This document shows, piece after piece, positions 1-64,000 of a stretch of DNA of 64,000 nt; the first letter of the stretch is position 1; each line of letters begins with the position of its first letter. Origin of the DNA: Planococcus lenghuensis (lineage in GTDB: Bacteria; Bacillota; Bacilli; Bacillales_A; Planococcaceae). The stretch spans positions 3,576,001-3,640,000 of the forward strand of contig NZ_CP019640.1 of NCBI RefSeq assembly GCF_001999905.1, read 5' to 3'. Under the pieces are notes generated by a model. The model worked only from the letters and a program-made list of their open reading frames with translations. It ran no database searches and was not told the DNA's origin. The position numbers were made by a program, and so were the translations under genes.

Positions 1-432
1 TAATGCGTTCACTTTCGTTTGCGGGTCGATATTGAGTCCGATATGGTCAAGCCATTTTTGTGACTCCACGTAAATTTTGTTCCAGTTGATCACTTTTTTT
101 CTCATTAAATCATGATTCAGGAACAAGTTCTCAGCTACTGACATTTCTCCGACCAGCGCCAGTTCCTGGTAAATAATTGATATTCCTGCATCTTGAGATT
201 CTTTAATGGACTTGAACTCAACGTCCTTGCCATTCACCACGATTTGTCCTTCATACGTCCCGTGCGGATAAACGCCGCTCAGAATTTTCATCAGCGTGGA
301 TTTTCCTGCACCATTTTCACCACATAAAGCGTGGATTTCTCCTTTACGCACTGAAAATGTGACATTGTCCAAAGCGCGTACGCCGGGAAACTCTTTTGTG
401 ATTCCTTTCATCTGCAGTGCAATTTCTTCCAT
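1..432 (-). CDS. xylG: Sugar (xylose-type) ABC transporter ATP-binding protein, partial
   Basis: N-terminal 144 codons of an ATPase that powers monosaccharide import; the rest lies beyond the left edge. The Walker A motif GENGAGKST and the Q-loop stretch IIYQELALV are visible. The phrase VYPHGTYEGQIVVNGK is characteristic of XylG/MmsA double-cassette ATPases of the carbohydrate uptake CUT2 class. The start ATG at 432 follows an AGGTGG-type ribosome site inside the gap after the binding-protein gene. It lies 90 bases downstream of the xylose-binding lipoprotein gene on the same strand, so the two form an operon with the permease expected to follow outside the window. The precise sugar (xylose versus several pentoses/hexoses) is inferred from the partner gene. 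Confidence 0.85.
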   Translation of the reverse strand, partial: MEEIALQMKGITKEFPGVRALDNVTFSVRKGEIHALCGENGAGKSTLMKILSGVYPHGTYEGQIVVNGKDVEFKSIKESQDAGISIIYQELALVGEMSVAENLFLNHDLMRKKVINWNKIYVESQKWLDHIGLNIDPQTKVNAL

Positions 433-473
433 ACCGGTTTGTCACCACCTAAATTTAAAGGTTGATTTAAAGA

Positions 474-498
474 GCAAGGGAGGAAAATCCTCCCTTGC
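474..498 (-). terminator. Intercistronic hairpin between xylF and xylG
   Basis: Perfect 11-bp inverted repeat GCAAGGGAGGA / TCCTCCCTTGC with a 3-base loop, followed on the minus strand by a weak T-rich stretch (CTCTTTAAAT). It sits just after the binding-protein gene and before the ATPase gene. Such hairpins commonly act as partial terminators or 3' stabilisers that keep the binding protein more abundant than the membrane components; that role is inferred here. Confidence 0.6.
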
Positions 499-522
499 CG
501 CCATTGCTTTTTGTTTAACTGA

Positions 523-1629
523 TTACGGACGTGCCGGACGCTCATCTTCCGGTACGTTTTCGAATACTTCATCATAGGAATGGAAATCATCCGCGATTAC
601 CGTTTCGACCAAGTTTTCCTGTCCGACTTTGATTGGATCCAGCTTGACGAACGGTACATCCATCGCTCCGTTATTCACTGTATCTTCCGCTTCGATTTCT
701 TCACCTGCTGCTAATTCCACCGCAATTTCGGCGCTTCTTGTAGCGAGATCTTTGATCGGCTTGTAGACCGTCATTGTTTGCAGCCCTTCTGCAATCCGCT
801 GCACGCCTGCCAAGTCAGCATCCTGTCCGGAAATGACTACTTCACCAGCCAGTCCCTGGGCATCCAATGCCTGAATGGCACCGCCTGCAGTGTTGTCATT
901 CGATGCGACAACCGCATCAATTTCATTGTTATTGGCAGTCAGCGCATTTTCCATGATTTTCAGCGCTTCGTTTGCATCCCAGTCCGTTGCCCACTGATCG
1001 CCGACAATTGTGATGTCGCCGCTGTCAACAAGTGGCTGGATGATATTCATCTGGCCTTCACGGAACATTTTCGCATTGTTATCCGTCGGTGAACCGCCCA
1101 TCAGGAAGTAATTGCCTGTCGGCTGCTCTTCAACCAGGTATTCTGCCTGCATTTCGCCAACACGTACATTATCGAATGATACATAGGCATCTACCTCAGC
1201 ATTATTGATCAGGCGATCATATGCAAGAACAGGGACGCCTTCTTCTTGTGCCTGCTCTACAACAGTCGACAAGGAATCAGAGTTGATCGGGATAATTACC
1301 AGGGCGTCAATTCCCTGTGAAAGCATATTTTGAATCTGTGATAATTGCTCCGCTTCATCTCCATTGGCAGACTGGACAATCACTTCTGCTCCAAGTTCTT
1401 CCGCTCTTTCCACAAAGAAGTCGCGGTCATGCTGCCAGCGCTCAAGCGTCAGGTCGGATACAGAAAGTCCGATTGTCAGTTCTTCATCGACACCTTCATC
1501 TTCTCCGCCTTCGGTCGTGGTACCGCTTACATTGGCATCCTGACCACACGCAGCGAGAAACAGCATAAGCATCAGCACAGACAGCAGTGAAAGGAAACTT
1601 TTGCATTTCTTTTTCATCATCTTTTGCAC
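523..1629 (-). CDS. xylF: D-xylose-type ABC transporter substrate-binding lipoprotein
   Basis: 368 residues. The N-terminus has a basic stretch, a hydrophobic helix and the lipobox LAAC, so the protein is expected to be exported, lipid-modified at the Cys and anchored outside the membrane. The body is a periplasmic-binding-protein type I fold (LacI-like) of the XylF family: segments GLSVSDLTLERWQHDRDFF, INSDSLSTVVEQAQEEGVPV and AYDRLI match the xylose-binding group. After the lipobox there is a short acidic low-complexity linker. A GGGG-type ribosome site precedes the ATG. It is the first gene of the operon with the ATPase gene; upstream lies an operator-like inverted repeat. Xylose is the best guess for the ligand and fits the GH10 xylanase gene elsewhere in the window. 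Confidence 0.87.
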   Translation of the reverse strand: MQKMMKKKCKSFLSLLSVLMLMLFLAACGQDANVSGTTTEGGEDEGVDEELTIGLSVSDLTLERWQHDRDFFVERAEELGAEVIVQSANGDEAEQLSQIQNMLSQGIDALVIIPINSDSLSTVVEQAQEEGVPVLAYDRLINNAEVDAYVSFDNVRVGEMQAEYLVEEQPTGNYFLMGGSPTDNNAKMFREGQMNIIQPLVDSGDITIVGDQWATDWDANEALKIMENALTANNNEIDAVVASNDNTAGGAIQALDAQGLAGEVVISGQDADLAGVQRIAEGLQTMTVYKPIKDLATRSAEIAVELAAGEEIEAEDTVNNGAMDVPFVKLDPIKVGQENLVETVIADDFHSYDEVFENVPEDERPARP

Positions 1630-1675
1630 CCCTTTTGAATTTTCAGTAATTAATACAACCTCAGCTTATCATGGG

Positions 1676-1708
1676 AAACTTAGTTTGTATATACAGTGAA
1701 CAAAGTTT
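1676..1708 (-). promoter_or_regulatory. Operator-like inverted repeat upstream of xylF
   Basis: Half-sites AAACTTAGTTTGT (1676-1688) and, on the other strand, AAACTTTGTTCACTGT (from 1708) face each other across a TATATA stretch that could be the -10 region of the xylF promoter. The ACAAACTAAG core resembles Bacillus XylR (ROK) operators. Binding by a XylR-like repressor is inferred; no xylR gene adjoins the site in this window. Confidence 0.45.
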
Positions 1709-1778
1709 TAATGTCTTTTTTTCTTCCATCCGCTGCAGGCGTGCTTTTCTCCTGAACCGGCATACTGCCAATGCCTTT

Positions 1779-1807
1779 TTGCGCGGAGCAGTGTGGTAGA
1801 CTATTAT
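1779..1807 (+). promoter_or_regulatory. Sigma-A-type promoter of pgi
   Basis: -35 TTGCGC at 1779-1784, a 17-base spacer, and -10 TATTAT at 1802-1807, placed 26 bases before the pgi start codon and just ahead of the AGGAG ribosome site. Confidence 0.5.
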
Positions 1808-1833
1808 TAAAATAGGAAAGGAGTTCTTCTATC

Positions 1834-3114
1834 ATGATTAATTTTACTTTTTCGGGATCCGTCGACTCAGCCTTGACGGATGAAAGGAAAAACCAGCTGA
1901 CACAGATTCATGAGAATCTCTACAATAAAACCGGCAAAGGTTCAGATTTCCTCGGGTGGCTTGATTGGCCGAGCACGGTGCAGCCCGAGTTTCTGGAACG
2001 CATCGAGAAAACAGCCGCTTCCATCCGGGTAAAAGCAGATGTGCTCGTCGTAATCGGCATCGGCGGATCTTATCTGGGTGCTAAAGCGGTGTTAAGTGCT
2101 TTGTCCCCTTATTTTGAACAAGGGAAGAAGCAGACGGAAGTTCTATTTGCGGGCCATCAGGTAAGCGGTGAGTATTTAAAACAGCTGCTGGCCTACATAG
2201 AGGATAAGGAAGTGGTCGTCAACGTCATTTCAAAATCCGGCAAGACGACGGAACCAGCGCTTGCATTCCGCTTCCTGAAAAAGTTCATGGAAGCGCGCTA
2301 CGGAGAAGATGCCGCATCCCGTATCATCGTGACGACCGATGAAGAAAAAGGGGCGTTGCTGAATCTGGCGAAAGACAATGGCTATGAACGCTTTGTCGTG
2401 CCGGATGATGTCGGCGGCCGCTACTCGGTATTCACTGCGGTCGGCCTGCTGCCGATCGCGGCGGCCGGCTTCTCCATTGAAAGACTGCTGGCCGGTGCAA
2501 AAGATGCCGAGGAAACTTACAAGGGCGTTGACTTTGAGAAGAACCCTGCCATCCGGTATGCCGCCGTCCGGCATCACTTGTATACGGAAGGCTTCACGAA
2601 CGAAGTGAGTGCCATCTTTGAACCGAAGCTCTCATTCGTCCAGGAATGGTGGAAGCAATTATTCGGGGAAAGCGAAGGCAAGGAAGGTAAAGGCATCTTC
2701 CCTGCTTCCGTCGTCTTCACAACGGATCTGCATTCCATGGGCCAGTACATCCAGGACGGCAAGCGGAATTTGTTTGAAACGTTCCTGCTCGTGAAAGAAG
2801 CCGATGAAGACATGACCGTATTCGAAGCAGACGAAGACGGAGATGAACTGAATTACATGGCGGGCATTACACTGCAGGAATTCAATCACGTCGCCTATCG
2901 CGGCACTTCGGAAGCGCATCTGTCCGGCGGCGTGCCGCAGCTGAGCCTCTCCATTGAAAAACTGGATGAGTTCCAGCTTGGTCACCTGCTGTATTTCTAT
3001 ATGCTTACATGCGCCTACAGCGCCTACCTGCTCGATATCAATCCGTTCGATCAGCCAGGCGTTGAAGATTATAAGAATAATATCTTTAAATTGCTGAATA
3101 AACCTGGTTATTAA
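1834..3114 (+). CDS. pgi: Glucose-6-phosphate isomerase
   Basis: 426 residues. Interconverts glucose-6-phosphate and fructose-6-phosphate in the cytoplasm. SIS-domain hallmarks are present: GIGGSYLGAKAV near residue 75, ISKSGKTTEPALAF near 135, GESEGKEGKGIFP near 275, and the family C-terminus INPFDQPGVEDYK. It is somewhat shorter than the Bacillus enzyme (about 450), mainly at the N-terminus and in small internal gaps. A strong AGGAG site precedes the ATG. It is convergent with the phosphorylase operon and is the natural next step for the glucose-6-phosphate that operon should produce, though it has its own promoter and terminator. Confidence 0.96.
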   Translation: MINFTFSGSVDSALTDERKNQLTQIHENLYNKTGKGSDFLGWLDWPSTVQPEFLERIEKTAASIRVKADVLVVIGIGGSYLGAKAVLSALSPYFEQGKKQTEVLFAGHQVSGEYLKQLLAYIEDKEVVVNVISKSGKTTEPALAFRFLKKFMEARYGEDAASRIIVTTDEEKGALLNLAKDNGYERFVVPDDVGGRYSVFTAVGLLPIAAAGFSIERLLAGAKDAEETYKGVDFEKNPAIRYAAVRHHLYTEGFTNEVSAIFEPKLSFVQEWWKQLFGESEGKEGKGIFPASVVFTTDLHSMGQYIQDGKRNLFETFLLVKEADEDMTVFEADEDGDELNYMAGITLQEFNHVAYRGTSEAHLSGGVPQLSLSIEKLDEFQLGHLLYFYMLTCAYSAYLLDINPFDQPGVEDYKNNIFKLLNKPGY

Positions 3115-3118
3115 TTTA

Positions 3119-3157
3119 AAAAGGCGGATCTCCCATTGCGGAGGCCCGCCTTTTTTA
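3119..3157 (+). terminator. Rho-independent terminator of pgi
   Basis: Stem GGCGG..CTCC / GGAG..CCGCC with one internal mismatch, followed by six T residues, directly after the pgi stop codon. Confidence 0.8.
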
Positions 3158-3181
3158 TGTGCTCGGGAAAGAGGGAAGGTG

Positions 3182-3258
3182 TTACTTGCGAAACAACAGG
3201 AAACACTTGCGGAACGACTGCCGCTACTTGCAAATCCCCTTACTTTATTTGCGAAAGC
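3182..3258. repeat. Four 21-bp phased repeats of the ACTTGCGAA family (locus 1)
   Basis: The core ACTTGCG (variants ACTTGCA and ATTTGCG) begins at 3184, 3205, 3226 and 3247, exactly 21 bases apart, with diverged bases between. The array lies between the terminators of the convergent genes pgi and glcK. The same motif with the same 21-base period forms a much larger array at 44719-45019. Confidence 0.75.
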
Positions 3259-3296
3259 CGCTTAATTACCAATAATGCAAAATTCATGCCATAACA

Positions 3297-3325
3297 AAAA
3301 CGCCTCCATTTCTGAAGGCGCTCCG
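3297..3325 (-). terminator. Terminator of the alpha-glucoside phosphorylase operon
   Basis: On the minus strand CGCCTTC / GGAGGCG (one G-T pair) followed by TTTTTGT, just downstream of the glucokinase stop codon, which is the last gene of the operon. Confidence 0.75.
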
Positions 3326-3336
3326 TCTTATCTTCC

Positions 3337-4206
3337 TTATTGTTCAATCACAAGCAAAGCTGCGCCCAGAATGCCGGCGTCATTGCCGAATTGGGCTTTT
3401 TTCACTTCCAGCGGATGCAACAGGAGCGGTTCAAGCTGGCTGATCAGTTCATCCCACCAATACTCTGCAGAATCCGATACGCCGCCGCCGATAACAGCCG
3501 TTTCCATATCGAATGCCGCCTGGAGCGTGCTGATCACGACTGCAAGATCGTATGTGAATTCCGTCACCAGCTGTTTCGCTGCCGGATCAGTCGCCGCTTT
3601 TTTGAACAGCTCATCCGGTGACAAGTCAACGCCGGCTTCGGCGATCCGCCGCCGAAGTCCCGTGCCTGATACATATTGCTCGAAGCAGCCATGCCGGCCA
3701 CACGTGCAAAGTGCACCGCCCGGATACAGGATCATGTGCCCCACTTCCGCCGCGCCGCCATGCGGTCCGCCGCTTAAGATTTTGCCGTCCCAGATGATGC
3801 CGCCGCCAAGGCCGGTGCCGAGTGTCAGTGTGACGACCCGGTTCTTGCCTTTTGCCGCACCGAGCTTCGCTTCAACAAGTGACGCGCAATTGGCGTCATT
3901 TTCGACTTCGACGCGTTTGCCGGTCGCTTGCTCAAGCTGCTGTTTCACTTCGGTGCCGGTCCAGCCCGGCAGTGTTTCTGTCGCATAAATGATGCGGCCG
4001 TTCACCGGATCAACAAAACCGTGCGTTCCGATGCCGATCGCTTCGACTTCCGGATGCAACTTCAGAATGCGCAGCACCTGCTCTTCCAGATACGGATACA
4101 GCGGCAGCTGTGTCGGAACCCGCTCATCATAGAGCACAGTTCCTTCTTCATTGATTACACCCATGCGGATTTTCGTTCCGCCAATGTCCACACCCAATAC
4201 GTTCAC
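3337..4206 (-). CDS. glcK: ROK-family glucokinase
   Basis: 289 residues. Phosphorylates glucose with ATP in the cytoplasm. Shows the ROK phosphate motif GVDIGGTKIRMG at the N-terminus, the LGTGLGGGIIWDG loop, and the zinc-binding CTCGRHGCFE signature near residue 166. No DNA-binding domain is present, so it is an enzyme and not a ROK regulator. The start is GTG at 4206 behind GGGGGAG. It lies 13 bases after the second GH65 gene and ends the operon. In this context it should phosphorylate the free glucose half released by phosphorolysis, so that both halves of the disaccharide become glucose-6-phosphate. Confidence 0.9.
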   Translation of the reverse strand: MNVLGVDIGGTKIRMGVINEEGTVLYDERVPTQLPLYPYLEEQVLRILKLHPEVEAIGIGTHGFVDPVNGRIIYATETLPGWTGTEVKQQLEQATGKRVEVENDANCASLVEAKLGAAKGKNRVVTLTLGTGLGGGIIWDGKILSGGPHGGAAEVGHMILYPGGALCTCGRHGCFEQYVSGTGLRRRIAEAGVDLSPDELFKKAATDPAAKQLVTEFTYDLAVVISTLQAAFDMETAVIGGGVSDSAEYWWDELISQLEPLLLHPLEVKKAQFGNDAGILGAALLVIEQ

Positions 4207-4219
4207 CAGTGGCTCCCCC

Positions 4220-6529
4220 TTATCTGATCAGCGCTTCATCTTCCTGTCCATTCCATTGAATAATCGTTTCCCGGCCACTCACCAGGACGAAGTCACGCCC
4301 GTGATGGGTAATCGGCAGATCTTCGCCTTCAATCAGCGTATAGATGACCCGTTCGCTTTCGACCCGCACTTTGATGAGCCGGTCCTGATAGCGGACCCGG
4401 AAACCGAGGCCGTCCCAGTTCTCCGGAAGCCACGGATTCAGTGACAGGCCGCTGTCTTTGACGCGCAGGCCGCCAAAACCGGAAACGATCGACAGCCATG
4501 TGCCGCCCATGCTCGCCATGTGGAGGCCGTCTTTTGTGTTGCCGTGGATGTTATCCAAGTCAAGTCGGGCCGTTTCCTTGAAATAACGGTAGGCTTTGTC
4601 GCGGTAGCCGAGCCGGGATGCCATGATTCCGTACACGCAATACGACAGAGACGAATCGTGTGTCGTCAGGTCTTCATAGTAATCAAACGAATTGCGGATG
4701 GTTTCCAGGCTTTCTTCGTCTTCGAGCAGGAAATGCGCCAGCACCGTATCCGCCTGCTTAAGCACCTGATAGCGGTACAGCGTAAGCGGATGGTAATGCA
4801 GCAGCAACGGGAACTTCTCTTTTGGCGTGTTTTCGAGATCCCAGCGCTTCTTCTGAAGGAAACTGTCATCCTGCGCGTTGATTTTCAGAATTTCATCATA
4901 CGGCAGGAACATATGCGTCGCCGCTTCTTCCCATTCGCCCGGTTCCTTGCTGTCGAGACCGATTTTTTTCACAAGTTCGGCAAGCCGGCCGGAATGCTCC
5001 TCTTCAAGCAGCCGGTACACTTTACCGGCCCACTCAAGGTTATGCTTTGCCATGACGTTCGTGTAGTAATTATTATTGACGATACACGTATACTCATCCG
5101 GGCCTGTCACACTGTCGATGTGGAACTTCCCGTCTTTCATGTGGCCGACTTCTATCCAGAACCGGGCCGTCTCGAACAGCACTTCCGCCATTTCCTTCCG
5201 CAGGAACTCTTCATCCTGCGTCACCAGGTAATACTGGATATAGCTGTAGGCGATATCCGCTGAGATATGGTACTGGGCGGTTCCGGCCGGGAAGTATGCT
5301 GAACTCTCGGGACCGGTGATGGTGCGCCACGGGAATAATGCCCCTTTGTCGTGGCCCATCACCCGCGCCCGCATCCGCGCGTTATCAAGAATCGCATAGC
5401 GGTGCAGCAGCAGGTTTTTTGCAATGTCCGGCTGCGTCATAAGGAACGCCGGCAGCATGTAAATTTCCGTATCCCAGAAATAATGCCCTTCATAGCCTTC
5501 ACCTGACAGGCCTTTCGCTGAAATATTGCTGTACGGGTCTTTCCCGACTGACTGGAGGAGCTGATACAGGCTGAAGCGGATGCCTTCCTGCAATTCCGTG
5601 TCTCCGTCGATTTCAACGTCCGAGATGCTCCAGAAATGATCAAGATAGTCTCGCTGTGCAGCAAGCAGTTCATCGAATTTTGTATCCCGCTGCAGATCCT
5701 GGATCGCAATGCCGCTTTCGACCAGCCCGTTGCCGTGACGCAGCGTATCCGTATAGACATTGAATTTGGTGAATGTCACCGGTTCTCCGCCTGCACATTC
5801 GTATGTTTCTTCGACAGCGTAATGCTTCGTATGCTGCGCGTGAATGTAGGATCCTGCTTTCACTGCGGTTGCTGTCGCGCAGGCCACTTCCAGATTCGTG
5901 ATCATCGTTGTATCCCGCACAAGACTCAGTCCGTGTTCATACCGTATATCCGTCACATTGAGCCGCTTCGCATGCCCTGATGCCAGCCGCGGATCATTCA
6001 CATCCACATAATTCGAGACGTCACCGTTGACGGTCGAAAAGAATACAACCTGTTCACTGTGATTGAGCGGTTCCACCCGGATGTCGATAGCGAAAAGTTC
6101 CTTCACGGTGAATGAAACAAGCCGTCTGAAATGCAGCCGGGTCTCACGTCCTTGTGGAGAACGCCAGCGGATGATGCGTTCAGCGAATCCGCGGTCCATA
6201 TGCAGATTCCGTTCAAAACTGAGCACTTCCCCTTCAAACAGTGAAAAGCGTTCATCTCCAATGTACACTTCCACTGTCTGGCTGTCGATTACATTCAGCA
6301 TTTTCTGCTGAGTGAGCGGGAAGCCGTGCAGCCGCTCGCCGTATTTGATCTCTGTTTCATCATGAAAGGCATTGATATACGTACCGCGGATCGATTTAAA
6401 CTGTCCGTCGTACCCTTCCTCAAAATTCCCTCTCACACCGAGATATCCGTTCCCCAATGTCAGCAGGCTCTCGCTCAGCAGAAGATTCGGGTTATCCAGT
6501 TCGGTAGACTGGGCCAGTTTCCAAGTCAT
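4220..6529 (-). CDS. GH65 disaccharide phosphorylase (maltose/trehalose-phosphorylase type)
   Basis: 769 residues. GH65 enzymes split alpha-glucosides with phosphate to glucose and beta-glucose-1-phosphate, with inversion. The N-terminal sandwich begins with the family phrase TLGNGYLGVRGNFEEGY; the (alpha/alpha)6 barrel carries FWDTEIYMLP, the general-acid motif VTGPDEY (Glu), KQADTVL and the phosphate-loop TTHDSSLSYC. It has no signal peptide, so it acts in the cytoplasm on imported sugar. It is cotranscribed with beta-phosphoglucomutase and glucokinase, which handle its two products. Whether the bond is alpha-1,4 or another linkage cannot be read from motifs alone. It is clearly distinct from the second GH65 enzyme encoded at the head of the same operon. 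Confidence 0.9.
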   Translation of the reverse strand: MTWKLAQSTELDNPNLLLSESLLTLGNGYLGVRGNFEEGYDGQFKSIRGTYINAFHDETEIKYGERLHGFPLTQQKMLNVIDSQTVEVYIGDERFSLFEGEVLSFERNLHMDRGFAERIIRWRSPQGRETRLHFRRLVSFTVKELFAIDIRVEPLNHSEQVVFFSTVNGDVSNYVDVNDPRLASGHAKRLNVTDIRYEHGLSLVRDTTMITNLEVACATATAVKAGSYIHAQHTKHYAVEETYECAGGEPVTFTKFNVYTDTLRHGNGLVESGIAIQDLQRDTKFDELLAAQRDYLDHFWSISDVEIDGDTELQEGIRFSLYQLLQSVGKDPYSNISAKGLSGEGYEGHYFWDTEIYMLPAFLMTQPDIAKNLLLHRYAILDNARMRARVMGHDKGALFPWRTITGPESSAYFPAGTAQYHISADIAYSYIQYYLVTQDEEFLRKEMAEVLFETARFWIEVGHMKDGKFHIDSVTGPDEYTCIVNNNYYTNVMAKHNLEWAGKVYRLLEEEHSGRLAELVKKIGLDSKEPGEWEEAATHMFLPYDEILKINAQDDSFLQKKRWDLENTPKEKFPLLLHYHPLTLYRYQVLKQADTVLAHFLLEDEESLETIRNSFDYYEDLTTHDSSLSYCVYGIMASRLGYRDKAYRYFKETARLDLDNIHGNTKDGLHMASMGGTWLSIVSGFGGLRVKDSGLSLNPWLPENWDGLGFRVRYQDRLIKVRVESERVIYTLIEGEDLPITHHGRDFVLVSGRETIIQWNGQEDEALIR

Positions 6530-6576
6530 GCGCCATTTCCTCCTTACTTGCTTTAAATGAATACAGCCCGACTGTT

Positions 6577-7260
6577 TCAGTCAGCCGCTTGATGTTCCTC
6601 GTACCGCCGGATGATATCCGTAAATTCCAGTTCGTCTGTGCTGTCCACCCGGTAATCGGCATGCGGAAGGTGTTGGGCATCCCCGACACCGACAGCGAAC
6701 ATGCCGGCGCTCTTGATTGCGGTCACGCCGGCGTCTGCATCTTCGATTCCGACGCAGTCACTATACGCGACGCCCAGCGCATCAGCGGCCGTTGTGAACG
6801 TTTCCGGATGGGGCTTGCCGTTTTTTACGGTTGCCGCATCGACAATGTAATCGAAGTAATGGGTGAGCTCAAGTTTCTCCAGCACGAACGCCGCATTTTT
6901 GCTTGCAGAACCGAGTGCGATTTTAACGCCGCTTTCCTGGGCCGTACGCAGCAGTTCTTCAATTCCCGGCAGGATGTCTGCAGGCGTCGTTTTCGCAATA
7001 AGTTCCAGGTAGTTCGCATTTTTCTGAGCGGCCAGGCGCTCCTTCTCCGCCAGCGGCATCACCGCACGCTCCGGGTTCAGCTGCAGGATCCGCTCAAGTG
7101 AATCCATGCGCCCTACCCCTTTCAGCTGTTCATTGAATTTCCGGTCGAATATTACACCCACTTCTTCTGCGAGTTGTTTCCAGGCGAGAAAATGAAATTC
7201 TGCCGTATCGGTAATGACCCCGTCAAGGTCGAATATAAACGCTTTCGGCTGCTGTGCCAT
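6577..7260 (-). CDS. pgmB: Beta-phosphoglucomutase
   Basis: 227 residues, HAD superfamily. Converts beta-glucose-1-phosphate to glucose-6-phosphate through a phospho-aspartate. The N-terminal FDLDGVITDTAEFH holds the nucleophile and acid/base aspartates; GVGRMDSLERIL is the cap motif of beta-PGMs; ALGSASKN is HAD motif II; and GIEDADAGVTAIKSAGM is motif IV. The ATG follows AGGAAGAGG located inside the end of the LacI gene, with which it overlaps by 38 bases, so the two are probably translationally coupled. It is the expected partner of GH65 phosphorylases. Confidence 0.94.
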   Translation of the reverse strand: MAQQPKAFIFDLDGVITDTAEFHFLAWKQLAEEVGVIFDRKFNEQLKGVGRMDSLERILQLNPERAVMPLAEKERLAAQKNANYLELIAKTTPADILPGIEELLRTAQESGVKIALGSASKNAAFVLEKLELTHYFDYIVDAATVKNGKPHPETFTTAADALGVAYSDCVGIEDADAGVTAIKSAGMFAVGVGDAQHLPHADYRVDSTDELEFTDIIRRYEEHQAAD

Positions 7261-8305
7261 TCAGTACCTCTTCCTTTCTGTTAACAGGCTGTCCGATCAG
7301 CCGGACGCTGCCCCGCTTCACCAGCTGGTGAGGGACGTAGATATGCTGGCGTTCCGTCGTCTGGTCCATCAATTTCAGCAGCAGTTGGGCTGCTGTTTTG
7401 CCGATTTCCGCAAAATTCTGCCCGACCGTCGTCAGACCGGGCTGTATATAATTGCTGATCATGAGATCATCAAAGCCGGTAATTGACACGTCTTCCGGAA
7501 TGCGCAGGCCCGCTTCCTGTGCCGCTTTCATCACGCCGAATGCCATCAGGTCACTGAAACAGAGAAACGCAGTCGGGCGATGGGTCGTCAGATGCCGTTT
7601 CGTCATTTCATATGCCAGTTGTTCAGAGAACTCCGCATAAAGAATATTCTCTTCCCGAAGAGCGGCGCCATGCTCCAAAAAGGCCATCCGAACTCCTCTC
7701 AGCCGGTCCTTATTGACATAGGTTTCTGCGGTTCCGGCCATGATGGTAATATCCCGGTGATTGCATGTCAGCAGATAAGACGCCATCTCCCGTGCGGCCT
7801 GTGCGTTATCGATTGATACACTGCCAATTAGTCCATTATCCGTCTCCTGCATGATATCGAGGACAACGCACGGAACATCCGAACTGATCAGTTCTTTATA
7901 GTAAGGATCATCCGTCCGGATTCCTTGGAGGATAGCTCCGCCGATATTGCGCTCCCGGCAATATTGGGCATAGCTCTTCTGCTGCTGTTCCTGAGAATCG
8001 GTAAGATAAATCGAAAGTTCAAATTGGCTCTTGGATATCGCTTTATATACCCCTTTCAAGGTATCGAATGCATTATTGTCTTTTTCATTATCATTCAGGA
8101 TGCCTGATGAGATCAGTCCGACCGTCGTCTGTTTTTTTGAAGATAAATTTTTGGCTGAGATATTCGGCGTGTAATTCAATTCCTTGGCGACCGCGAATAT
8201 TTTCTGACGGGTTGCTTCTTTCACGTCCGCATAATTATTGAATGTCTTCGATACCACGCTGACGGACACGCCCGCTTGTTTTGCCACGTCTTTTATGGTC
8301 GTCAT
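7223..8305 (-). CDS. LacI-family transcriptional regulator of the phosphorylase operon
   Basis: 360 residues. The N-terminal helix-turn-helix TTIKDVAKQAGVSVSVVSKTF and the hinge helix region near SAKNLSSKK are followed by a sugar-binding-protein-like effector domain ending in the usual GQNFAEIGKTAAQLLLKLM segment. It overlaps the DUF624 gene by 4 bases (ATGA) and pgmB by 38, so it lies within the operon it probably controls. Several CG-centred palindromes with the core AAACGTTTT, typical of LacI/GalR operators, lie between the promoter and first gene of this operon (14627-14715). The inducer is unknown, presumably the transported disaccharide or a product. Confidence 0.9.
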   Translation of the reverse strand: MTTIKDVAKQAGVSVSVVSKTFNNYADVKEATRQKIFAVAKELNYTPNISAKNLSSKKQTTVGLISSGILNDNEKDNNAFDTLKGVYKAISKSQFELSIYLTDSQEQQQKSYAQYCRERNIGGAILQGIRTDDPYYKELISSDVPCVVLDIMQETDNGLIGSVSIDNAQAAREMASYLLTCNHRDITIMAGTAETYVNKDRLRGVRMAFLEHGAALREENILYAEFSEQLAYEMTKRHLTTHRPTAFLCFSDLMAFGVMKAAQEAGLRIPEDVSITGFDDLMISNYIQPGLTTVGQNFAEIGKTAAQLLLKLMDQTTERQHIYVPHQLVKRGSVRLIGQPVNRKEEVLNGTAAESVYIRP

Positions 8306-9021
8306 TTGGGAAATCCTTCCTTGGTGTTCTTATATGCAGCTGCTCTTTTTTCCACTTTCAAAGTAAACCGGTAAAATGCCGAAAATGACAGAAATGCACC
8401 CAGCGAACAGGTAAACAATGGCAGCAAAAAAAGCAGCTGTGTCAAGCTTATCCATACAAGCAGCCCGTTGCTGAGCAACATGAAGAGACTCAACAGCGGG
8501 CTGCCGGCTGCAATAAGAAATGCGTTCTTCAGCCGTTCCTTTCCGCTCATGCGGTAATGGACACTGACCGACATAAAACTGATTGTATAGGCAAACAATG
8601 CCAGTCCTATTATCAATAACATCAAGGTGACAATAGTTTTTTCAGCTGGGATGGACAAAAGACTATAATACCAGACGAGCCAAAGAGCGGCAAAAAAAAT
8701 TCCCGCCTTCATACTGTCCAGGTAAGCTGACTTCAAGTGACTTAGGTATGTCCGGACAACAGAAGTGTAATCCATTTCGGTCACCCAGTCCCGAACTGTT
8801 GCAAATACGGCAACGGTCGCCGGGAAGAACAGGAGAGGCATCAACAGCAATACTGTCAGTCCAAATAATACCAAGCCCCCGAGACTGCTGATGTCCACTG
8901 TCAGAAACACAATAAACAGCGGCAGGCTCAGTATGAACCATATTAAATTGACAGCCGACAATCGCATGACCCATTCACTTGCTGCATAAAGAACACCCGT
9001 GATGCCTTTGAGCTCTTGCAT
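8302..9021 (-). CDS. DUF624 (YesL-like) membrane protein
   Basis: 239 residues with about five predicted transmembrane segments (for example near residues 20-45, 47-75, 105-125, 130-155 and 170-205). DUF624/YesL proteins regularly accompany CUT1 sugar ABC transporters in Bacilli, but their molecular role is not established. Here it directly follows the two permease genes (27-base gap) and overlaps the LacI gene by 4 bases. The start ATG follows GGGAGGT. The context suggests a role linked to the transporter. Confidence 0.82.
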   Translation of the reverse strand: MQELKGITGVLYAASEWVMRLSAVNLIWFILSLPLFIVFLTVDISSLGGLVLFGLTVLLLMPLLFFPATVAVFATVRDWVTEMDYTSVVRTYLSHLKSAYLDSMKAGIFFAALWLVWYYSLLSIPAEKTIVTLMLLIIGLALFAYTISFMSVSVHYRMSGKERLKNAFLIAAGSPLLSLFMLLSNGLLVWISLTQLLFLLPLFTCSLGAFLSFSAFYRFTLKVEKRAAAYKNTKEGFPK

Positions 9022-9048
9022 GCTATTACCTCCCTGCAGAAAGGAACG

Positions 9049-9885
9049 TTATTTAACGGCCCCTTCCCCGACTCCTTTGATGATGTATTTCTGTGCAATC
9101 ATATAGAAAATAACAACCGGAATAATTGTCAGTGTCAGACCTGCCATTGCCAAATTCCATTCAATTGTAAATTCACCGAAGAAATAAAAGACAGACAGCG
9201 GAATTGTCCGCAGATCTTTATCAACCAATGTCAGAGACGGCAGAAGGAAGTCATTCCAAATTAATATAACGTTCAGGATCATAACAGTCGCCGTAATGGG
9301 TGTGAGCATTGGAAAAATGATCCGCCAAAATACTCCAAGCTTCGATGCTCCATCGATTGTTGCCGCTTCTTCAAGAGATATCGGAATGGACTTTATGAAA
9401 CCATGGTACAGAAAAACAGAAAGCGCTGCATGGAAACCAATATTCATAAAGATCAATCCGCTGAGCGTATTATACAGCTGGATTCCTAAATTATTCGTGA
9501 TGCCGGTAACAAGCTGCATGAGCGGCATCATGATTGTCTGGAATGGAATCAGCATTGTTGCGATCAGTACCATAAAGATGATTGTGCTGATTTTACCGCC
9601 AGTCCGCGCCAGCATCCAGGCAGTCATTGAGGACAGAATAACAATGAAGGCCACTGAAACAATTGTGACAACCATCGAGTTAATAAAGGCGTTGAAAAAA
9701 TCCATCTGTTCCATCGCTTCCGTATAATACTGGAAGCTGAATGTTTCTGGAAACGCCAAAGTGTTTTCATATAATTCCCGCCGGTCTTTAAAGGAGTTGA
9801 TAAAAATAATATAGACGGGAGATAAGAAGATCAGCGCCATTAAAACGAGCAGTATTTCCTTGGACCAATCCCGCAATAGCCGCAT
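9049..9885 (-). CDS. Sugar ABC transporter permease, MalG type
   Basis: 278 residues, six predicted membrane helices. The EAA loop reads EEAATIDGASKLGVFWRIIFPMLTP around residue 175, the contact site for an ATPase. The first bases overlap the previous permease gene as TAATG, indicating coupled translation. It belongs to the CUT1 family and forms the heterodimeric channel with the preceding MalF-type permease. No ATPase gene is present in this operon, so a shared MsmX-type ATPase encoded elsewhere is expected, as is common in Bacilli. Confidence 0.92.
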   Translation of the reverse strand: MRLLRDWSKEILLVLMALIFLSPVYIIFINSFKDRRELYENTLAFPETFSFQYYTEAMEQMDFFNAFINSMVVTIVSVAFIVILSSMTAWMLARTGGKISTIIFMVLIATMLIPFQTIMMPLMQLVTGITNNLGIQLYNTLSGLIFMNIGFHAALSVFLYHGFIKSIPISLEEAATIDGASKLGVFWRIIFPMLTPITATVMILNVILIWNDFLLPSLTLVDKDLRTIPLSVFYFFGEFTIEWNLAMAGLTLTIIPVVIFYMIAQKYIIKGVGEGAVK

Positions 9886-10763
9886 TACATTTCAACCTCC
9901 CGTTTCTTTGTGATATAGACTTGCGTCAGCGTAATGGCCGCAATGATGATAAAGAACATAATCGCTTTTGCTTGGCCATAGCCATAGTTTCCATAACCGA
10001 AAATCTCATTATAGATATTCATCGCAAATAATTCAGTGGCATTCGCAGGACCGCCCCCTGTCAGTGACAAGTTGACGTCATAAATCTTAAAGCCGTATGA
10101 CAGTGTCAGGAACAAGCTGATCGTAAAGGCGGGCATCAACAGCGGGAGTGTGACCCTCGTGAGCCGTTGCCAGTTACTGGCGCCATCGATTTTAGCAGCT
10201 TCCACCACTTCACCGGGAATTCCTTGGATACCGGCAATATAGACAATCATGACATAGCCTGCCATCTGCCATGTAAATACGAACACCAGAGCGAATAACG
10301 CAAACGTTTCGTTATTCAGCCAATTGAAGAAAATACTTTCAAGGCCTGTCACTTCTCCGACAAGCGTGAAAACATCCAGAAATACAAATTGCCAGATATA
10401 ACCGAGAATCAGACCGCCAATCAGATAGGGCATGAACAGCATGGTCCGGGCTAAGTTCGCCGTCCGTAATTTCGATGTTACCAGTAAGGCGAACGCGAGT
10501 CCTACCACATTAACTGACACGACCGAAAGCACTGTGAACAATACAGTCAGCCACATGGACTGCATGAATCGGTCATCTGCGAACAATGTACTGAAATTCT
10601 CCAAGCCAACGAATTCCATTGGATTGGCGGCAATACCGTCCCAGTCGAAAAATGCATAGTAAATCCCGATCAGAAACGGAACAATTACTACGATTGTAAA
10701 AATGATGAGCAGCGGGGCGGTAAACAAGAGATACCAGCCAACTTTACTTTTCCTGCTTCCCAC
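9885..10763 (-). CDS. Sugar ABC transporter permease, MalF type
   Basis: About 292 residues, six predicted helices, with the EAA loop EVVEAAKIDGASNWQRLTRVTLPLLMP near residue 190. I place the start at GTG 10763, which has AGAAGGG eight bases upstream and gives the usual short cytoplasmic N-terminus (MGSRKSKVGWYLLF); an in-frame ATG at 10808 is possible but lies right after a strong hairpin and lacks a good site. It works with the next permease and the upstream binding protein to import the disaccharide substrate of the GH65 enzymes. Confidence 0.9.
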   Translation of the reverse strand: MGSRKSKVGWYLLFTAPLLIIFTIVVIVPFLIGIYYAFFDWDGIAANPMEFVGLENFSTLFADDRFMQSMWLTVLFTVLSVVSVNVVGLAFALLVTSKLRTANLARTMLFMPYLIGGLILGYIWQFVFLDVFTLVGEVTGLESIFFNWLNNETFALFALVFVFTWQMAGYVMIVYIAGIQGIPGEVVEAAKIDGASNWQRLTRVTLPLLMPAFTISLFLTLSYGFKIYDVNLSLTGGGPANATELFAMNIYNEIFGYGNYGYGQAKAIMFFIIIAAITLTQVYITKKREVEM

Positions 10764-10818
10764 GTCTATCCCTTCTTTCCTAAACATTGTTTGCTTTGGC
10801 CCTTTCATAGAAAAGGCA

Positions 10819-10842
10819 GGACACGCCGCAGCAGGCGTGTCC
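10819..10842 (-). terminator. Intercistronic hairpin after the sugar-binding protein gene
   Basis: Perfect 9-bp stem GGACACGCC / GGCGTGTCC with a 6-base loop, followed on the minus strand by TGCCTTTTCT. It separates the binding-protein gene from the permease genes and is probably a partial terminator or mRNA stabiliser. The xylF-xylG junction has a comparable hairpin. Confidence 0.6.
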
Positions 10843-10879
10843 CGTATTCACTGATTATTGCTCTCAAGCAAGCTGAAAC

Positions 10880-12118
10880 TTACTCGACTGCGTTCTGCCA
10901 AGCGGCATCGAGGTTCTCGATGAACTCATCGCCTGTCATGTCTTCATTTACAAAGAATTCTTCAGCCGCTGGGGCGAAATCGTTTGGAACAACGTTCGCT
11001 GGATAGTAATTGTGCGACCAAGGAATCGTCTCACCGCTATTGGAAGCTTCAAGAACTGCCTGCGACAATGGATCGAGGCCTTCTGCTTCAATATTAGTCA
11101 TTGCCGGGATGAAACCGAATTCTTCAACAATAATCCGTTTGCCTTCTTCACTTGTATGGAGCCATTCAAGGAAATCGATTGCCGCTTCAATTTCTTCCGG
11201 TTCTTTTTCCGCATTGACTGCCCAGTTACTTCCTACACCGACAGCAAGCTTGTCATTTCCTTCAAGCGGGAATGGTGCCAGTCCAACTTCGAAATCCACG
11301 CCAAAGTCTTCAAGCAGTGCCCAAGACCAGTTTCCTTGGTGAATCATCGCTGTTTCACCAGCTACAAAGTCACCCACTTGCTGATCATATGAAACACTCA
11401 GCGGGCTTGGAGTGTTTGCTCTGATCGCTTCCATAAATTCTCCGAATCTCTGGAACTCTTCAGTTTCAGCCAATGTTACTTCACCAGCTGTCACTTGCTC
11501 CATGAATTCGACAGGGTCTTCCTGAAGAGAGAAAGGATAGTTACTCATATGGCCAATCAGGAAATATGCTTCCTGTGATAATCCGTATCCATTGATGCCT
11601 TGTTCGTTGAATTCTTCAAGCGTGCTGACAAACGATTCGTAATCCGCGATATCCTCGGGATCAACAAGATCTTTATTATAAACAATACCAAAGCCTTCTA
11701 CCCCGTACGGAATGCCGACTAATCTGTCATCGAGCATGAGTCCCATGCCTGGTGCAATGTTTTCGGTGAATTCTTCACCGCTCAAATCATAAACATAGGA
11801 TTCGAGACGTTCAGCGACTGTTGCGTTTTGAAGACTGAAAATCGAAGGACCGGTTCCGTTACTGAGACGGATCTGCAGCTGCTGGAAATAATCGTCTCCT
11901 GTTGTACCGATTACTTCCACGCCTACACCTGTTTCTTCCTCATACGTCTCGGCTGCGGCTTCAAGCTGTTCTGAAATTTCGACTTTTGTCTGGAAAATCG
12001 TAATTGTTTCCCCTGGCTCTACAGCAGCTTCTTCTTCTTCACCGCCGCCGCAAGCAGCAAGGACCGGTAACATTGCAGCGACTGTTAAACCTGCAGTGAT
12101 TTTCTTATTGAACAACAT
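10880..12118 (-). CDS. Sugar ABC transporter substrate-binding lipoprotein
   Basis: 412 residues. Signal sequence with lipobox LAAC (Cys about residue 23) followed by GGGEEEE linker, then a cluster-B type extracellular solute-binding domain (family 1, as in maltose-binding proteins). Segments such as YGVEGFGIVYNKDL and AMIHQGNWSWALLEDFG are typical of the family's hinge and ligand-cleft regions. It should capture the oligosaccharide outside the membrane for the two permeases encoded downstream. It is the second gene of the operon, 63 bases after the first GH65 gene, with AAAGGGGG before the ATG. The ligand is inferred from the GH65 enzymes only. Confidence 0.92.
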   Translation of the reverse strand: MLFNKKITAGLTVAAMLPVLAACGGGEEEEAAVEPGETITIFQTKVEISEQLEAAAETYEEETGVGVEVIGTTGDDYFQQLQIRLSNGTGPSIFSLQNATVAERLESYVYDLSGEEFTENIAPGMGLMLDDRLVGIPYGVEGFGIVYNKDLVDPEDIADYESFVSTLEEFNEQGINGYGLSQEAYFLIGHMSNYPFSLQEDPVEFMEQVTAGEVTLAETEEFQRFGEFMEAIRANTPSPLSVSYDQQVGDFVAGETAMIHQGNWSWALLEDFGVDFEVGLAPFPLEGNDKLAVGVGSNWAVNAEKEPEEIEAAIDFLEWLHTSEEGKRIIVEEFGFIPAMTNIEAEGLDPLSQAVLEASNSGETIPWSHNYYPANVVPNDFAPAAEEFFVNEDMTGDEFIENLDAAWQNAVE

Positions 12119-12181
12119 GTGTGGTGCCCCCTTTGATTAATTAAAATTTATAGTAAATAAAATGACAGGGTCATTTTACGA

Positions 12182-14566
12182 CTACCGTACCGTGGATGAT
12201 GAATGCGGACGGATTTCACGGAACTGGACTTCCATCGTATCTTCCATTTCGTACGTCATCCCGCCTGTCTCAATTATCACGCTTCTGTTGTCACTCGCTG
12301 TGACTTTCAGTGCTTTTTGAGTAATTTCAATCGCCAGCGCCTGCCCTTGCCAGAAAATCGAAAATTGCATTCGATGCCAGTGCTTTGGAAGCCGCGGATT
12401 GATCCGCAGGACTCCGTCTGCAAGACGGACACCTGCAAATCCGAATACAGCCGCCTTCCAGATACCACCGATTGATGCCGCATGCACCCCGTCATCTGAA
12501 GTATCCATCTGCGGGCCCAGATCCACCTCACAGGCTTTTCTGAACAGCGAGTAAGCAAGCTCTTTTTCGCCGAGATCATTCGCTATGATGACATGTGTCG
12601 CCAAGCTCAGTGATGAATCATGCAGTGTGCGTGGTTCATAGTAATTGAAATTTGCCCGTTTCACCGCTTCAGATAAACGTTCATCATCCTGCAGAAATGT
12701 CTGTCCGAGCAGATAAAACAACAACAATGTATCTGCCTGTTTTGTCACTTGGAATCCATTGATCTGTTCTGCATTGTAGTTGCGGTAAATCGTCCGGACT
12801 TTCGTCTGATTTTTATATTTTGTGAGATCGATATCCGGAAGCTGCAAATATGTGTCATCCTGCGGAATCACATAATCTTCTTTTCTTGGCTGCGGCAGAT
12901 ACAGCAGATCTGCTTTTGCCCGCCATTCCCTGTACGCGTTATCCACTTCAAACTTCCGCAACAGCTCCGGATTTTCATCCTTCAGTTTTTCATAGTAGCG
13001 GACGGCCAATTTCATATTGAAATACGCCATGTAATTCGTATACGCATTATTGCTGACATGCTCTTTATACTCGTCCGGACCGATGACATCCGTGATCATG
13101 TATGTCCGTCTGTCACTGTGCCACTCCAGCCGGCTTGCCCAAAAATCAGCCGTGCTGAAAACCATCTCGTAACCGCAATGTTCCATGAAGTCCCGGTCTC
13201 CGGTAATGTTCTCGTATTGGTACACGGCAAACGCAATATCCGCTGAGATATGCTGTTCGATGAAACCGGACCAAATCTTCGTCTGATCACCTGTGACAAT
13301 ATCAATATCGCCCCAAACCGGAGTCACTTCCCCATCTGACGGCCATGCCATCTCCCAAGGGTACATGGCACCGGCATAGCCGTTGTCTGCCGCTTTTTGC
13401 CGGGCGCCCGGGAGCCCCCGGTACCGGTATGTCAGAAGCGACCTGGCAGCAGCCGGATTGGAGTAAATGAAGAACGGCAGGATGAAGATTTCAGTATCCC
13501 AAAACGAATGGCCCTTATAGCCTTCGCCGCTAAGTGCCTTAGCTCCGATGCCCATCCGGTCATCATGAGCAGGAGCCATGGCGGTAAGCTGATACAGGGC
13601 AAACCGCAAAGCCAATTGATCGAATCCGCTATCGCTTTCGATTTTGATGTTGCAGGCATCCCATACTTTTTCCTGCCACGCCTGTTTGTGGGAAAGGAAT
13701 AGCGCATCATACCCTTCGTCTGCTCGCTGGCGCAGTTCTTTAAGTGATTGTTCCCTGAATCCCTGGAGGTCACATCCCTCCGCACTTGCATTCCCGTCAC
13801 GGCTGGTGTGGACGGTTGTCAGCTTTTCCATCTCGAGTTTATCGCCTCGCCGGAGACTGAAATCATGTGTCAGCCATACTTTTCGCCGGTCCATGTCCTT
13901 GTCAGCATGTGCGGTTACTTTTTCACCGTTGATGATTATGTTATGTACCGTGTTAAGCACCACATCAATACTGGACTCATTTGTTGTCTGAACCAGTTGG
14001 ATAAAGCGATTCTCTGCTATCCGGCGCTCCCCTTCAAGAAAATGCTGGGCTCCGGAATTCGTCACCTGGGCATTGATGCCACTTTCAACAGACACATCTA
14101 TCGGGTCAGTAAGACTTTCAATTTCCATTTTCATCCCGATCAAATGCAGGTTATCGAGCGACACAAATCTTTTGAAGTGAAACCTTACTCCTTTTCCCTT
14201 TGGAGACACCCATTCAAACATTCTTGTGAGTTCAGCCGTCTTTAAATTCAGCTGACGAATATAGTTCTTTGTTTCTCCGAATTCAAGGCTGAACCGTTCT
14301 CCATCAATCCTGATATCGAGTTGGGTCACATCTGCCAGATTTGGAAGTTCTGTCACTTCGTTTTTCTGCGACTTGTTGAAGGTGCCATTTATGAATAGGT
14401 TTCTCTTCTCTTTAATGTACGGTTCCTCGGCAGCTGATCGCAGTCCTATGTATCCATTGCCGAGTACCATGACGGCTTCACCTTTTCCCAGGGTATCAGC
14501 AGAAAATGCTGTTTCTGACACAATCCAGTTTGCCAGCTCACCTTGGCCCTGTGAATAATCCATCAT
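12182..14566 (-). CDS. GH65 phosphorylase of the YcjT/kojibiose phosphorylase type
   Basis: 794 residues. From memory of E. coli YcjT (kojibiose phosphorylase), the two share a long run of features: LGNGYIGLRSAAEE at the N-terminus, NEVTELPNLADVTQLDI, the barrel motif ALSGEGYKGHSFWDTEIF, the catalytic acid in DVIGPDEYKEHV, QVTKQADTLL, and RTLHDSSLSLATHVI for phosphate. It should release glucose and beta-glucose-1-phosphate in the cytoplasm. First gene of the operon, with its own sigma-A promoter and palindromic operators upstream. The E. coli ycj cluster likewise combines a GH65 enzyme, a CUT1 transporter and a beta-phosphoglucomutase. Linkage specificity (alpha-1,2 or alpha-1,3) is an inference. 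The ATG at 14566 or the next codon both fit the GGGGGGAT region upstream. Confidence 0.9.
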   Translation of the reverse strand: MMDYSQGQGELANWIVSETAFSADTLGKGEAVMVLGNGYIGLRSAAEEPYIKEKRNLFINGTFNKSQKNEVTELPNLADVTQLDIRIDGERFSLEFGETKNYIRQLNLKTAELTRMFEWVSPKGKGVRFHFKRFVSLDNLHLIGMKMEIESLTDPIDVSVESGINAQVTNSGAQHFLEGERRIAENRFIQLVQTTNESSIDVVLNTVHNIIINGEKVTAHADKDMDRRKVWLTHDFSLRRGDKLEMEKLTTVHTSRDGNASAEGCDLQGFREQSLKELRQRADEGYDALFLSHKQAWQEKVWDACNIKIESDSGFDQLALRFALYQLTAMAPAHDDRMGIGAKALSGEGYKGHSFWDTEIFILPFFIYSNPAAARSLLTYRYRGLPGARQKAADNGYAGAMYPWEMAWPSDGEVTPVWGDIDIVTGDQTKIWSGFIEQHISADIAFAVYQYENITGDRDFMEHCGYEMVFSTADFWASRLEWHSDRRTYMITDVIGPDEYKEHVSNNAYTNYMAYFNMKLAVRYYEKLKDENPELLRKFEVDNAYREWRAKADLLYLPQPRKEDYVIPQDDTYLQLPDIDLTKYKNQTKVRTIYRNYNAEQINGFQVTKQADTLLLFYLLGQTFLQDDERLSEAVKRANFNYYEPRTLHDSSLSLATHVIIANDLGEKELAYSLFRKACEVDLGPQMDTSDDGVHAASIGGIWKAAVFGFAGVRLADGVLRINPRLPKHWHRMQFSIFWQGQALAIEITQKALKVTASDNRSVIIETGGMTYEMEDTMEVQFREIRPHSSSTVR

Positions 14567-14626
14567 ATCGGTATCCCCCCTCCCTTTTCTTTGTTTTATT
14601 CGCCTCTAAGGTTCACCCATAGCTAT

Positions 14627-14715
14627 TGGAAACGTTTTCATCAAGTTTTCGAAAACGTTTTAGATTTTGAAGAAAAATAAAGACGTTCTGTCAGAAATAT
14701 TCCACAAAACGTTTT
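14627..14715 (-). promoter_or_regulatory. Cluster of LacI/CcpA-type palindromes in the operon leader
   Basis: Three CG-centred palindromes: TGGAAACGTTTTCA (14627-14640), AAAACGTTTT (14652-14661) and AAAACGTTTT (14706-14715). The first differs from the cre consensus at one position. A further cre-like element, TGAAAGCGCT on the minus strand, occupies 14735-14744 at the expected transcription start. All lie downstream of the promoter, where a bound repressor would block elongation or initiation. Assignment to the operon's LacI protein or to CcpA is inferred. Confidence 0.65.
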
Positions 14716-14750
14716 CTTATTGGTAAAAATATAGAGCGCTTTCACTTATT

Positions 14751-14779
14751 AGTATAGTTCTTTCACTTTGGGTAGTCAA
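14751..14779 (-). promoter_or_regulatory. Sigma-A promoter of the phosphorylase operon
   Basis: On the minus strand TTGACT (14774-14779), a 17-base spacer and TATACT (14751-14756), about 185 bases before the first start codon. Confidence 0.7.
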
Positions 14780-14858
14780 TGGAAGCACTGAACTGTCTCT
14801 TCATGCAAACGGCAAGCAGATTCCCTCACTGTCCGGCTTGCCGGTATGTTTTAATTCT

Positions 14859-15638
14859 TCAATCAAACAACAGACGCAAGCCGATGATCATTAAAAGAAA
14901 AGACAGCATTTGAATGATCGCTGTTCCTGATATCTTTCTGGAGAGCCGCACGCCCAGCTGTGAACCGGCTAACACGCCGAGTCCTCCCCAGAAAACCGCT
15001 GTCCAATCAACATTTCCGAAATAAATTTGCAGAGCTGATCCTACAGCAGTATAGAGGCACAGCGAAAAAATCGAAGTGGCTGTGGCGTAGTGGGGCGCTA
15101 TGTGGAAGACATACACCAGGATGGGTACCAAGAGCCAGCCACCTCCTATGCCAAGGTAGCTTGATATCACACCAATTACAGCTCCTATTAGAATCAGCCC
15201 TTTTACGCCGATTTCTTTGTCCTTCTGTTCTCCGGAGCTGTGACCGTTTGGCGTTTTTCTAAAACCGATGGACGAATTTTTAATGAAAAGAAATATGCTC
15301 AATGCCACCAATAGACCACCGAATATGGAATAGAACCAGGAGGCGGGGTTATTTTGCACCAGCCAGACACCGAGAATTGTTCCCGGCACAGCACTGATGG
15401 CCAGCAACATTCCTGTCTTATAATGGATGCGCTTTTGTCGTGCATAGCCGAAAACACCCGATAATGAATTGATCAATACGACGAGCAGGCCTGATCCTGC
15501 TGCTATCTCTGGTGGCATATCCAAAATCAGCAGAAGTGCGGGCACGAAAATAAATCCTCCGCCTGCTCCAACGATGATTCCATAACCGCCAGCTATTATT
15601 CCGATTGCCAAAAGCAAGAGTCCGGTTGTTATATCCAT
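14859..15638 (-). CDS. TauE/SafE-family anion exporter
   Basis: 259 residues with about eight predicted membrane segments. The family hallmark VGAGGGFIFVPALLL near residue 25 and its repeat GIGGGWLLVPILVY near residue 165 show the two-fold TauE/SafE arrangement. Members export sulfite, sulfonates or related anions. It is the last gene of the sulfatase module, about 120 bases after the ROK regulator; the context suggests it clears sulfate or sulfite released by the sulfatase. The start ATG at 15638 follows GGGGGAG by five bases; the GTG six bases upstream is too close to that site. Confidence 0.85.
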   Translation of the reverse strand: MDITTGLLLLAIGIIAGGYGIIVGAGGGFIFVPALLLILDMPPEIAAGSGLLVVLINSLSGVFGYARQKRIHYKTGMLLAISAVPGTILGVWLVQNNPASWFYSIFGGLLVALSIFLFIKNSSIGFRKTPNGHSSGEQKDKEIGVKGLILIGAVIGVISSYLGIGGGWLLVPILVYVFHIAPHYATATSIFSLCLYTAVGSALQIYFGNVDWTAVFWGGLGVLAGSQLGVRLSRKISGTAIIQMLSFLLMIIGLRLLFD

Positions 15639-15757
15639 AATCACTCCCCCAAAGAAAATGACGTCTTAAGCGGAAGTTCCAGGCAGAGGTCACTGGAACT
15701 TCATCCGTTTAATTCTAGTGAACTTGCTTCTTTCAAGCGGGTGCATTTTGATGCTTA

Positions 15758-16936
15758 TTAAGCCGGCTGGACAAAATAAGAGTCAAAAAGCAATTGGGCC
15801 GCCCCGACAGATACCGCTTCCTCTTTTAATCCCCCCCGACTGAAGTGCACTTCTGAATCATCAAATAACGTAAGGTGCTCTTTGGTAGAGCGTACAACCT
15901 CATCGAAGTATTCCGGATATGCATCGAAGATCGGACCGTTCATGATAACAGATTTCGGATGAAACATGTTGATCATGTTCGATAATCCGATTCCAAAATA
16001 GAGAACGGACTCCTGCACCGCTTGTTCCGCTGCAGGATCCTGCTCTTTCAGGGAATTGAGAAAATCCGAATATCCGTAATCAGTTTTCATCTCTTTTATA
16101 CGGCGGGTTTCATCCAGCAATGAAACCAGCGATGTATATGCAACCCAGCAACCCCTTTTTCCGCAGCTGCATTTCTTTCCTTTCGGATCAATTACCATGT
16201 GGCCCTGTGAACTGATATTTCCGGTTCGGTTCTGCATCAAATGGCCATTCGTAATAATTCCACAGCGGAGGCCTATCCCGCTTATGCAATACAAAAGATT
16301 TTCATTGCTGATTGTATTCCTTTTATACTCAGCCAGCGCAGCTGTATTTGCTCCATTTTCCACTATAATATCCAGAGGAAAGTCCTTTTGTAATTCCCGT
16401 ATGATTTCAATGCGATTCCAGCTGTCAGTACTTTGAGATCGAGAAGTTAATATTACACCTTCTTCTCTGTTTAATGGCCCGACGGCCCCGATTCCGATTC
16501 CCAGCAAGTGGTCGGCGTGAATATTGCATTCTTGCATCAGCTCTTGTATCACGTTTTTCATGGCGGAAATCGCCGCAGCCGGCTGCTGTTCGATTGTCAG
16601 CCCGAATACCTTTTGAGCGACCACACGAAACGCCATATCCACCAGCACAACTTTTGTTTGTCTTCGGGAAATATCGATTCCGACTATATAAGCTGCATTG
16701 GCCGTCGCTTTATACATAACAGGAGGCCGGCCACCGCTGGATCGGCCGAAACCCGCCTCATTAATCAGTCCCTTCGTCACCATTTCTTCAAGCAACCGGG
16801 TCAGCGTGGTCGGCGGAAGTTTTGAAAGCTTCATCACTTCCGCCTTTGGCAATGGGCCAGATTGATGAATCAGATGATAAATAAATTTTGATGTGTGATT
16901 CTTAACTGATCTATCCTGCAGAAACGTTTTAAGCAT
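15758..16936 (-). CDS. ROK-family transcriptional regulator (NagC/XylR type)
   Basis: About 392 residues. N-terminal winged helix (KAEVMKLSKLPPTTLTRLLEEM) followed by a ROK sugar-kinase-like domain with GIDISRRQTKVVLVD and the zinc motif CSCGKRGCW. The ATP-binding positions of true kinases are poorly kept, as expected for a regulator. The ATG at 16936 has GGGAG six bases upstream; a GTG at 16954 is possible. It lies 30 bases after the sulfatase gene and probably controls this module in response to a sugar derived from the sulfated substrate. A perfect palindrome between the FGE and sulfatase genes (18329-18353) is a candidate operator. Confidence 0.88.
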   Translation of the reverse strand: MLKTFLQDRSVKNHTSKFIYHLIHQSGPLPKAEVMKLSKLPPTTLTRLLEEMVTKGLINEAGFGRSSGGRPPVMYKATANAAYIVGIDISRRQTKVVLVDMAFRVVAQKVFGLTIEQQPAAAISAMKNVIQELMQECNIHADHLLGIGIGAVGPLNREEGVILTSRSQSTDSWNRIEIIRELQKDFPLDIIVENGANTAALAEYKRNTISNENLLYCISGIGLRCGIITNGHLMQNRTGNISSQGHMVIDPKGKKCSCGKRGCWVAYTSLVSLLDETRRIKEMKTDYGYSDFLNSLKEQDPAAEQAVQESVLYFGIGLSNMINMFHPKSVIMNGPIFDAYPEYFDEVVRSTKEHLTLFDDSEVHFSRGGLKEEAVSVGAAQLLFDSYFVQPA

Positions 16937-16966
16937 TTTTTCTCCCGCTTCCACTTTTGTTTTGCG

Positions 16967-18280
16967 TTACTTTCCTCTATAGACAGTTCCTTTTTTAATT
17001 TCTTCTTTCCATTCCGCAGCTTCCATGCCCGGCACTGGACCTTTCAGTAATGGATCGTTTGTTTTATGCATCCATTGTTCCACTTTACCCCGCAGGTCTT
17101 CCAGGACATGCTTATAATTTTCGTCTCCCGCCAGATTAACCTCTTCAAGCGGGTCCTGTTCAAGGTCGTACAATTCCTCTTCGGTGTTCGCTACGTAATA
17201 TCCATCCCTGACAACTTGGCCGGACAGGCTCTCATGGATATCAAAAGGCAGATACACTTTCGGACCGTCCGCAAAATTCCGGATGTATTTATAATAATTA
17301 GTCCGGATGCCTCTCATCGGATGATAGCGGTCATGCCATGTAAGTTCACAGAAAAAGTGGTCCCGCGATTCATACTGTTCTTCTTTTATCAAAGGAAGAA
17401 AACTATAACCATCAATTTCGTCCGGGATTTCTCCTCCGGCAATCTCCAATATTGTTGGCATTAAGTCAATATTGCACAACAGGGCATCCGCTTTGCCACC
17501 CGCTTTCACCATTCCTTTTGGAAATTTCATGATCAGCGCTGTCTCCAAGCCGGCGTCCATTAACGTTCCTTTCGCTCTGGGAAAAGCGATTCCATGATCT
17601 GTCGTATAGATCAAAATGGTATTTTCATCCAGCCCGGTCGTTTCCAATGCTTTTTTGATCCGGCCAATCGCCCGGTCCAGTTCTTTTATAGACCCTTGGA
17701 AATGAGCAATGTCTTCTCGGATTTCTTTTGTATCCGGCAAATAAGGCGGCACTTCCACTGAATCAACCGGGTCCGGTTCAAAATGATCGAATGGCCGGTG
17801 GGTCTCTTCAAAACCAACTGAAGCATAAAACGGCGTTTCATCCCTAGAACGGGATTTTTCGTTCAGGAAATCCTCCAGTTTGTCTGTTACTTTTTCGGCC
17901 GCATTTCCTGGCACTTCAACGACACGGTCATAGCCCAACTTCTCTCCCGTGTATTCTCCATCTATTGATTCATGGAAAAAGCCGAACAGCTGCGTGCTGT
18001 AGCCCGCTTTTTTAATCTCCGAAGGGATGGTTTTAATATCGCTTTTCATTGTATGACCGAGATGCGTCAGCCCCATCAGTCCGTGGTTATGCCCATACAT
18101 TCCGGTCAGGATGCTGCCCCGGCTGGGACTGCACTGCGGCTGAGAGCAGAAATAATTATCGAATTGGATACCTTCTTCTGCAATCCGATTCAGTTCAGGT
18201 GTTTCCACTTTTCTGCCGTAACTGCCCAAATGTCTTCCTGTGTCGTGTGAAATCACCATCAAGATATTCGGTTTCTTCAA
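16967..18280 (-). CDS. Sulfatase (type I, formylglycine-dependent), cytoplasmic
   Basis: About 437 residues. Hydrolyses sulfate esters or sulfamates. The N-terminal PNILMVISHDTGRHLGSYG provides metal ligands; QPQCSPSRGSILTG contains the CxPxR motif whose Cys is oxidised to formylglycine; and IYTTDHGIAFPRAKGT gives the second metal site. The style resembles heparan N-sulfatase/SGSH-like sulfatases. No signal peptide is seen, so the substrate must enter the cell first. The upstream ATG at 18289 abuts GGAGG directly; TTG at 18280 is better spaced and gives MKKPNILMV. The maturation enzyme is encoded immediately upstream and a TauE/SafE exporter downstream. The natural substrate is unknown. Confidence 0.9.
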   Translation of the reverse strand: MKKPNILMVISHDTGRHLGSYGRKVETPELNRIAEEGIQFDNYFCSQPQCSPSRGSILTGMYGHNHGLMGLTHLGHTMKSDIKTIPSEIKKAGYSTQLFGFFHESIDGEYTGEKLGYDRVVEVPGNAAEKVTDKLEDFLNEKSRSRDETPFYASVGFEETHRPFDHFEPDPVDSVEVPPYLPDTKEIREDIAHFQGSIKELDRAIGRIKKALETTGLDENTILIYTTDHGIAFPRAKGTLMDAGLETALIMKFPKGMVKAGGKADALLCNIDLMPTILEIAGGEIPDEIDGYSFLPLIKEEQYESRDHFFCELTWHDRYHPMRGIRTNYYKYIRNFADGPKVYLPFDIHESLSGQVVRDGYYVANTEEELYDLEQDPLEEVNLAGDENYKHVLEDLRGKVEQWMHKTNDPLLKGPVPGMEAAEWKEEIKKGTVYRGK

Positions 18281-18328
18281 AATAGACATCCTCCTTTAAT
18301 CACTTTATCTGAAAATCTGAACCCTTAT

Positions 18329-18353
18329 ACTTTTAACCATATTGGTTAAAAGT
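18329..18353. promoter_or_regulatory. Perfect 10-bp inverted repeat between the FGE and sulfatase genes
   Basis: ACTTTTAACC and GGTTAAAAGT flank a 5-base spacer (ATATT). Neither strand has the T-run of a terminator, so an operator is more likely. It lies about 50 bases ahead of the sulfatase start, suggesting internal control of sulfatase, regulator and exporter, possibly by the ROK protein encoded two genes downstream. Confidence 0.55.
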
Positions 18354-18392
18354 GGTCATAAGATTCTTATCCAACGTAACAAAACCAGTCGA

Positions 18393-19349
18393 TTACAGCA
18401 ATTGGTCTGAGATACAGCGAAAACCGATATTCCCCGCTGAACTGTCGATTGTATTAGAAGTACGAGCCGCTACCCGGTATCTGTTACAGTAGGATTCATG
18501 ACAAAGATAAGACCCTCCCCGCATTGCTCTGTTCGGCTCTTGTCCGGCAGGCAGTACAGCTTCCGGACTTGGCGTAAAGGCATTCGTACACCATTCCCAC
18601 ACATTTCCGGCCATATTGTATAATCCATATCCATTCGGAGGAAATGAACGGGCCGGCGCCGTCCCTGCATAGCCATCTTCCATTGTGTTAGCAGTCGGAA
18701 ACTTCCCCTGCCAGATATTGCAATGATGCTTATCTTCAGGAATCAATTCGTTTCCCCACGGGTATTTAGTTTGCTCCAAACCTCCGCGAGCGGCGAATTC
18801 CCATTCCTTTTCAGTCGGCAGCCGTTTGCCTGCCCAATTGCAAAACGCCATGGCATCATTCCAGGACACGTGAATGACCGGGTGATCCATCCGATTTTCT
18901 ATCGTTGAGCCGGGTCCTTCCGGTTGAAACCAGTAAGCGCCTTCGACTGCAAACCACCACGGTGTTCCTGTTACCTGCTGCATCACTGCATTTAGTGAAG
19001 GAGAGATAAATTGATAGAAGACGAAAGACCACCCAAACCCTTCCGCTTCTGTTCTATAACCGGTTTCCTGGATGAATTGCCTAAATTCTTCGTTTGTCAC
19101 GACATGGCTGTCCATATAAAAAGAATTCACTCTCTCCTTTTTCACCGGACCCTCACAATCCGCTTCAACCCCTTCCTGATCGTTAGTTCCCATCAGGAAC
19201 TCTCCACCTTCAATAAAAATCATCTTTTCATAAAAGCGGATTGATTTCTCCTCTGAAGCGGCAGCAATGCGTTCAATTTTGATTATGTCTTTACTGCTTA
19301 TTTGTGATCTGCTTGCTGAGCAGCAAGATTTCATTTCATCGTTCAGCAA
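18393..19349 (-). CDS. Formylglycine-generating enzyme (sulfatase-maturating, aerobic type)
   Basis: About 318 residues. Oxidises the Cys of the sulfatase CxPxR motif to formylglycine using copper and oxygen. The FGE-sulfatase domain spans about residues 40-315: IEGGEFLMGTND, HPVIHVSWNDAMAFCNWAG, RLPTEKEWEFAARGG, YNMAGNVWEWC, and the copper-binding cysteine pair in RGGSYLCHESYCNRYRVAAR, which marks a genuine FGE and not a distant relative. The GTG at 19367 overlaps the AAAGGAGGAG ribosome site, so translation more likely begins at TTG 19349 (MLNDEMKSCCSASR). Just after the start it carries CSASR, itself a sulfatase-like CxAxR motif. First gene of the module. Confidence 0.9.
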   Translation of the reverse strand: MLNDEMKSCCSASRSQISSKDIIKIERIAAASEEKSIRFYEKMIFIEGGEFLMGTNDQEGVEADCEGPVKKERVNSFYMDSHVVTNEEFRQFIQETGYRTEAEGFGWSFVFYQFISPSLNAVMQQVTGTPWWFAVEGAYWFQPEGPGSTIENRMDHPVIHVSWNDAMAFCNWAGKRLPTEKEWEFAARGGLEQTKYPWGNELIPEDKHHCNIWQGKFPTANTMEDGYAGTAPARSFPPNGYGLYNMAGNVWEWCTNAFTPSPEAVLPAGQEPNRAMRGGSYLCHESYCNRYRVAARTSNTIDSSAGNIGFRCISDQLL

Positions 19350-19691
19350 AATTCTCCTCCTTTCCACTTATTATTGTACAAACTTGATTGTATACCCTAT
19401 TAATTTAAATTAAAAGTCAAATTATTAGAATATTTATTACTTGAGCCAGCTGTCCTATTGTTTTTCCCGAACCGCTAAATTAACCGAAGTTTTTGTATGA
19501 ATAGCCGCTTTTGAAAAGAGTGGAAAATTTAACAAGCACTTTTCCCCATTTCAGCTTTTTACTTTTAGTCCACAGAACAACCTTGCTTAGCGGCACGCTA
19601 TAGAAATATTCGCACTTCTATTTTGGTTCCTCTATAATTGTCCTTACCAGACAAGAAAACTCTGTACGGACAAAGGAGATGCTTCCCCATA
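19350..19691. other. Divergent intergenic region (FGE / DUF2294)
   Basis: About 340 bases without a gene. It holds the AAAGGAGGAG site of the FGE gene, a TATACAAT-like -10 for the minus strand near 19386-19393, and a perfect AT-only palindrome TTAATTTAAATTAA at 19400-19413 that could be an operator. For the plus strand, TATAAT at 19633-19638 is a likely -10 with no clear -35. Confidence 0.4.
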
Positions 19692-20390
19692 ATGAGTAAT
19701 CAGAAACTTGCCGCAGAAGTCGGCAACTACATTTCCGGCTTGCTGCGGGAGCATTTCGGAAAAGGTCCTACATCGGCTTATGTCATCATCAAACCGCCTT
19801 TCTTCTTCGTCCACCTCCGGGGATTCCTGGCTCCTACTGAACGGATTTTGCTGAATCAGAAGGAGACCAAACGAATCTTGGAGATCCGGGATTTACTGAT
19901 GGATGAACTGAAATCCAGAGTGAAAATCGATTTATGGAAACAGGCGGGACTGGATGTCCTGGACATTTACAGCGACTGGAACCTTGAAAACAAAACCGGC
20001 GTAGTCCTCGGCATTCTCGATGAAGAAACAGCAGAAGAAACGCTGGCTTGGCCGGGAGGAATCAGCAGGGAGCTCGTGCTGAAAGAAATGAACAAGGCAA
20101 GCGCTGTTGTGGAAAAAACACCGGGCGAGACAGCAATCTACTGGATGAACGACCGCATTGTTTTAATCGTCCGGGAGGATATTCTTGTGCCGATCGAAAA
20201 GGAATTGATCCGGCTCGGACATGGTGAAATACTCAAAAGCGCCAAGCGGCCGCTTGAGCGGAGCTCAGTTTTTACCGGCCGACTTAAAACAGCGCTTGAC
20301 CGGCAGATCAGTGAGGTTTTTGTTGATTGGGATTTTGAAGGGGATATCAGCTATATGGTTCTCATCCTTGATGGTGAACCCGCTGATTAA
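19692..20390 (+). CDS. Tandem DUF2294 protein
   Basis: 232 residues from ATG 19692. It contains two consecutive DUF2294-like halves: the first with YVIIKPPFFFVHLRGFLAPTE near residue 30 and the second with YWMNDRIVLIVREDILVPIE near residue 140, suggesting an internal duplication. Soluble, no signal peptide or membrane segment. DUF2294 proteins in Bacilli have no established biochemical role. AAAGGAGAT lies upstream at a slightly long spacing. It stands alone with its own terminator; divergent from the sulfatase module, with no evident functional link. Confidence 0.8.
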   Translation: MSNQKLAAEVGNYISGLLREHFGKGPTSAYVIIKPPFFFVHLRGFLAPTERILLNQKETKRILEIRDLLMDELKSRVKIDLWKQAGLDVLDIYSDWNLENKTGVVLGILDEETAEETLAWPGGISRELVLKEMNKASAVVEKTPGETAIYWMNDRIVLIVREDILVPIEKELIRLGHGEILKSAKRPLERSSVFTGRLKTALDRQISEVFVDWDFEGDISYMVLILDGEPAD

Positions 20391-20397
20391 AAGAGTG

Positions 20398-20427
20398 TCG
20401 CCCGCCAGCTGACGGCGGACGATTTTT
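20398..20427 (+). terminator. Terminator of the DUF2294 gene
   Basis: Stem TCG.CCGCC / GGCGG.CGA with one mismatch followed by TTTTT, immediately after the stop codon. Confidence 0.6.
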
Positions 20428-20428
20428 G

Positions 20429-20623
20429 TTAAGTATTCAGAAATGGCGGCGATTGGCAATGCGGGCACTCGCTGTACCGCTGCTCTCCGCGGAGACTGTT
20501 TACATAGGAAGAGGAAGCCGTGAATTCACGCTGCTCGACCGGTGTCTTTAAAAAGCCGCACCGGTCTCCCGCATAGAGTTTTCGGTGGATTTTCTTTTGA
20601 ACATGGTCAATGAAATAATCCAT
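20429..20623 (-). CDS. Small hypothetical protein with a C-terminal CxxC
   Basis: 64 residues. Hydrophilic, with a single Cys at about position 22 and a CPHC pair near the C-terminus (YSECPHCQSPP), which could bind zinc but is too short for a full zinc ribbon. AAAGGAAGGA sits seven bases before the ATG, a good ribosome site. A strong rho-independent terminator and a possible short leader transcript lie just upstream on the same strand, so the gene may be controlled by attenuation. Family not recognised. Confidence 0.5.
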   Translation of the reverse strand: MDYFIDHVQKKIHRKLYAGDRCGFLKTPVEQREFTASSSYVNSLRGEQRYSECPHCQSPPFLNT

Positions 20624-20654
20624 TAATCGATCCTTCCTTTCCGTTCAGAATATA

Positions 20655-20774
20655 AATAAAAAACGCCGAAAAGAGCCTGTTGCCAGGCTCTTTTCGGCGT
20701 TATCGACAGCGCTATTGTCTGCAATAGGACACCAGAACATAAAATTTAAATTCCCGCTTACCCGAAACAGTATA
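20655..20774 (-). ncRNA. Candidate small RNA or attenuated leader
   Basis: On the minus strand a TATACT -10 (20769-20774) is followed about 60-75 bases later by a hairpin CTATTG-CAGA-CAATAG and then by an 18-bp perfect stem (20662-20701) with a T-rich tail TTTTTTATTT. No protein gene precedes this terminator on that strand, so it would end a transcript of about 105 bases. It may be a free small RNA or the regulated leader of the small CxxC protein gene just downstream. The -35 region is weak. Function inferred only from architecture. Confidence 0.45.
20662..20701 (-). terminator. Strong rho-independent terminator without an upstream protein gene
   Basis: 18-bp perfect inverted repeat (AACGCCGAAAAGAGCCTG with its complement) and a 4-base loop; the T-run is on the minus strand only. 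Confidence 0.8.
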
Positions 20775-20895
20775 ACGCATTTTGTTGAATCGATAAAGGG
20801 AAGCCCTTCCCTTCTCCTTCTTCCCGTCTTTCTTTCATCCGCAGATTCTGGTAGCCTTACCCAATACTCACACTTTATGCAGAAAGGAACTCTTT

Positions 20896-22080
20896 ATGAC
20901 TGAATCCGCTCCCCGGTTATGGACGAAAGATTTTATCATTGTTTCTTCCATTAATTTCATCCTGGCACTCATTTTCTATCTGCTCATGGTAACAATTGCT
21001 GTCTACGCAGTGGATGCTTACGGCGCTTCAACGAGTGAGGCAGGACTCATTACCGGCATTTTCATTATTGGTGCGCTGACTGGCCGGCTGCTGACCGGCC
21101 GTGTGATTGACTCATTCGGCCGGCGCCGGATTTTGTTTATCGGACTGTCCTGCTTTATCGCTGCCACTTTTCTGTATTTCATCGATTTGAATATCGCTTT
21201 TCTGCTGTTCACCCGCTTTGTTCATGGAATTTCAATCGGGATTGCAAGCACCGCAACCGGTACAATCGTGGCACAGATCATACCGGATGCCCGAAAAGGG
21301 GAAGGGATCGGTTATTTCAGCATGAGCACGACGCTGTCAACTGCCGTCGGTCCGTTCATCGGCCTGTTTATGACACAGCACTTCACGTTTCAGCTGCTGT
21401 TCGTCCTCTGCCTGCTGTTCGAAGCGATCGGCCTAGTACTGGCATTCTTCCTGAAAGTGACTGAAGCGGATCCCGCAGCTGTCATGGATGCGCCGAAAGG
21501 ACTGAAGTTCTCAAGTTTTGTTGAGCCGCGCGCCGTTCCGATCGCCTGTATTACGCTTGCCGTTTCGTTTTGTTATGGCAGTGTGTTATCATTCATCAGC
21601 TTTTATGCCATTGAGCTGGACCTGGTGGAAGCGGCAGGTTTCTTTTTTCTTGTCTACGCTATTGCAGTTCTGCTGTCCCGCCCGTTCACCGGCAGGCTGA
21701 TGGACCGGAAAAACGCAAATGTTGTCATGTATCCGGCACTCTTCATCCTTGCAGCCGGTATGCTCCTGCTAAGTTCGGCAGATGGCAGCGTGCTGCTGCT
21801 CTTGTCCGGGGCACTGATCGGACTCGGATTCGGCAATATACAGTCGACAACACAGGCAATCGCCGTCAAACTGACACCGCCTCACCGTTTCGGACTTGCC
21901 ACGTCAACGTTTTTCATTTTCATGGATGCAGGCCTCGGGTTTGGGCCTTATCTCCAGGGTTTCCTGATTTCCCAGACGAGTTACAGCATGTTATACGCAA
22001 TTTTAGGAGCCGTCGTCCTGGCCACTGTACCGCTTTACTATATGCTGCACGGACGAAAAGAAAAACCGGCAATGAGCTGA
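20896..22080 (+). CDS. MFS transporter
   Basis: 394 residues with about 12 predicted membrane helices. The loop between helices 2 and 3 has the MFS motif GRLLTGRVIDSFGRRR, and motif-like GRLMDRKNANVV recurs in the second half. It resembles the Bacillus YwoG/YfmO-type drug-efflux or metabolite exporter group. AGAAAGGAA precedes the ATG. Single-gene unit; the stop codon is embedded in a bidirectional terminator. Substrate unknown. Confidence 0.88.
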   Translation: MTESAPRLWTKDFIIVSSINFILALIFYLLMVTIAVYAVDAYGASTSEAGLITGIFIIGALTGRLLTGRVIDSFGRRRILFIGLSCFIAATFLYFIDLNIAFLLFTRFVHGISIGIASTATGTIVAQIIPDARKGEGIGYFSMSTTLSTAVGPFIGLFMTQHFTFQLLFVLCLLFEAIGLVLAFFLKVTEADPAAVMDAPKGLKFSSFVEPRAVPIACITLAVSFCYGSVLSFISFYAIELDLVEAAGFFFLVYAIAVLLSRPFTGRLMDRKNANVVMYPALFILAAGMLLLSSADGSVLLLLSGALIGLGFGNIQSTTQAIAVKLTPPHRFGLATSTFFIFMDAGLGFGPYLQGFLISQTSYSMLYAILGAVVLATVPLYYMLHGRKEKPAMS

Positions 22081-22101
22081 AGTGAGCTCATTGCCGGTTT
22101 T
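22062..22101. terminator. Bidirectional terminator between the MFS and GGDEF genes
   Basis: 17-bp perfect inverted repeat AAAACCGGCAATGAGCT with its complement and a 6-base loop; A/T runs flank both sides, serving the convergent genes. It includes the stop codon of the MFS gene. Confidence 0.85.
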
Positions 22102-22106
22102 CGGCT

Positions 22107-23519
22107 TCAGTAACTGGAAATGACCCGGTTCTTGCCGTCATCCTTTGCCCGGTACAGTGCCATATCTGCGTTGTGAAACAGCTCATCAAACGTGGTAACC
22201 GCTCCTTCTCCATTATCCGACACCCCGATGCTTGCCGTAACAGTCGCTGTCTTCCCATTTTTTTCGATTTCCAGGTTGCGGAGTGTTTCTGCCAGCCGCT
22301 CCGCTTTTTTCATGCCCGCTTCAAATGTGGCATTATACAATATGATGATGAATTCATCACCGCCATACCTGCCAATTAAATCGTTCCGGCGAAACACAGC
22401 TACACACGCCTCGCTCACCTGCCGGATCACTTCATCTCCGAAAAGGTGACCGTGCTCGTCATTGATCTGTTTGAAATTATCGATATCGAACGCAATACAT
22501 ACGACGCTTGTCGATGTCTCTGCTGCATCGGCGAGCCATCGGTTCACGGCCGCCTCTAAGTACGTCCGATTATACAATCCGGTCAGGTGGTCCGTGTTCG
22601 CTTTTTTCTCAATCTCTTCCACCCGGTGCTGCAAACTGAACTTCATCGAAGCGAGTGACAGCTCCTGGCGGCTGATTTCCTCCAACAGGGAAATGTATTC
22701 TTTCTGCACTTCATAAGCCAGCCGTATATCATCCATTGCTTCGCTCAGCCGGATCCGTTCTTCTTGTATCGCTTTACGCAAATAGATATCACCATAGCTC
22801 GCTGCAAGTTCTTTTGCTTCGGTGTATGCGATAAATGCTTCAGCGTACCGCTGCTGTCGGGCATACCAAAACCCCAGCAAGTCCCGGGACTGCGCTTTTT
22901 CCCGGCTGAATGAATCCAGCAGCAGACTTGTCACCATCTCGTTGATATGCGGCCAGGCTTTTTCATACTCGCCCAGTTCGATATAGGCACGCGTAATATT
23001 CAGTTTCACCCGAATTTCCAGTATCCCGCTCCGCGGCAGATGCTTCCTGGCTGCCTCCAGCCCCGCCTGGCCCATACGGAGCGCTTCTGTAAACTCGCCT
23101 TCCGCCAGCAGGAGATGCGAAAAATTGCCATAGCTGCTGCTCAACACATCTTCTTTGCTGAGCTGTCTGGCAATTTTAATACTCTTTTTCAATGTTTCTT
23201 TTGCTTTTCCAAAATCTTTATTGTGCTCATAAAGCAGAAACAGAATGTGATACAGATCCAGAAAGTCCTCGTCTGTCCCGTATCGGGCACAGACTTCCCG
23301 ATGCGCTTCAATATTACGGAATGCTTCTTTAATATCGCCGATGCTGTAGTAGGAAGCAGCGCTGACCACATAGGCCGTCATCATGGCCCGGTGGTCATGT
23401 TGGTCCATGGCAGATTCCAGAAGTTCATAACTGCCTTCAATCGCTTCTTTGTACTTCCCTTCGGCACGCAGGGAAGCAATCTTCTGCTGCAAAACTGCCA
23501 GTTCTTGTTTCTTCATCAT
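22107..23519 (-). CDS. TPR-containing GGDEF diguanylate cyclase
   Basis: 470 residues. N-terminal half (about 1-270) is helical with several TPR-like repeats (EGKYKEAIEGSYELLESA, YSIGDIKEAFRNIEAH, EGEFTEALRMGQAGLEAA). A coiled region (about 270-305) leads into a GGDEF domain with FDIDNFKQINDEHGHLFGD and the intact active site GRYGGDEF. An RRND inhibitory I-site lies five residues before it. No membrane segment, so a cytoplasmic enzyme making c-di-GMP, probably controlled by protein contacts through the TPRs. ATG 23519 is well spaced from GGGAG. One of two c-di-GMP genes here; a c-di-GMP riboswitch lies 3.5 kb away. Confidence 0.9.
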   Translation of the reverse strand: MMKKQELAVLQQKIASLRAEGKYKEAIEGSYELLESAMDQHDHRAMMTAYVVSAASYYSIGDIKEAFRNIEAHREVCARYGTDEDFLDLYHILFLLYEHNKDFGKAKETLKKSIKIARQLSKEDVLSSSYGNFSHLLLAEGEFTEALRMGQAGLEAARKHLPRSGILEIRVKLNITRAYIELGEYEKAWPHINEMVTSLLLDSFSREKAQSRDLLGFWYARQQRYAEAFIAYTEAKELAASYGDIYLRKAIQEERIRLSEAMDDIRLAYEVQKEYISLLEEISRQELSLASMKFSLQHRVEEIEKKANTDHLTGLYNRTYLEAAVNRWLADAAETSTSVVCIAFDIDNFKQINDEHGHLFGDEVIRQVSEACVAVFRRNDLIGRYGGDEFIIILYNATFEAGMKKAERLAETLRNLEIEKNGKTATVTASIGVSDNGEGAVTTFDELFHNADMALYRAKDDGKNRVISSY

Positions 23520-23613
23520 CCGCACTCCCTACACTTCTTCTTATACAGGAAAATATACCTAACTAATGATACCCTATAATTAGTCCTTTATAAACAAGAA
23601 TGTTTAAAATATT

Positions 23614-23642
23614 TTGAGAGAGACTGAAAAAGGGAGTATGAT
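23614..23642 (+). promoter_or_regulatory. Sigma-A promoter of the haem monooxygenase gene
   Basis: TTGAGA (23614-23619), a 17-base spacer and TATGAT (23637-23642), 37 bases before the start codon. No obvious Fur box was recognised. Confidence 0.65.
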
Positions 23643-23679
23643 AGACTTGGTTAGAGACAGAAAGGAGAGATTTATCATT

Positions 23680-24006
23680 ATGTATGTAGTAACAAACCGC
23701 ATTCGGACGAAAAAAGGCTTTGCTGAGAAAATGGCTCCCCGTTTTGCAAAACCCGGCCCGCTTCAGGAAATGGATGGCTTCGTAAAAGTTGAAGTTACGG
23801 TTCGGGACAACGTGGAAGAACATGATGAATTGAATGTCAATATGTACTGGGAAACGCTTGAAAACTTCGAAGCCTGGAAAAACAGTGACACCTTTCGGGA
23901 AGCGCATAAAGGCGGACGCCCTTCCGGTGAAGGCGGCGGTGAATCCCCGATGCTCGGAAGTGAACTTGTAATCGCGAAAGTGGCGGCTGTACTTGAAGCG
24001 AAATAA
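23680..24006 (+). CDS. Haem-degrading monooxygenase (IsdG/HmoA family)
   Basis: 108 residues; an ABM-fold dimeric enzyme that opens the haem ring to release iron. The three residues used by IsdG-type enzymes are apparent: Asn6 (MYVVTN), a Trp in FEAWKNSDTFREAHK and the His closing that stretch. Length fits the family. The correct start is ATG 23680 behind AAAGGAGAG; a longer frame upstream overlaps the promoter. Single gene with own promoter and terminator. Cytoplasmic; likely used for haem iron or haem detoxification. Confidence 0.85.
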   Translation: MYVVTNRIRTKKGFAEKMAPRFAKPGPLQEMDGFVKVEVTVRDNVEEHDELNVNMYWETLENFEAWKNSDTFREAHKGGRPSGEGGGESPMLGSELVIAKVAAVLEAK

Positions 24007-24019
24007 ATAACCGGACCTG

Positions 24020-24057
24020 AAAATCTCCCCCTGCACCTTCTGCAGGGGGAGATTTTT
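24020..24057 (+). terminator. Terminator of the haem monooxygenase gene
   Basis: 16-bp perfect stem AAAATCTCCCCCTGCA with its complement, 5-base loop, then TTTTT. Confidence 0.85.
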
Positions 24058-24100
24058 CAATTGTATAGGCCTGACTGAAGAATGGATATCCTAATCGTTG

Positions 24101-24131
24101 TAAAAACTCATCCTCTCGCACATGAGAGGAT
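24101..24131 (-). terminator. Terminator of cstA
   Basis: On the minus strand ATCCTCTC / GAGAGGAT with a 6-base loop, followed by GAGTTTTT. Confidence 0.65.
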
Positions 24132-24141
24132 AGGTTCTGCG

Positions 24142-25578
24142 TTAAGCTATATTGAGTCCGCTGTTTTTCTGCTTCACTTTGCGGTGTCTGATGATCTGTG
24201 CTGCATACCACAGGACAACCGGGACAGTGAGTGTTGCACCAATGATGACCGACAGATTGTAATCGAGTCCGAGCCCCTCCGGCGCATAGAAGATGTACGT
24301 GCACACAACGCCGGTCATGAAACTTGCCGGAACACCTGCAATCCAGTGCTGTTTATGCAGTTTCAATAAGTACATCGCAGCGGTCCACAGCATGACCGTC
24401 GCGACGACCTGATTCGTCCAGCCGACATAGCGCCACAGGAATGTGTAGTCGATTGTCGCCATATAGAATGTCGGAACTGCCAATGGAATTGTCACGAGCA
24501 GGACCTTCATCTTGCCGTCCATATTCATGAATTTCGACAGGATATCTGTCGCAATCATACGCGATGAACGAAGCGCTGTATCGCCTGTCGTGATCGGCAG
24601 GATGATGACACCGAAGATGGCCAGGATGCCGCCGACTGTGCCGAGAAGCGATGTCGAGATTTCATTGACCACACCGGATGGCCCGCCGGCTTCGAGCGCC
24701 GCTGCGAGTCCTTCCGTTCCATTGAAGAAGGCCATCCCTGCGGCTGCCCATACAAGTGCGATAATTCCTTCAATGATCATCGCTCCGTAGAAAATTTTAC
24801 GTCCGTCTGTTTCTTTCTTCATCGTACAGGCCACAATCGGACTCTGTGTGCAATGGAAGCCGGAGATGGCACCGCATGAAATGGTGACCATCAGCAGCGG
24901 CCAGAGCGGCAGGTTAGCCGGATGCAGGCTGTCGAGCGTCAGATTCGGCAGTTGCTTACCCGAAAATACAAGCGCCACTGCGACGGCAATCGCCATGATC
25001 AGCAGGATGCCGCCGAGGAGCGGATAAATCCGGCCGATGATCCGGTTCACCGGTAAAACCGTGGCCAGGATAAAATAACCGAAAATCAGGCTGAGAGCCA
25101 CGATGAAGCTGATTGGGGTGATTTGTGAAATGAGCTGCGCCGGGCCTGCTGTGAAAGCAGCCGCCACCAGCAGCATGAGTACAAGTGACAGGACATTGAT
25201 GAATGTCCGGATGTGTTTGCCTAAATACTTGCCGACCAGCGTCGGGAACTGCGCGCCGCCGTGGCGGAGTGACATCATGCCAGACATATAATCGTGGACG
25301 CCGCCTGCAAAGATGCAGCCGACCACGATCCAGATAAACGCGACCGGTCCGTACAGCGCTCCTGCCACTGCGCCGTAGATCGGACCGAGTCCTGCGATAT
25401 TCAGTAATTGGATCAAGTTGCCTTTCCACCAATTCATCGGCACGTAATCGAGATTGTCCCGTTTTGTGTATGCCGGTGTGGGTGTATCGTCATTGACCAC
25501 AAACACCCGTTCAACAAACTTCCCGTAAACCATGTAGCCGATTATCAATAATGCAATTGCACCTAAAAATGTTGCCAT
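24142..25578 (-). CDS. cstA: CstA-family carbon starvation / pyruvate-peptide transporter
   Basis: 478 residues, about 13 predicted membrane helices. The CstA signature runs from NWWKGNLIQLLNIAGLGPIYGAVAGALYGP near residue 50 through GGVHDYMSGMMSLRHGG and ISCGAISGFHCTQSPIVA. It is the short form of the family (long forms exceed 650 residues); members import pyruvate or peptides during carbon limitation. GGAGGCC precedes the ATG. A good cre site lies about 140 bases upstream, so catabolite repression through CcpA is likely. Monocistronic. Confidence 0.9.
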   Translation of the reverse strand: MATFLGAIALLIIGYMVYGKFVERVFVVNDDTPTPAYTKRDNLDYVPMNWWKGNLIQLLNIAGLGPIYGAVAGALYGPVAFIWIVVGCIFAGGVHDYMSGMMSLRHGGAQFPTLVGKYLGKHIRTFINVLSLVLMLLVAAAFTAGPAQLISQITPISFIVALSLIFGYFILATVLPVNRIIGRIYPLLGGILLIMAIAVAVALVFSGKQLPNLTLDSLHPANLPLWPLLMVTISCGAISGFHCTQSPIVACTMKKETDGRKIFYGAMIIEGIIALVWAAAGMAFFNGTEGLAAALEAGGPSGVVNEISTSLLGTVGGILAIFGVIILPITTGDTALRSSRMIATDILSKFMNMDGKMKVLLVTIPLAVPTFYMATIDYTFLWRYVGWTNQVVATVMLWTAAMYLLKLHKQHWIAGVPASFMTGVVCTYIFYAPEGLGLDYNLSVIIGATLTVPVVLWYAAQIIRHRKVKQKNSGLNIA

Positions 25579-26024
25579 GTCCGTGGCCTCCTTCTGTATC
25601 TCTCGCTGAAAATAATATTAGGATAACAAAGGCGGCAGACATTGTATACACTTTTCTAACAAGTAATAAAATTCTTTTTCCTTTTTGTGAAAAGTGGCGC
25701 GAGCCCTTGGCGTTAAAGCGTTTTCATCGTATGGAAGTGGGGGCGTTTTTCAACAGAAGGCATTGGAACGGATTAATTTTCAATTTGATCAATCAACTGA
25801 TTTCCGGTCTTTTCATTTTCGCAATCAAGTGAATGGCACGTACCAAGAGCGATGCAGCCAGCCCCAAATTCCACTGTCCTCCAACGGTAAACCGTTATTT
25901 GTCTCGATTTACTCTTTTTATTTGAGCAAGGCGGAAATCGATGCATTTTGCAGAAATTTTACGATTACAGCGCTGGTCAGCGGGAATGCCGTCCAAGCTG
26001 CAAAAAAGACGGAAACATCTAAAC
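25579..26024. other. Intergenic region upstream of cstA
   Basis: About 450 bases with no convincing gene. It contains the cstA ribosome site, a TATACAAT-like -10 on the minus strand near 25641-25648, and a cre site at 25713-25726. Farther right (25918 to about 26030, minus strand) is an open stretch that would encode a hydrophobic tail ending FLQNASISALLK, but without a start codon or ribosome site. Confidence 0.4.
25713..25726 (-). promoter_or_regulatory. cre (CcpA) site upstream of cstA
   Basis: TTAAAGCGTTTTCA matches the consensus TGWAARCGYTWNCW at 13 of 14 positions. CcpA control of carbon-starvation transporters is known in Bacillus, so the placement makes sense. Confidence 0.6.
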
Positions 26025-26061
26025 GAAAAAAAGCACGTTCGAATGAATACTTCGGACGTGC
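26025..26061 (-). terminator. Terminator of the secreted TIM-barrel-like protein gene
   Basis: GCACGTCCGAA / TTCGAACGTGC (one mismatch) followed by seven T residues on the minus strand. Confidence 0.8.
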
Positions 26062-26084
26062 CTTTCAGTTATACCATACAGCTT

Positions 26085-26969
26085 CTACGGCTTCATCGTC
26101 ATCCAGCTGCCGACATGATGAACCGCGATGCCGTTATAGCTTGCTGTGCCGTTGTATTGTTGCTGGACTAACGAGAGCTGTTTGTTCATATAGGCCTCTC
26201 CTTCTTCGAAGAACGAGAGGTATGCGCCTTCTGCGGTCTGTCCGGTTTCGACTCCAATAACAAGGCTCTTTCCGTGTTTTCCTGCAAATGCAACTTCATT
26301 GCGCGCAAATTCACCGATAAGCGCGGCGCTGTCCCGGTAAGCCATGATGGTGACACTGTCAGTCGCCGCAATGACCCATTCCGCCAAAATCCCAATCCCG
26401 AACTGATTTTTATAGGAAATCTCATCAAACCAGAAGGCCATATCCACTTCGATCGGCAGGCTGAGTGCTGCAGCGTTATCCGCTGCCCGGCTGAGCAAGG
26501 CCTGATAAGACTTAACAGTAGCCGCCTGGTTCGATGCCCAGTCGCTGTACAGATACGGCTCAACATCGAGATGGATGCCGGCGAATTTCTCAGCAGATGC
26601 AGAGCCGGCCTGGTAATGCTGCAGCCAGGTCATCAGCCGGTCCTGCTGGACATAGCCTTTCCGTGACACCCAATTCGGCGCCCCGTCCAGCGCATAAATC
26701 TGTATGCCTTGTACGCCGGCTTCTGCAATGAAACTGCGATAGGCATCCGCCGGCATTTCCTGATCGATCTGTACATAGACTTTATTCAGCTCCTTACTTG
26801 CCAGAAAAGCGAGCGTTCCGGATTCATCCTCCACGAACATCCACGGGTTCCAGAGCCAGGTCGCCCGGTCTTCGGCTGCTGCAGCTTCCACTTGGGCCCC
26901 TCCTGCTCCTTCCGTGATTATGCCAGTACACAAGAAAGCTAAAACACAAACCATCACGATTGTGCGCAT
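26085..26969 (-). CDS. Secreted TIM-barrel-like protein under c-di-GMP riboswitch control
   Basis: About 294 residues. A signal peptide (MRTIVMVCVLAFLCTGII, cleavage near VEAAAA) precedes a single domain with WLWNPWMF, a beta-strand/acid pattern GIHLDVEPYLYSDW, AFWFDEI, VTIMAYRD and GVETGQ. Alternating strands with acidic residues at strand ends (LDVEPY, GVETG) suggest a glycoside-hydrolase-like TIM barrel, perhaps acting on a surface polysaccharide; the exact family is not recognised. ATG 26969 is preceded by GGGAGG; the longer frame from TTG 26990 includes that site. The leader is a c-di-GMP-I riboswitch and the next gene upstream encodes a GGDEF-EAL protein, pointing to a role in the sessile/motile switch or matrix. 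Confidence 0.75.
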   Translation of the reverse strand: MRTIVMVCVLAFLCTGIITEGAGGAQVEAAAAEDRATWLWNPWMFVEDESGTLAFLASKELNKVYVQIDQEMPADAYRSFIAEAGVQGIQIYALDGAPNWVSRKGYVQQDRLMTWLQHYQAGSASAEKFAGIHLDVEPYLYSDWASNQAATVKSYQALLSRAADNAAALSLPIEVDMAFWFDEISYKNQFGIGILAEWVIAATDSVTIMAYRDSAALIGEFARNEVAFAGKHGKSLVIGVETGQTAEGAYLSFFEEGEAYMNKQLSLVQQQYNGTASYNGIAVHHVGSWMTMKP

Positions 26970-27002
26970 ATTCAATTTTCCTCCCTTCAAGATCCCGGAC
27001 TC

Positions 27003-27098
27003 CTGAAGGGAACCTGGCAGCCTGACTTCCGTACGCCGACCGGCGGTTAGGTTCGCGGCTTTGCGTCCTTTCCTTTCGGAGAAGTTTGCCTTTTTCAG
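27003..27098 (-). ncRNA. c-di-GMP-I (GEMM) riboswitch
   Basis: On the minus strand the aptamer shows the conserved pieces in order: GGCAAAC, a CGAAAG tetraloop-type turn, GGACGCAAAGCC, CCTAA, a variable hairpin, and GCTGCCAGGTT (the tetraloop receptor side). The closing P1 can form from CTGAA (27094-27098) and TTCAG (27003-27007). Downstream, CCCTTCA can pair with TGAAGGG at 26982-26988, which overlaps the GAAGGGAGG ribosome site of the secreted protein. Ligand-stabilised P1 would occupy TTCAG and leave the ribosome site free, so an ON switch at translation is inferred. Confidence 0.88.
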
Positions 27099-27162
27099 TT
27101 GGTTTAAAGATAATGGATCCGTGTTACCGGCCTGCAGGTAATTTATGTTTTAAGCCCGTTTT

Positions 27163-29352
27163 TCAGCTGTATACAAAGCCTTTATCTATCAGCAGATGAA
27201 ACTCTCCTGCAGCAAGCGGCTTGCTGAACAGGTATCCCTGTGCTTCATCGCTATTATGCTGCTTCAGGAAGTGAAGCTGCTCTTCTGTCTCCACGCCTTC
27301 TGCGATAACTTTCATGCCAAGGGTATGGGCCATTGAAATAATCGTCGCTGCAATATTTTTATTGCCATTCGTCCCGGAAATTTCCCGGATGAATGTCTGG
27401 TCGATCTTTAAATGATCAATCGGGAATTCCTTCAGGCAGTTGAGCGAGCTGTATCCGGTCCCGAAATCATCCATGGAGATGTTGATGCCCATACTTTTCA
27501 ATTGATACAGAATGGAACTCGCTTTCTTTACGTTCATCGTCATGCTTTCTGTAATTTCGATTGTCAGCCTGGTCGGATCAGTTTCCGTTTCCCGCAGGAT
27601 TCCCTGGATGATTTTCAGCAGATTCGGCTGATAAAATTGCCGGATCGACAAATTTACAGCCAAGGTGAACCGTTCAGTATCGGCGAATTGCCATTTTTTC
27701 AGCTCTTTGCATGCCATCCGCAGAATACGCTCGCCAAGCGGAAGGATGAGACCGGTTTCTTCTGCAATCGGGATGAACTGGTCAGGCGGGATGCTGCCAA
27801 GTTCGGGATGATCCCAGCGGGTCAGCGCCTCGGCACCGACCAGCTGCCCTGAAACCAAATCGACAATCGGCTGATAGCGGAGAGAAAACTGCTCTGAATC
27901 AATGGCTTTCCGAAGCTCATTTTCAATTTGCAGCCGGTCATAGATCCGACTGTTAAGGGATTCGTCGTAGAATTGAAAATTGTTTTTACCTTCTTTTTTC
28001 GCCTGATACATCGCAAGGTCCGCTTTTCTGATCAGCTCTTCCGGACAGCTGCCATCCGGCGGGTACAGACAAATGCCGATGCTCGGTGTGATGAAAATTT
28101 CATGCCCTCCCACCTCGAAAGGGCGGGCCAGAGCATTCAGCACGCGATCAGCGACAATTGTCGCTTCTTTTTTCGATGCTCCTTCAAGAAGAATCGCAAA
28201 TTCATCGCCACCTTGCCTGGAAGCCGTATCAGTTTTTCGGATGCATGCCTCCATTCGCCTGGCCACCTGATTCAGAAGGGCATCTCCTACGTTGTGGCCC
28301 AGCGTGTCATTAATCAATTTGAAACGGTCCAGATCCATATACAGCAGGACAACCGTCTCTTCCGCAGTCGCTTTACACCTGCTGATCGCTTCCGTCAGCC
28401 GCTCATTGAATAGCTGTTTATTGGGCAGACCGGTCAGTGCATCATGAAAAGCCATGAACTTAATCTGTTCTTCCGCCCGGTAATGTTGGATGGCCAAGCT
28501 TGTCAGGTGCGTCGCTTTCTCAATGATCTGCATATCCGTTGTGGTCGGTGTCCGGCTGCTTGTGTAGTAGATTGCAAAGACACCAAGCACTTTCCGCTGA
28601 CTGTCCCGGACCGGCGAAGACCAGCAGGCCCGCAGCCCGTGTTTGAGCGGCACTTCTTTATATAAGGCCCAGCGGGGGTCAGAATCGATATCAGCTGAAA
28701 TGACCCGGCAGTTTAAATAAGCTGCCGTTCCGCATGAAGCTGCATCCGGACCGATCGGCATGTTATCGATCATTCTCACATATTCATTCGGAAGGTTTCG
28801 TGTAGTGCCTGCGTTCAGATGGGTACCTTCTTCATTTGTCAGCAGAATGGATCCCAGTGCCCCTTCTGAAATGGTTTCCACAATGGTGATGATCCGGTCG
28901 AGCACGGCTGAAAGCGGTTCTCCCTGCGCAATCATTTCGAGCACTTTGTTTTGTCCATTCAGCAGAAGTTCGAGGTTGTTTCTCTCCGTTACATCCTTGG
29001 CTGTCCCGACGATGCCTTTCACTTCGCCGTCTATGTAAATCGGTGCAGCTGTGATGGACAATTCAATTCCGCTTCCGTCTTTTGCTTTAATGATCGTATC
29101 GAATTGCTCCCGGCTGCCCCGCAGTACCCGCTGAAAAAGCGCCATCGTTTCAGGCAGGAACTTTTCATCGATTAGTGCTGTAAATGGAAGTTGAATCACT
29201 TCCTTTTCCATGTAACCCGTTGTTTCTTCCGCCACTTCATTGAACAACTGGAACTGACCTTCCGCATTCAGAGCATAACAGGCGTCCGGGTTGTAATCGA
29301 ACAGTGACTTATAGATGTCGAACAGTGAATCCGAGCGGAGTAAAGATTCCAT
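27163..29352 (-). CDS. PAS-GAF-GGDEF-EAL c-di-GMP turnover protein
   Basis: 729 residues. PAS (about 15-130, with GIVGTAKDVTERNN at its end), GAF (about 150-300, with CGTAAYLNCRVISADI), GGDEF (about 310-475, active site RQGGDEF) and EAL (about 485-729). EAL catalytic elements are complete: EALTRW, AVNLSIRQF, IEITES, DDFGTGYSS, LKIDQTFI and AEGVETEEQ. Both domains could be active, so it may make or break c-di-GMP depending on signals sensed by PAS/GAF. No membrane segment. ATG 29352 follows AGGTGA; a longer TTG start is less likely. Upstream neighbour of the riboswitch-controlled secreted protein. Confidence 0.92.
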   Translation of the reverse strand: MESLLRSDSLFDIYKSLFDYNPDACYALNAEGQFQLFNEVAEETTGYMEKEVIQLPFTALIDEKFLPETMALFQRVLRGSREQFDTIIKAKDGSGIELSITAAPIYIDGEVKGIVGTAKDVTERNNLELLLNGQNKVLEMIAQGEPLSAVLDRIITIVETISEGALGSILLTNEEGTHLNAGTTRNLPNEYVRMIDNMPIGPDAASCGTAAYLNCRVISADIDSDPRWALYKEVPLKHGLRACWSSPVRDSQRKVLGVFAIYYTSSRTPTTTDMQIIEKATHLTSLAIQHYRAEEQIKFMAFHDALTGLPNKQLFNERLTEAISRCKATAEETVVLLYMDLDRFKLINDTLGHNVGDALLNQVARRMEACIRKTDTASRQGGDEFAILLEGASKKEATIVADRVLNALARPFEVGGHEIFITPSIGICLYPPDGSCPEELIRKADLAMYQAKKEGKNNFQFYDESLNSRIYDRLQIENELRKAIDSEQFSLRYQPIVDLVSGQLVGAEALTRWDHPELGSIPPDQFIPIAEETGLILPLGERILRMACKELKKWQFADTERFTLAVNLSIRQFYQPNLLKIIQGILRETETDPTRLTIEITESMTMNVKKASSILYQLKSMGINISMDDFGTGYSSLNCLKEFPIDHLKIDQTFIREISGTNGNKNIAATIISMAHTLGMKVIAEGVETEEQLHFLKQHNSDEAQGYLFSKPLAAGEFHLLIDKGFVYS

Positions 29353-29688
29353 TTTTTCACCTGTCTTTTCTGAAATTAACAATAGCGTTTGCTACGCAGT
29401 TACGTTTTATTTCCCCGAACATATTAAGTATTTTGACTATAATTTTTATCTATCTAAATTAGCTTAAAAGTACTAATTTAACCAATTATACAGAAGCGTT
29501 TACTCATTGAGAAGTGTAAATTTTAAACATATTGTTTCTTCGTGTTTTATATATTGCAAAGGACCTTAGAAAGATAACAAAAAGAACCGGCATTCGTGAA
29601 TGCCGGTCTTTGTTTCAAGTTACCAGCTTAATTGCTCAGCTGATCTATTCATATTGGAGTTCGCCGGATTTAATAATCATCACATTCA
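29353..29688. other. AT-rich intergenic region
   Basis: About 335 bases without a gene. It includes the presumed promoter zone of the GGDEF-EAL gene (TATAGT on the minus strand near 29438) and the terminator of the ABC exporter operon at 29586-29607. Nothing else recognised. Confidence 0.4.
29586..29607 (-). terminator. Terminator of the ABC exporter operon
   Basis: ACCGGCATTC / GAATGCCGGT stem with T-rich tail TTCTTTTTG on the minus strand. Confidence 0.75.
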
Positions 29689-31347
29689 TCAACCGGCTTC
29701 CGCTTGTTTTGCCGGGTGCTTCCGTTTTTCAGCAACAGGAAACATCCCCCGCCACCCGATGAACACAGCTACGGCCAATACGCCGGCATATAGGTAATTG
29801 CCGAAAGGAATCATCACGAATACAAGATGAACAAGTGCAAAGCCGCCGGTTATCAGTCCGAGTCCGAACATTTTTGCGCCATTCGCTTCATGGGCAAATT
29901 CGAAGGACCTGGAAAACGGATATGTTTCATCCCGGATAAAATGATGCGTCAGCAAAACCTGCAGCACAGCGCTGAGAAAAACTGCGATCAACCCAGGGAT
30001 AATCTCCGGAGAGAACAGCCAGATGAAGACGGCGCTCAACAATAAAAACACCGGCAAGTACAGCAGAACAATGAATGCCTTCAGTGCACCGCTGTATGCA
30101 GCTCCTTCATGCCGGACCGGCGCAGCCCTGAACAGCCAGCTGCCTTTATAACCCTCAGAGAATTTCAGCATCAGCAAGGCATTCGGAATAATAAAATTGC
30201 TGAAATAAACGGTCAGGTACCCATTGCCCGTCCGGTCAGCGGCAAATCCGCTGGCACCCGGATCATTCCACAGAAAGAGAAATGGAAAGACGAGCGCCAT
30301 GCCCAGTGCCGGGTATACTTTCAGCTTAAATTCCCGCTCCCGCTTCATAAGAAGTGCCCCAAAGCGGAAAAACACCCGCTCCTCCTCTGTCCGGCACAGC
30401 AGGAACGCCCATGTCCGGTTAAGCCGGTTTTTCTTCGGTTTACGTTCGGCTGTGCTGCTCATCAGTTTTTCGAGATTCCGCTCAAATGACGGCATGCCTT
30501 TCAGGTAAATCCCTGCTGCCACAAGGGGTACCATGACCGACAGCACGGAGAACAGCAGGACATACCCGGCAGTATTGCCGGCAAGCAGCAACTCAAAAGG
30601 CGCCCCGTACCACAGGGGCGGCAGAAGCACGTGCCACCAGCTGAATTCATACACTGCATTCATATCCGTAAATTCAAATGATCGGGCCAGCACCTGATAT
30701 CCGACGACAACAGCGACCGACAGCAGAATCTGCACATAATTGATGATATCTTTCAGCCGTTCACCGTCCAAAAAGCGCAGGACGAGCAAATACAGAAGAG
30801 AAGTTGCAACGACCGATAGCAGCATTGCCAACCCGATCTCCACGAGGAAAATCAGCAAAAATCCAATGCCATGCTGCACCAGTCCGACAATGAGCGGGAC
30901 TGCCGAAAATGTACCCGTTATGAAGGAGACATACACCAGGATGTGGACAATTTTCGCAGCGCTGACCGTCCGCTGACTGACCGGCTTTGTCTGAAGAATA
31001 TTCCGGTCCCGCACATCCAGCAGGACTGATGAAAAATCCGCGATCATCGCTGTTGTAAGCACAAACAGCAGAAGCGCGAACGCAATGCTCATGTTATACA
31101 TATAACTGATATCCGTCGAAATGACCGGTATCAGGATGAGGCTGTATAATGCATAGATCCATAGGGACTTCAGAAACTGATTGCCCTTTTTTTCCCGGCG
31201 CGCATCATTAAAGACCGACGGCGTCCTCCGTCCGTCCATCGTAAATTTCATGCGCAGAATGATTTCCATTGCCCGGTAGTCAATCCCAAGCCTGCTGAAG
31301 AGCCAGCGCAGTTTCGCCAATAGTTTCAGCGTCTGGAATTCACCCAT
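29689..31347 (-). CDS. ABC-2 type exporter permease
   Basis: About 552 residues with roughly 12 predicted membrane segments, including clusters near residues 75-130, 150-250 and 390-540. It resembles the Bacillus YthQ-type permeases paired with single ATPases. The start is ATG 31347, nine bases after GGAG and overlapping the ATPase stop by eight bases, so translation is coupled. Partner of the upstream ATPase; substrate unknown. Confidence 0.85.
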   Translation of the reverse strand: MGEFQTLKLLAKLRWLFSRLGIDYRAMEIILRMKFTMDGRRTPSVFNDARREKKGNQFLKSLWIYALYSLILIPVISTDISYMYNMSIAFALLLFVLTTAMIADFSSVLLDVRDRNILQTKPVSQRTVSAAKIVHILVYVSFITGTFSAVPLIVGLVQHGIGFLLIFLVEIGLAMLLSVVATSLLYLLVLRFLDGERLKDIINYVQILLSVAVVVGYQVLARSFEFTDMNAVYEFSWWHVLLPPLWYGAPFELLLAGNTAGYVLLFSVLSVMVPLVAAGIYLKGMPSFERNLEKLMSSTAERKPKKNRLNRTWAFLLCRTEEERVFFRFGALLMKREREFKLKVYPALGMALVFPFLFLWNDPGASGFAADRTGNGYLTVYFSNFIIPNALLMLKFSEGYKGSWLFRAAPVRHEGAAYSGALKAFIVLLYLPVFLLLSAVFIWLFSPEIIPGLIAVFLSAVLQVLLTHHFIRDETYPFSRSFEFAHEANGAKMFGLGLITGGFALVHLVFVMIPFGNYLYAGVLAVAVFIGWRGMFPVAEKRKHPAKQAEAG

Positions 31348-32140
31348 GGGCATCTTCTCCATGAACAATCGATACAAATGACTGGGCTTTATTCCGATGT
31401 TCAGTAAAACCGGTCAACTGATTGAAAATGCCGGTCAGCGTCCCTTCCTTGCTCATATCCTGCAATTCCTGGAATGTCCCGTCCGCAATGACTTCTCCCC
31501 CAACGAGCAGGACGATCCGGCTGCTGATCTTTTCCACGAGATCCATGATGTGCGACGAATAGAAAATCGTTTTTCCCTGCGCCGCCAGCTGGGCCAGAAT
31601 TTCCTGGATCACAGCTATGCTGTTGGCATCCAGACCGCTCAGCGGTTCATCGAGAAACAGCAGATCCGGATCATGCAGCAGGCTCGCAATGATCAGCACT
31701 TTTTGTTTCATCCCTTTTGAAAACGAAGACAGCCGGGAGTTAATGACACCTTCCAGTTCAAACTCCTGCATCAGGCGCACCGCTTTTTCCTTTGCCGCAT
31801 CTCTTTCCATTCCGTACAGTTCCGCTGTGAACAGCAGGTATTCGCCGGCTGTCAGGTTATCGTAAATCTCAGCGTTCTCCGGCACGTAGCCGATTCTCCG
31901 TTTGTAGAACGGATCGCCGGCAGCCACATTTACGCCGAATATCTCCACTTCGCCTTCATAGCGGTCAATCAGTCCAAGCATGATTTTGACAGTCGTGCTT
32001 TTGCCCGCGCCATTTGGTCCGATATATCCAATGATCTGGCCTTTCTGCACTTCGAGATTCACTCCGTTCAGTACCCGCTTCCCGCCGTAATTCATTTTCA
32101 AGTCTCGGATTGACAGGATTGTTTCGTGCGCAGTATCCAT
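31340..32140 (-). CDS. ABC transporter ATP-binding protein
   Basis: 266 residues. Walker A GPNGAGKST, Q-loop YVPENAEIYDNLTAGEYL, signature FSKGMKQK, Walker B LLFLDEPLSGLD and switch HIMDLVEK are all intact. ABC-2 exporter type (CcmA/YthP-like). ATG 32140 sits behind GAGGTG; the frame extends upstream without a better site. Forms an operon with the overlapping permease gene. Confidence 0.92.
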   Translation of the reverse strand: MDTAHETILSIRDLKMNYGGKRVLNGVNLEVQKGQIIGYIGPNGAGKSTTVKIMLGLIDRYEGEVEIFGVNVAAGDPFYKRRIGYVPENAEIYDNLTAGEYLLFTAELYGMERDAAKEKAVRLMQEFELEGVINSRLSSFSKGMKQKVLIIASLLHDPDLLFLDEPLSGLDANSIAVIQEILAQLAAQGKTIFYSSHIMDLVEKISSRIVLLVGGEVIADGTFQELQDMSKEGTLTGIFNQLTGFTEHRNKAQSFVSIVHGEDAHG

Positions 32141-32283
32141 GCGTGCACCTCGTTTCTGGTTATGCTGCAACCATATCATAAGTTAAAATTTTCATTCTCT
32201 TCTATTATTATACCAGTTCCAGTTTCAGCAAAAAGAGGATGAAAGCTGAAAAACAGCAGACTTCCCGGCAAAAACAAAAAACA

Positions 32284-32304
32284 CCATGAACACCAGGTTC
32301 ATGG
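32284..32304 (-). terminator. Terminator downstream of the 71-residue ORF
   Basis: CCATGAAC / GTTCATGG with 5-base loop, followed by TGTTTTTTG on the minus strand; originally the end of the sigma-factor operon. Confidence 0.75.
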
Positions 32305-32378
32305 CATAACGGAAACAGCTGTTTTTTAAGTTTTTTAAGCAGGATGTCTTTGTCGGACTTTTGCCGGCAGGTTGAGGC

Positions 32379-32594
32379 TTACAGCCATGGTGCAATGCTT
32401 ACCCGGAGGCTCGGCTGCGGTTTCATGGAAAGGCTGTCAATTGCCCGGAGCAGCCAGCCCGCAGCCAGTTTCGTTTTATCTTCCTCTGTTCGGCGTGTCA
32501 GCAGTGCCGCTCTCAGCCGGACTTTCAGTTCTTGATCCACTTCAATCATGGCACAGGCGCGTTTCAGCAGCCGTTCAGTCTGTTCGGCGTTCAT
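32379..32594 (-). CDS. Small protein encoded after the disrupted sigma factor
   Basis: 71 residues, no signal or membrane segment, rich in Leu/Arg/Glu and probably helical (ERLLKRACAMIEVDQELKVRLR). Its ATG overlaps the original sigma-factor stop codon as ATGA, so it was translationally coupled to that gene and may have modulated it, like small anti-sigma partners. The IS66-family insertion now separates it from its promoter, so it may be silent. Family not recognised. Confidence 0.5.
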   Translation of the reverse strand: MNAEQTERLLKRACAMIEVDQELKVRLRAALLTRRTEEDKTKLAAGWLLRAIDSLSMKPQPSLRVSIAPWL

Positions 32595-32734
32595 CCGTTC
32601 TCCCCCAGACACTTTTTAATGATCAGCCCGATTTTTTTTACGATCCGGCCGGACTTTACCCGCAGCAGATTCTCCTGCAGCTGCAGGATGCCGGCAATTT
32701 CCTTAAAACGCATATTGGCAAAATAGCGAAGATT
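32591..32734 (-). pseudogene. 3' part of IS-disrupted sigma-70-family factor gene
   Basis: Continues the frame of the 5' part beyond the insertion: NLRYFANMRFKEIAGILQLQ followed by ENLLRVKSGRIVKKIG, which is the sigma region 4 helix-turn-helix. It ends with the TGA at 32591-32593 overlapping the next ORF. Joined across the IS with one target-site copy removed, the two parts give one continuous reading frame. Confidence 0.85.
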
Positions 32735-34283
32735 GTAACTACTTAGGTTCTTAAAAAGAGAAACGTCCCTGGTTCACCAAAATGAGTGATTCAAGGAGGT
32801 TCTTCCCTTGTTTTCGGACAGTGGAAATGAACCCGCGTATCCGGGCGAATTGAATAGCCCCTTTTTCCGTGCGGAAAGGGCCGGAAACCTTTGATTTGAC
32901 CTTCATCATCCGCACGTCCCGTTCAGCCTGGTTGTTGTCGAAAGGAACTTGCCCATCCCGAAGAAACCGCAGGATATCGGCCTTGTACAGAACGAACCGC
33001 TCGGCAAGATTCGCTGACTTGGTCTTCTTGTGCTTTCCGCGCTCACCGGGGTTTTTCGGAGGCGGCGGCACCCGCCATTCACCGGCTCCGTTTTCCAGAA
33101 TCTCATCATACCTGAATTCAATCGCGCCGGCTGATTCTTCCGGGACCGGCCTTCCGGCCTCTGTGGCCTGTTTCTTCACCGCCAGTGCTTCCCGCAGGAG
33201 AGTCTGCATCTCAGCTGCCCACCGATGCCCATCGTATTCAGTGATCCCTTCACATTCCCGGATCAGATGGGAACCGCACAGGGCATGCGCTGCCTTGTAG
33301 GCCGGATTGAAGTAGGAGGCCCAGAAATCGTGGACCACCGTCCCCTTATAAGCGGTGAGGAAACCGAAATCATCGAACGCTTCTTTCCCTCTTTTGGGAT
33401 GGATGTGATAAAGCGTCCAGCATGCATTCGAAATGAGATGGAGCCAGTTCCTGCGGCCGTCGGACGACATCCCGGTCTCGTCCGCATGAACGACAGGACT
33501 GTCCAGCAGGCGAACCCGGATTGTCTGCTCATGCGGTTCCAGCCGGTCCGAGAGCTTTTCGAGGCTTGCAAGGAGAGTGCCTTCGCTCGGGCGGTGGCCC
33601 GTGAGATCATTGAACAGCTGGCAGATCCGTTCCAGCGGGAGGTGCTGGTACATATTCAGGTAAGCGGTCCAGGCCTGCACGCCATCCCCATACTGGACAG
33701 GCGCTTTCACTTCCTGCGGAAACGATCCGTACTCCTCGTGCCGGCAGTTCGGACAGCGCTTGGCAGCCGCCTGATGCTCGGTATAGATTAAGCGGGGGAC
33801 CGGCAGGTCCAATACTTGTCTCTTTTTGCAGCTATGGACAGGGACTTCTCCTAGCAGATAACTGCAGTGTGTACAGATTTCCGGCTCATGGACGATCACT
33901 TCGTCCGGTGTTGCACTCATCTTCAGCGTATGCCCTTTATGTCCGTTCGGGGCTCCATGTTTGCCGCCCGGCTTCCGAAGGCTTTTCGGTTTCCGGAAAC
34001 CATCGGAAGATGGCGGTTTACTGCTGTTGCGGCTGTTTGTGCCAAGCTGCCGCTCGAGATCCTGTACCCGGGTTTCCAGTTGGTCGATTTTCGTCTCCAG
34101 TTTTTCAATGTATGTACAAAGACCCGTCAGGACCTTCTCGATCTCCTCGGGCGTACTGTGACTGATTGCTTTGATCTCTTCCGGGCTGAGCTTCATGATT
34201 GGCACCCCGCTTTCAATAAGTGAAATTGGGAATCGATACCCGCTGCACAGAAAGTTAAACTTGAGGCATACCTAAGTAGTTAC
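32735..34283 (-). mobile_element. IS66-family insertion sequence (ISBst12-like, single transposase)
   Basis: 1549 bp. Terminal inverted repeats GTAACTACTTAGGT (left end 32735) and its exact complement (right end 34283) are flanked by an 8-bp direct repeat CGAAGATT at 32727-32734 and 34284-34291. Eight-base duplications and GTAA ends are typical of IS66. Only a TnpC-type transposase is encoded, as in the ISBst12 subgroup. Perfect ends and duplication indicate a recent insertion. Confidence 0.93.
32751..34205 (-). CDS. IS66-family transposase
   Basis: 484 residues. N-terminal leucine-zipper-like coiled coil (about 25-60), the NSSKPPSSDG linker, a zinc-finger region with CTHC and CPNC pairs (about 110-155), and a DDE domain with HADETG, VVHDFWASY and the final acidic motif FDNNQAERDVRMMKVK. 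The typical C-terminal segment after it is present. Full length with no frameshift, so probably functional. Acts on its own element's ends. Confidence 0.93.
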   Translation of the reverse strand: MPIMKLSPEEIKAISHSTPEEIEKVLTGLCTYIEKLETKIDQLETRVQDLERQLGTNSRNSSKPPSSDGFRKPKSLRKPGGKHGAPNGHKGHTLKMSATPDEVIVHEPEICTHCSYLLGEVPVHSCKKRQVLDLPVPRLIYTEHQAAAKRCPNCRHEEYGSFPQEVKAPVQYGDGVQAWTAYLNMYQHLPLERICQLFNDLTGHRPSEGTLLASLEKLSDRLEPHEQTIRVRLLDSPVVHADETGMSSDGRRNWLHLISNACWTLYHIHPKRGKEAFDDFGFLTAYKGTVVHDFWASYFNPAYKAAHALCGSHLIRECEGITEYDGHRWAAEMQTLLREALAVKKQATEAGRPVPEESAGAIEFRYDEILENGAGEWRVPPPPKNPGERGKHKKTKSANLAERFVLYKADILRFLRDGQVPFDNNQAERDVRMMKVKSKVSGPFRTEKGAIQFARIRGFISTVRKQGKNLLESLILVNQGRFSF

Positions 34284-34654
34284 CGAAGATTAATGATTTC
34301 CATTTCTTCAGAGGGCAGGCACAGCAACGTTTTTTTCAGGCATTCCTGTTCATCCCATTGTTCAAGCGGATCGGAAAACGGGACGGGAACCAAGTGGAAA
34401 TCCAGCTGGTCACCAATCGGAACCCCCTTTTTCTTCCGGTAATGGTCAATGGCGGTATTGCGCGCGACGGTCAGCAGCCAGGCTTTCGGATTCGGTTCCT
34501 TCTCCAGCCAATGCCTCTTTTCGTATGCTTTCCGGAATGTGTCACTGACCACGTCTTCCGCATCCCATTTGTTCCCGAGCTTCGCGTAAATATACCGGTA
34601 AACATCATCAAAGTACTCATCATACAGTGCAATGAAACGCGCCTCCACTACCAA
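34280..34654 (-). pseudogene. 5' part of IS-disrupted sigma-70-family (ECF-like) factor gene
   Basis: The first 124 residues keep sigma region 2 (FIALYDEYFDDVYRYIYAKL, DAEDVVSDTFRKAYEK, PKAWLLTVARNTAIDHYRKKK) and stop at a TAA created by the IS end just after IINLR, before region 4. Without region 4 it cannot recognise a -35 element. A strong AAGGAGGGG site and TTG/GTG start remain at 34654. The divergent NlpC/P60-like gene and the coupled 71-residue ORF are its neighbours and possible former targets or partners. Confidence 0.88.
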
Positions 34655-34820
34655 TTACCCCTCCTTTTTTTGCCGTTCACTTAATAAACGTCCAACAGCG
34701 GCATTAGATCGCATGAAAAACAGCGAAATCTGAATTATTTTTCAGAAGATGTTGCATTTTTCGTTTTCGTCCGTTTTATAGGTGTAACAAAAAAACAAAA
34801 GAGCAAAGGGGTTTATTATT

Positions 34821-35309
34821 GTGAACAAAACATCAAAAGCATTTTTTACCGCTGTCATTGCCGCTTCAGTCGCCTGCGGGTCCATTCCGGTTTCCGCCGC
34901 CGCAGGAAGTCAGGCAGCAGCCGTCACCCAGCAACAGGAATCCAAGGTTATCACGTATGCCAAGAGCCTGATGGGCACGCCATATAAAGCAGGCGGAACA
35001 ACGGTCAAAGGATTCGATGCCTCCGGTTTCGTCCAGCACGTCTATGGAAAGTACGGCTACAAACTTCCAAGAACCAGCAAAGATATGTACAGAACCGGCA
35101 TTAAAACAACGAAACCCGTGCCAGGAGATCTCGTGTTCTTCGATACGAAAAATGACGGCAAAAAAGCTGTGACATTCGTCGGCATTTATCTCGGCAACAG
35201 TAAATTCATCGCTGTGACGCTATCCAAAGGGGTATCCATCCAGAAAACGACAGATGCCTACTGGAAGTCGAAGTACATGGGTGCCCGGAAAGCGCCGGTT
35301 AAAAAATAA
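34821..35309 (+). CDS. NlpC/P60-domain protein lacking catalytic Cys and His (pseudoenzyme)
   Basis: 162 residues. Signal peptide (residues 1-27, cleavage after PVSAAA) then one NlpC/P60 fold (about 42-150). Families of DL-endopeptidases have DCSGFV and SHVGIY; here they read FDASGFVQHVY and VTFVGIYLGNSKF, so the nucleophilic Cys is Ala (GCC) and the His is Phe (TTC). The fold markers GTPYKAGG, VPGDLVFFDT and GVSI remain. It is likely a secreted cell-wall-binding or inhibitor-like protein and not a hydrolase. GTG start behind AAAGGGG. Divergent from the interrupted sigma factor gene. Confidence 0.85.
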   Translation: MNKTSKAFFTAVIAASVACGSIPVSAAAGSQAAAVTQQQESKVITYAKSLMGTPYKAGGTTVKGFDASGFVQHVYGKYGYKLPRTSKDMYRTGIKTTKPVPGDLVFFDTKNDGKKAVTFVGIYLGNSKFIAVTLSKGVSIQKTTDAYWKSKYMGARKAPVKK

Positions 35310-35315
35310 AAAAGA

Positions 35316-35341
35316 GGCCGCAGAAGAAAGATTCTGCGGCC
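35316..35341. terminator. Bidirectional terminator
   Basis: GGCCGCAGAA / TTCTGCGGCC stem between the convergent NlpC/P60 and ggt genes, with A-rich sequence on one side and TTTACTG on the other. Confidence 0.7.
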
Positions 35342-35357
35342 TTTACTGTTCCATCTC

Positions 35358-37076
35358 TTATTTTTTCGGCAGTTCCTCAGGTCCTCCTGCCATTCCTGGC
35401 CGCGGTGAATCGGCGGCGCCATACATGTATCCAGTTGATGGATTGATCAAAATCGCCTGCACATCCCCGATTCTGGAGTCGGACGTTTTCACCTTGTAGC
35501 CAGTGTCTACTTTATAACCTATGCTGTTCAGTTTTTCCTTGGCCGCTTCAGCGATTCCGTCTTCCCACTGGACTGATAGATCTGCACTGATATAGATACG
35601 CGGTTCTGCAATCGCTTCTTTCAAGTCCATCTTGTGATCCACGACATTCAGCAGCACCTGAAGGACAGAAGCGATGATGGTGAACCCGCCCGGTGAACCG
35701 AGTGTAAAGAACGGCTTGCCATCATGAAAACCGATTGTGGGCGATTTAGAGCTGACAGGGCGTTTGCTGCCGTCCGGCTCATTAGCGCCTCCCGGTTTCG
35801 GGCTGAAATCAGTCAGGTCATTATTAAGCAGGAAGCCGTATCCCGGCACCATAATGCCGGTACCAAACATCCGTTCAATGGATGATGTGCAGGCTGCCAC
35901 ATTGCCCCAGCAGTCAACTGCCGTAAAATGAGTGGTTTCCATTCCTTGTTCAGCTGATTCCTGTCTGATCAGCCTGTTCGGTTTTCCGTCCTGGTATTTC
36001 CATGGGTCTCCGAACTCCATTCGCTCGCTGCGGTACTTGAAATTGATCAGGCTTTGCCGCTCTTCAAGATAATCCGGATGCAGAAGACCTTCCAGCGGAA
36101 TGCTGACAAAGTCCGGATCCCCGATATAAGCCGCCAGATCCGACTGCGTTAACCGCATCGCTTCCGCCAGAAGAAAATATTTTTCCCAGGCACGCGGGTC
36201 ATACTGGTCAATATTGAATGGTTCAAGCAATTTAAGAAGCTGTGCTACTGCGAATCCGCCGCCATCCGGCGGAACCGGGAAAGCAAAGTTGAATTCCCGG
36301 TAACCGCTCCATAAAGGCTCTTCGACGATTACCTGGTAATCCAGCAAATCCTTTTTCGTCATCTGTCCGCCAAGATCCTGCACCGCCGCAACAATTGCAT
36401 CCGCAATCTCCCCTTCATAAACAGATTCGAATCCTTTATCCCGGATGATTTTCAACGCATTTGCCAAGTCAGGCTGCTTTACAGTATCGCCTTCTTTCAG
36501 CGGATTTCCGTTTGGCATGAAAACTTTTCTCGCTTCCTCCCCCATACGGTAGCGGAATTGCTCAATTGTCCGCTCCCAAAGTGCATTCACCCGGTATCCT
36601 TTCTCTGCCAGCTTAATAGCCGGATCTATCAGACGGTCAAGCGGCATCGTCCCATAGCGCTTATGTGCCGTTTCCATCAGTTTCATGATTCCCGGTACAC
36701 CGATCGCCTGCGGGCTGGTCGAACGCTCGTCAAATGGGATCACATTTCTGTCCTCATCCAGAAACAAGTCAGACGTAACAGCAGCCGGCGCCTTGGAATG
36801 TCCGTTCATCACTTTTGTCTCACTCTGTTCGCTATCGTAATATGTCAAAAAACCGCTGGCGCCAATTCCGGTGTTGATCCCTTCGGTGGACGTCAATGCA
36901 AACTGCATGGCAATCAAGGCATCTGCTGCATTTCCGCCGTCGCGTAATACTTGTTCCCCCGCTTTTGTCGCTTCTGCAGAAGCGCTGGCTGCCATGCCAT
37001 AGCTTCCGCTTGCTGTCTGCTGATGCGCTTCACGCTTACCCGATTTCTGGTTTTGAAAAATTTTATCCAGTCCCAT
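35358..37076 (-). CDS. ggt: Gamma-glutamyltransferase family protein
   Basis: 572 residues. Cleaves gamma-glutamyl bonds (glutathione and related). It keeps the N-terminal DGGNAADALIAMQFAL, the autoprocessing/nucleophile region METTHFTAVDCWGN (catalytic Thr at the processed small-subunit N-terminus), the LLNNDLTDF segment and GSPGGFTII for the oxyanion site. No signal peptide is seen, so it is probably cytoplasmic, as for several Bacilli homologues. AGGTGG precedes the ATG. Single gene. Confidence 0.9.
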   Translation of the reverse strand: MGLDKIFQNQKSGKREAHQQTASGSYGMAASASAEATKAGEQVLRDGGNAADALIAMQFALTSTEGINTGIGASGFLTYYDSEQSETKVMNGHSKAPAAVTSDLFLDEDRNVIPFDERSTSPQAIGVPGIMKLMETAHKRYGTMPLDRLIDPAIKLAEKGYRVNALWERTIEQFRYRMGEEARKVFMPNGNPLKEGDTVKQPDLANALKIIRDKGFESVYEGEIADAIVAAVQDLGGQMTKKDLLDYQVIVEEPLWSGYREFNFAFPVPPDGGGFAVAQLLKLLEPFNIDQYDPRAWEKYFLLAEAMRLTQSDLAAYIGDPDFVSIPLEGLLHPDYLEERQSLINFKYRSERMEFGDPWKYQDGKPNRLIRQESAEQGMETTHFTAVDCWGNVAACTSSIERMFGTGIMVPGYGFLLNNDLTDFSPKPGGANEPDGSKRPVSSKSPTIGFHDGKPFFTLGSPGGFTIIASVLQVLLNVVDHKMDLKEAIAEPRIYISADLSVQWEDGIAEAAKEKLNSIGYKVDTGYKVKTSDSRIGDVQAILINPSTGYMYGAADSPRPGMAGGPEELPKK

Positions 37077-37210
37077 CTATATAACCACCTCTTTCATTAA
37101 ATTCAGTCCCCCACCGTCGGAACAAACTGTCCGATTTGCTGTCTTTTTTCCATACCCCAACAAGGGCGAATGTAAAATTTCAAGTACGGTTCTTAAGTTA
37201 TATAGACACC

Positions 37211-37252
37211 AAAAAAGAGTTCTCGGGCCAAGAGCCGGAGAACTCTTTTTTA
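37211..37252. terminator. Bidirectional hairpin terminator
   Basis: AAAAAAGAGTTCTC / GAGAACTCTTTTTT, 14-bp stem, 14-base loop; ends the DUF2269 gene on the minus strand. Confidence 0.8.
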
Positions 37253-37259
37253 TGCAGTT

Positions 37260-37817
37260 TCAAGATACTTCCACGGCTGCTTTTTGGTGCAGCAACAGCT
37301 GTGCTGCTGTCAGCCCCACAAGCAATGCCAGCACAATAGCCGTAAGCGATCCAACGAGTCCAACCTTTACCGTCATCAAAAACAGAATCGCCACCGTCAT
37401 CATCGTCATTGTCAGCACTGAACTCCAAAGCGTCCGATCCCGGACTTGCATCGTCAATTCCGGTCCAGGGCTCAATTCATCTGATTTCTCAGCAGTTTCC
37501 AGAATCCGCTTCAGCCGCTTCAGGTTGATCACCGGACCCGCAACACTCATTCCGACCAGGAGCGCCAATGAAATATTGATCCATGCCATTTGCCAGCCCC
37601 ATGTCGTAATGACGAGGTAGAGACCAGGCAACAGGATCAGCAGCGTGCTGAGTGGCAGCAGTCCATCCATCTTCACCGCCATGGCCGACCAGATCCGGAG
37701 CGTTTCTGTCTTCTCCGCTTTCAGCATCGCTGCCATGGCCGTCAAGGTGATCCCTACTGCCGTAAACATCAGCACCGTCCCGAGGATGTGAGAAAATAGC
37801 ACAATTTCATACATCAT
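37260..37817 (-). CDS. DUF2269-like integral membrane protein
   Basis: 185 residues with four predicted membrane helices (about 5-30, 50-80, 82-100, 135-175). The N-terminal pattern FSHILGTVLMFTAVG matches the DUF2269 style of putative membrane proteins. AAAGGAGGGCTCCC precedes ATG-ATG. Monocistronic; no established function. Confidence 0.75.
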   Translation of the reverse strand: MMYEIVLFSHILGTVLMFTAVGITLTAMAAMLKAEKTETLRIWSAMAVKMDGLLPLSTLLILLPGLYLVITTWGWQMAWINISLALLVGMSVAGPVINLKRLKRILETAEKSDELSPGPELTMQVRDRTLWSSVLTMTMMTVAILFLMTVKVGLVGSLTAIVLALLVGLTAAQLLLHQKAAVEVS

Positions 37818-37949
37818 TATGGGAGCCCTCCTTTCTCCTCTTCTTATTTTATCAGAATTTTTTGTTAATATTCTATTTTTTCAATTAATTCATTGTATTC
37901 TTTTGATGAAAAATGTTTTTTGGGGCAGCTCTAGCTGCAAGTAATGCAT

Positions 37950-37981
37950 CACAAAAAACACCGCCGGGCTTCCCAGCGGTG
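37950..37981 (-). terminator. Terminator of the alpha/beta hydrolase gene
   Basis: CACCGC / GCGGTG stem followed by TTTTTTG on the minus strand. Confidence 0.75.
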
Positions 37982-37998
37982 CGTCTCTTGTCCTCTGT

Positions 37999-38817
37999 TT
38001 ACTTGACTCTGTCCAAATGCGCCTGGATTTCCTGCGCCACGAGCAACGGATTATCCAGGTTTGAGAAGTGACCGGCTTCCGGCAATACTTTAAACGTTGA
38101 ACCAGGCACCGTCTCCTGAAGTTTGAGCCCCCAATACGGCGGCAGGTAACGGTCAAACTGACCATACAGGAAAGTTGCAGTCATTTTCAGTTGCGCCAGT
38201 TTTGGCACGATGTCTTCTGTCTGATGATGGTCCAGTGCGAATGATGCTTCCTGCAGTTCCGCTAGTCCACCGGGGTGATCAAACGGTGACAGGAAGTGTT
38301 CCAGCACTTCAGGCGTCAGCAGTTCGGGATGGAACAGCCCGACCCGGAAGAATTTTTCGATGAACAGCACCGGTGACTCGAATTCCAGCGCGGTCGGGTA
38401 TCGGAGCGCCACAACGCTCGGGAGCGGCCAATTATTGAATGCGACACCATCGAGGACGACAAGGCTCTTGATCTTTTCCGGGAAATTCACCGCGAGTATC
38501 TGTGCGACACCGCCGCCAAGGTCATGACCGACCACGTGCGCTTCCGGAATACCCAACGTTTCCATAAGCGCCAGAACATGCATCGCCTGAAGCGGAAGCG
38601 TCAGCGCTTCCCGGCCTGCCCGCTCGGATGCGCCGAAACCGACCATATCCGGTGCGATCACGGTATACTTCTGTGCCAATTGCGGCATCACATGAATCCA
38701 TTCAAATGAGTTGGATGGGATGCCATGCATGAGAATGATTGTTTCCGGTCCGGAACCTGCCGTTCTGTACGCTATTTTATGTTCGCCTGCCTGCACTTCC
38801 TTTTGTTCGATTTTCAC
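37999..38817 (-). CDS. Alpha/beta hydrolase (Asp-nucleophile type)
   Basis: 272 residues. Oxyanion motif LMHGIPSNSFEW near 30, nucleophile elbow VVGHDLGGGVAQ near 97 with Asp in place of Ser, FLYGQFDRYLPP and EAGHFSNLDNP with the catalytic His. The Asp nucleophile is typical of haloalkane dehalogenases and epoxide hydrolases, so it probably hydrolyses an ether, epoxide or C-halogen bond; substrate not known. GTG start behind GAGGAGTGG. Monocistronic. Confidence 0.85.
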   Translation of the reverse strand: MKIEQKEVQAGEHKIAYRTAGSGPETIILMHGIPSNSFEWIHVMPQLAQKYTVIAPDMVGFGASERAGREALTLPLQAMHVLALMETLGIPEAHVVGHDLGGGVAQILAVNFPEKIKSLVVLDGVAFNNWPLPSVVALRYPTALEFESPVLFIEKFFRVGLFHPELLTPEVLEHFLSPFDHPGGLAELQEASFALDHHQTEDIVPKLAQLKMTATFLYGQFDRYLPPYWGLKLQETVPGSTFKVLPEAGHFSNLDNPLLVAQEIQAHLDRVK

Positions 38818-38911
38818 GGTACCACTCCTCGTTTTTTTGATAACGGGCTGTTCCGTCTTGGATATCTTTCCCTGCCGTCAGGCAAACTACTCTTTCCCAG
38901 TCAGAGCAGAC

Positions 38912-40180
38912 TTATTTGACTTGCCCGTTCCCTTTGATGACATACTTCATCGATGTAAGCGCAGGAAGTCCCATCGGCCCGCGGGCGTGCAGTTTCTGGG
39001 TGCTGATTCCGATTTCCGCCCCGAAGCCGAATTCAAATCCGTCGGTGAAGCGCGTGGAGGCATTATGGTAAACCGCTGCGGCATCCACTTCTGCCAAGAA
39101 CCGCTCCGCATGATCAGCTGCAGCTGAAATGATCGCTTCGGAATGCCGGGTCCCGTACGTATTGATGTGGGCAATTGCGCCGTCAACATCCGCCACTGTC
39201 TTCATCGCCACTTCAAGCCCCAGGTACTCTGTTTCCCAATCCTCTTCAATTGCAGGAATCACGCCGTCTGCCTGCTGCACCACCGGGTCCCCGTGGACAA
39301 CGACTCCCTTCTCCTGAAGAACAGCGAGCAGCTCAGGCAGATGCCGGGCCGCCCACGTCTCCTGTATGAGAATGGTTTCGCAGGCATTGCAGACCGAGGG
39401 ACGCTGGGTTTTCGCATTCACCGCGATATCGATCGCCATCTCAAGGTCTGCCGTTTCGTCAATGTAGATATGGCAATTCCCGGCGCCTGTCTCGAGCACC
39501 GGAACAGTCGCGTTTGCCACGACCGTCTGGATGAGTTTCGCCCCGCCCCGCGGGATGAGCACATCCAAATACTCGTTCAGCTTGAACATGGCTGTCGCCG
39601 TTTCTCTGCGTGTGTCTTCGATGAGCTGTACCGCTTCAGCGGGGACAGCTGTCTCACTAAGCGCCTGATGGATGACTCGGACAAGCGCTTTGTTGGAATG
39701 AATAGCTGTTGAACTTCCGCGCAATACCACGGCATTCCCGGTTTTCAAACACAGGCTCGCCGCATCGACCGTCACGTTCGGTCTTGCTTCATAAATCATT
39801 CCGATGACACCGATCGGCACCCGGATTGATGAAATGACGAGACCATTCGGCCGCTCCCATTTCTCCAGAACTTCTCCTACCGGATCCGCCAGTCCGGTCA
39901 GCTGTACCAATGCCTCTGCCATATCCTGCAGGCGGCCTTCATCCAACCGAAGGCGGTCCAGCAGGGATTCCGTCATGCCACTGTTTCTGCCGGCCACGAT
40001 ATCCTTATCATTTTTCGCTAGAATAAATTCCTGTTCCCGGACCAACGCTGAAGCAATTTGGTGAAGTGCCCGATTTTTTTGATCTGTTGTCAATTTCGCC
40101 ATCGATGAAGCTGCCGCTTTTGCTTTTTTTGCTTTATCAATCAGCTCAGAGACCTGTTCCGTCTGAATCGCTTCCGTCAT
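38912..40180 (-). CDS. proA: Gamma-glutamyl phosphate reductase
   Basis: 422 residues. Second step of proline synthesis: reduces gamma-glutamyl phosphate with NADPH to glutamate semialdehyde. The catalytic Cys lies in [11 protein letters not shown] near residue 260, with the aldehyde-dehydrogenase-like [12 protein letters not shown] before it and [18 protein letters not shown] segment ([15 protein letters not shown]) near the N-terminus. I place the start at ATG 40180 behind AAAGGGGCAGGAG, 15 bases after the proB stop codon. Operon proB-proA. Confidence 0.95.
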
Positions 40181-40197
40181 CTCTCCTGCCCCTTTCA

Positions 40198-41304
40198 TCA
40201 TTGGCGGACCCACCGCTCCCGGTGGATAACAACCCGGCGCTCGCCGGTTGTCTTTGCCATCGCCTCAACACTTGTTAACCCTTTAATCTCCGCCAGCTCA
40301 TCTGAGGAATAATTCACTTGCCCTTTCCCGATGATTTTCCCTTCCGGATTCACCACTTCGACAACATCATGGACTGTAAAATGACCGATGATCTCGGTAA
40401 TCCCGACAGGTAACAGGCTTTTTCCAAACTGTAGCAATGCCAGTTCCGCTCCTGGATCCACCGTTATCCGGCCGGCCGGTACGGAATGGTAAGTGAGCCA
40501 CTGCTTCAGCACGGGCATACCCATTCCCTCGGTTATGTTTCCGATATACGTGCCGTCCCCATTCCCTTCCAGCACATTTGCGAGTTTGTCATTTCCGGTG
40601 CCTGTCCCGATAAAGACCGGAACACCCATCCGGAGTGCAGTCCGTGCTGCCTCCACTTTCGATTTCATCCCGCCGGTTCCGGCTTTGGATCCGGCTCCGG
40701 ATGCAGCTGCAATTAATTCATCCGTAATGTCGGGAAGAAAACTATACTTATGCGCTTTCGGGTTGGTTTTCGGGTTCTCTCCGTAAATGCCATTGACGTC
40801 TGTCAGCATGATGAGGAAGTCCGCATGAATGGACCCGCTGACCAGTGCCGACAGCATATCGTTATCTCCGAATGTCAGCCCTTCAATTGAAACCGAATCG
40901 TTTTCATTGATGACAGGCAGTACGTTCCGCTTCAATAATTCCGCCAATGTTGTATGGACATTATTGTATAACTCTTTCGATACGACATTTTGACGGGTCA
41001 GCAGCAGCTGCGCTGCAACGATTCCATGTTTTTTGAACTCTTCCGTGTAACTCTGCATCAGCAACCCCTGTCCGACTGCCGCTGCCGCCTGCCTCCCAGC
41101 CACCGTAACCGGACGAGCCGGGTAACCGAGTCCCGTAAACCCGGCGGCCACTGCTCCCGAAGAAACCAAAATCACTTCATGGCCCATTTCCTTTAGCCGG
41201 GCAAGTGCCCGAACATGCTCTTGCAGCTTGGCCGTAGAGAGCCCGCCGCTTGCGTTCGTCAATGAACTGCTGCCTATTTTGACGACAATTCTCTTCTTCG
41301 CCAT
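40198..41304 (-). CDS. proB: Glutamate 5-kinase
   Basis: 368 residues. First, proline-controlled step of proline synthesis. Amino-acid-kinase domain with [32 protein letters not shown] and [12 protein letters not shown], followed by a C-terminal PUA domain (about 275-365, [33 protein letters not shown]). ATG 41304 follows GGTGGTGGG. A clear sigma-A promoter lies about 75 bases upstream; no T-box was recognised in the short leader. Confidence 0.95.
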
Positions 41305-41377
41305 CCAGTTCCCACCACCCTGATCCATTCTTTAATGCCTGCAGCACATCCCTAATTCTTCAGCAACTTATTGTGTA

Positions 41378-41406
41378 ATTATGCAATCAAAAGAATTTTT
41401 AGTCAA
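41378..41406 (-). promoter_or_regulatory. Sigma-A promoter of proBA
   Basis: TTGACT (41401-41406 minus), 17-base spacer, CATAAT (41378-41383). Confidence 0.6.
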
Positions 41407-41436
41407 AGGTGAACTGGATGTTTTTCAAAAATTTTA

Positions 41437-41467
41437 AAAAGCTTCCTCTTGGATAGAGCAAGCTTTT
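41437..41467 (-). terminator. Terminator of the GNAT gene
   Basis: AAAAGCTT / AAGCTTTT stem followed by TTAAAATTTTTG on the minus strand; located just upstream of the proBA promoter. Confidence 0.55.
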
Positions 41468-41490
41468 GCGTTCAGAGTTATAATGCTCCG

Positions 41491-42204
41491 TTATGTGCCG
41501 ATCCGGTAAATGCCTTTTTTATCGCGCAGCCGGCAGCCATTGCGTTCGAATATCCGGATCATGTGCCGATTGCTCTCGTCGGTACTGCCGACATACACAA
41601 TTGCGTTGAACCGCTCACGCATGAGTCCGAGCGACAGCCGGTGCAGAATCGCGCCGTATCCCTTTCCCCGCTCCTCGGGCACGACGCCAAAATAAAACAG
41701 GCGTCCTTCGTCTGCGGTTCCTTGTTCGATGTGCGGGATGCTGATGCCGACGGCCTGTCCGTTCTCCCGGAAGATGAAGCAATGCACCCGCCAGTCGGCG
41801 CCGAGTTCACTGCTTAAGGATTCCATGATCTGTTCAATCGAGAACAGGTTGTTTTTGTTGGCTGAGCCGCTCCGGCAGCGGTCATACAGCACCGCAAATT
41901 CCGAATCGGTCAGAATGCTTTCCGCAAGGGATTCTGCTGTGATTCCCGGTTCTCTATCAGCGGAACCCTCTAATTCCTTCGTGTATTCGACAATCGCTGA
42001 AATCTTCCGGAAGCCCAGTCCCAGCAGCCAGTCTTTATACGCCTCGTCCATCAGCAGCGACAGGTACCCGACTTGCTGCTGTTTCCATTCCTCAAGCAAT
42101 TCCGCAAATGTTTTCCGGTATGCTTCCGGCGCTGCACCTTGTTCTTTCACCTGGTCCACGAGCCAGTACTCGCGGTCTTTTTTGATCGTGCTGAATAATC
42201 GCAT
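41491..42204 (-). CDS. GNAT-family acetyltransferase
   Basis: 237 residues from ATG 42204 behind a GGAGGAGAGGGAG site. The C-terminal half is a GNAT fold: FYFGVVPEERGKGYGAILHRL gives the acetyl-CoA loop (RGKGYG), and STDESNRHMIRIFERNGCR is motif B. The N-terminal half (about 1-110) is a poorly conserved helical region. The acceptor is unknown. Monocistronic, divergent from the flavodoxin-like reductase gene. Confidence 0.85.
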   Translation of the reverse strand: MRLFSTIKKDREYWLVDQVKEQGAAPEAYRKTFAELLEEWKQQQVGYLSLLMDEAYKDWLLGLGFRKISAIVEYTKELEGSADREPGITAESLAESILTDSEFAVLYDRCRSGSANKNNLFSIEQIMESLSSELGADWRVHCFIFRENGQAVGISIPHIEQGTADEGRLFYFGVVPEERGKGYGAILHRLSLGLMRERFNAIVYVGSTDESNRHMIRIFERNGCRLRDKKGIYRIGT

Positions 42205-42304
42205 GCTCCCTCTCCTCCGCTTTGTTCTTCCTGAATATTTTACACCTACCGCCGGGTCTGGTTTACTTAATTTATCGTGAAAAGACAAAGAGAGGGGTTT
42301 TCAG

Positions 42305-42865
42305 ATGAATATCATGACCATGCTTACAGGATCCAGACGAAACGGCAATTCGGAATATCTGGCAGCGCGGGCACTTCAGAACATTGACCATCGAAATGTA
42401 TACTTGCTCGATCACCGGATGGAGCCGGTGGTCGATATGCGGCATGCAGAAGAAGGGTTTCCGGAAACCGGCGACGATTACGAAGCACTGCTTGAGGAAT
42501 TTCTCCGGCAGGATGTCATCGTATTCGCCGTGCCGCTGTATTGGTTCGGCATGCCGGGACAGTTGAAAATCTTCTTTGACCGCTGGACCCAGTACATGCG
42601 CGACAGCCGCTTCGATTTCAACGAGCGGATTCGCGGCAAAAAAGCGTATGTAATTATCACCGGTTCCAGTCCGGATCCGAAAATCGCTTCCCTGCCGCTG
42701 ATCCAGCAATTCAATTATTTGTTTGAATATGTCGGAATGGAGTTCGTCGATTACATTATCGCCAATGGGAATAAACCCGAAGAAGTGTTAAACGATCCTT
42801 TCGCGCTGGCGAAAATGGATTTATGGAACGAGCAGTTAAAAGCGGCTAAACGCGAGGATGCATGA
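42305..42865 (+). CDS. NAD(P)H-dependent FMN reductase / flavodoxin-like quinone reductase
   Basis: 186 residues, flavodoxin-like fold. FMN phosphate loop TGSRRNGNSEYLA at the N-terminus; PLYWFGMPGQLKIFFDRWTQY near residue 78 is the quinone reductase/WrbA-like motif. Likely reduces flavin or quinones with NAD(P)H in the cytoplasm. ATG behind GAGAGGGG. Single gene; a hairpin without a T-run follows the stop. Confidence 0.85.
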   Translation: MNIMTMLTGSRRNGNSEYLAARALQNIDHRNVYLLDHRMEPVVDMRHAEEGFPETGDDYEALLEEFLRQDVIVFAVPLYWFGMPGQLKIFFDRWTQYMRDSRFDFNERIRGKKAYVIITGSSPDPKIASLPLIQQFNYLFEYVGMEFVDYIIANGNKPEEVLNDPFALAKMDLWNEQLKAAKREDA

Positions 42866-42962
42866 AAAAGAGGGATGGCTGCCCGGCCGTCCCTCGAACT
42901 GTTTCCGGCTCCCACTATACTTGGCAGGCCGGATATCATGATTGTGGCAAAACCGGTTCAGA

Positions 42963-44015
42963 TCAGCTCCCGCTTAATTGCCTGGACTGCATATAACCTG
43001 TAAACAGGTGACGAATCAGGCCTGAGATCCCGAACAGCCAGGCGGCAATCGCCACATACACCATGACATGCGGAATTGCGGTCAGGAAGGGCACTTCCAA
43101 TGCCCGGGACAGCTGGAATGTACTCGTCGTGTACATGGCGAGCGGAAATGCCATCCCCCAAAACTGCGGTTCATACGAGAAAGGGTACCGGTGATACAGG
43201 TGCCGCCAAATCATGAGAAAGAGCAATAGCGGAATCCACCATGTGCCGGTGATCCAGAAAAAGAGCGTGAACCCTTTCAGGAAAGGTGTAATTTCAGTAA
43301 GCAACAACCAGTAATCCGCATGCAGAATGAGCGTAGAACCCGCCAATGTGGTGATCGCCACCGCACCCATATTGATCCAATAAGGCGGCGTGAGTGCGGC
43401 ATGCTGGAATTCGAGGAACGTGAACCGGTAAAAAATCAGCGTGATGATATTTAAATAAAGCATACAGCCAAGAAAATACATGCATAGCGTAAAGAACAGC
43501 ATGATTATTCGGCCTTCTGCCACATGTGGCGACAGCAATGTACCCAGAATGGATACAGATTGCGTACCGACCGCCGCAATCAGCCAGGCACCATTGATTC
43601 CTTCGGCCATCGTCGGTTTATCCCGGCGTACGGTTACAGCAAAGAAAAACGTGTACATAACAATCAGCCACAGGATGATTGCCAGCAGCCATAAGTAAAA
43701 CGCGATCGCATACTCGCCGGCCACCACGACGAGCTGACTGCCAAAGACGGACGTGCCTGCAACAAGCGTGAAAAAACCCGGTCCCCGCGCATGACTCGTC
43801 GCATCATCAGCAAGGAGCGGGAAATAGCGCATCAGCCGAGTCAGCGTGAGCAGCCATAAGGCGATATAAAAAATTACATTACAATAGAACAGGAGATCTG
43901 CAATTACCGTCATGCCGAGGAGGAAACTGCCAATCGACAGAGCCCCTGTCGCCATTACGAGTGCAAAATAGCCCGGAAACAGCGTTTTTGCTCCCTGCTT
44001 AAAAAAAGAAACCAT
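42963..44015 (-). CDS. TDT-family transporter (tellurite-resistance/C4-dicarboxylate, SLAC1-like)
   Basis: 350 residues with about ten predicted helices; the N-terminus KTLFPGYFALVMATGALSIG is the family's characteristic first helix. Members move malate, sulfite or other anions. The correct start is ATG 44015 behind GGGAGT; the frame extends further left but that part is antisense to the VOC gene and not coding. Monocistronic. Substrate cannot be fixed from sequence alone. Confidence 0.85.
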   Translation of the reverse strand: MVSFFKQGAKTLFPGYFALVMATGALSIGSFLLGMTVIADLLFYCNVIFYIALWLLTLTRLMRYFPLLADDATSHARGPGFFTLVAGTSVFGSQLVVVAGEYAIAFYLWLLAIILWLIVMYTFFFAVTVRRDKPTMAEGINGAWLIAAVGTQSVSILGTLLSPHVAEGRIIMLFFTLCMYFLGCMLYLNIITLIFYRFTFLEFQHAALTPPYWINMGAVAITTLAGSTLILHADYWLLLTEITPFLKGFTLFFWITGTWWIPLLLFLMIWRHLYHRYPFSYEPQFWGMAFPLAMYTTSTFQLSRALEVPFLTAIPHVMVYVAIAAWLFGISGLIRHLFTGYMQSRQLSGS

Positions 44016-44171
44016 ACTAGCTCGACTCCCTGGTAAATCATTTTCCTCTATTTTACCATCCGTCACATTTTTTGTATCATGGCATTTGCCGGCATGCTGA
44101 AAAGTTATCACCTTTATCCCGCAGAATCCCGTATGATGGAACGGTAACCAAAAGATAAGGAGAGATGCCAA

Positions 44172-44549
44172 ATGGAAACAACTGCAATCCGCGGAATCGG
44201 CCAAGTCAGTGTGCCGGTCCATAATATCGAAAAGGCTGTCGCGTTCTACCGGGACGTACTGGATCTGCCTCTCTTGTACCAAGCAGAAAAGCTGGCATTT
44301 TTTGAAATCGCCGGCACCCGCCTGCTGCTGAACATTCCAGAAGATGTCCGGTTTTCCGGAGCAGGCTCCGTGCTGTATTTCGATGTTGCGGATATTCAGG
44401 AAGCGTACCAGGCCTTGCTTGATAAAGGCGTCGCATTCATTGACGAACCGCATGTCGTCGGCAAACTGGGCAATACGGAATCCTGGATGGCTTTCTTCGA
44501 AGATCCGGAGAAAAACATCCATGCGATTATGAGTGAAAAAGAAGCTTAA
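44172..44549 (+). CDS. VOC/glyoxalase-family protein
   Basis: 125 residues, two beta-alpha-beta-beta-beta units: GQVSVPVHNIEKAVAFYRDVLDLP and YFDVADIQEAYQALLDKG, ending in AFFEDPEKNIHAIMSE. Metal-ligand positions (His near the start of the first unit is replaced by Gln) are not all the classic ones, so glyoxalase I activity is uncertain. AAGGAGAG precedes the ATG. Own terminator; a repeat array follows it. Confidence 0.85.
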   Translation: METTAIRGIGQVSVPVHNIEKAVAFYRDVLDLPLLYQAEKLAFFEIAGTRLLLNIPEDVRFSGAGSVLYFDVADIQEAYQALLDKGVAFIDEPHVVGKLGNTESWMAFFEDPEKNIHAIMSEKEA

Positions 44550-44552
44550 CTG

Positions 44553-44591
44553 AAAAAGGGATATCCGCAGCGGCTGCGGATATCCCTTTTT
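44553..44591 (+). terminator. Terminator of the VOC gene
   Basis: Long perfect inverted repeat AAAAAGGGATATCCGCAG with its complement and T-run. Confidence 0.85.
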
Positions 44592-44718
44592 GTTCAGCTT
44601 TGCTTATTTTCCCATGTGAGAGCAGCCGATCGATTTGACTCGCTACTTTACCATTGAAACTAGGAAGTAGTCCTGTTATCGCAGAGATGGCAGGCTTTGC
44701 TTGCAGGCCCTGCATCCA

Positions 44719-45019
44719 TTACTTGCGAATGCCATGCCGTTACTTGCGAATCCAGCTGTGATACTTGCGAAATGAAGCTCTTTACTTGTGAACACGAACT
44801 GCACTACTCGAAATCGGCGGTTACTTGCGAATGCCATGCCGTTACTTGCGAATCCAGCCATGTTACTTGCGAAATGAAGCTCTTTACTTGCGAAACAAGG
44901 CCAATTACTTGTGAACACGCATTGCAGGGCCTACAGATCATAATTACTTGCGAATGCTATACCGTTACTTGCAAGTCCAGCTGCAATACTTGCGAAAAAG
45001 AACCCGATACTTGCAAACT
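44719..45019. repeat. 21-bp phased TTACTTGCGAA repeat array (locus 2)
   Basis: Fourteen recognisable copies of the core ACTTGCGAA (variants ACTTGTGAA, ACTTGCAA and a shortened ACTCGAA) begin at 44721, 44742, 44763, 44784, 44806, 44823, 44844, 44865, 44886, 44907, 44946, 44967, 44988 and 45009: nearly always exactly 21 bases apart. The spacer bases also repeat as a three-unit block (ATGCCATGCCG, then a TCCAGC-type unit, then AATGAAGCTCT) at about 44721, 44823 and 44946, giving a higher-order repeat of about 102-123 bp. The array lies between two convergent genes after the VOC terminator. Both strands stay open as heptapeptide repeats, but with no ribosome site. Function unknown. Confidence 0.9.
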
Positions 45020-45087
45020 CGGTTTGGCTCCCTGTCCTTCACTAATTAAAAAACCCGAGAGCTCAAGGCCCCCGAGTTTCACATTCT

Positions 45088-46161
45088 TTATTTTACTTCG
45101 ACAACCCAGCCGAATGGATCTTCCAGCTTGCCGGTTTGGATGCCAGTGACGGTGTCATATAATCGCTGAGACAGTTCGCCGATCTCATGGTTATTGATGA
45201 CCATTTTCCGGCCCATCCAGTTCAGCTCGCCCACTGGCGAAATAACAGCCGCTGTCCCCGTTCCGAAAATTTCTTCCACTTTGCCTTCTTCGTACAGCCG
45301 GTGCAGCTCGTCAATCGCCACGCGCCGCTCGGTGACGGGGATGTCCCAAGAACGCAGCAGCTCAATGATGGACATGCGCGTCACACCTTTCAGGATGCTG
45401 CCGTTCAGTTCAGGCGTTACAACTTCTCCATCAATTTTGAAGAAGATGTTCATGCTGCCGACTTCTTCGATGTATTTTTTCTCAATTCCATCCAGCCACA
45501 GGACGTCAGCGTTCCCTTTCTTTTTCGCGCTTGCCTGCGCCTGATAGCCCGCGGAATAGTTCCCGGCTGTTTTCGCCATCCCTGTTCCGCCTTTGACCGC
45601 ACGGGTAAACTGGTCCTCCACGTGGATGATCACAGGCTTCAGTCCACCGGCAAAATAAGAGCCGACCGGCGACAGGATCACCATGAACTTATATTTTCGG
45701 GAAGGGCCGACAGCCAGGTTCGGTTCGGTTGAGATGATGAATGGCCGTATGTACAAGGACGTTCCGGGAGTGGATGGCACCCAGTCCTGCTCCAGGCTGA
45801 CCAATTGCTGCAGATACGCCATTACTTCTTCTTCATCAATCGGCGGAATGCTCAGCCGGTCGCTTGATAAGTTCAGGCGCTGCAAGTTTTTATCCGGCCG
45901 GAACAACAGGATGCGGTCATCCGCTGTACGGTACGCTTTCAGTCCTTCAAATACAGATTGGCCGTAATGGAAAACCATCGCAGCCGGGTCCAATTCAAGC
46001 GGTCCGTACGGCACAATCTGCGGATTGTGCCAGCCTTGCCCTTCCTCGTAATCCATGACAAACATATGGTCTGTGAAAGTTGTCCCGAATGGAACTTGAT
46101 CCGAAGCCGGTTTCGCTTTCTGGTTCTCGCTTTTTGTAAGTTGCAATGTATTTTCACTCAT
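45088..46161 (-). CDS. ilvE: Branched-chain amino acid aminotransferase
   Basis: 357 residues, fold-type IV PLP enzyme catalysing the last step of Leu/Ile/Val synthesis. FHYGQSVFEGLKAYR, LYIRPFIISTEP, the PLP-lysine region GTGMAKTAGNYSAGYQAQ and the phosphate-binding FGTGTAAVISPVGEL are all typical (BCAT type II). The start is ATG 46161 behind AGAAGGAG. The gene ends next to the phased repeat array. No T-box was recognised upstream. Confidence 0.95.
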   Translation of the reverse strand: MSENTLQLTKSENQKAKPASDQVPFGTTFTDHMFVMDYEEGQGWHNPQIVPYGPLELDPAAMVFHYGQSVFEGLKAYRTADDRILLFRPDKNLQRLNLSSDRLSIPPIDEEEVMAYLQQLVSLEQDWVPSTPGTSLYIRPFIISTEPNLAVGPSRKYKFMVILSPVGSYFAGGLKPVIIHVEDQFTRAVKGGTGMAKTAGNYSAGYQAQASAKKKGNADVLWLDGIEKKYIEEVGSMNIFFKIDGEVVTPELNGSILKGVTRMSIIELLRSWDIPVTERRVAIDELHRLYEEGKVEEIFGTGTAAVISPVGELNWMGRKMVINNHEIGELSQRLYDTVTGIQTGKLEDPFGWVVEVK

Positions 46162-46250
46162 GGCCAGGACTCCTTCTGTGGTTGATTTGAATAGCTTCCA
46201 ACTGATTCTACAAGAGTACACAGAATTTTTAAAGCTTTCTGGCTGAAAAA

Positions 46251-46865
46251 CTACCGTAAGACCTCAATAAAATGCGTAATGATTCTTGCGGTCAGTCCCC
46301 AGATCACTTTATCTTCATAGAGATAGAAATATTCATCCATTTCCCTTGTCCGCCAGTCGTAATTCTCACCGCCCGCGATAAGATCGAACGGAAAGTCCGC
46401 TTCGGGCCGGGCCTGGAAATGAATGCGGTAAACTTTTGGATCCGTCTCCAGAAAAAAGCGGAGCGGGACAGTGAATACGTGATCCACTTCAGCGGGATTC
46501 AGCCGGAAGTCGACAGACGGCTGGACTTCACCGGCAAAGGTGTAAACGATCATGCCAAATGGCGATACAAGATAATCAAGCGGGAAGACATCGCTGATTT
46601 CCTTTGGAGAGATGCCCAGTTCCTCCTGCGTCTCCCGCAAAGCGGTATGCCGCGCATTTTCGTCCGTCCGGTCGATGCGTCCGCCCGGGAAACAGATTTC
46701 ACCTGGCTGCCGCCGAAGGTCATATGATCGCACTTCGAATAACACATGCGTCTCCCCGTCTTTTCTGATCAGCGGCAGAAGCACGGCATACTTGGAAAAG
46801 TTTTCGTTTCCAAGAACGTCCGGTGTATGATTTTTGATTTTATCCATAATTTGTTGCGGATTCAT
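46251..46865 (-). CDS. Nudix hydrolase, CoA pyrophosphatase type
   Basis: 204 residues. VRSYDLRRQPGEICFPGGRID followed by TALRETQEELGI forms the combined UPF0035/CoA-pyrophosphatase and Nudix box motif (Glu ligands in RETQEELG). Hydrolyses CoA or its derivatives to phosphopantetheine and 3',5'-ADP. ATG 46865 follows AGGTGATGGG. Lies after the efflux gene on the same strand with an 80-base gap. Confidence 0.88.
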   Translation of the reverse strand: MNPQQIMDKIKNHTPDVLGNENFSKYAVLLPLIRKDGETHVLFEVRSYDLRRQPGEICFPGGRIDRTDENARHTALRETQEELGISPKEISDVFPLDYLVSPFGMIVYTFAGEVQPSVDFRLNPAEVDHVFTVPLRFFLETDPKVYRIHFQARPEADFPFDLIAGGENYDWRTREMDEYFYLYEDKVIWGLTARIITHFIEVLR

Positions 46866-46944
46866 CCCATCACCTGCTGTTCGATTTTGAATGAAACAAA
46901 AGACTTGACTGCTGCATCCTGCCAAGTCCTGTCCTTATCTATGG

Positions 46945-48180
46945 TTAATTCCTTTTCAGTTCCGTGTTCAAACGTTCCGTTTCTGCAGTGGCAGCCGGTC
47001 TTTTCACGAAAATATAATATGATAAGAGCGCAGCGAAGCACATCGTAAAGATAATGACTCCCATCGGAACGCCCGTCCCTTCACCTGCAATGCCGACGAG
47101 CGGTGCAGCGATGGCCCCCAGAAAGAACGGCAGCAGCCCGAGGAGCGCAGAAGCACTGCCCGCTGCACGGCTCTGTGACTCCATGGCAAGCGAAAATGCA
47201 GCTGTTGCGACCGTGCCGATTGATGTGAGGAAAAAGAAGATCGGCACCACAACCGCCCATAGCGGCCCATGGAATAACAGCACGGCCAGAAGCACAGTGC
47301 TGGCAGTCATAGCCGTATAGAGAGCAATCTCCAGGAACTGCTTTTCAGAAATGCGATGGGCCATTCCGCCAACCACATAACTGCCTGCCATAAGGCCGAT
47401 GCCGTTGATGCCGAACAGGATGCTGAATGCCTGAGGAGATACGCCGTAAATTCCCTGATACACGAACGGTGTGCCTGCCACGTAAGCAAAGACGCCGCCG
47501 ATCAGCAATCCTTGGGACAAGGCATAGCCGGTGAATTTTTTGTCCTGCATGATCGTGGAGAAACTGCCGATGGTCGCCCGCAGATTACTCGGCACCCGCT
47601 TGTCCTCCGGCAGGCTTTCAGGCAGCCGGAAAATCGTAATCAGGAGTAGGATAACACCGAGAACGGATAACGTGCCGAAAATCGCCTGCCAGTCGGCAAA
47701 CAGCAGAATGCCGCCGCCTATGGACGGCGCAAGGAGCGGAACGAGGTTATTGACCAGCATCAGCAAGGCGAAAAGCCGTGTCAGTTCCGCCCCGCTGCTC
47801 ACGTCCCGGACGATCGCTCGGGAAATGACCAAACCGGCTGCTGCCGCAAACCCCTGGGCGAACCGCAATGCGATGAAGACAGCAATATTAGGTGCGAATA
47901 TGCAGGCAACCGACGCACCAGCATACACAGCGAGCGCTGCAATAAGCGGTTTTCGTCTGCCATGCGCATCACTGAGTGCACCAGCCACGAGCTGACCGAT
48001 TGCCAGTCCGAGCAGGCACGCTGTCAGGCTGAGCTGGATACCCGAAGCATTCGCATTGAATACACCGGCAAGGCTCGGAAATGCCGGCAGATACATATCG
48101 ATGGTGAAAGGGATCAGTGCTGTCAATGTGCCGAGCAGCAGCACGAACCGAACCCGTTTAGAACCTGTAAGATTTTCCAC
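46945..48180 (-). CDS. Bcr/CflA-type multidrug MFS efflux transporter
   Basis: 411 residues, 12 predicted helices. The N-terminus LGTLTALIPFTIDMYLPAFPSL is the DHA1 Bcr/CflA hallmark, with GALSDAHGRRKPLIAALAVY (motif A) and RFAQGFAAAAGLVISRAIVRD (motif B). GTG start at 48180. A strong hairpin (48207-48244) lies in the leader. Expected proton-driven export of drugs or metabolites across the cytoplasmic membrane. Confidence 0.9.
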   Translation of the reverse strand: MENLTGSKRVRFVLLLGTLTALIPFTIDMYLPAFPSLAGVFNANASGIQLSLTACLLGLAIGQLVAGALSDAHGRRKPLIAALAVYAGASVACIFAPNIAVFIALRFAQGFAAAAGLVISRAIVRDVSSGAELTRLFALLMLVNNLVPLLAPSIGGGILLFADWQAIFGTLSVLGVILLLITIFRLPESLPEDKRVPSNLRATIGSFSTIMQDKKFTGYALSQGLLIGGVFAYVAGTPFVYQGIYGVSPQAFSILFGINGIGLMAGSYVVGGMAHRISEKQFLEIALYTAMTASTVLLAVLLFHGPLWAVVVPIFFFLTSIGTVATAAFSLAMESQSRAAGSASALLGLLPFFLGAIAAPLVGIAGEGTGVPMGVIIFTMCFAALLSYYIFVKRPAATAETERLNTELKRN

Positions 48181-48206
48181 TTGAACTGCAGCCTCTCTTT
48201 CATAGC

Positions 48207-48244
48207 AAACAGCCCGCCGCTGAACTCCCGGCGCCAGGCTGTTT
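48207..48244 (-). promoter_or_regulatory. Leader hairpin of the Bcr/CflA gene
   Basis: AAACAGCC / GGCTGTTT outer stem with an inner CGCCG / CGGCG stem, ending about 30 bases before the start codon and followed by TTTG. It may be an attenuator or an mRNA 5'-end element. Confidence 0.4.
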
Positions 48245-48324
48245 GAGCAGTAACCTGGTTATGTTCTGATACTTTTCAGATTAGCACATATGGGCTTCAG
48301 TTTCCCTTTGTTTCGCTTGCAGGC

Positions 48325-48889
48325 TCATTTCGTCGCTTCATAAACGCGGAGCGGAGGCACATTTCTGTAAAAAATCTTATCCTCCACAGTGGAGAAGTAC
48401 CGCTCCAAATGCTCTTTCAGGTACTCGTCTTTCTGAAAAAACGTCTGGTACAGCAGGAACTTTCCGCCCGGCCGGATGATTTCACACGTCTTTTTCACGA
48501 TGTTCCTTCTCAATATATTCACTCATCAATGAGAAAGGAATCCCTGAAATCACATAATCCACACTACTGTGGCCGTGCTGGTCGATCAGGTCGGCAACAT
48601 TCTCTGCGCTGTCACGGTGGATTTTCAGCCGATCGGAATCAGTATTTTCCTGCAGATAACGGGCAAAGTTTTTATTACGCTCAATGGCGGTCAGCTCCGA
48701 GTCGGCTGTCATATGCTCAAGCAAATAATGCGTAAACACACCTGTAGCAGGCCCGTACTCCACGACGACGGCCTTTTTGCTGAAATCCATCTTGCCGCAG
48801 ATCTCTTTCACGCCAGCCTGGGATGTCGGTGTAATTGAGGCGATGCTGCGGTCTTTCATCAGGTTTTTCATATATTCAGTTGTACTCAT
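48325..48889 (-). pseudogene. Frameshifted SAM methyltransferase (phospholipid/rRNA-adenine-type)
   Basis: The first frame (ATG 48889) encodes MSTTEYMKNLMKD through VVVEYGPATGVFTHYLLEHM (SAM site) and DYVISGIPFSLMSEYIEKE, then hits a stop as HREKDV. The second frame continues directly with IVKKTCEIIRPGGKFLLYQ and RNVPPLRVYEATK, as expected for the family's C-terminus. The frames change around 48500 within GAGAAGGAAC; a single-base insertion or two-base loss explains it. Either a recent pseudogene or a sequencing error. Resembles membrane-lipid N-methyltransferases with rRNA-dimethylase-like folds. Confidence 0.8.
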
Positions 48890-49123
48890 ATCCACTCCTC
48901 CTGTCGTCCTGCATATAGGTTTACTGATTCCTTAAACAGTTGTTCTTGCCTGGCATATGAGTACTCTAAGTAAAACAAGAAAGTCCAAAAGTTTCAATTT
49001 AATTTCTGAAAAGTTAGATATTTATGTTTCTGCTGGTCAAACAGAACTGTTGATAACAAACGTATTCCCGTATTATATTAAACGGGATACAATCCGCAGC
49101 TAGCGGCAAAAGGAGCGTCCAGT

Positions 49124-49324
49124 ATGACAGTTAAATCCACGATGTCACCTGACACAATCGTCGCAGTTTGGCCGGCGACGAAATCCGTGTTCGAACAGCA
49201 TAATATCGCACTCGTTACAGAACCTCTTACTACCATCAGCTCTTCCGCAGAGCTCGATAATCTGATAGATGAGCTGAATAAAGCGGCAATGAATCCTGAA
49301 GCTGCCTGCTCACCAGGTGGCTGA
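49124..49324 (+). CDS. Small DUF1858/DUF542-like protein without cysteines in the core
   Basis: 66 residues: TMSPDTIVAVWPATKSVFEQHNI and DNLIDELNKAA follow the helical pattern of DUF1858/ScdA N-terminal domains, which normally carry a redox or iron-binding CCxG/CxxC. Here the only Cys is near the C-terminal end (EAACSPGG), so the usual redox site is missing. AAAGGAG precedes the ATG; two hairpins follow, one with a T-run. Role unknown. Confidence 0.6.
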   Translation: MTVKSTMSPDTIVAVWPATKSVFEQHNIALVTEPLTTISSSAELDNLIDELNKAAMNPEAACSPGG

Positions 49325-49337
49325 AGTATCTGACAAA

Positions 49338-49391
49338 CGAAGCAGGTTGCTTCGAAACCCTCCCTTCCGTGCTCGGCATGGAAGGGATTTT
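49338..49391 (+). terminator. Tandem hairpins ending the small DUF1858-like gene
   Basis: CGAAGCA / TGCTTCG (49338-49354) followed by CCCTTCC / GGAAGGG (49362-49386) and ATTTTTG. Confidence 0.65.
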
Positions 49392-49482
49392 TGTTGGATA
49401 AAAAACTGTATTGCTGTACCCGCTTCTAAGCGGTGCGTTATCATCCGAATTACATTAATTTCTTTTGCAAGGAGTATTTCTT

Positions 49483-50130
49483 ATGGCTGATTTAACACAA
49501 CAGCTTTCTCATGTTTATTGGATCGGGGGTTCTCCGTGCGCAGGCAAAACATCTGTCGCCCGCCTGCTGGAAGAGGAGTGCAGCTTCACCTATTATAAAG
49601 CGGACGATAAGTATGATGAGCATGCGCTTCAAAGCAATACAGAACTGCATCCGAATATGAGCCGGATTAAACACCTGACGTGGGGCCAATACTGGTCCAA
49701 GCAGTTCTGCACAATGCCGATTTCCAGGCAAGTCCAGGAATCCATTGATATTTTCGAGGAGCAATTTTCCATGGTAGTGGAGGATCTTCTAAAATTACCG
49801 GATTCTTCCCCCATCCTAGTGGAAGGTTCCGTTGTACTGCCGCATAAAGTGGCCCCGCTGCTGGCTGACTCCAGCCAAGCTGTCTGGCTGTTCCCCACTC
49901 CGGAATTCCAGTTCCATTACTATTCCAAGCGGGAATGGATTCACCACATTCTAAGGCAGACAGAAAATCCGGAACAGGCTTTTACAGGCTGGATGAACAA
50001 AGAGATCGGCTTTGCGCAGCAGATCCGGCAGCACACAGATTCATACGGCTTTACATCCATCAATGTGGATGGCAGCCAGTCTATCCGGCAGAACGCAGAC
50101 TCTATTAAAGCGCTTTTCAATTTAATATGA
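49483..50130 (+). CDS. P-loop NTPase, putative kinase
   Basis: 215 residues from ATG 49483 behind AAGGAG. Walker A-like GGSPCAGKTSVARLL near residue 14, then a probable Asp-Lys/Asp region (YKADDKYDEHA) and PILVEGSVVLPHKVAPLL, an arrangement like small-molecule (nucleoside/shikimate-type) kinases. The substrate is not recognisable. Monocistronic. Confidence 0.7.
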   Translation: MADLTQQLSHVYWIGGSPCAGKTSVARLLEEECSFTYYKADDKYDEHALQSNTELHPNMSRIKHLTWGQYWSKQFCTMPISRQVQESIDIFEEQFSMVVEDLLKLPDSSPILVEGSVVLPHKVAPLLADSSQAVWLFPTPEFQFHYYSKREWIHHILRQTENPEQAFTGWMNKEIGFAQQIRQHTDSYGFTSINVDGSQSIRQNADSIKALFNLI

Positions 50131-50210
50131 AGAATTTCCGGCGCAGGAATGCGTCGGTTCTTTATGTCTTTTCACTTATTTTTCCGTTGAACTTCTTAAA
50201 AACCGGAAAA

Positions 50211-50224
50211 TGAAACCGTTACCA
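50211..50224 (+). promoter_or_regulatory. cre-like site upstream of the xylanase gene (distal)
   Basis: TGAAACCGTTACCA matches the cre consensus at 13 of 14 positions, about 70 bases ahead of the TATACT -10 (50292-50297). Confidence 0.5.
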
Positions 50225-50325
50225 TTTTACTGTTTTTGTAAAATTACCAACATTCTTTGTTTATTCACTAGATAAACTAACCTGATTTTGCTATACTCAT
50301 CTTAGGTTGAACAGAGCGTACATAA

Positions 50326-51555
<1,230 letters not shown>

Positions 51556-51600
51556 ACTTTAGTTTTCCTTGGCTTGTCCCCCTTCAAGCCAAATAAAACA

Positions 51601-51628
51601 GGCGGCACCGAGTACCCCCGGTGCCGCC
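51601..51628. terminator. Bidirectional terminator between the xylanase and alcohol dehydrogenase genes
   Basis: GGCGGCACCG / CGGTGCCGCC with 8-base loop, flanked by AAAACA and TTTAATATTT. Confidence 0.75.
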
Positions 51629-51660
51629 TTTAATATTTCATCGCAATTATCCCTCTGCCT

Positions 51661-52827
51661 TCAGAAGCTATCTTCGTAAGCATGCTCCAAAATAGCCAAA
51701 TAATCTTCCGCAGAAATGGATCGTACATTGCTTGGTGTAGAGTTGTTTTGTACAGCCAGCTCTACAATCTGTGGGAAGTCCTCTTTACGCACGTTCGGCA
51801 AATCTTTCAGCCGGGGAATTTCCAGATCGCGGGTAAATCCGCGGATGCCTGTAACCAGTTTGTCGACCGCCGCGTGATCCGGGTCTGTTTCCCGTGCAAA
51901 TTCCATATAGCGGGCCAGACGTGCATGCAGCTCCAAATCTTCACCCGCATTGAACTGGAGAACATACGGCAGGAATACCGCATTCGCAACGCCATGCGGA
52001 GTATCGTACAAGCCGCCGAGCGCTTCCGCCAAACAATGAACCGCAGCGACGTCGCTGGACCCGAAACACAAGCCCGCCAGCAGACTGCCTTCAAGCATGC
52101 GGGCCCGGGCCTGTTCATCTTTTCCGTCATAAAAAGCGTCCGGCAATGCCTCGACGATGACACTCATTGCACGGGCACCGAGCGCTTGTGAGATTGGGTT
52201 GGTCGCTTTGCTTGTATATCCTTCAATTGCATGAACGAGTGCGTCGACGCCTGTTGCAGCGGTAACTGCCTTCGGGACGGTCAGCGTCAGCAGCGGATCG
52301 AGAACTGCCAGTGATGGCCGAAGTGCGGCATCTTTTAACGTCAGCTTGCGATGGGTGGCAGACTCGGTGATCACTGCGGAACGGGTGACTTCCGAACCGG
52401 TTCCGGCAGTCGTCGGGATGCAAATGACGGGCGCGACATTGGTATAAGATTTTCCCCCATCTATGTAATCAGCGGGCGTTCCGCCATTCGGTCCCAAGAG
52501 CGCAATCGCTTTTCCGGTATCCATGGCGCTCCCGCCTCCAACCGCTACGACTGCCCCAGCCCCGCTCGTCCGAAAGAGTTCTGCCCCTGTCTGACATTCG
52601 GTGTCCCGGGGATTTTGTGAAAGAGCATCAAATAGATGAACCGCATAACCCGCTTCTTCAAGTGCTGTCTGGATCGGTTCTATCAACCCGGCTTTTATGA
52701 CTCCAGGGTCACTGACCAGCAAAATTGGGGTATCGACGCCAATTGCCGGCAGAAAGACAGGCAATTGCTTTGATTTGTCCGGTCCCATCTCAATCCGGGT
52801 GTTGCAGAAGTAATTGTAATTCTCCAT
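51661..52827 (-). CDS. Iron-containing alcohol dehydrogenase
   Basis: 388 residues, group III. NAD-binding AVGGGSAMDTGKAIALL near 95 and PTTAGTGSEVTRSAVIT near 138; metal ligands in GVDALVHAIEGY and CLAEALGGLYDTPHGVANAVFLP. Oxidises or reduces an alcohol/aldehyde; substrate not clear (butanol/lactaldehyde-type). AGGAGAG precedes the ATG. Monocistronic, convergent with the xylanase gene. Confidence 0.9.
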   Translation of the reverse strand: MENYNYFCNTRIEMGPDKSKQLPVFLPAIGVDTPILLVSDPGVIKAGLIEPIQTALEEAGYAVHLFDALSQNPRDTECQTGAELFRTSGAGAVVAVGGGSAMDTGKAIALLGPNGGTPADYIDGGKSYTNVAPVICIPTTAGTGSEVTRSAVITESATHRKLTLKDAALRPSLAVLDPLLTLTVPKAVTAATGVDALVHAIEGYTSKATNPISQALGARAMSVIVEALPDAFYDGKDEQARARMLEGSLLAGLCFGSSDVAAVHCLAEALGGLYDTPHGVANAVFLPYVLQFNAGEDLELHARLARYMEFARETDPDHAAVDKLVTGIRGFTRDLEIPRLKDLPNVRKEDFPQIVELAVQNNSTPSNVRSISAEDYLAILEHAYEDSF

Positions 52828-52885
52828 TTCTACTCTCCTTTACCGGCAATCCACCCGGTCAGTTCCATTCGCATAGCCTCTGCAT

Positions 52886-53092
52886 TTACTTGAACGATCC
52901 CGGGAACCAGTTCTGGTCTTTGACGTAAGCCAGAAACCGGCCGTCGAGCTGTGCAAGCTTTTTGATCAATTGCTTGTCAGTCTGTGTAAAGCCCATCTCC
53001 GACCTCGTGACTTTAAACGCGTGGAGAATCGCTTCCACTTCTTTGTCACTCATCTGCACTTCATAAATCGTTTCATTTCTTTTCTCATTCAT
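52886..53092 (-). CDS. Small hypothetical protein
   Basis: 68 residues from ATG 53092 behind GGAGGAGATCAGG. Charged, mostly helical (SDKEVEAILHAFKVTRSEM, TDKQLIKKLAQLDGRFLAYV), ending NWFPGSFK. No signal or membrane segment. Family not recognised; good ribosome site and codon usage like the neighbours support it as a gene. Confidence 0.6.
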   Translation of the reverse strand: MNEKRNETIYEVQMSDKEVEAILHAFKVTRSEMGFTQTDKQLIKKLAQLDGRFLAYVKDQNWFPGSFK

Positions 53093-53227
53093 CCTGATCT
53101 CCTCCGTCCTGATCGTTACGTCTATTATAGACAGAATTAACCGAATTCCACAAAAATTATTTCTCCCGGCCATTTCCACCTGTGCAATTCATGGTACATT
53201 GAAAGAAAAGAAGCAGAGGTGTTTGCG

Positions 53228-53623
53228 ATGGAATTTTCATTGGTTCACACAGCGGCTGTCATGACTGCCCTGTTATTTTCCGGCGTTGCTGTATTCCAGG
53301 TCCTGCTGTCGTTCGGTCTGCCATTCGGGGAGTTCACAATGGGTGGCTACCATAAGGTACTGCCAAAACGCCTGCGCATCGCCGCCGGTTTTTCCGCTGC
53401 TGTTTTACTCCTCATGGGCTTTGTCTTTCTGCAGCATGCCCGCGTTGTGGCATCAGGCATCCCGTTCTTCCTGCCTACTGCTGTACTCGTGTGGATCATC
53501 ACCGCTTATATGGCCGTCAACACTGTGGTGAATCTTGCATCCAAGAGCCGGAAAGAACGACTGGTCATGTCTCCGATTTCAGGGCTCACCTGCATTCTCG
53601 GCCTGTTCATCGCCTTTTCCTGA
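53228..53623 (+). CDS. Small integral membrane protein, unknown function
   Basis: 131 residues with four predicted membrane helices (about 8-30, 50-70, 78-98, 110-131) and a loop FGLPFGEFTMGGYHKVLPKRLR between the first two. Resembles uncharacterised four-helix proteins common in Bacillales. ATG 53228 follows AGAGGTG; an in-frame GTG at 53219 sits at the ribosome site itself. Convergent with the CoA-disulfide reductase gene. No function assigned. Confidence 0.7.
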   Translation: MEFSLVHTAAVMTALLFSGVAVFQVLLSFGLPFGEFTMGGYHKVLPKRLRIAAGFSAAVLLLMGFVFLQHARVVASGIPFFLPTAVLVWIITAYMAVNTVVNLASKSRKERLVMSPISGLTCILGLFIAFS

Positions 53624-53685
53624 AGAAAAGGCCGCATCTGCGGACCTCTTTCTTTAACGCCTATATCTTGGTCTTCTTCCCGGCG

Positions 53686-55014
53686 TCAGCCGCGACGCGA
53701 CGCCTGCTGAATCGGATCCCATGTGCCATTGAAAGGCGGTGCGTATGCGAGATCCAAATCTTCCAGTTCATGGAGCCGCATGCCGGCATAGAGAGCAGTC
53801 GCCAGCACATCGATTCGCTTATCCGCCCCGTTTTCCCCGATAACCTGACCGCCCAGCAGCAATTCATCGGCAGCCCCGTACAGGAGTTTCACATGTAAAG
53901 GCTTCGGATTCGGGTAGTATCCGGCAATGTCCTTTGCCTTGATCCAAACCGTCTTGATCTCCAGTCCGATCGCCTCTGCTTCTTTTTCAGAAAGACCGGT
54001 CCGGGCAAGTGTCAGATCCATGAATTTCAGGATGGATGTACCGACGATTCCTTCAAATGTTTTAGGTATGCCAATCATATTAAGTCCTGCAATCCGTCCC
54101 TGCTTATTCGCAGTCGTGCCCAGCGGAATGTAATCGTCTTTCTTCTTTATGCGATGGTACTGCACGGCACAGTCTCCTGCCGCATAAATGTCCGGGACAT
54201 TCGTCTTCATATAGCGATCGACTTGGATTGCTCCCCGAACGCTTGTCACAATCCCCGTATCGCCGATGAATTTCGTGTTCGGGTAGGCACCAACTGACAG
54301 CAGCACCAAGTCGGCCGGGTACGTTCCCTTATCTGTACGGATGGCTTCCACGCTGCCTTTTCCTGTAATCTCTTCAACGTTTTCTTCGGTGTGGACACGG
54401 ATGCCATGCTTGGCCGCTTCCTCATGGATCAGTTGTGCCATATCGGCATCGAAAATTTTGGCAAGATGCTTTCCGCGTTCAATTATCCGCACGTCCTTGC
54501 CGAGCCCCCGGAATACTTCGGCCATTTCCAGCCCGATGGCGCCGCCTCCCATGATGGCGATTTGCTGTACGTCATGCTCCAGGTTCTCCATTATCCGGTG
54601 GGCGTCCGGTATTGTCTTCAGCACATGCACACCCGGCAGGTCACCGCCTTTGATCCGGGGGATGACCGGACTTGCGCCGGTGGCAATGAGCAGCTTATCG
54701 TAGGGGTACTCGAATAATTCGCCGGTCGCCGTCTGTCTGCCGGTTACTTTCTTTTCAATCGGATCAACCCTTTCAACCAAGTGACCGGTTCGTGCATCAA
54801 TTTCATATTTTTCCCGGAACGTCTCCGGAGTACGGGCAATCAACCGGTCTGTGGATGGGATCTGCCCGCTGATTGTATAAGGAAGCCCACACTGTCCGTA
54901 GGAGTACGTTTCTCCTTTTTCAAGTGTCAGTACTTCTGCATCCTGACCTTTCCGTACAATTTGCATGGCGGCACTCATACCTGCCGCATCCCCGCCGATA
55001 ATCACATATTTCAT
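53686..55014 (-). CDS. CoA-disulfide reductase / FAD-dependent NADH oxidase family
   Basis: 442 residues. FAD-binding [17 protein letters not shown] at the N-terminus, a single active-site Cys in [12 protein letters not shown] near 42 as in CoA-disulfide reductases, NAD-binding [19 protein letters not shown] near 155, and [12 protein letters not shown] near 280, followed by the dimerisation domain. Reduces CoA disulfide or oxidises NADH. ATG 55014 follows AAAGGAGG. Monocistronic. Confidence 0.9.
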
Positions 55015-55148
55015 TCCGTATCCTCCTTTTAAAACCACTTATCTTTTTACCTTCCTTGTCCTATTCGATTCTGTTGGTGCTTTCGCCTGCATATACTCGT
55101 ATATGCACTGAAATAATCAGCGCTAAACGCTCAGCTAAAGGAAAAAAA

Positions 55149-55172
55149 CGCCCGCTGTTAAAGCAGCGGGCG
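55149..55172 (-). terminator. Terminator of the class I methyltransferase gene
   Basis: CGCCCGCTG / CAGCGGGCG stem and TTTTTTTCC tail on the minus strand. Confidence 0.8.
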
Positions 55173-55194
55173 CACAGATTATCGAACTTTCTTG

Positions 55195-55788
55195 TCATTC
55201 CGGGTTTGACTTGGTGTTCTTTGCGTAAGCCTTGATCGCATACCGGGCAGGGCTAAGCCGGATGCGTTCAGCAGCAAACCCGTTCCTGCCTGCAGCCGCC
55301 ATCAACGCACCGGAGGGAATCCGCTCATCGCTCGGTGGGCCTCCCCATGTCACCGCAGCTTCCCATTCCGTCATTAGCACAATGCCGCCCGGTTTCAATA
55401 AACGCCTGACTTCCACCAGAACTTTATCTGGATCTTCAACTTCATGAATGACAAAAGCGATCAGCACCTTATCAAACGAGCGATCTCCAAACGGGATGCT
55501 TTCCAGGTCGCTTTGAACGCATTGAATATTGCCCACTTTTTCCCTCTCCGCATTTTCCTGGAGCATCGCGAGCATGCGCGGCTCTATATCGACCGCTGTG
55601 ACTGTCTTGCTGACCATCTGTGCCAATGGGATGGTGAAATAGCCGTTCCCGGCACCAAGGTCCGCGACTTCATCGTTCTGCTTGACCCTTAAATACCCGA
55701 TCACCCGTTCAGGCGGCAATGTGATTCGTCTCTCCTCGTTGTACAGAAGATGGGCATTCTCCGGGTTAAACCTCTTTTTTTCATCCAT
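55195..55788 (-). CDS. Class I SAM-dependent methyltransferase
   Basis: 197 residues. SAM site DLGAGNGYFTIPLAQM near 42, acidic AVDIEPRML, and VIHEVEDPDKVLVEVRRLLKPGG after it; UbiE/Methyltransf_11 type. Substrate unknown. A fragment matching residues about 45-60 recurs at 60519-60572 beyond the AT-rich island. ATG at 55788 behind AGGAAG. Confidence 0.88.
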   Translation of the reverse strand: MDEKKRFNPENAHLLYNEERRITLPPERVIGYLRVKQNDEVADLGAGNGYFTIPLAQMVSKTVTAVDIEPRMLAMLQENAEREKVGNIQCVQSDLESIPFGDRSFDKVLIAFVIHEVEDPDKVLVEVRRLLKPGGIVLMTEWEAAVTWGGPPSDERIPSGALMAAAGRNGFAAERIRLSPARYAIKAYAKNTKSNPE

Positions 55789-56125
55789 AGAAGCTTCCTT
55801 CCCAGGTATTCACCTTAATATATGAATATGATTGATTGCCTGAATACCAGCTATCGTCAAAGAGGTACTCACTCACCTACCAGAAAAGCTATACGAGAAA
55901 TCACCAGACACTATGCCTTTGTTTTGCCTGACTTATAAAAAGAACTCTTGGTTATTAATAAATATCGAATCACTTAAACAAAGCACTTATTTGACCCGCC
56001 GGCAATATCTGTTTACTTTGCTTTCCTGTTGTGGAGGATAAGTCCCTCGGGTCAGTCGCCATCCCTCCACATAGACAGTTTGAAAACCTTTTTTAAAATT
56101 GTGCACTATTTACAGAATAAATTTG
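55789..56125. other. Intergenic region left of the AT-rich island
   Basis: About 340 bases in which no gene, RNA or clear repeat was recognised; base composition becomes AT-rich toward its right side. Confidence 0.5.
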
Positions 56126-56163
56126 GAAAAAAAAAGAAAGAGGCATCCGAACGAGACAGCCTC
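56126..56163 (-). terminator. Terminator of the island operon
   Basis: GAGGC / GCCTC stem with T-rich tail TTTCTTTTTTTTT on the minus strand. Confidence 0.65.
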
Positions 56164-56185
56164 CTAGAGTGTTTGCAATTTAATA

Positions 56186-56584
56186 TTAAGCAGTTTTTTT
56201 TATAGAATGTGAATATAAAAACTGAGCAACCAACCCTATTACATAAGAAGCAGTAATGGTGGCGAGCATGTAAAGGAATTCAAAATAACTTCTATGCAAA
56301 TTATCTTCTGCAGTAGGATTTATAAAAATATAATTACCTCTTATAAATCCTATAAGAAAAACAAATGCCGCTATATATTTTTTATTAGATACCGCAAAAA
56401 CTAAGGGAAGCAACAAAATAAATTGTAACCCTGCGTATTCCATAATGCCCATACGATTATCAAGAGAATAAATTCCTCTACTATAAAAATAATCAAAAAA
56501 GTAAGAAGAAAAGCCGCTTAATAAGATGGCAATTGTGAGACCTGCTATATAGTTCAACAATTTTTTGTTAATACAGATCACCAA
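56186..56584 (-). CDS. Small integral membrane protein paired with the large secreted protein
   Basis: 132 residues with about four predicted helices (11-32, 48-66, 68-84, 101-125). AT-rich codon usage matches the upstream gene and differs from the surroundings. It begins seven bases after the stop of the 1076-residue secreted protein, from TTG 56584 or GTG 56581, with only a weak ribosome site, so coupled translation is likely. The arrangement (large secreted enzyme followed by tiny membrane protein) resembles effector-immunity pairs, but no family was recognised and immunity is a hypothesis. Confidence 0.65.
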   Translation of the reverse strand: MVICINKKLLNYIAGLTIAILLSGFSSYFFDYFYSRGIYSLDNRMGIMEYAGLQFILLLPLVFAVSNKKYIAAFVFLIGFIRGNYIFINPTAEDNLHRSYFEFLYMLATITASYVIGLVAQFLYSHSIKKTA

Positions 56585-56591
56585 CTTTTAT

Positions 56592-59500
56592 TTATTGACA
56601 ATCATTTTGCAACGTTGGGGCATTAACACTTACATAGTCTGGCATGACATCCCGATCTTTAAGCCAATTCATTATTAGCACACCAGAAACTTGATTATTA
56701 TATATAGCATTATGGCCCGCCAATTCTTTTGTATCAACAACAACATATCGTCTATCGAAATCCAATGTAATCTTATCGTCGGAAAAATCGGACTCTATAT
56801 TATAATTAGAACCTAACGCACTATGGAAAGATACCCAGGTATCATTCCAAAGAGTTGGCCTACTGTTCCATTCCAACCAGTTATCATGTTTATTAAGGCA
56901 CTGTTGGGCTAAAGCAACGTAATTTGTACCTTGTCCTTCTCTAGTTTCCGGATACCAAACTGACATTGGATTTGAAGCAATTGCCATACTTACTCCAGCT
57001 AACGCAAAATATTTAGTATCCCCTTTGTTAGATAAAAAATCTTCATTTAATTTTTCAGTAAATGACTTTGTAGGGACAGCAATGTTTCTAATATCTCCTT
57101 GTGGACTAATCTCTTGTTCTAAAACGTAAGGTTCAGGATAAAGATCTTTATCCATGTCAAACCCCGTTAAACCAAAAGTTTCAGGAGAGTTCAGGTCTTG
57201 TCCTATAACATAGAATTCTCCACCCCAGTGAGGAGTGGCTAGTGTCATGATAGATTCTACTTGAACTTTCGAACTGCTATTTTTCACTTTTTCATTGTAG
57301 TAACGTGATACTAAGCCTCCAGCTGAGTGAGTAATGAAAATAACACCCGGTTTGACTTTACCTTCTTTATCCGGAGTTTCTAGATAGCCCTCAGTAACTA
57401 AATTGTTTAAAAATCTATCTAACATGACACCAGAGACATCTAAATGGCCGCGGTTCGGATAGTTGTAAGCAAAAAATTTATTCTCATAGGAATCAGTATT
57501 ATTATTCATCAATCGATAAGTATCAGATTCGAGATTTTCTACCAAGTATCCCATCAGTTTGGTCATGTCACTGCTGCCTCTTTTAATTAATTGATTTTCA
57601 GGGTTCGTATAATAAGTATCTGTATTAGGATTATCTCCTATATCAGAAAACTCATCATCATTTTCACCGGGATTAATCGCACTTACTGCCCCAAAAGGTG
57701 CTTTTGTATTGCTTATTCTGCCGTGTACAAACACGATAGAAGGAGCATATGGTTGTTTAGGATAACGGTCATCAAAGTCTGAATAACCATCCCCATCTGT
57801 GTTTTGTTCGCTGGGATTACTACTAAAAGTCCAATATTTAACTCCATCATATCCTGTCCATTCTTTGTCTAGTTCAACTGAATCTGGGATTGTATCTCCA
57901 TCAGAATCAGTCTCCAGATCCTCTTTATCAGGAACTTTTTTTAATTTAACAATGTTGCCAGTAGCTAGTCTTATCCATACATAAGAACCAACATCTTCTT
58001 CAATCTTATCGATAAGAGGAACTAAATTAGAGGCGAAATTTCCATATAAACTCGCCCAAATACCATCAGTAATGCTATATAGTTCATCATAAAATGACCG
58101 GTAATATGAATTTCCGATTACTGATACAGAAATTTCATCTTCTTTTAACAATTGAATTTCATCATGCATAGAAGTTACTTCCGCAAATCGAGTACTTGCT
58201 TTATAATTTACATCCGTAAGTAAAACGATGTACTTACCAACGTTTTGTCTGTATTCTAATCCTCTTGCTTCCTCAAGAGCATCAACAGCAGATTCTGGAG
58301 CATCACCACCACCTGAAGCACGAATTCCTGAAACTTTGGTTTTAAATTCTTCAACATCGGTAAACCATCCGAAATTTTTAGTTGAATCTAAACCATCAGC
58401 TGAAATATCCTTAAACTCAACAAGTCCTAGTCTCACATCTACTTTCTTTTCTGCCAATTGATTCACGAAAGAATTAATGTTATTCTTTACATTTGAAATG
58501 GCGCTCCCCATAGAACCTGTGGAATCAATTACGAACACGATGTCAGATGGACCTTTTTCAATAGTACTTTCCGTATTGTCTGAAACTCTATCATAATCAT
58601 AAATTCCTTTGTCATAGGCAAAAACTGGACTGAAATGAGATACGATAGCTGTTAATGTATTATTTGCCGTATCAATGTCCGTTTCCAATTCAATGAACCT
58701 GGATTCCTCTTCATTAAAACTACCAATTCTGAGGTTTTCAATTTTATGTTTCTCTAAGATATCGGGCTCAATCTTCAAGGTAATCACAGCGCTTTCGAAA
58801 TCACCTAGAATTTCTACATTAACTGGTTTGCCAATAATAGCTCTTATAGACTTTAGGAATACATGTTTAGAAGCATCTTGTATACCTACTCTGTGGTTAA
58901 TATCCCCTTTTGTTCTAAAGGTAATAGAAGGAACTACTCCGCCTAAAGGACTTAAATGTTCAAATTTCTCACTTTCAAGATCTTGCTCTGTTATTTCTTC
59001 AGAATCGATTACGCCGTTCCCGTCAGTGTCTTGTTTAAGAGGATCAAAACCTAGTTTAATTTCACTGCCATCTAACAGTAAATCTTCATCTGTATCTTCT
59101 TTACTGGGATTAGTCTTATGGTTGTTTATTTCTTCGCTATCAGTCAAACCGTCGCCATCAGTATCGCTCTTTCCCGGATTTGTTTTGGCCTTTATTTCTT
59201 CTTTATTAGTAAGACCATCTTTATCGCTATCTTCAATGTTATCTGTCACACCATTATGATCGGTATCTTTAACTGTAGGGTTTGTAGTAGTGTATATTAA
59301 TTCATGGCCGTCATTTAATCCATCTTGGTCTGAATCGGCATTTTTAGAATCTGTGCCTAATTCTTCTTCCTTATCATCTGCAACTCCATCCTGGTCTGAG
59401 TCAAGTTTAATGTTAGGATCTGTAGTTAACTCAAGAATATTGCTTTCGGCTACTAAGCTTCTACTATCACTTGCTGGTTTTGTCCAAATGACTCTTGCTT

Positions 59501-59822
59501 GTAAGCTTGAAGTAAGATAATCATGTAATAAAATCTCCTTATTGATTTCTACTTTTTCATTTGGCTTCAATGAATCAAGTTGATGGCGTTCCACAACTTT
59601 CTCATCCACTAAGTACTCAATGACCAAATCCTTGTTACCAGAGTAACTTGTATCATTCCTGTAAATAGTGTTCACAGAAAAAGGCTCTCCAGGAAGGACG
59701 AAGGTTGAGGCATCAATTTTGATTTCAGGCTTATTTTTTTGATTTTCTGCAAGTACTGGCGTTAACGATTGAAGTACCAGCAGTAAAGTCAACAGAATAA
59801 TAAATGGCGTTTTATTCTTCAT
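56592..59822 (-). CDS. Secreted multidomain protein: TSP3-like repeats, vWA domain, alpha/beta hydrolase
   Basis: 1076 residues. Signal peptide 1-25 (MKNKTPFIILLTLLLVLQ start, cleavage after VLA). An Ig-like N-terminal region (about 30-130) leads to calcium-binding thrombospondin-type-3 repeats (about 134-280; DSDQDGVADDKEEELGTD and similar). A vWA domain (about 428-620) has the metal-site start FVIDSTGSMGSA. A second short repeat set (DTDGDGYSDFDDR-type) precedes an alpha/beta hydrolase/lipase-like domain (about 690-1060) with IVFVHGR, the serine elbow ITHSAGGLVSRYY, TLATPHWGG and a likely catalytic His in LAGHNAIYNN. No wall anchor. AAAGGAGAAATAG precedes the ATG. AT-rich and probably acquired. 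A secreted lipase/acylase with a protein- or surface-binding vWA module is inferred; target unknown. Confidence 0.85.
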   Translation of the reverse strand: MKNKTPFIILLTLLLVLQSLTPVLAENQKNKPEIKIDASTFVLPGEPFSVNTIYRNDTSYSGNKDLVIEYLVDEKVVERHQLDSLKPNEKVEINKEILLHDYLTSSLQARVIWTKPASDSRSLVAESNILELTTDPNIKLDSDQDGVADDKEEELGTDSKNADSDQDGLNDGHELIYTTTNPTVKDTDHNGVTDNIEDSDKDGLTNKEEIKAKTNPGKSDTDGDGLTDSEEINNHKTNPSKEDTDEDLLLDGSEIKLGFDPLKQDTDGNGVIDSEEITEQDLESEKFEHLSPLGGVVPSITFRTKGDINHRVGIQDASKHVFLKSIRAIIGKPVNVEILGDFESAVITLKIEPDILEKHKIENLRIGSFNEEESRFIELETDIDTANNTLTAIVSHFSPVFAYDKGIYDYDRVSDNTESTIEKGPSDIVFVIDSTGSMGSAISNVKNNINSFVNQLAEKKVDVRLGLVEFKDISADGLDSTKNFGWFTDVEEFKTKVSGIRASGGGDAPESAVDALEEARGLEYRQNVGKYIVLLTDVNYKASTRFAEVTSMHDEIQLLKEDEISVSVIGNSYYRSFYDELYSITDGIWASLYGNFASNLVPLIDKIEEDVGSYVWIRLATGNIVKLKKVPDKEDLETDSDGDTIPDSVELDKEWTGYDGVKYWTFSSNPSEQNTDGDGYSDFDDRYPKQPYAPSIVFVHGRISNTKAPFGAVSAINPGENDDEFSDIGDNPNTDTYYTNPENQLIKRGSSDMTKLMGYLVENLESDTYRLMNNNTDSYENKFFAYNYPNRGHLDVSGVMLDRFLNNLVTEGYLETPDKEGKVKPGVIFITHSAGGLVSRYYNEKVKNSSSKVQVESIMTLATPHWGGEFYVIGQDLNSPETFGLTGFDMDKDLYPEPYVLEQEISPQGDIRNIAVPTKSFTEKLNEDFLSNKGDTKYFALAGVSMAIASNPMSVWYPETREGQGTNYVALAQQCLNKHDNWLEWNSRPTLWNDTWVSFHSALGSNYNIESDFSDDKITLDFDRRYVVVDTKELAGHNAIYNNQVSGVLIMNWLKDRDVMPDYVSVNAPTLQNDCQ

Positions 59823-59855
59823 CTATTTCTCCTTTTTGTGTCCCTTTAGAACTAA

Positions 59856-60193
59856 TTATTTTTTCTTTGCACTTCCAATCCTTTGACTTTTTTCAGTTTC
59901 TTCTAGTAGGTCTTTCCCTACTTCCTCTTTTACTTCTCTCTACACAGCTAATGATGTATCGATTTCCTTTTGATCGTCTTCGCTTTTCAATTCAGCGGGT
60001 TCTTCCCATACTTCGGCGTTTCGTTGATTTGACTCCTCCAATGATCTCTCTATATTGCCTTGTAAAACGACCATTCCTTGTGATTGCTCGGTATGCATCT
60101 CCTTACTGTTATGCTTAATTCACTTTGCACAGATAACGCCTGCTACTTTTACAGTAAATTTACGAAGAGATACTTCTATCAAGAATTTTCCAC
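59856..60193 (-). pseudogene. Decayed ORF upstream of the large secreted protein
   Basis: After AAGGAGG and a GTG (60193), a frame encodes IEVSLRKFTVKVAGVICAK (needing a frameshift near 60180), then TGA, MHTEQSQGMVVLQGNIERSL..., then TAG directly followed in the same frame by REVKEEVGKDLLEETEKSQR to a final TAA at 59856-59858. The charged, coherent sequence interrupted by two in-frame stops and a shift suggests a degenerated gene of about 110 codons, once in the same operon as the secreted protein. No homologue recognised. Confidence 0.4.
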
Positions 60194-60697
60194 TAACGAG
60201 CCTCCTTCTTTTTAATTTATTACTCTTAATATTATTGAACTCTAGAAATATTACAAACTATTAAAACATTCTAAATAAATATTAAATTACAAATATATAA
60301 ACATTTAAGAATAAATGTAAGGCTCTATTACTATGTAATGATTCATCAATCCATCATATGTGAGCAATTTTAAAAGTCTGCAAGCCAATAAGGTGATTCA
60401 TTTTGAAAAAAACTGTAAACAGTGGATGGTTATAAAAATTATTGGGTTGCTGAAAAATTCAAATACCTTTGCTAATTCAAGCGCTATTATACCTTTCCTA
60501 TGAGAGGCAAAAGGGATAGCGTCTTATTGACCAGCTGTGCTAATAGAACGGTGAAATAGTCATTCCCAATACTCTTTTTTTCGGTTCTACACCGATTGTA
60601 TGCCGACACGTTCGTCTGCACAAGGACAGGTTTCCAGATTATTTAACCGGCAAAAGGGAAAAGAAAGGGAAAGCGATGAAGAAAGGGGGAAGCGGCA
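60194..60697. other. AT-rich intergenic region at the right end of the island
   Basis: About 500 bases with no intact gene. It includes promoter-like AT-rich sequence for the minus-strand island genes (about 60210-60330) and, at 60519-60572, a remnant with similarity to the class I methyltransferase gene. GC content rises to the genome norm near 60600. Confidence 0.45.
60519..60572 (-). pseudogene. Fragment of a class I methyltransferase paralogue
   Basis: The minus strand reads SIGNDYFTVLLAQLVNKT, closely matching GAGNGYFTIPLAQMVSKT of the intact methyltransferase at 55195-55788; DNA similarity is also visible by eye (for example GGTGAAATAG in both). Only about 18 codons remain. Confidence 0.6.
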
Positions 60698-61027
60698 ATG
60701 CGGCCGTTGGCAACAATGGAATCCGTTGAAACTTTTATTCAGCGGGAAGGATTGAATTTTCTCTATGTTCTGCGTCCCGGCTGAGGAGTCTGTCATGCAC
60801 TGCTTCCTCAGGTTGAGGAAGTGATGGACGGTTACCCCCGCATCCGGACAGCGACGGTGGATGCGGAACAGATCGAAGAACTGGCTGGACTTCTGTCCCT
60901 CTTCACGGTGCCGGTTTTAATTTTATTTGTGGATGGAAAAGAAATGCTGCGGGAAGCCCGGTTTGTGCATATTGAGGAGTTTCACCGGAAAATCGGCAGA
61001 CTCTATGAAGGCTATTTTTCCGAATAA
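60698..61027 (+). CDS. Thioredoxin-like protein (YdfQ-type) with in-frame TGA at the first active-site Cys: selenoprotein candidate or pseudogene
   Basis: Reading from ATG 60698 (GAAAGGGGG upstream), the frame gives MRPLATMESVETFIQ, NFLYVLRPG, then TGA (60782-60784), then GVCHALLPQVEEVMDGYP and on to FTVPVLILFVDGKEMLREARFVHIEEF, ending at 61027: 110 codons, the length of YdfQ-like thioredoxins. Relatives have CGVC here, so the TGA occupies exactly the position of the first redox Cys; decoding as selenocysteine would give UGVC. The frame is otherwise intact and codon use normal. The convergent neighbour is mnmH, a selenium-dependent tRNA gene. A nonsense mutation (TGC or TGT to TGA) is the alternative; a shorter product from ATG 60821 would lack the active site. 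Confidence 0.7.
60781..60821 (+). promoter_or_regulatory. Hairpin pair at the in-frame TGA (candidate SECIS-like structure)
   Basis: CTGAGGA (60781-60787, containing the TGA) pairs perfectly with TCCTCAG (60805-60811), enclosing 17 bases. The same right arm can instead pair as CTTCCTCA / TGAGGAAG (60803-60821) around a 3-base loop. A bacterial SECIS element lies directly 3' of its UGA, so position fits, but no known SelB loop consensus was identified with confidence. Confidence 0.35.
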
Positions 61028-61028
61028 A

Positions 61029-61054
61029 AAAAGGGGCGCCATAGCGTCCCTTTT
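61029..61054. terminator. Bidirectional terminator between the thioredoxin-like gene and mnmH
   Basis: AAAAGGGGCGC / GCGTCCCTTTT stem with one mismatch, A/T runs on both sides. Confidence 0.65.
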
Positions 61055-61065
61055 ACCTTTTATGT

Positions 61066-62109
61066 CTACTTGTTATTTACCAAAGTTGGGAGAGTTTCTT
61101 TCACAGCTGCTGCCGCTTCTTCAACGTTATCTGCTTTCAATACGGTCTTCTCCGCCTTGGGCAACTGGCTGCCTTTATGTTCGTACCGTGAATCGTAATA
61201 CCCCTCCAGCAGCGACCGTACCGCTGAAGCGAAGTCACCGCTCCAGAGATCTTCTTCAATCTGGTTTGCGACAGGCGTATGCATGCGGGTGCGAATCCGG
61301 TTGAATGCCTGGATGCATTCCTGCTGGTACTTCTCTGGCTGATAATCTGCCAGAATGATGCCGATACGTTCATCAATCGGCAAGTCGATGATCAATTGCG
61401 GGCTTTGCTCTTTCAATTCCTGCAAAAACTGCGGCATCACAATTTTGCCGATCCGGCTGCTTTCCGCTTCGAACAGGACGTAAGGCGAGTCCTTGAGCTG
61501 GCGCAGCCGCTCAGCAAGCAGCGCGTCGAATTTTTTCTGGTTATTCGGCCGGTCTCCGATATGTCCGAAGATTGATCCTTTATGGCCGGCCATACCTTCC
61601 AGGTCAATGACCGGATACCCTTCCTGCTCCAGCATCTTCAATACTCTTGTTTTCCCGGAACCGGTCAGCCCGTTCAGTACCGCAGCCTTGAATGGCACTT
61701 TAAACTGCTCCAGTTCATTAACGACCCATTTCCGGTAAGCCCGTACGCCGCCTTCAAGCCGCTGGACACGCAAACCCATTAAGTCAAGCATTGTGGCAGC
61801 CGTCTTGCTGCGCATGCCGCCCCGCCAGCAGAACAGCGTAATGTCCCCATCCACTTCCTGGAACTGCCGGATGAATTCGGGCAGTTTAGCAGAGACAATT
61901 TCCAGGCCGCGCTGTTTTGCGGTGTCCGTACCCACTTGTGTATATAACGTGCCGACTTCCGCCCGTTCAGCATCCGTGAACAGCGGAATATTGATGCTGC
62001 CAGGCATCGAAAATTCCTGATACTCAGACGGCGACCGCACATCCACCAACACCATTTTTCCTTCTTCAACAAGTGGCATCAGTTCTTCAATTACTATATT
62101 TTTAACCAT
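61066..62109 (-). CDS. mnmH: tRNA 2-selenouridine synthase
   Basis: 347 residues (SelU/YbbB). Replaces sulfur by selenium, via a geranylated intermediate, at the wobble 2-thiouridine of tRNAs for Lys, Glu and Gln, using selenophosphate from SelD. N-terminal rhodanese domain with DVRSPSEYQEFSMPGSINIPLF and the catalytic Cys in FCWRGGMRSKTAA near residue 95; C-terminal P-loop domain with NGLTGSGKTRVL and DLEGMAGHKGSIFG. ATG 62109 lies five bases after GGAGGG. Its presence implies a selD gene elsewhere in the genome. Convergent with the TGA-containing thioredoxin gene. Confidence 0.95.
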   Translation of the reverse strand: MVKNIVIEELMPLVEEGKMVLVDVRSPSEYQEFSMPGSINIPLFTDAERAEVGTLYTQVGTDTAKQRGLEIVSAKLPEFIRQFQEVDGDITLFCWRGGMRSKTAATMLDLMGLRVQRLEGGVRAYRKWVVNELEQFKVPFKAAVLNGLTGSGKTRVLKMLEQEGYPVIDLEGMAGHKGSIFGHIGDRPNNQKKFDALLAERLRQLKDSPYVLFEAESSRIGKIVMPQFLQELKEQSPQLIIDLPIDERIGIILADYQPEKYQQECIQAFNRIRTRMHTPVANQIEEDLWSGDFASAVRSLLEGYYDSRYEHKGSQLPKAEKTVLKADNVEEAAAAVKETLPTLVNNK

Positions 62110-62317
62110 AATTTCCCTCCAACAGGATCTTGAACCCATCTTGCTATTATACACTAATTCCTGCCGCCCCCCTTATATGCCGATCGGTTCAGTTGCACCC
62201 GGACAGCCCATACGGCTTTTTCATCCAGTCCTCCGCTTCCCCTTATTTCCGTTGCCTTTTGATTGGTAACAGATTACAATTTAAATTATTCTGATAATTA
62301 AATCAAAGGAGGCGTCT

Positions 62318-63289
62318 GTGTTGAAAATAGGTGTATTCACCGTGCTGTTTGCAGATAAAAGCTTCGAGGAAATGCTGAAATATGTCTCGTCGAAAGGAGT
62401 GGAGGCAATCGAACTTGGAACCGGCGGCTATGGCAGCGACGCCCATTGCAACGTGGATGAATTGCTGGGTGACGAAACCGCTCTGCAGCGCTTTCAGCAA
62501 AAAGTCAGCGATCACGGGCTGATGATCAGCGCGCTGAGCTGCCATTCAAATCCGCTCCATCCACAGAAAAAGATTGCAGCGCCTGCCGATGAACTGTTCG
62601 ACAAAACGCTCCGGCTTGCAGCCAAGCTGAGCGTCCCGGTCGTCAATACGTTTTCCGGCTGTCCCGGCGACCATGAAAATGCCCTCTATCCGAACTGGCC
62701 TGTTTCACCTTGGCCGCATGATTTTCAGGAAGTATTGAAATGGCAATGGGAAGAAAAATTAATTCCATACTGGAAAGAAAAAAATGCGCTGGCAGAATCG
62801 CTCAGTGTCAAAATCGGCCTGGAACTGCACGGCGGTTTCTCTGTACATACACCCGCAACGCTGCTGCGGCTTCGGGAAGCCTGCGGTCCAATGATCGGTG
62901 CCAATCTTGATCCAAGCCATATGTGGTGGCAGGGAATCGATCCGGTGGAATCCGTCAAAATACTCGGCCGGGAAGGCGCCATCCATCATTTCCATGCAAA
63001 AGATACAGCCATCGACCAGCAGAACATGAACCGCAACGGGCTGACCGACATGACCGAATACTCGGAAATGCGGGATCGGGCCTGGTATTTCAGGACAGTC
63101 GGTTTCGGGCATGATCAAAAGACCTGGGCTGATATCATTAGCGCGTTGCGCCTGTACGATTACGATTATGTTGTAAGCATTGAACATGAGGATGGTCTCA
63201 TGTCTGTTGACGAAGGCTTTACCAAAGCGGTTGAAAACCTGAAGCCGCTGATCGTAAAAGAGTCCGTCGGGCAAATGTGGTGGTCATAA
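62318..63289 (+). CDS. Sugar phosphate isomerase/epimerase (TIM barrel)
   Basis: 323 residues; AP-endonuclease-2/xylose-isomerase-like barrel. IGVFTVLFADKSFEEMLKYV, AIELGTGGYG, LSCHSNPLHP, GLELHGGFSVH, ANLDPSHMWWQGID, IHHFHAKDT and SIEHEDGLMS supply metal ligands (Glu, Asp, His, Glu). Resembles IolE/IolH/YcjR-like epimerases; the substrate, probably a keto-sugar or inositol derivative, is not defined. GTG start at 62318 behind AAAGGAGG. Monocistronic in this window. Confidence 0.87.
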   Translation: MLKIGVFTVLFADKSFEEMLKYVSSKGVEAIELGTGGYGSDAHCNVDELLGDETALQRFQQKVSDHGLMISALSCHSNPLHPQKKIAAPADELFDKTLRLAAKLSVPVVNTFSGCPGDHENALYPNWPVSPWPHDFQEVLKWQWEEKLIPYWKEKNALAESLSVKIGLELHGGFSVHTPATLLRLREACGPMIGANLDPSHMWWQGIDPVESVKILGREGAIHHFHAKDTAIDQQNMNRNGLTDMTEYSEMRDRAWYFRTVGFGHDQKTWADIISALRLYDYDYVVSIEHEDGLMSVDEGFTKAVENLKPLIVKESVGQMWWS

Positions 63290-63297
63290 GCATTACG

Positions 63298-63337
63298 AAA
63301 AAGCCATGGACGGCTGCCTGCATCCATGGCTTTGTTT
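63298..63337. terminator. Bidirectional terminator
   Basis: AAAGCCATGGA / TCCATGGCTTT, 11-bp stem between the epimerase gene and the convergent glycosyltransferase gene. Confidence 0.75.
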
Positions 63338-64000
63338 TCATTTGCTTTTGGAAGTTTTTTTTCTTGTCAGCTGTTTATTGCGCCGCCGCAGCCCCGGTTT
63401 TACCAGCCGGTCCTCAGTCGGCTCCAGATTCGACAGCACTTGCTTCAATGCTTGTTCTGTCGGCATTTCGATTTCGCTCAAATAACGCGCAATCTGTTTT
63501 TCGAACTTCGCTCTCAGGAGTTCGTCTTCAAGCATTTGCAGCAGTTTGCCGCTGACGACTTCTTTTTCTGTCAGCGGACAGATCAATTGCTCCTGCTTCA
63601 AATACTCCAAGTTTTCCCGTTCCTGTCCCGGCAGTGCATGAACAGTAAAGATCGGCAGCCCTTTGGCCAGCGCTTCGCTTACTGTAATGCCTCCGGGCTT
63701 TGTGATGATGGCATCCGCCTGGTCGTAAAGCTCATTGATTTTTTTGGTTGAGGAAATATACGGGTATACATCGATATTTTTGTAATTCTTGCTTGTCAGC
63801 AATTTATATAACTTCTCGTTTTTCCCGCAGAGCACGGTAAGTGCCATGTCTTCATGGATTTTCGAGATGAATTCTTCAATATTGCCGAGTCCGATATTGC
63901 CCCCTGCCACCAGCAGCCGTTTTCTTTCATTGCCGGATTGCTTCGTTTTCTTCGAAAATATGGGATGGATCGGAATGCCGGTGATTGTCACGCGGTTCTC
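63338..64000 (-). CDS. Glycolipid glycosyltransferase (UgtP/MGDG synthase type), C-terminal part
   Basis: About 220 residues; the N-terminal half lies beyond the right edge. GT28-type C-terminal domain: RVTITGIPIHPIF, LLVAGGNIGLGNIEEF, DVYPYISSTKKINELYDQADAIITKPGG and ITVSEALAKGLPIFTV form the UDP-sugar site. Such enzymes add glucose to diacylglycerol in the membrane, providing glycolipids and the lipoteichoic acid anchor. The C-terminus is basic (RRRNKQLTRKKTSKSK), consistent with membrane association. Confidence 0.88.
   Translation of the reverse strand, partial: ENRVTITGIPIHPIFSKKTKQSGNERKRLLVAGGNIGLGNIEEFISKIHEDMALTVLCGKNEKLYKLLTSKNYKNIDVYPYISSTKKINELYDQADAIITKPGGITVSEALAKGLPIFTVHALPGQERENLEYLKQEQLICPLTEKEVVSGKLLQMLEDELLRAKFEKQIARYLSEIEMPTEQALKQVLSNLEPTEDRLVKPGLRRRNKQLTRKKTSKSK

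What the first reader, a model, noticed from the sequence alone, without database searches (positions are those of the whole stretch)
60698..61027. In-frame TGA exactly at the first redox cysteine of a thioredoxin-like gene, beside mnmH
The frame from ATG 60698 to 61027 is a full-length YdfQ-like thioredoxin interrupted only by TGA at codon 29, where relatives have the first Cys of CGVC. Read as selenocysteine it gives UGVC, the usual layout of redox selenoproteins. The convergent neighbour is the selenium enzyme MnmH, so the cell should make selenophosphate. Selenocysteine genes are uncommon in Bacilli, and Cys to TGA is a single-base change, so a nonsense pseudogene is the main rival.
Basis: partly seen in the sequence, partly recalled or inferred. 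Interest (0 to 1): 0.85.

Follow-up and report, generated by a model that had tools for sequence, protein, structure and literature searches.

The report
A selenocysteine-containing thioredoxin-like protein gene
A small thioredoxin-like gene that looks broken by a stop codon is almost certainly intact: the cell has the full equipment to read that UGA as selenocysteine, the selenium amino acid, at the protein's active site, and related bacteria keep the same UGA and its RNA signal.

Summary
In detail: one open frame 60698-61027, interrupted only by TGA at 60782-60784 (codon 29), the first redox position of a thioredoxin-fold protein. The genome encodes SelA, SelB, tRNA-Sec (anticodon UCA) and a SelD that itself carries an in-frame TGA. 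The same TGA stands in 15 of 261 family genomes, 14 of which have selA, selB, selD and tRNA-Sec; none of 18 Cys-bearing relatives in the family has selA. The frame after the TGA is under purifying selection. A hairpin 26 nt downstream (10 bp, GGU loop) fits the bacterial SECIS model, is kept in all 15 genes with one compensatory change, and is absent from most Cys relatives. Two further TGA copies in another Bacilli family sit 1-2 kb from selB. The mnmH neighbourhood is not conserved and five selenocysteine-decoding genomes lack MnmH, so that argument was weak though its conclusion was right. Selenocysteine thioredoxins are a known kind; this subfamily is not in a 2026 inventory of 119 families nor in NCBIfam. 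One genome keeps the TGA gene and hairpin with no detectable sel genes, a stranded selenoprotein gene. Incorporation is inferred, not shown biochemically.

The parts
60698..61027 (+). trx-like selenoprotein gene, 109 aa read with Sec29, UGVC motif
   Evidence: conserved frame in 17 genomes
60782..60784 (+). TGA codon 29, read as selenocysteine (inferred)
   Evidence: TGA at the same codon in 15 orthologues of the family (14 in sel+ genomes, plus G016); TGC/TGT elsewhere
60791..60793 (+). TGT codon 32, resolving Cys of UxxC
   Evidence: invariant Cys in alignments A1 and A3
60801..60823 (+). bacterial SECIS hairpin in the mRNA: 10-bp stem 60801-60810/60814-60823, loop GGU 60811-60813, 26 nt after the UGA
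   Evidence: fits the bSECIS model quoted in PMC13188914
60682..60691 (+). ribosome-binding site AAAGGGGGAA before ATG 60698
   Evidence: sequence read directly
61066..62109 (-). mnmH, tRNA 2-selenouridine synthase; convergent neighbour that shares the need for SelD, not a required part
   Evidence: NF008750 348.6 bits over cut-off; adjacency not conserved

Best explanation
The gene encodes a 109-residue thioredoxin-fold selenoprotein. When the ribosome reaches UGA 29, SelB carrying Sec-tRNA-Sec is recruited by the SECIS hairpin 26 nt downstream and inserts selenocysteine. Selenium is activated by SelD and loaded on the tRNA by SelA. The product has a UGVC active site in which the selenolate of Sec29 attacks a disulfide (or other oxidised) substrate and Cys32 resolves the mixed selenenyl-sulfide, as in a thioredoxin. 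Shown here: the frame, the conserved UGA, the complete sel gene set, the conserved SECIS, selection on the frame. Inferred: actual Sec insertion, the redox role, the partners.
For: selA 556 bits, over cut-off; tRNA-Sec 63 bits, over cut-off, anticodon UCA; selB 383 bits, over cut-off; SelD 421 bits with one TGA inside, GGUGCK. TGA conserved at 70% protein identity in the sister species Indiicoccus explosivorum and in 13 further family genomes. TGA versus selA: 14 of 15 TGA genes are in selA genomes, 0 of 18 Cys genes; Fisher p 1.8e-8, counting genomes, not independent events. pN/pS 0.26 after the TGA. SECIS stem 7-10 bp in all 15 TGA genes against mean 3.9 in 83 Cys relatives; compensatory U-A to G-C in the sister. 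Planococcus koreensis, at a syntenic locus and without sel genes, has TGC. In another Bacilli family the TGA gene lies 1.2-2.1 kb from selB. Thioredoxin fold with residue 29 at the active site.
Against: No biochemical proof. G016 keeps the TGA gene and SECIS without detectable selA, selB, selD or tRNA-Sec. Synonymous shuffles reach the stem length in 0.3-6% of draws, so in single genes part of the hairpin follows from the amino acids; the strength lies in its conservation. The compensatory evidence is one pair.
Confidence: 0.94

Rival explanations
1. Nonsense pseudogene: a Cys codon mutated to TGA and the gene is dead or makes a 28-residue stub.
For: Cys to TGA is a one-base change; one genome with no sel genes (G016) carries the same TGA.
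Against: The same TGA is kept in 17 genomes, to about 57-71% protein identity within the clade, with no other stop; purifying selection after the TGA; full sel machinery.
Confidence: 0.01
2. The UGA is read through by a near-cognate tRNA (for example as Trp) or the gene makes two separate peptides by internal initiation at GTG 60821, independent of selenium.
For: A 68-aa ORF starts at GTG 60821.
Against: The internal ORF begins after the active site and lacks it; the TGA-bearing genes track the presence of selA, selB, selD and tRNA-Sec, and Cys genes their absence; a SECIS fitting the model follows the TGA.
Confidence: 0.03
3. Sequencing or assembly error at 60784.
For: None found.
Against: Independent genomes show TGA at the homologous codon.
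Confidence: 0.002

Closest known systems
Selenocysteine-containing thioredoxin (Trx, PF00085, UxxC; experimentally verified family, PMC13188914 ref. 84)
   Same: Thioredoxin fold, Sec at the first position of the redox motif, UGA plus SECIS decoding, UxxC motif.
   Different: This is a divergent, about 109-aa thioredoxin-like subfamily far below the TrxA equivalog cut-off (TIGR01068 27.6 against 96.8 bits), motif UGVC/USVC, found in Planococcaceae and one other Bacilli family.
PDB 4EUY, uncharacterised Cys thioredoxin-like protein
   Same: Closest solved relative (E 3.9e-18), aligned over residues 3-100 with CGVC at the UGVC position.
   Different: Cys in place of Sec.
UGC-containing TlpA family and HUIPC-motif thioredoxin-like selenoprotein (PMC13188914 Table 1)
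   Same: Trx-fold selenoproteins predicted in bacteria.
   Different: Different subfamilies and motifs; NCBIfam scan of the protein returned none of the newer selenoprotein models.

Membership tests
Bacterial selenoprotein gene | In-frame UGA with conserved open frame on both sides | tested here: met
Bacterial selenoprotein gene | SelA, SelB, SelD and tRNA-Sec in the same genome | tested here: met
Bacterial selenoprotein gene | bSECIS: 3-9 nt loop, 4-16 bp stem, G in first two loop positions followed by G/U, 16-37 nt from UGA, MFE at or below -7.5 kcal/mol | tested here: met
   loop GGU, 10 bp, 26 nt, -13.1 kcal/mol
Bacterial selenoprotein gene | Cys-containing homologues with Cys at the UGA position | tested here: met
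   69 of 80 named relatives have TGC/TGT, 10 TGA; the one TTC (L131) is a motif match at the wrong place, since its protein has Cys in SVCH
Bacterial selenoprotein gene | Selenocysteine shown in the protein | not testable with these tools
   needs 75Se labelling or mass spectrometry
Thioredoxin-fold oxidoreductase | Thioredoxin fold with C/UxxC at the start of the active-site helix and a conserved Pro opposite | tested here: met
   PF00085 over cut-off, model pLDDT 95 and PDB thioredoxins; P72 invariant
Thioredoxin TrxA equivalog | Score over TIGR01068 cut-off | tested here: not met
   27.6 against 96.8 bits
Thioredoxin-fold oxidoreductase | Disulfide reductase activity | not testable with these tools
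   needs the purified protein

The most novel reading that the evidence does not exclude
A thioredoxin-like selenoprotein subfamily, not previously catalogued, that changes between Sec and Cys in step with the loss of the whole selenocysteine system (Planococcus koreensis), and that in one genome (G016) persists as a UGA gene with its SECIS after, or without, any selenocysteine machinery.
Probability: 0.6. Interest if true: 0.6.

Novelty: new member of a known kind. Interest (0 to 1): 0.5.

Why it matters
Automatic annotation will tend to call this gene broken or cut it at codon 29. It adds a selenoprotein subfamily in Bacilli (only 3 selenoproteins were counted in Bacillales in 2006, PMC1794560) and, with the TGC orthologue of P. 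koreensis at the same locus, gives matched Sec and Cys enzymes for testing what selenium buys. The genome's FdhA is not interrupted by TGA, so the trait here is kept by SelD and thioredoxin-fold proteins rather than by a Sec-type formate dehydrogenase.

Tried and rejected
Pseudogene, base error and near-cognate readthrough were considered and rejected (see rivals). MnmH adjacency as evidence was tested and found not conserved. Folding the single 81-nt stretch gave no signal (z -0.79); only the local, comparative test did. Whether the P. koreensis TGC is a reversal or a sister lineage is not settled: the tree needs two changes, but an AU test does not reject all TGA genes as one clade (p 0.21). 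Literature searches for selenocysteine in Planococcus or Planococcaceae found nothing relevant. The 'order' search returned the same 261 genomes as 'family'. A frame slip in the SelD query makes its selD rows meaningless; one search is the corrected run.

Full report
Observation. The frame ATG 60698 to TAA 61027 is open apart from TGA at codon 29, 60782-60784. With that codon read through, the protein matches Pfam Thioredoxin (E 1e-6, over the cut-off), and an AlphaFold2 model on 44 sequences is a confident thioredoxin fold (pLDDT 95, pTM 0.88) that Foldseek places among solved thioredoxins. Residue 29 lies just before helix 30-43 and Cys32 in its first turn, the canonical redox site. The closest solved sequence, 4EUY, aligns CGVC with UGVC. 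The neighbour 61066-62109 (-) is MnmH.

Machinery. The window's genome (4.15 Mb, 4 contigs) has selA (556 bits; C1:2005695-2007068, -), selB (383 bits; C1:2007372-2009243, -) and tRNA-Sec (63 bits; C1:2009425-2009517, +; ARAGORN anticodon TCA; Rfam again). SelD lies at C1:2011207-2012136 (421 bits) and is itself interrupted by TGA in GGUGCK, the known UxxK site. All are within about 6.5 kb.

Conservation. Among 261 family genomes, 15 carry an orthologue with TGA at this codon, all with the layout U-G/S-V-C and one internal stop. After the TGA the pooled pN/pS is 0.26, before it 0.37 (synonymous sites are near saturation, so this is a rough figure). Of the 15, 14 have selA over cut-off, and the same 14 have selB, selD and tRNA-Sec. 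None of 18 Cys-bearing relatives in the family has selA over cut-off. Fisher p is 1.8e-8, with genomes counted as if independent, which they are not.

The natural control. Planococcus koreensis (G089) has the orthologue at a locus syntenic with G090 and G116, with TGC, without selA, selB, selD or tRNA-Sec, and with the hairpin broken (cttccgcaaatagaagaag; stem 4). The tree puts it inside the TGA clade (starred branches), which suggests a change from Sec to Cys on losing the system, but an AU test does not reject a single TGA clade (p 0.21), so the direction is likely, not proven.

SECIS. The mRNA after the UGA forms 60801-60810/60814-60823 around loop GGU, 26 nt from the UGA. The published bacterial model asks for a 3-9 nt loop, 4-16 bp stem, G in the first two loop positions followed by G or U, 16-37 nt spacing and MFE of -7.5 or below (PMC13188914); all are met (-13.1 kcal/mol). 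All 15 TGA genes have a 7-10 bp stem, against mean 3.9 in 83 Cys relatives (p 7e-10, again without correction for relatedness). The sister changes U-A to G-C on both sides. Third positions are more conserved in codons 37-44 than elsewhere (0.80 against 0.61). With synonymous recoding, 0.3-6% of draws reach the stem length, so the hairpin is only partly explained by the amino acids.

Outside the family. A sample of 399 Bacilli genomes gave two more TGA orthologues (G350, G494), USVC, with the same hairpin. In both the gene lies near selB: 1.2 kb in G494 and 2.1 kb in G350.

Mechanism. Best supported: Sec29 is inserted by the standard SelA/SelB/SelD/tRNA-Sec route and acts as the attacking selenolate of a thioredoxin-type UxxC site with Cys32 resolving. 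Insertion, activity and partners are inferred. Selenium starvation would be expected to end translation at codon 28 (inference).

MnmH. SelD is indeed present, but MnmH is absent from G095, G107, G087, G104 and G117, which have both the TGA gene and the sel genes, and no mnmH was found next to the TGA gene in the other loci fetched (the sister's contig ends too soon to tell). The adjacency is therefore circumstantial.

Novelty. Selenocysteine thioredoxins (PF00085, UxxC) are experimentally known (PMC13188914). This divergent subfamily is not named in that paper's table of 119 families, has no NCBIfam selenoprotein model, and literature searches gave no report for Planococcus or Planococcaceae. 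Only openly licensed papers were searched. I file it as a new member of a known kind.

Open oddity. G016, a one-contig genome rated 100% complete, keeps the TGA gene and hairpin but has no match over cut-off to selA, selB, selD or tRNA-Sec. The gene lies beside a block of rhodanese-like and sulfur-transfer-like genes, called so from their sequence only, that also flanks it in G087 and G095. Recent loss of the sel genes, transfer of the block into a non-decoding genome, or a missing replicon are all possible.

Noticed in passing
L010:6879-7640 (-), directly downstream of selA (genome C1:2004878-2005639): A second likely selenoprotein: a TlpA/ResA-like frame interrupted only by TGA at ASW-U-RC, followed by a GCTGCC-AGGCT-GGCAGC hairpin; the TGA is conserved in G073, G102 and G103. 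Motif URC, near the known UGC-type TlpA selenoproteins.
   Followed up: partly
L020 / L134:9887-10210 (G016): TGA-type gene with intact SECIS in a genome without detectable selA, selB, selD or tRNA-Sec: a stranded selenoprotein gene, beside a rhodanese/sulfur-transfer-like gene block.
   Followed up: partly
L156 (genome C1:2735894-2737900): Formate dehydrogenase alpha subunit has no in-frame stop, so FdhA, often the sole bacterial selenoprotein, is not Sec-type here.
   Followed up: partly
window 27013-27100 (-): c-di-GMP-I riboswitch aptamer (67.6 bits).
   Followed up: no
window 61150-61236 (+): ARAGORN calls a tRNA-Thr(cgt) inside the mnmH coding sequence on the other strand; Rfam does not report it, so probably a false call.
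   Followed up: no
window 56592-59822 (-): 1076-aa secreted protein with many DxDxDG calcium-binding-like repeats and an apparent lipase-like segment (FITHSAGGLVS); read from the translation only.
   Followed up: no
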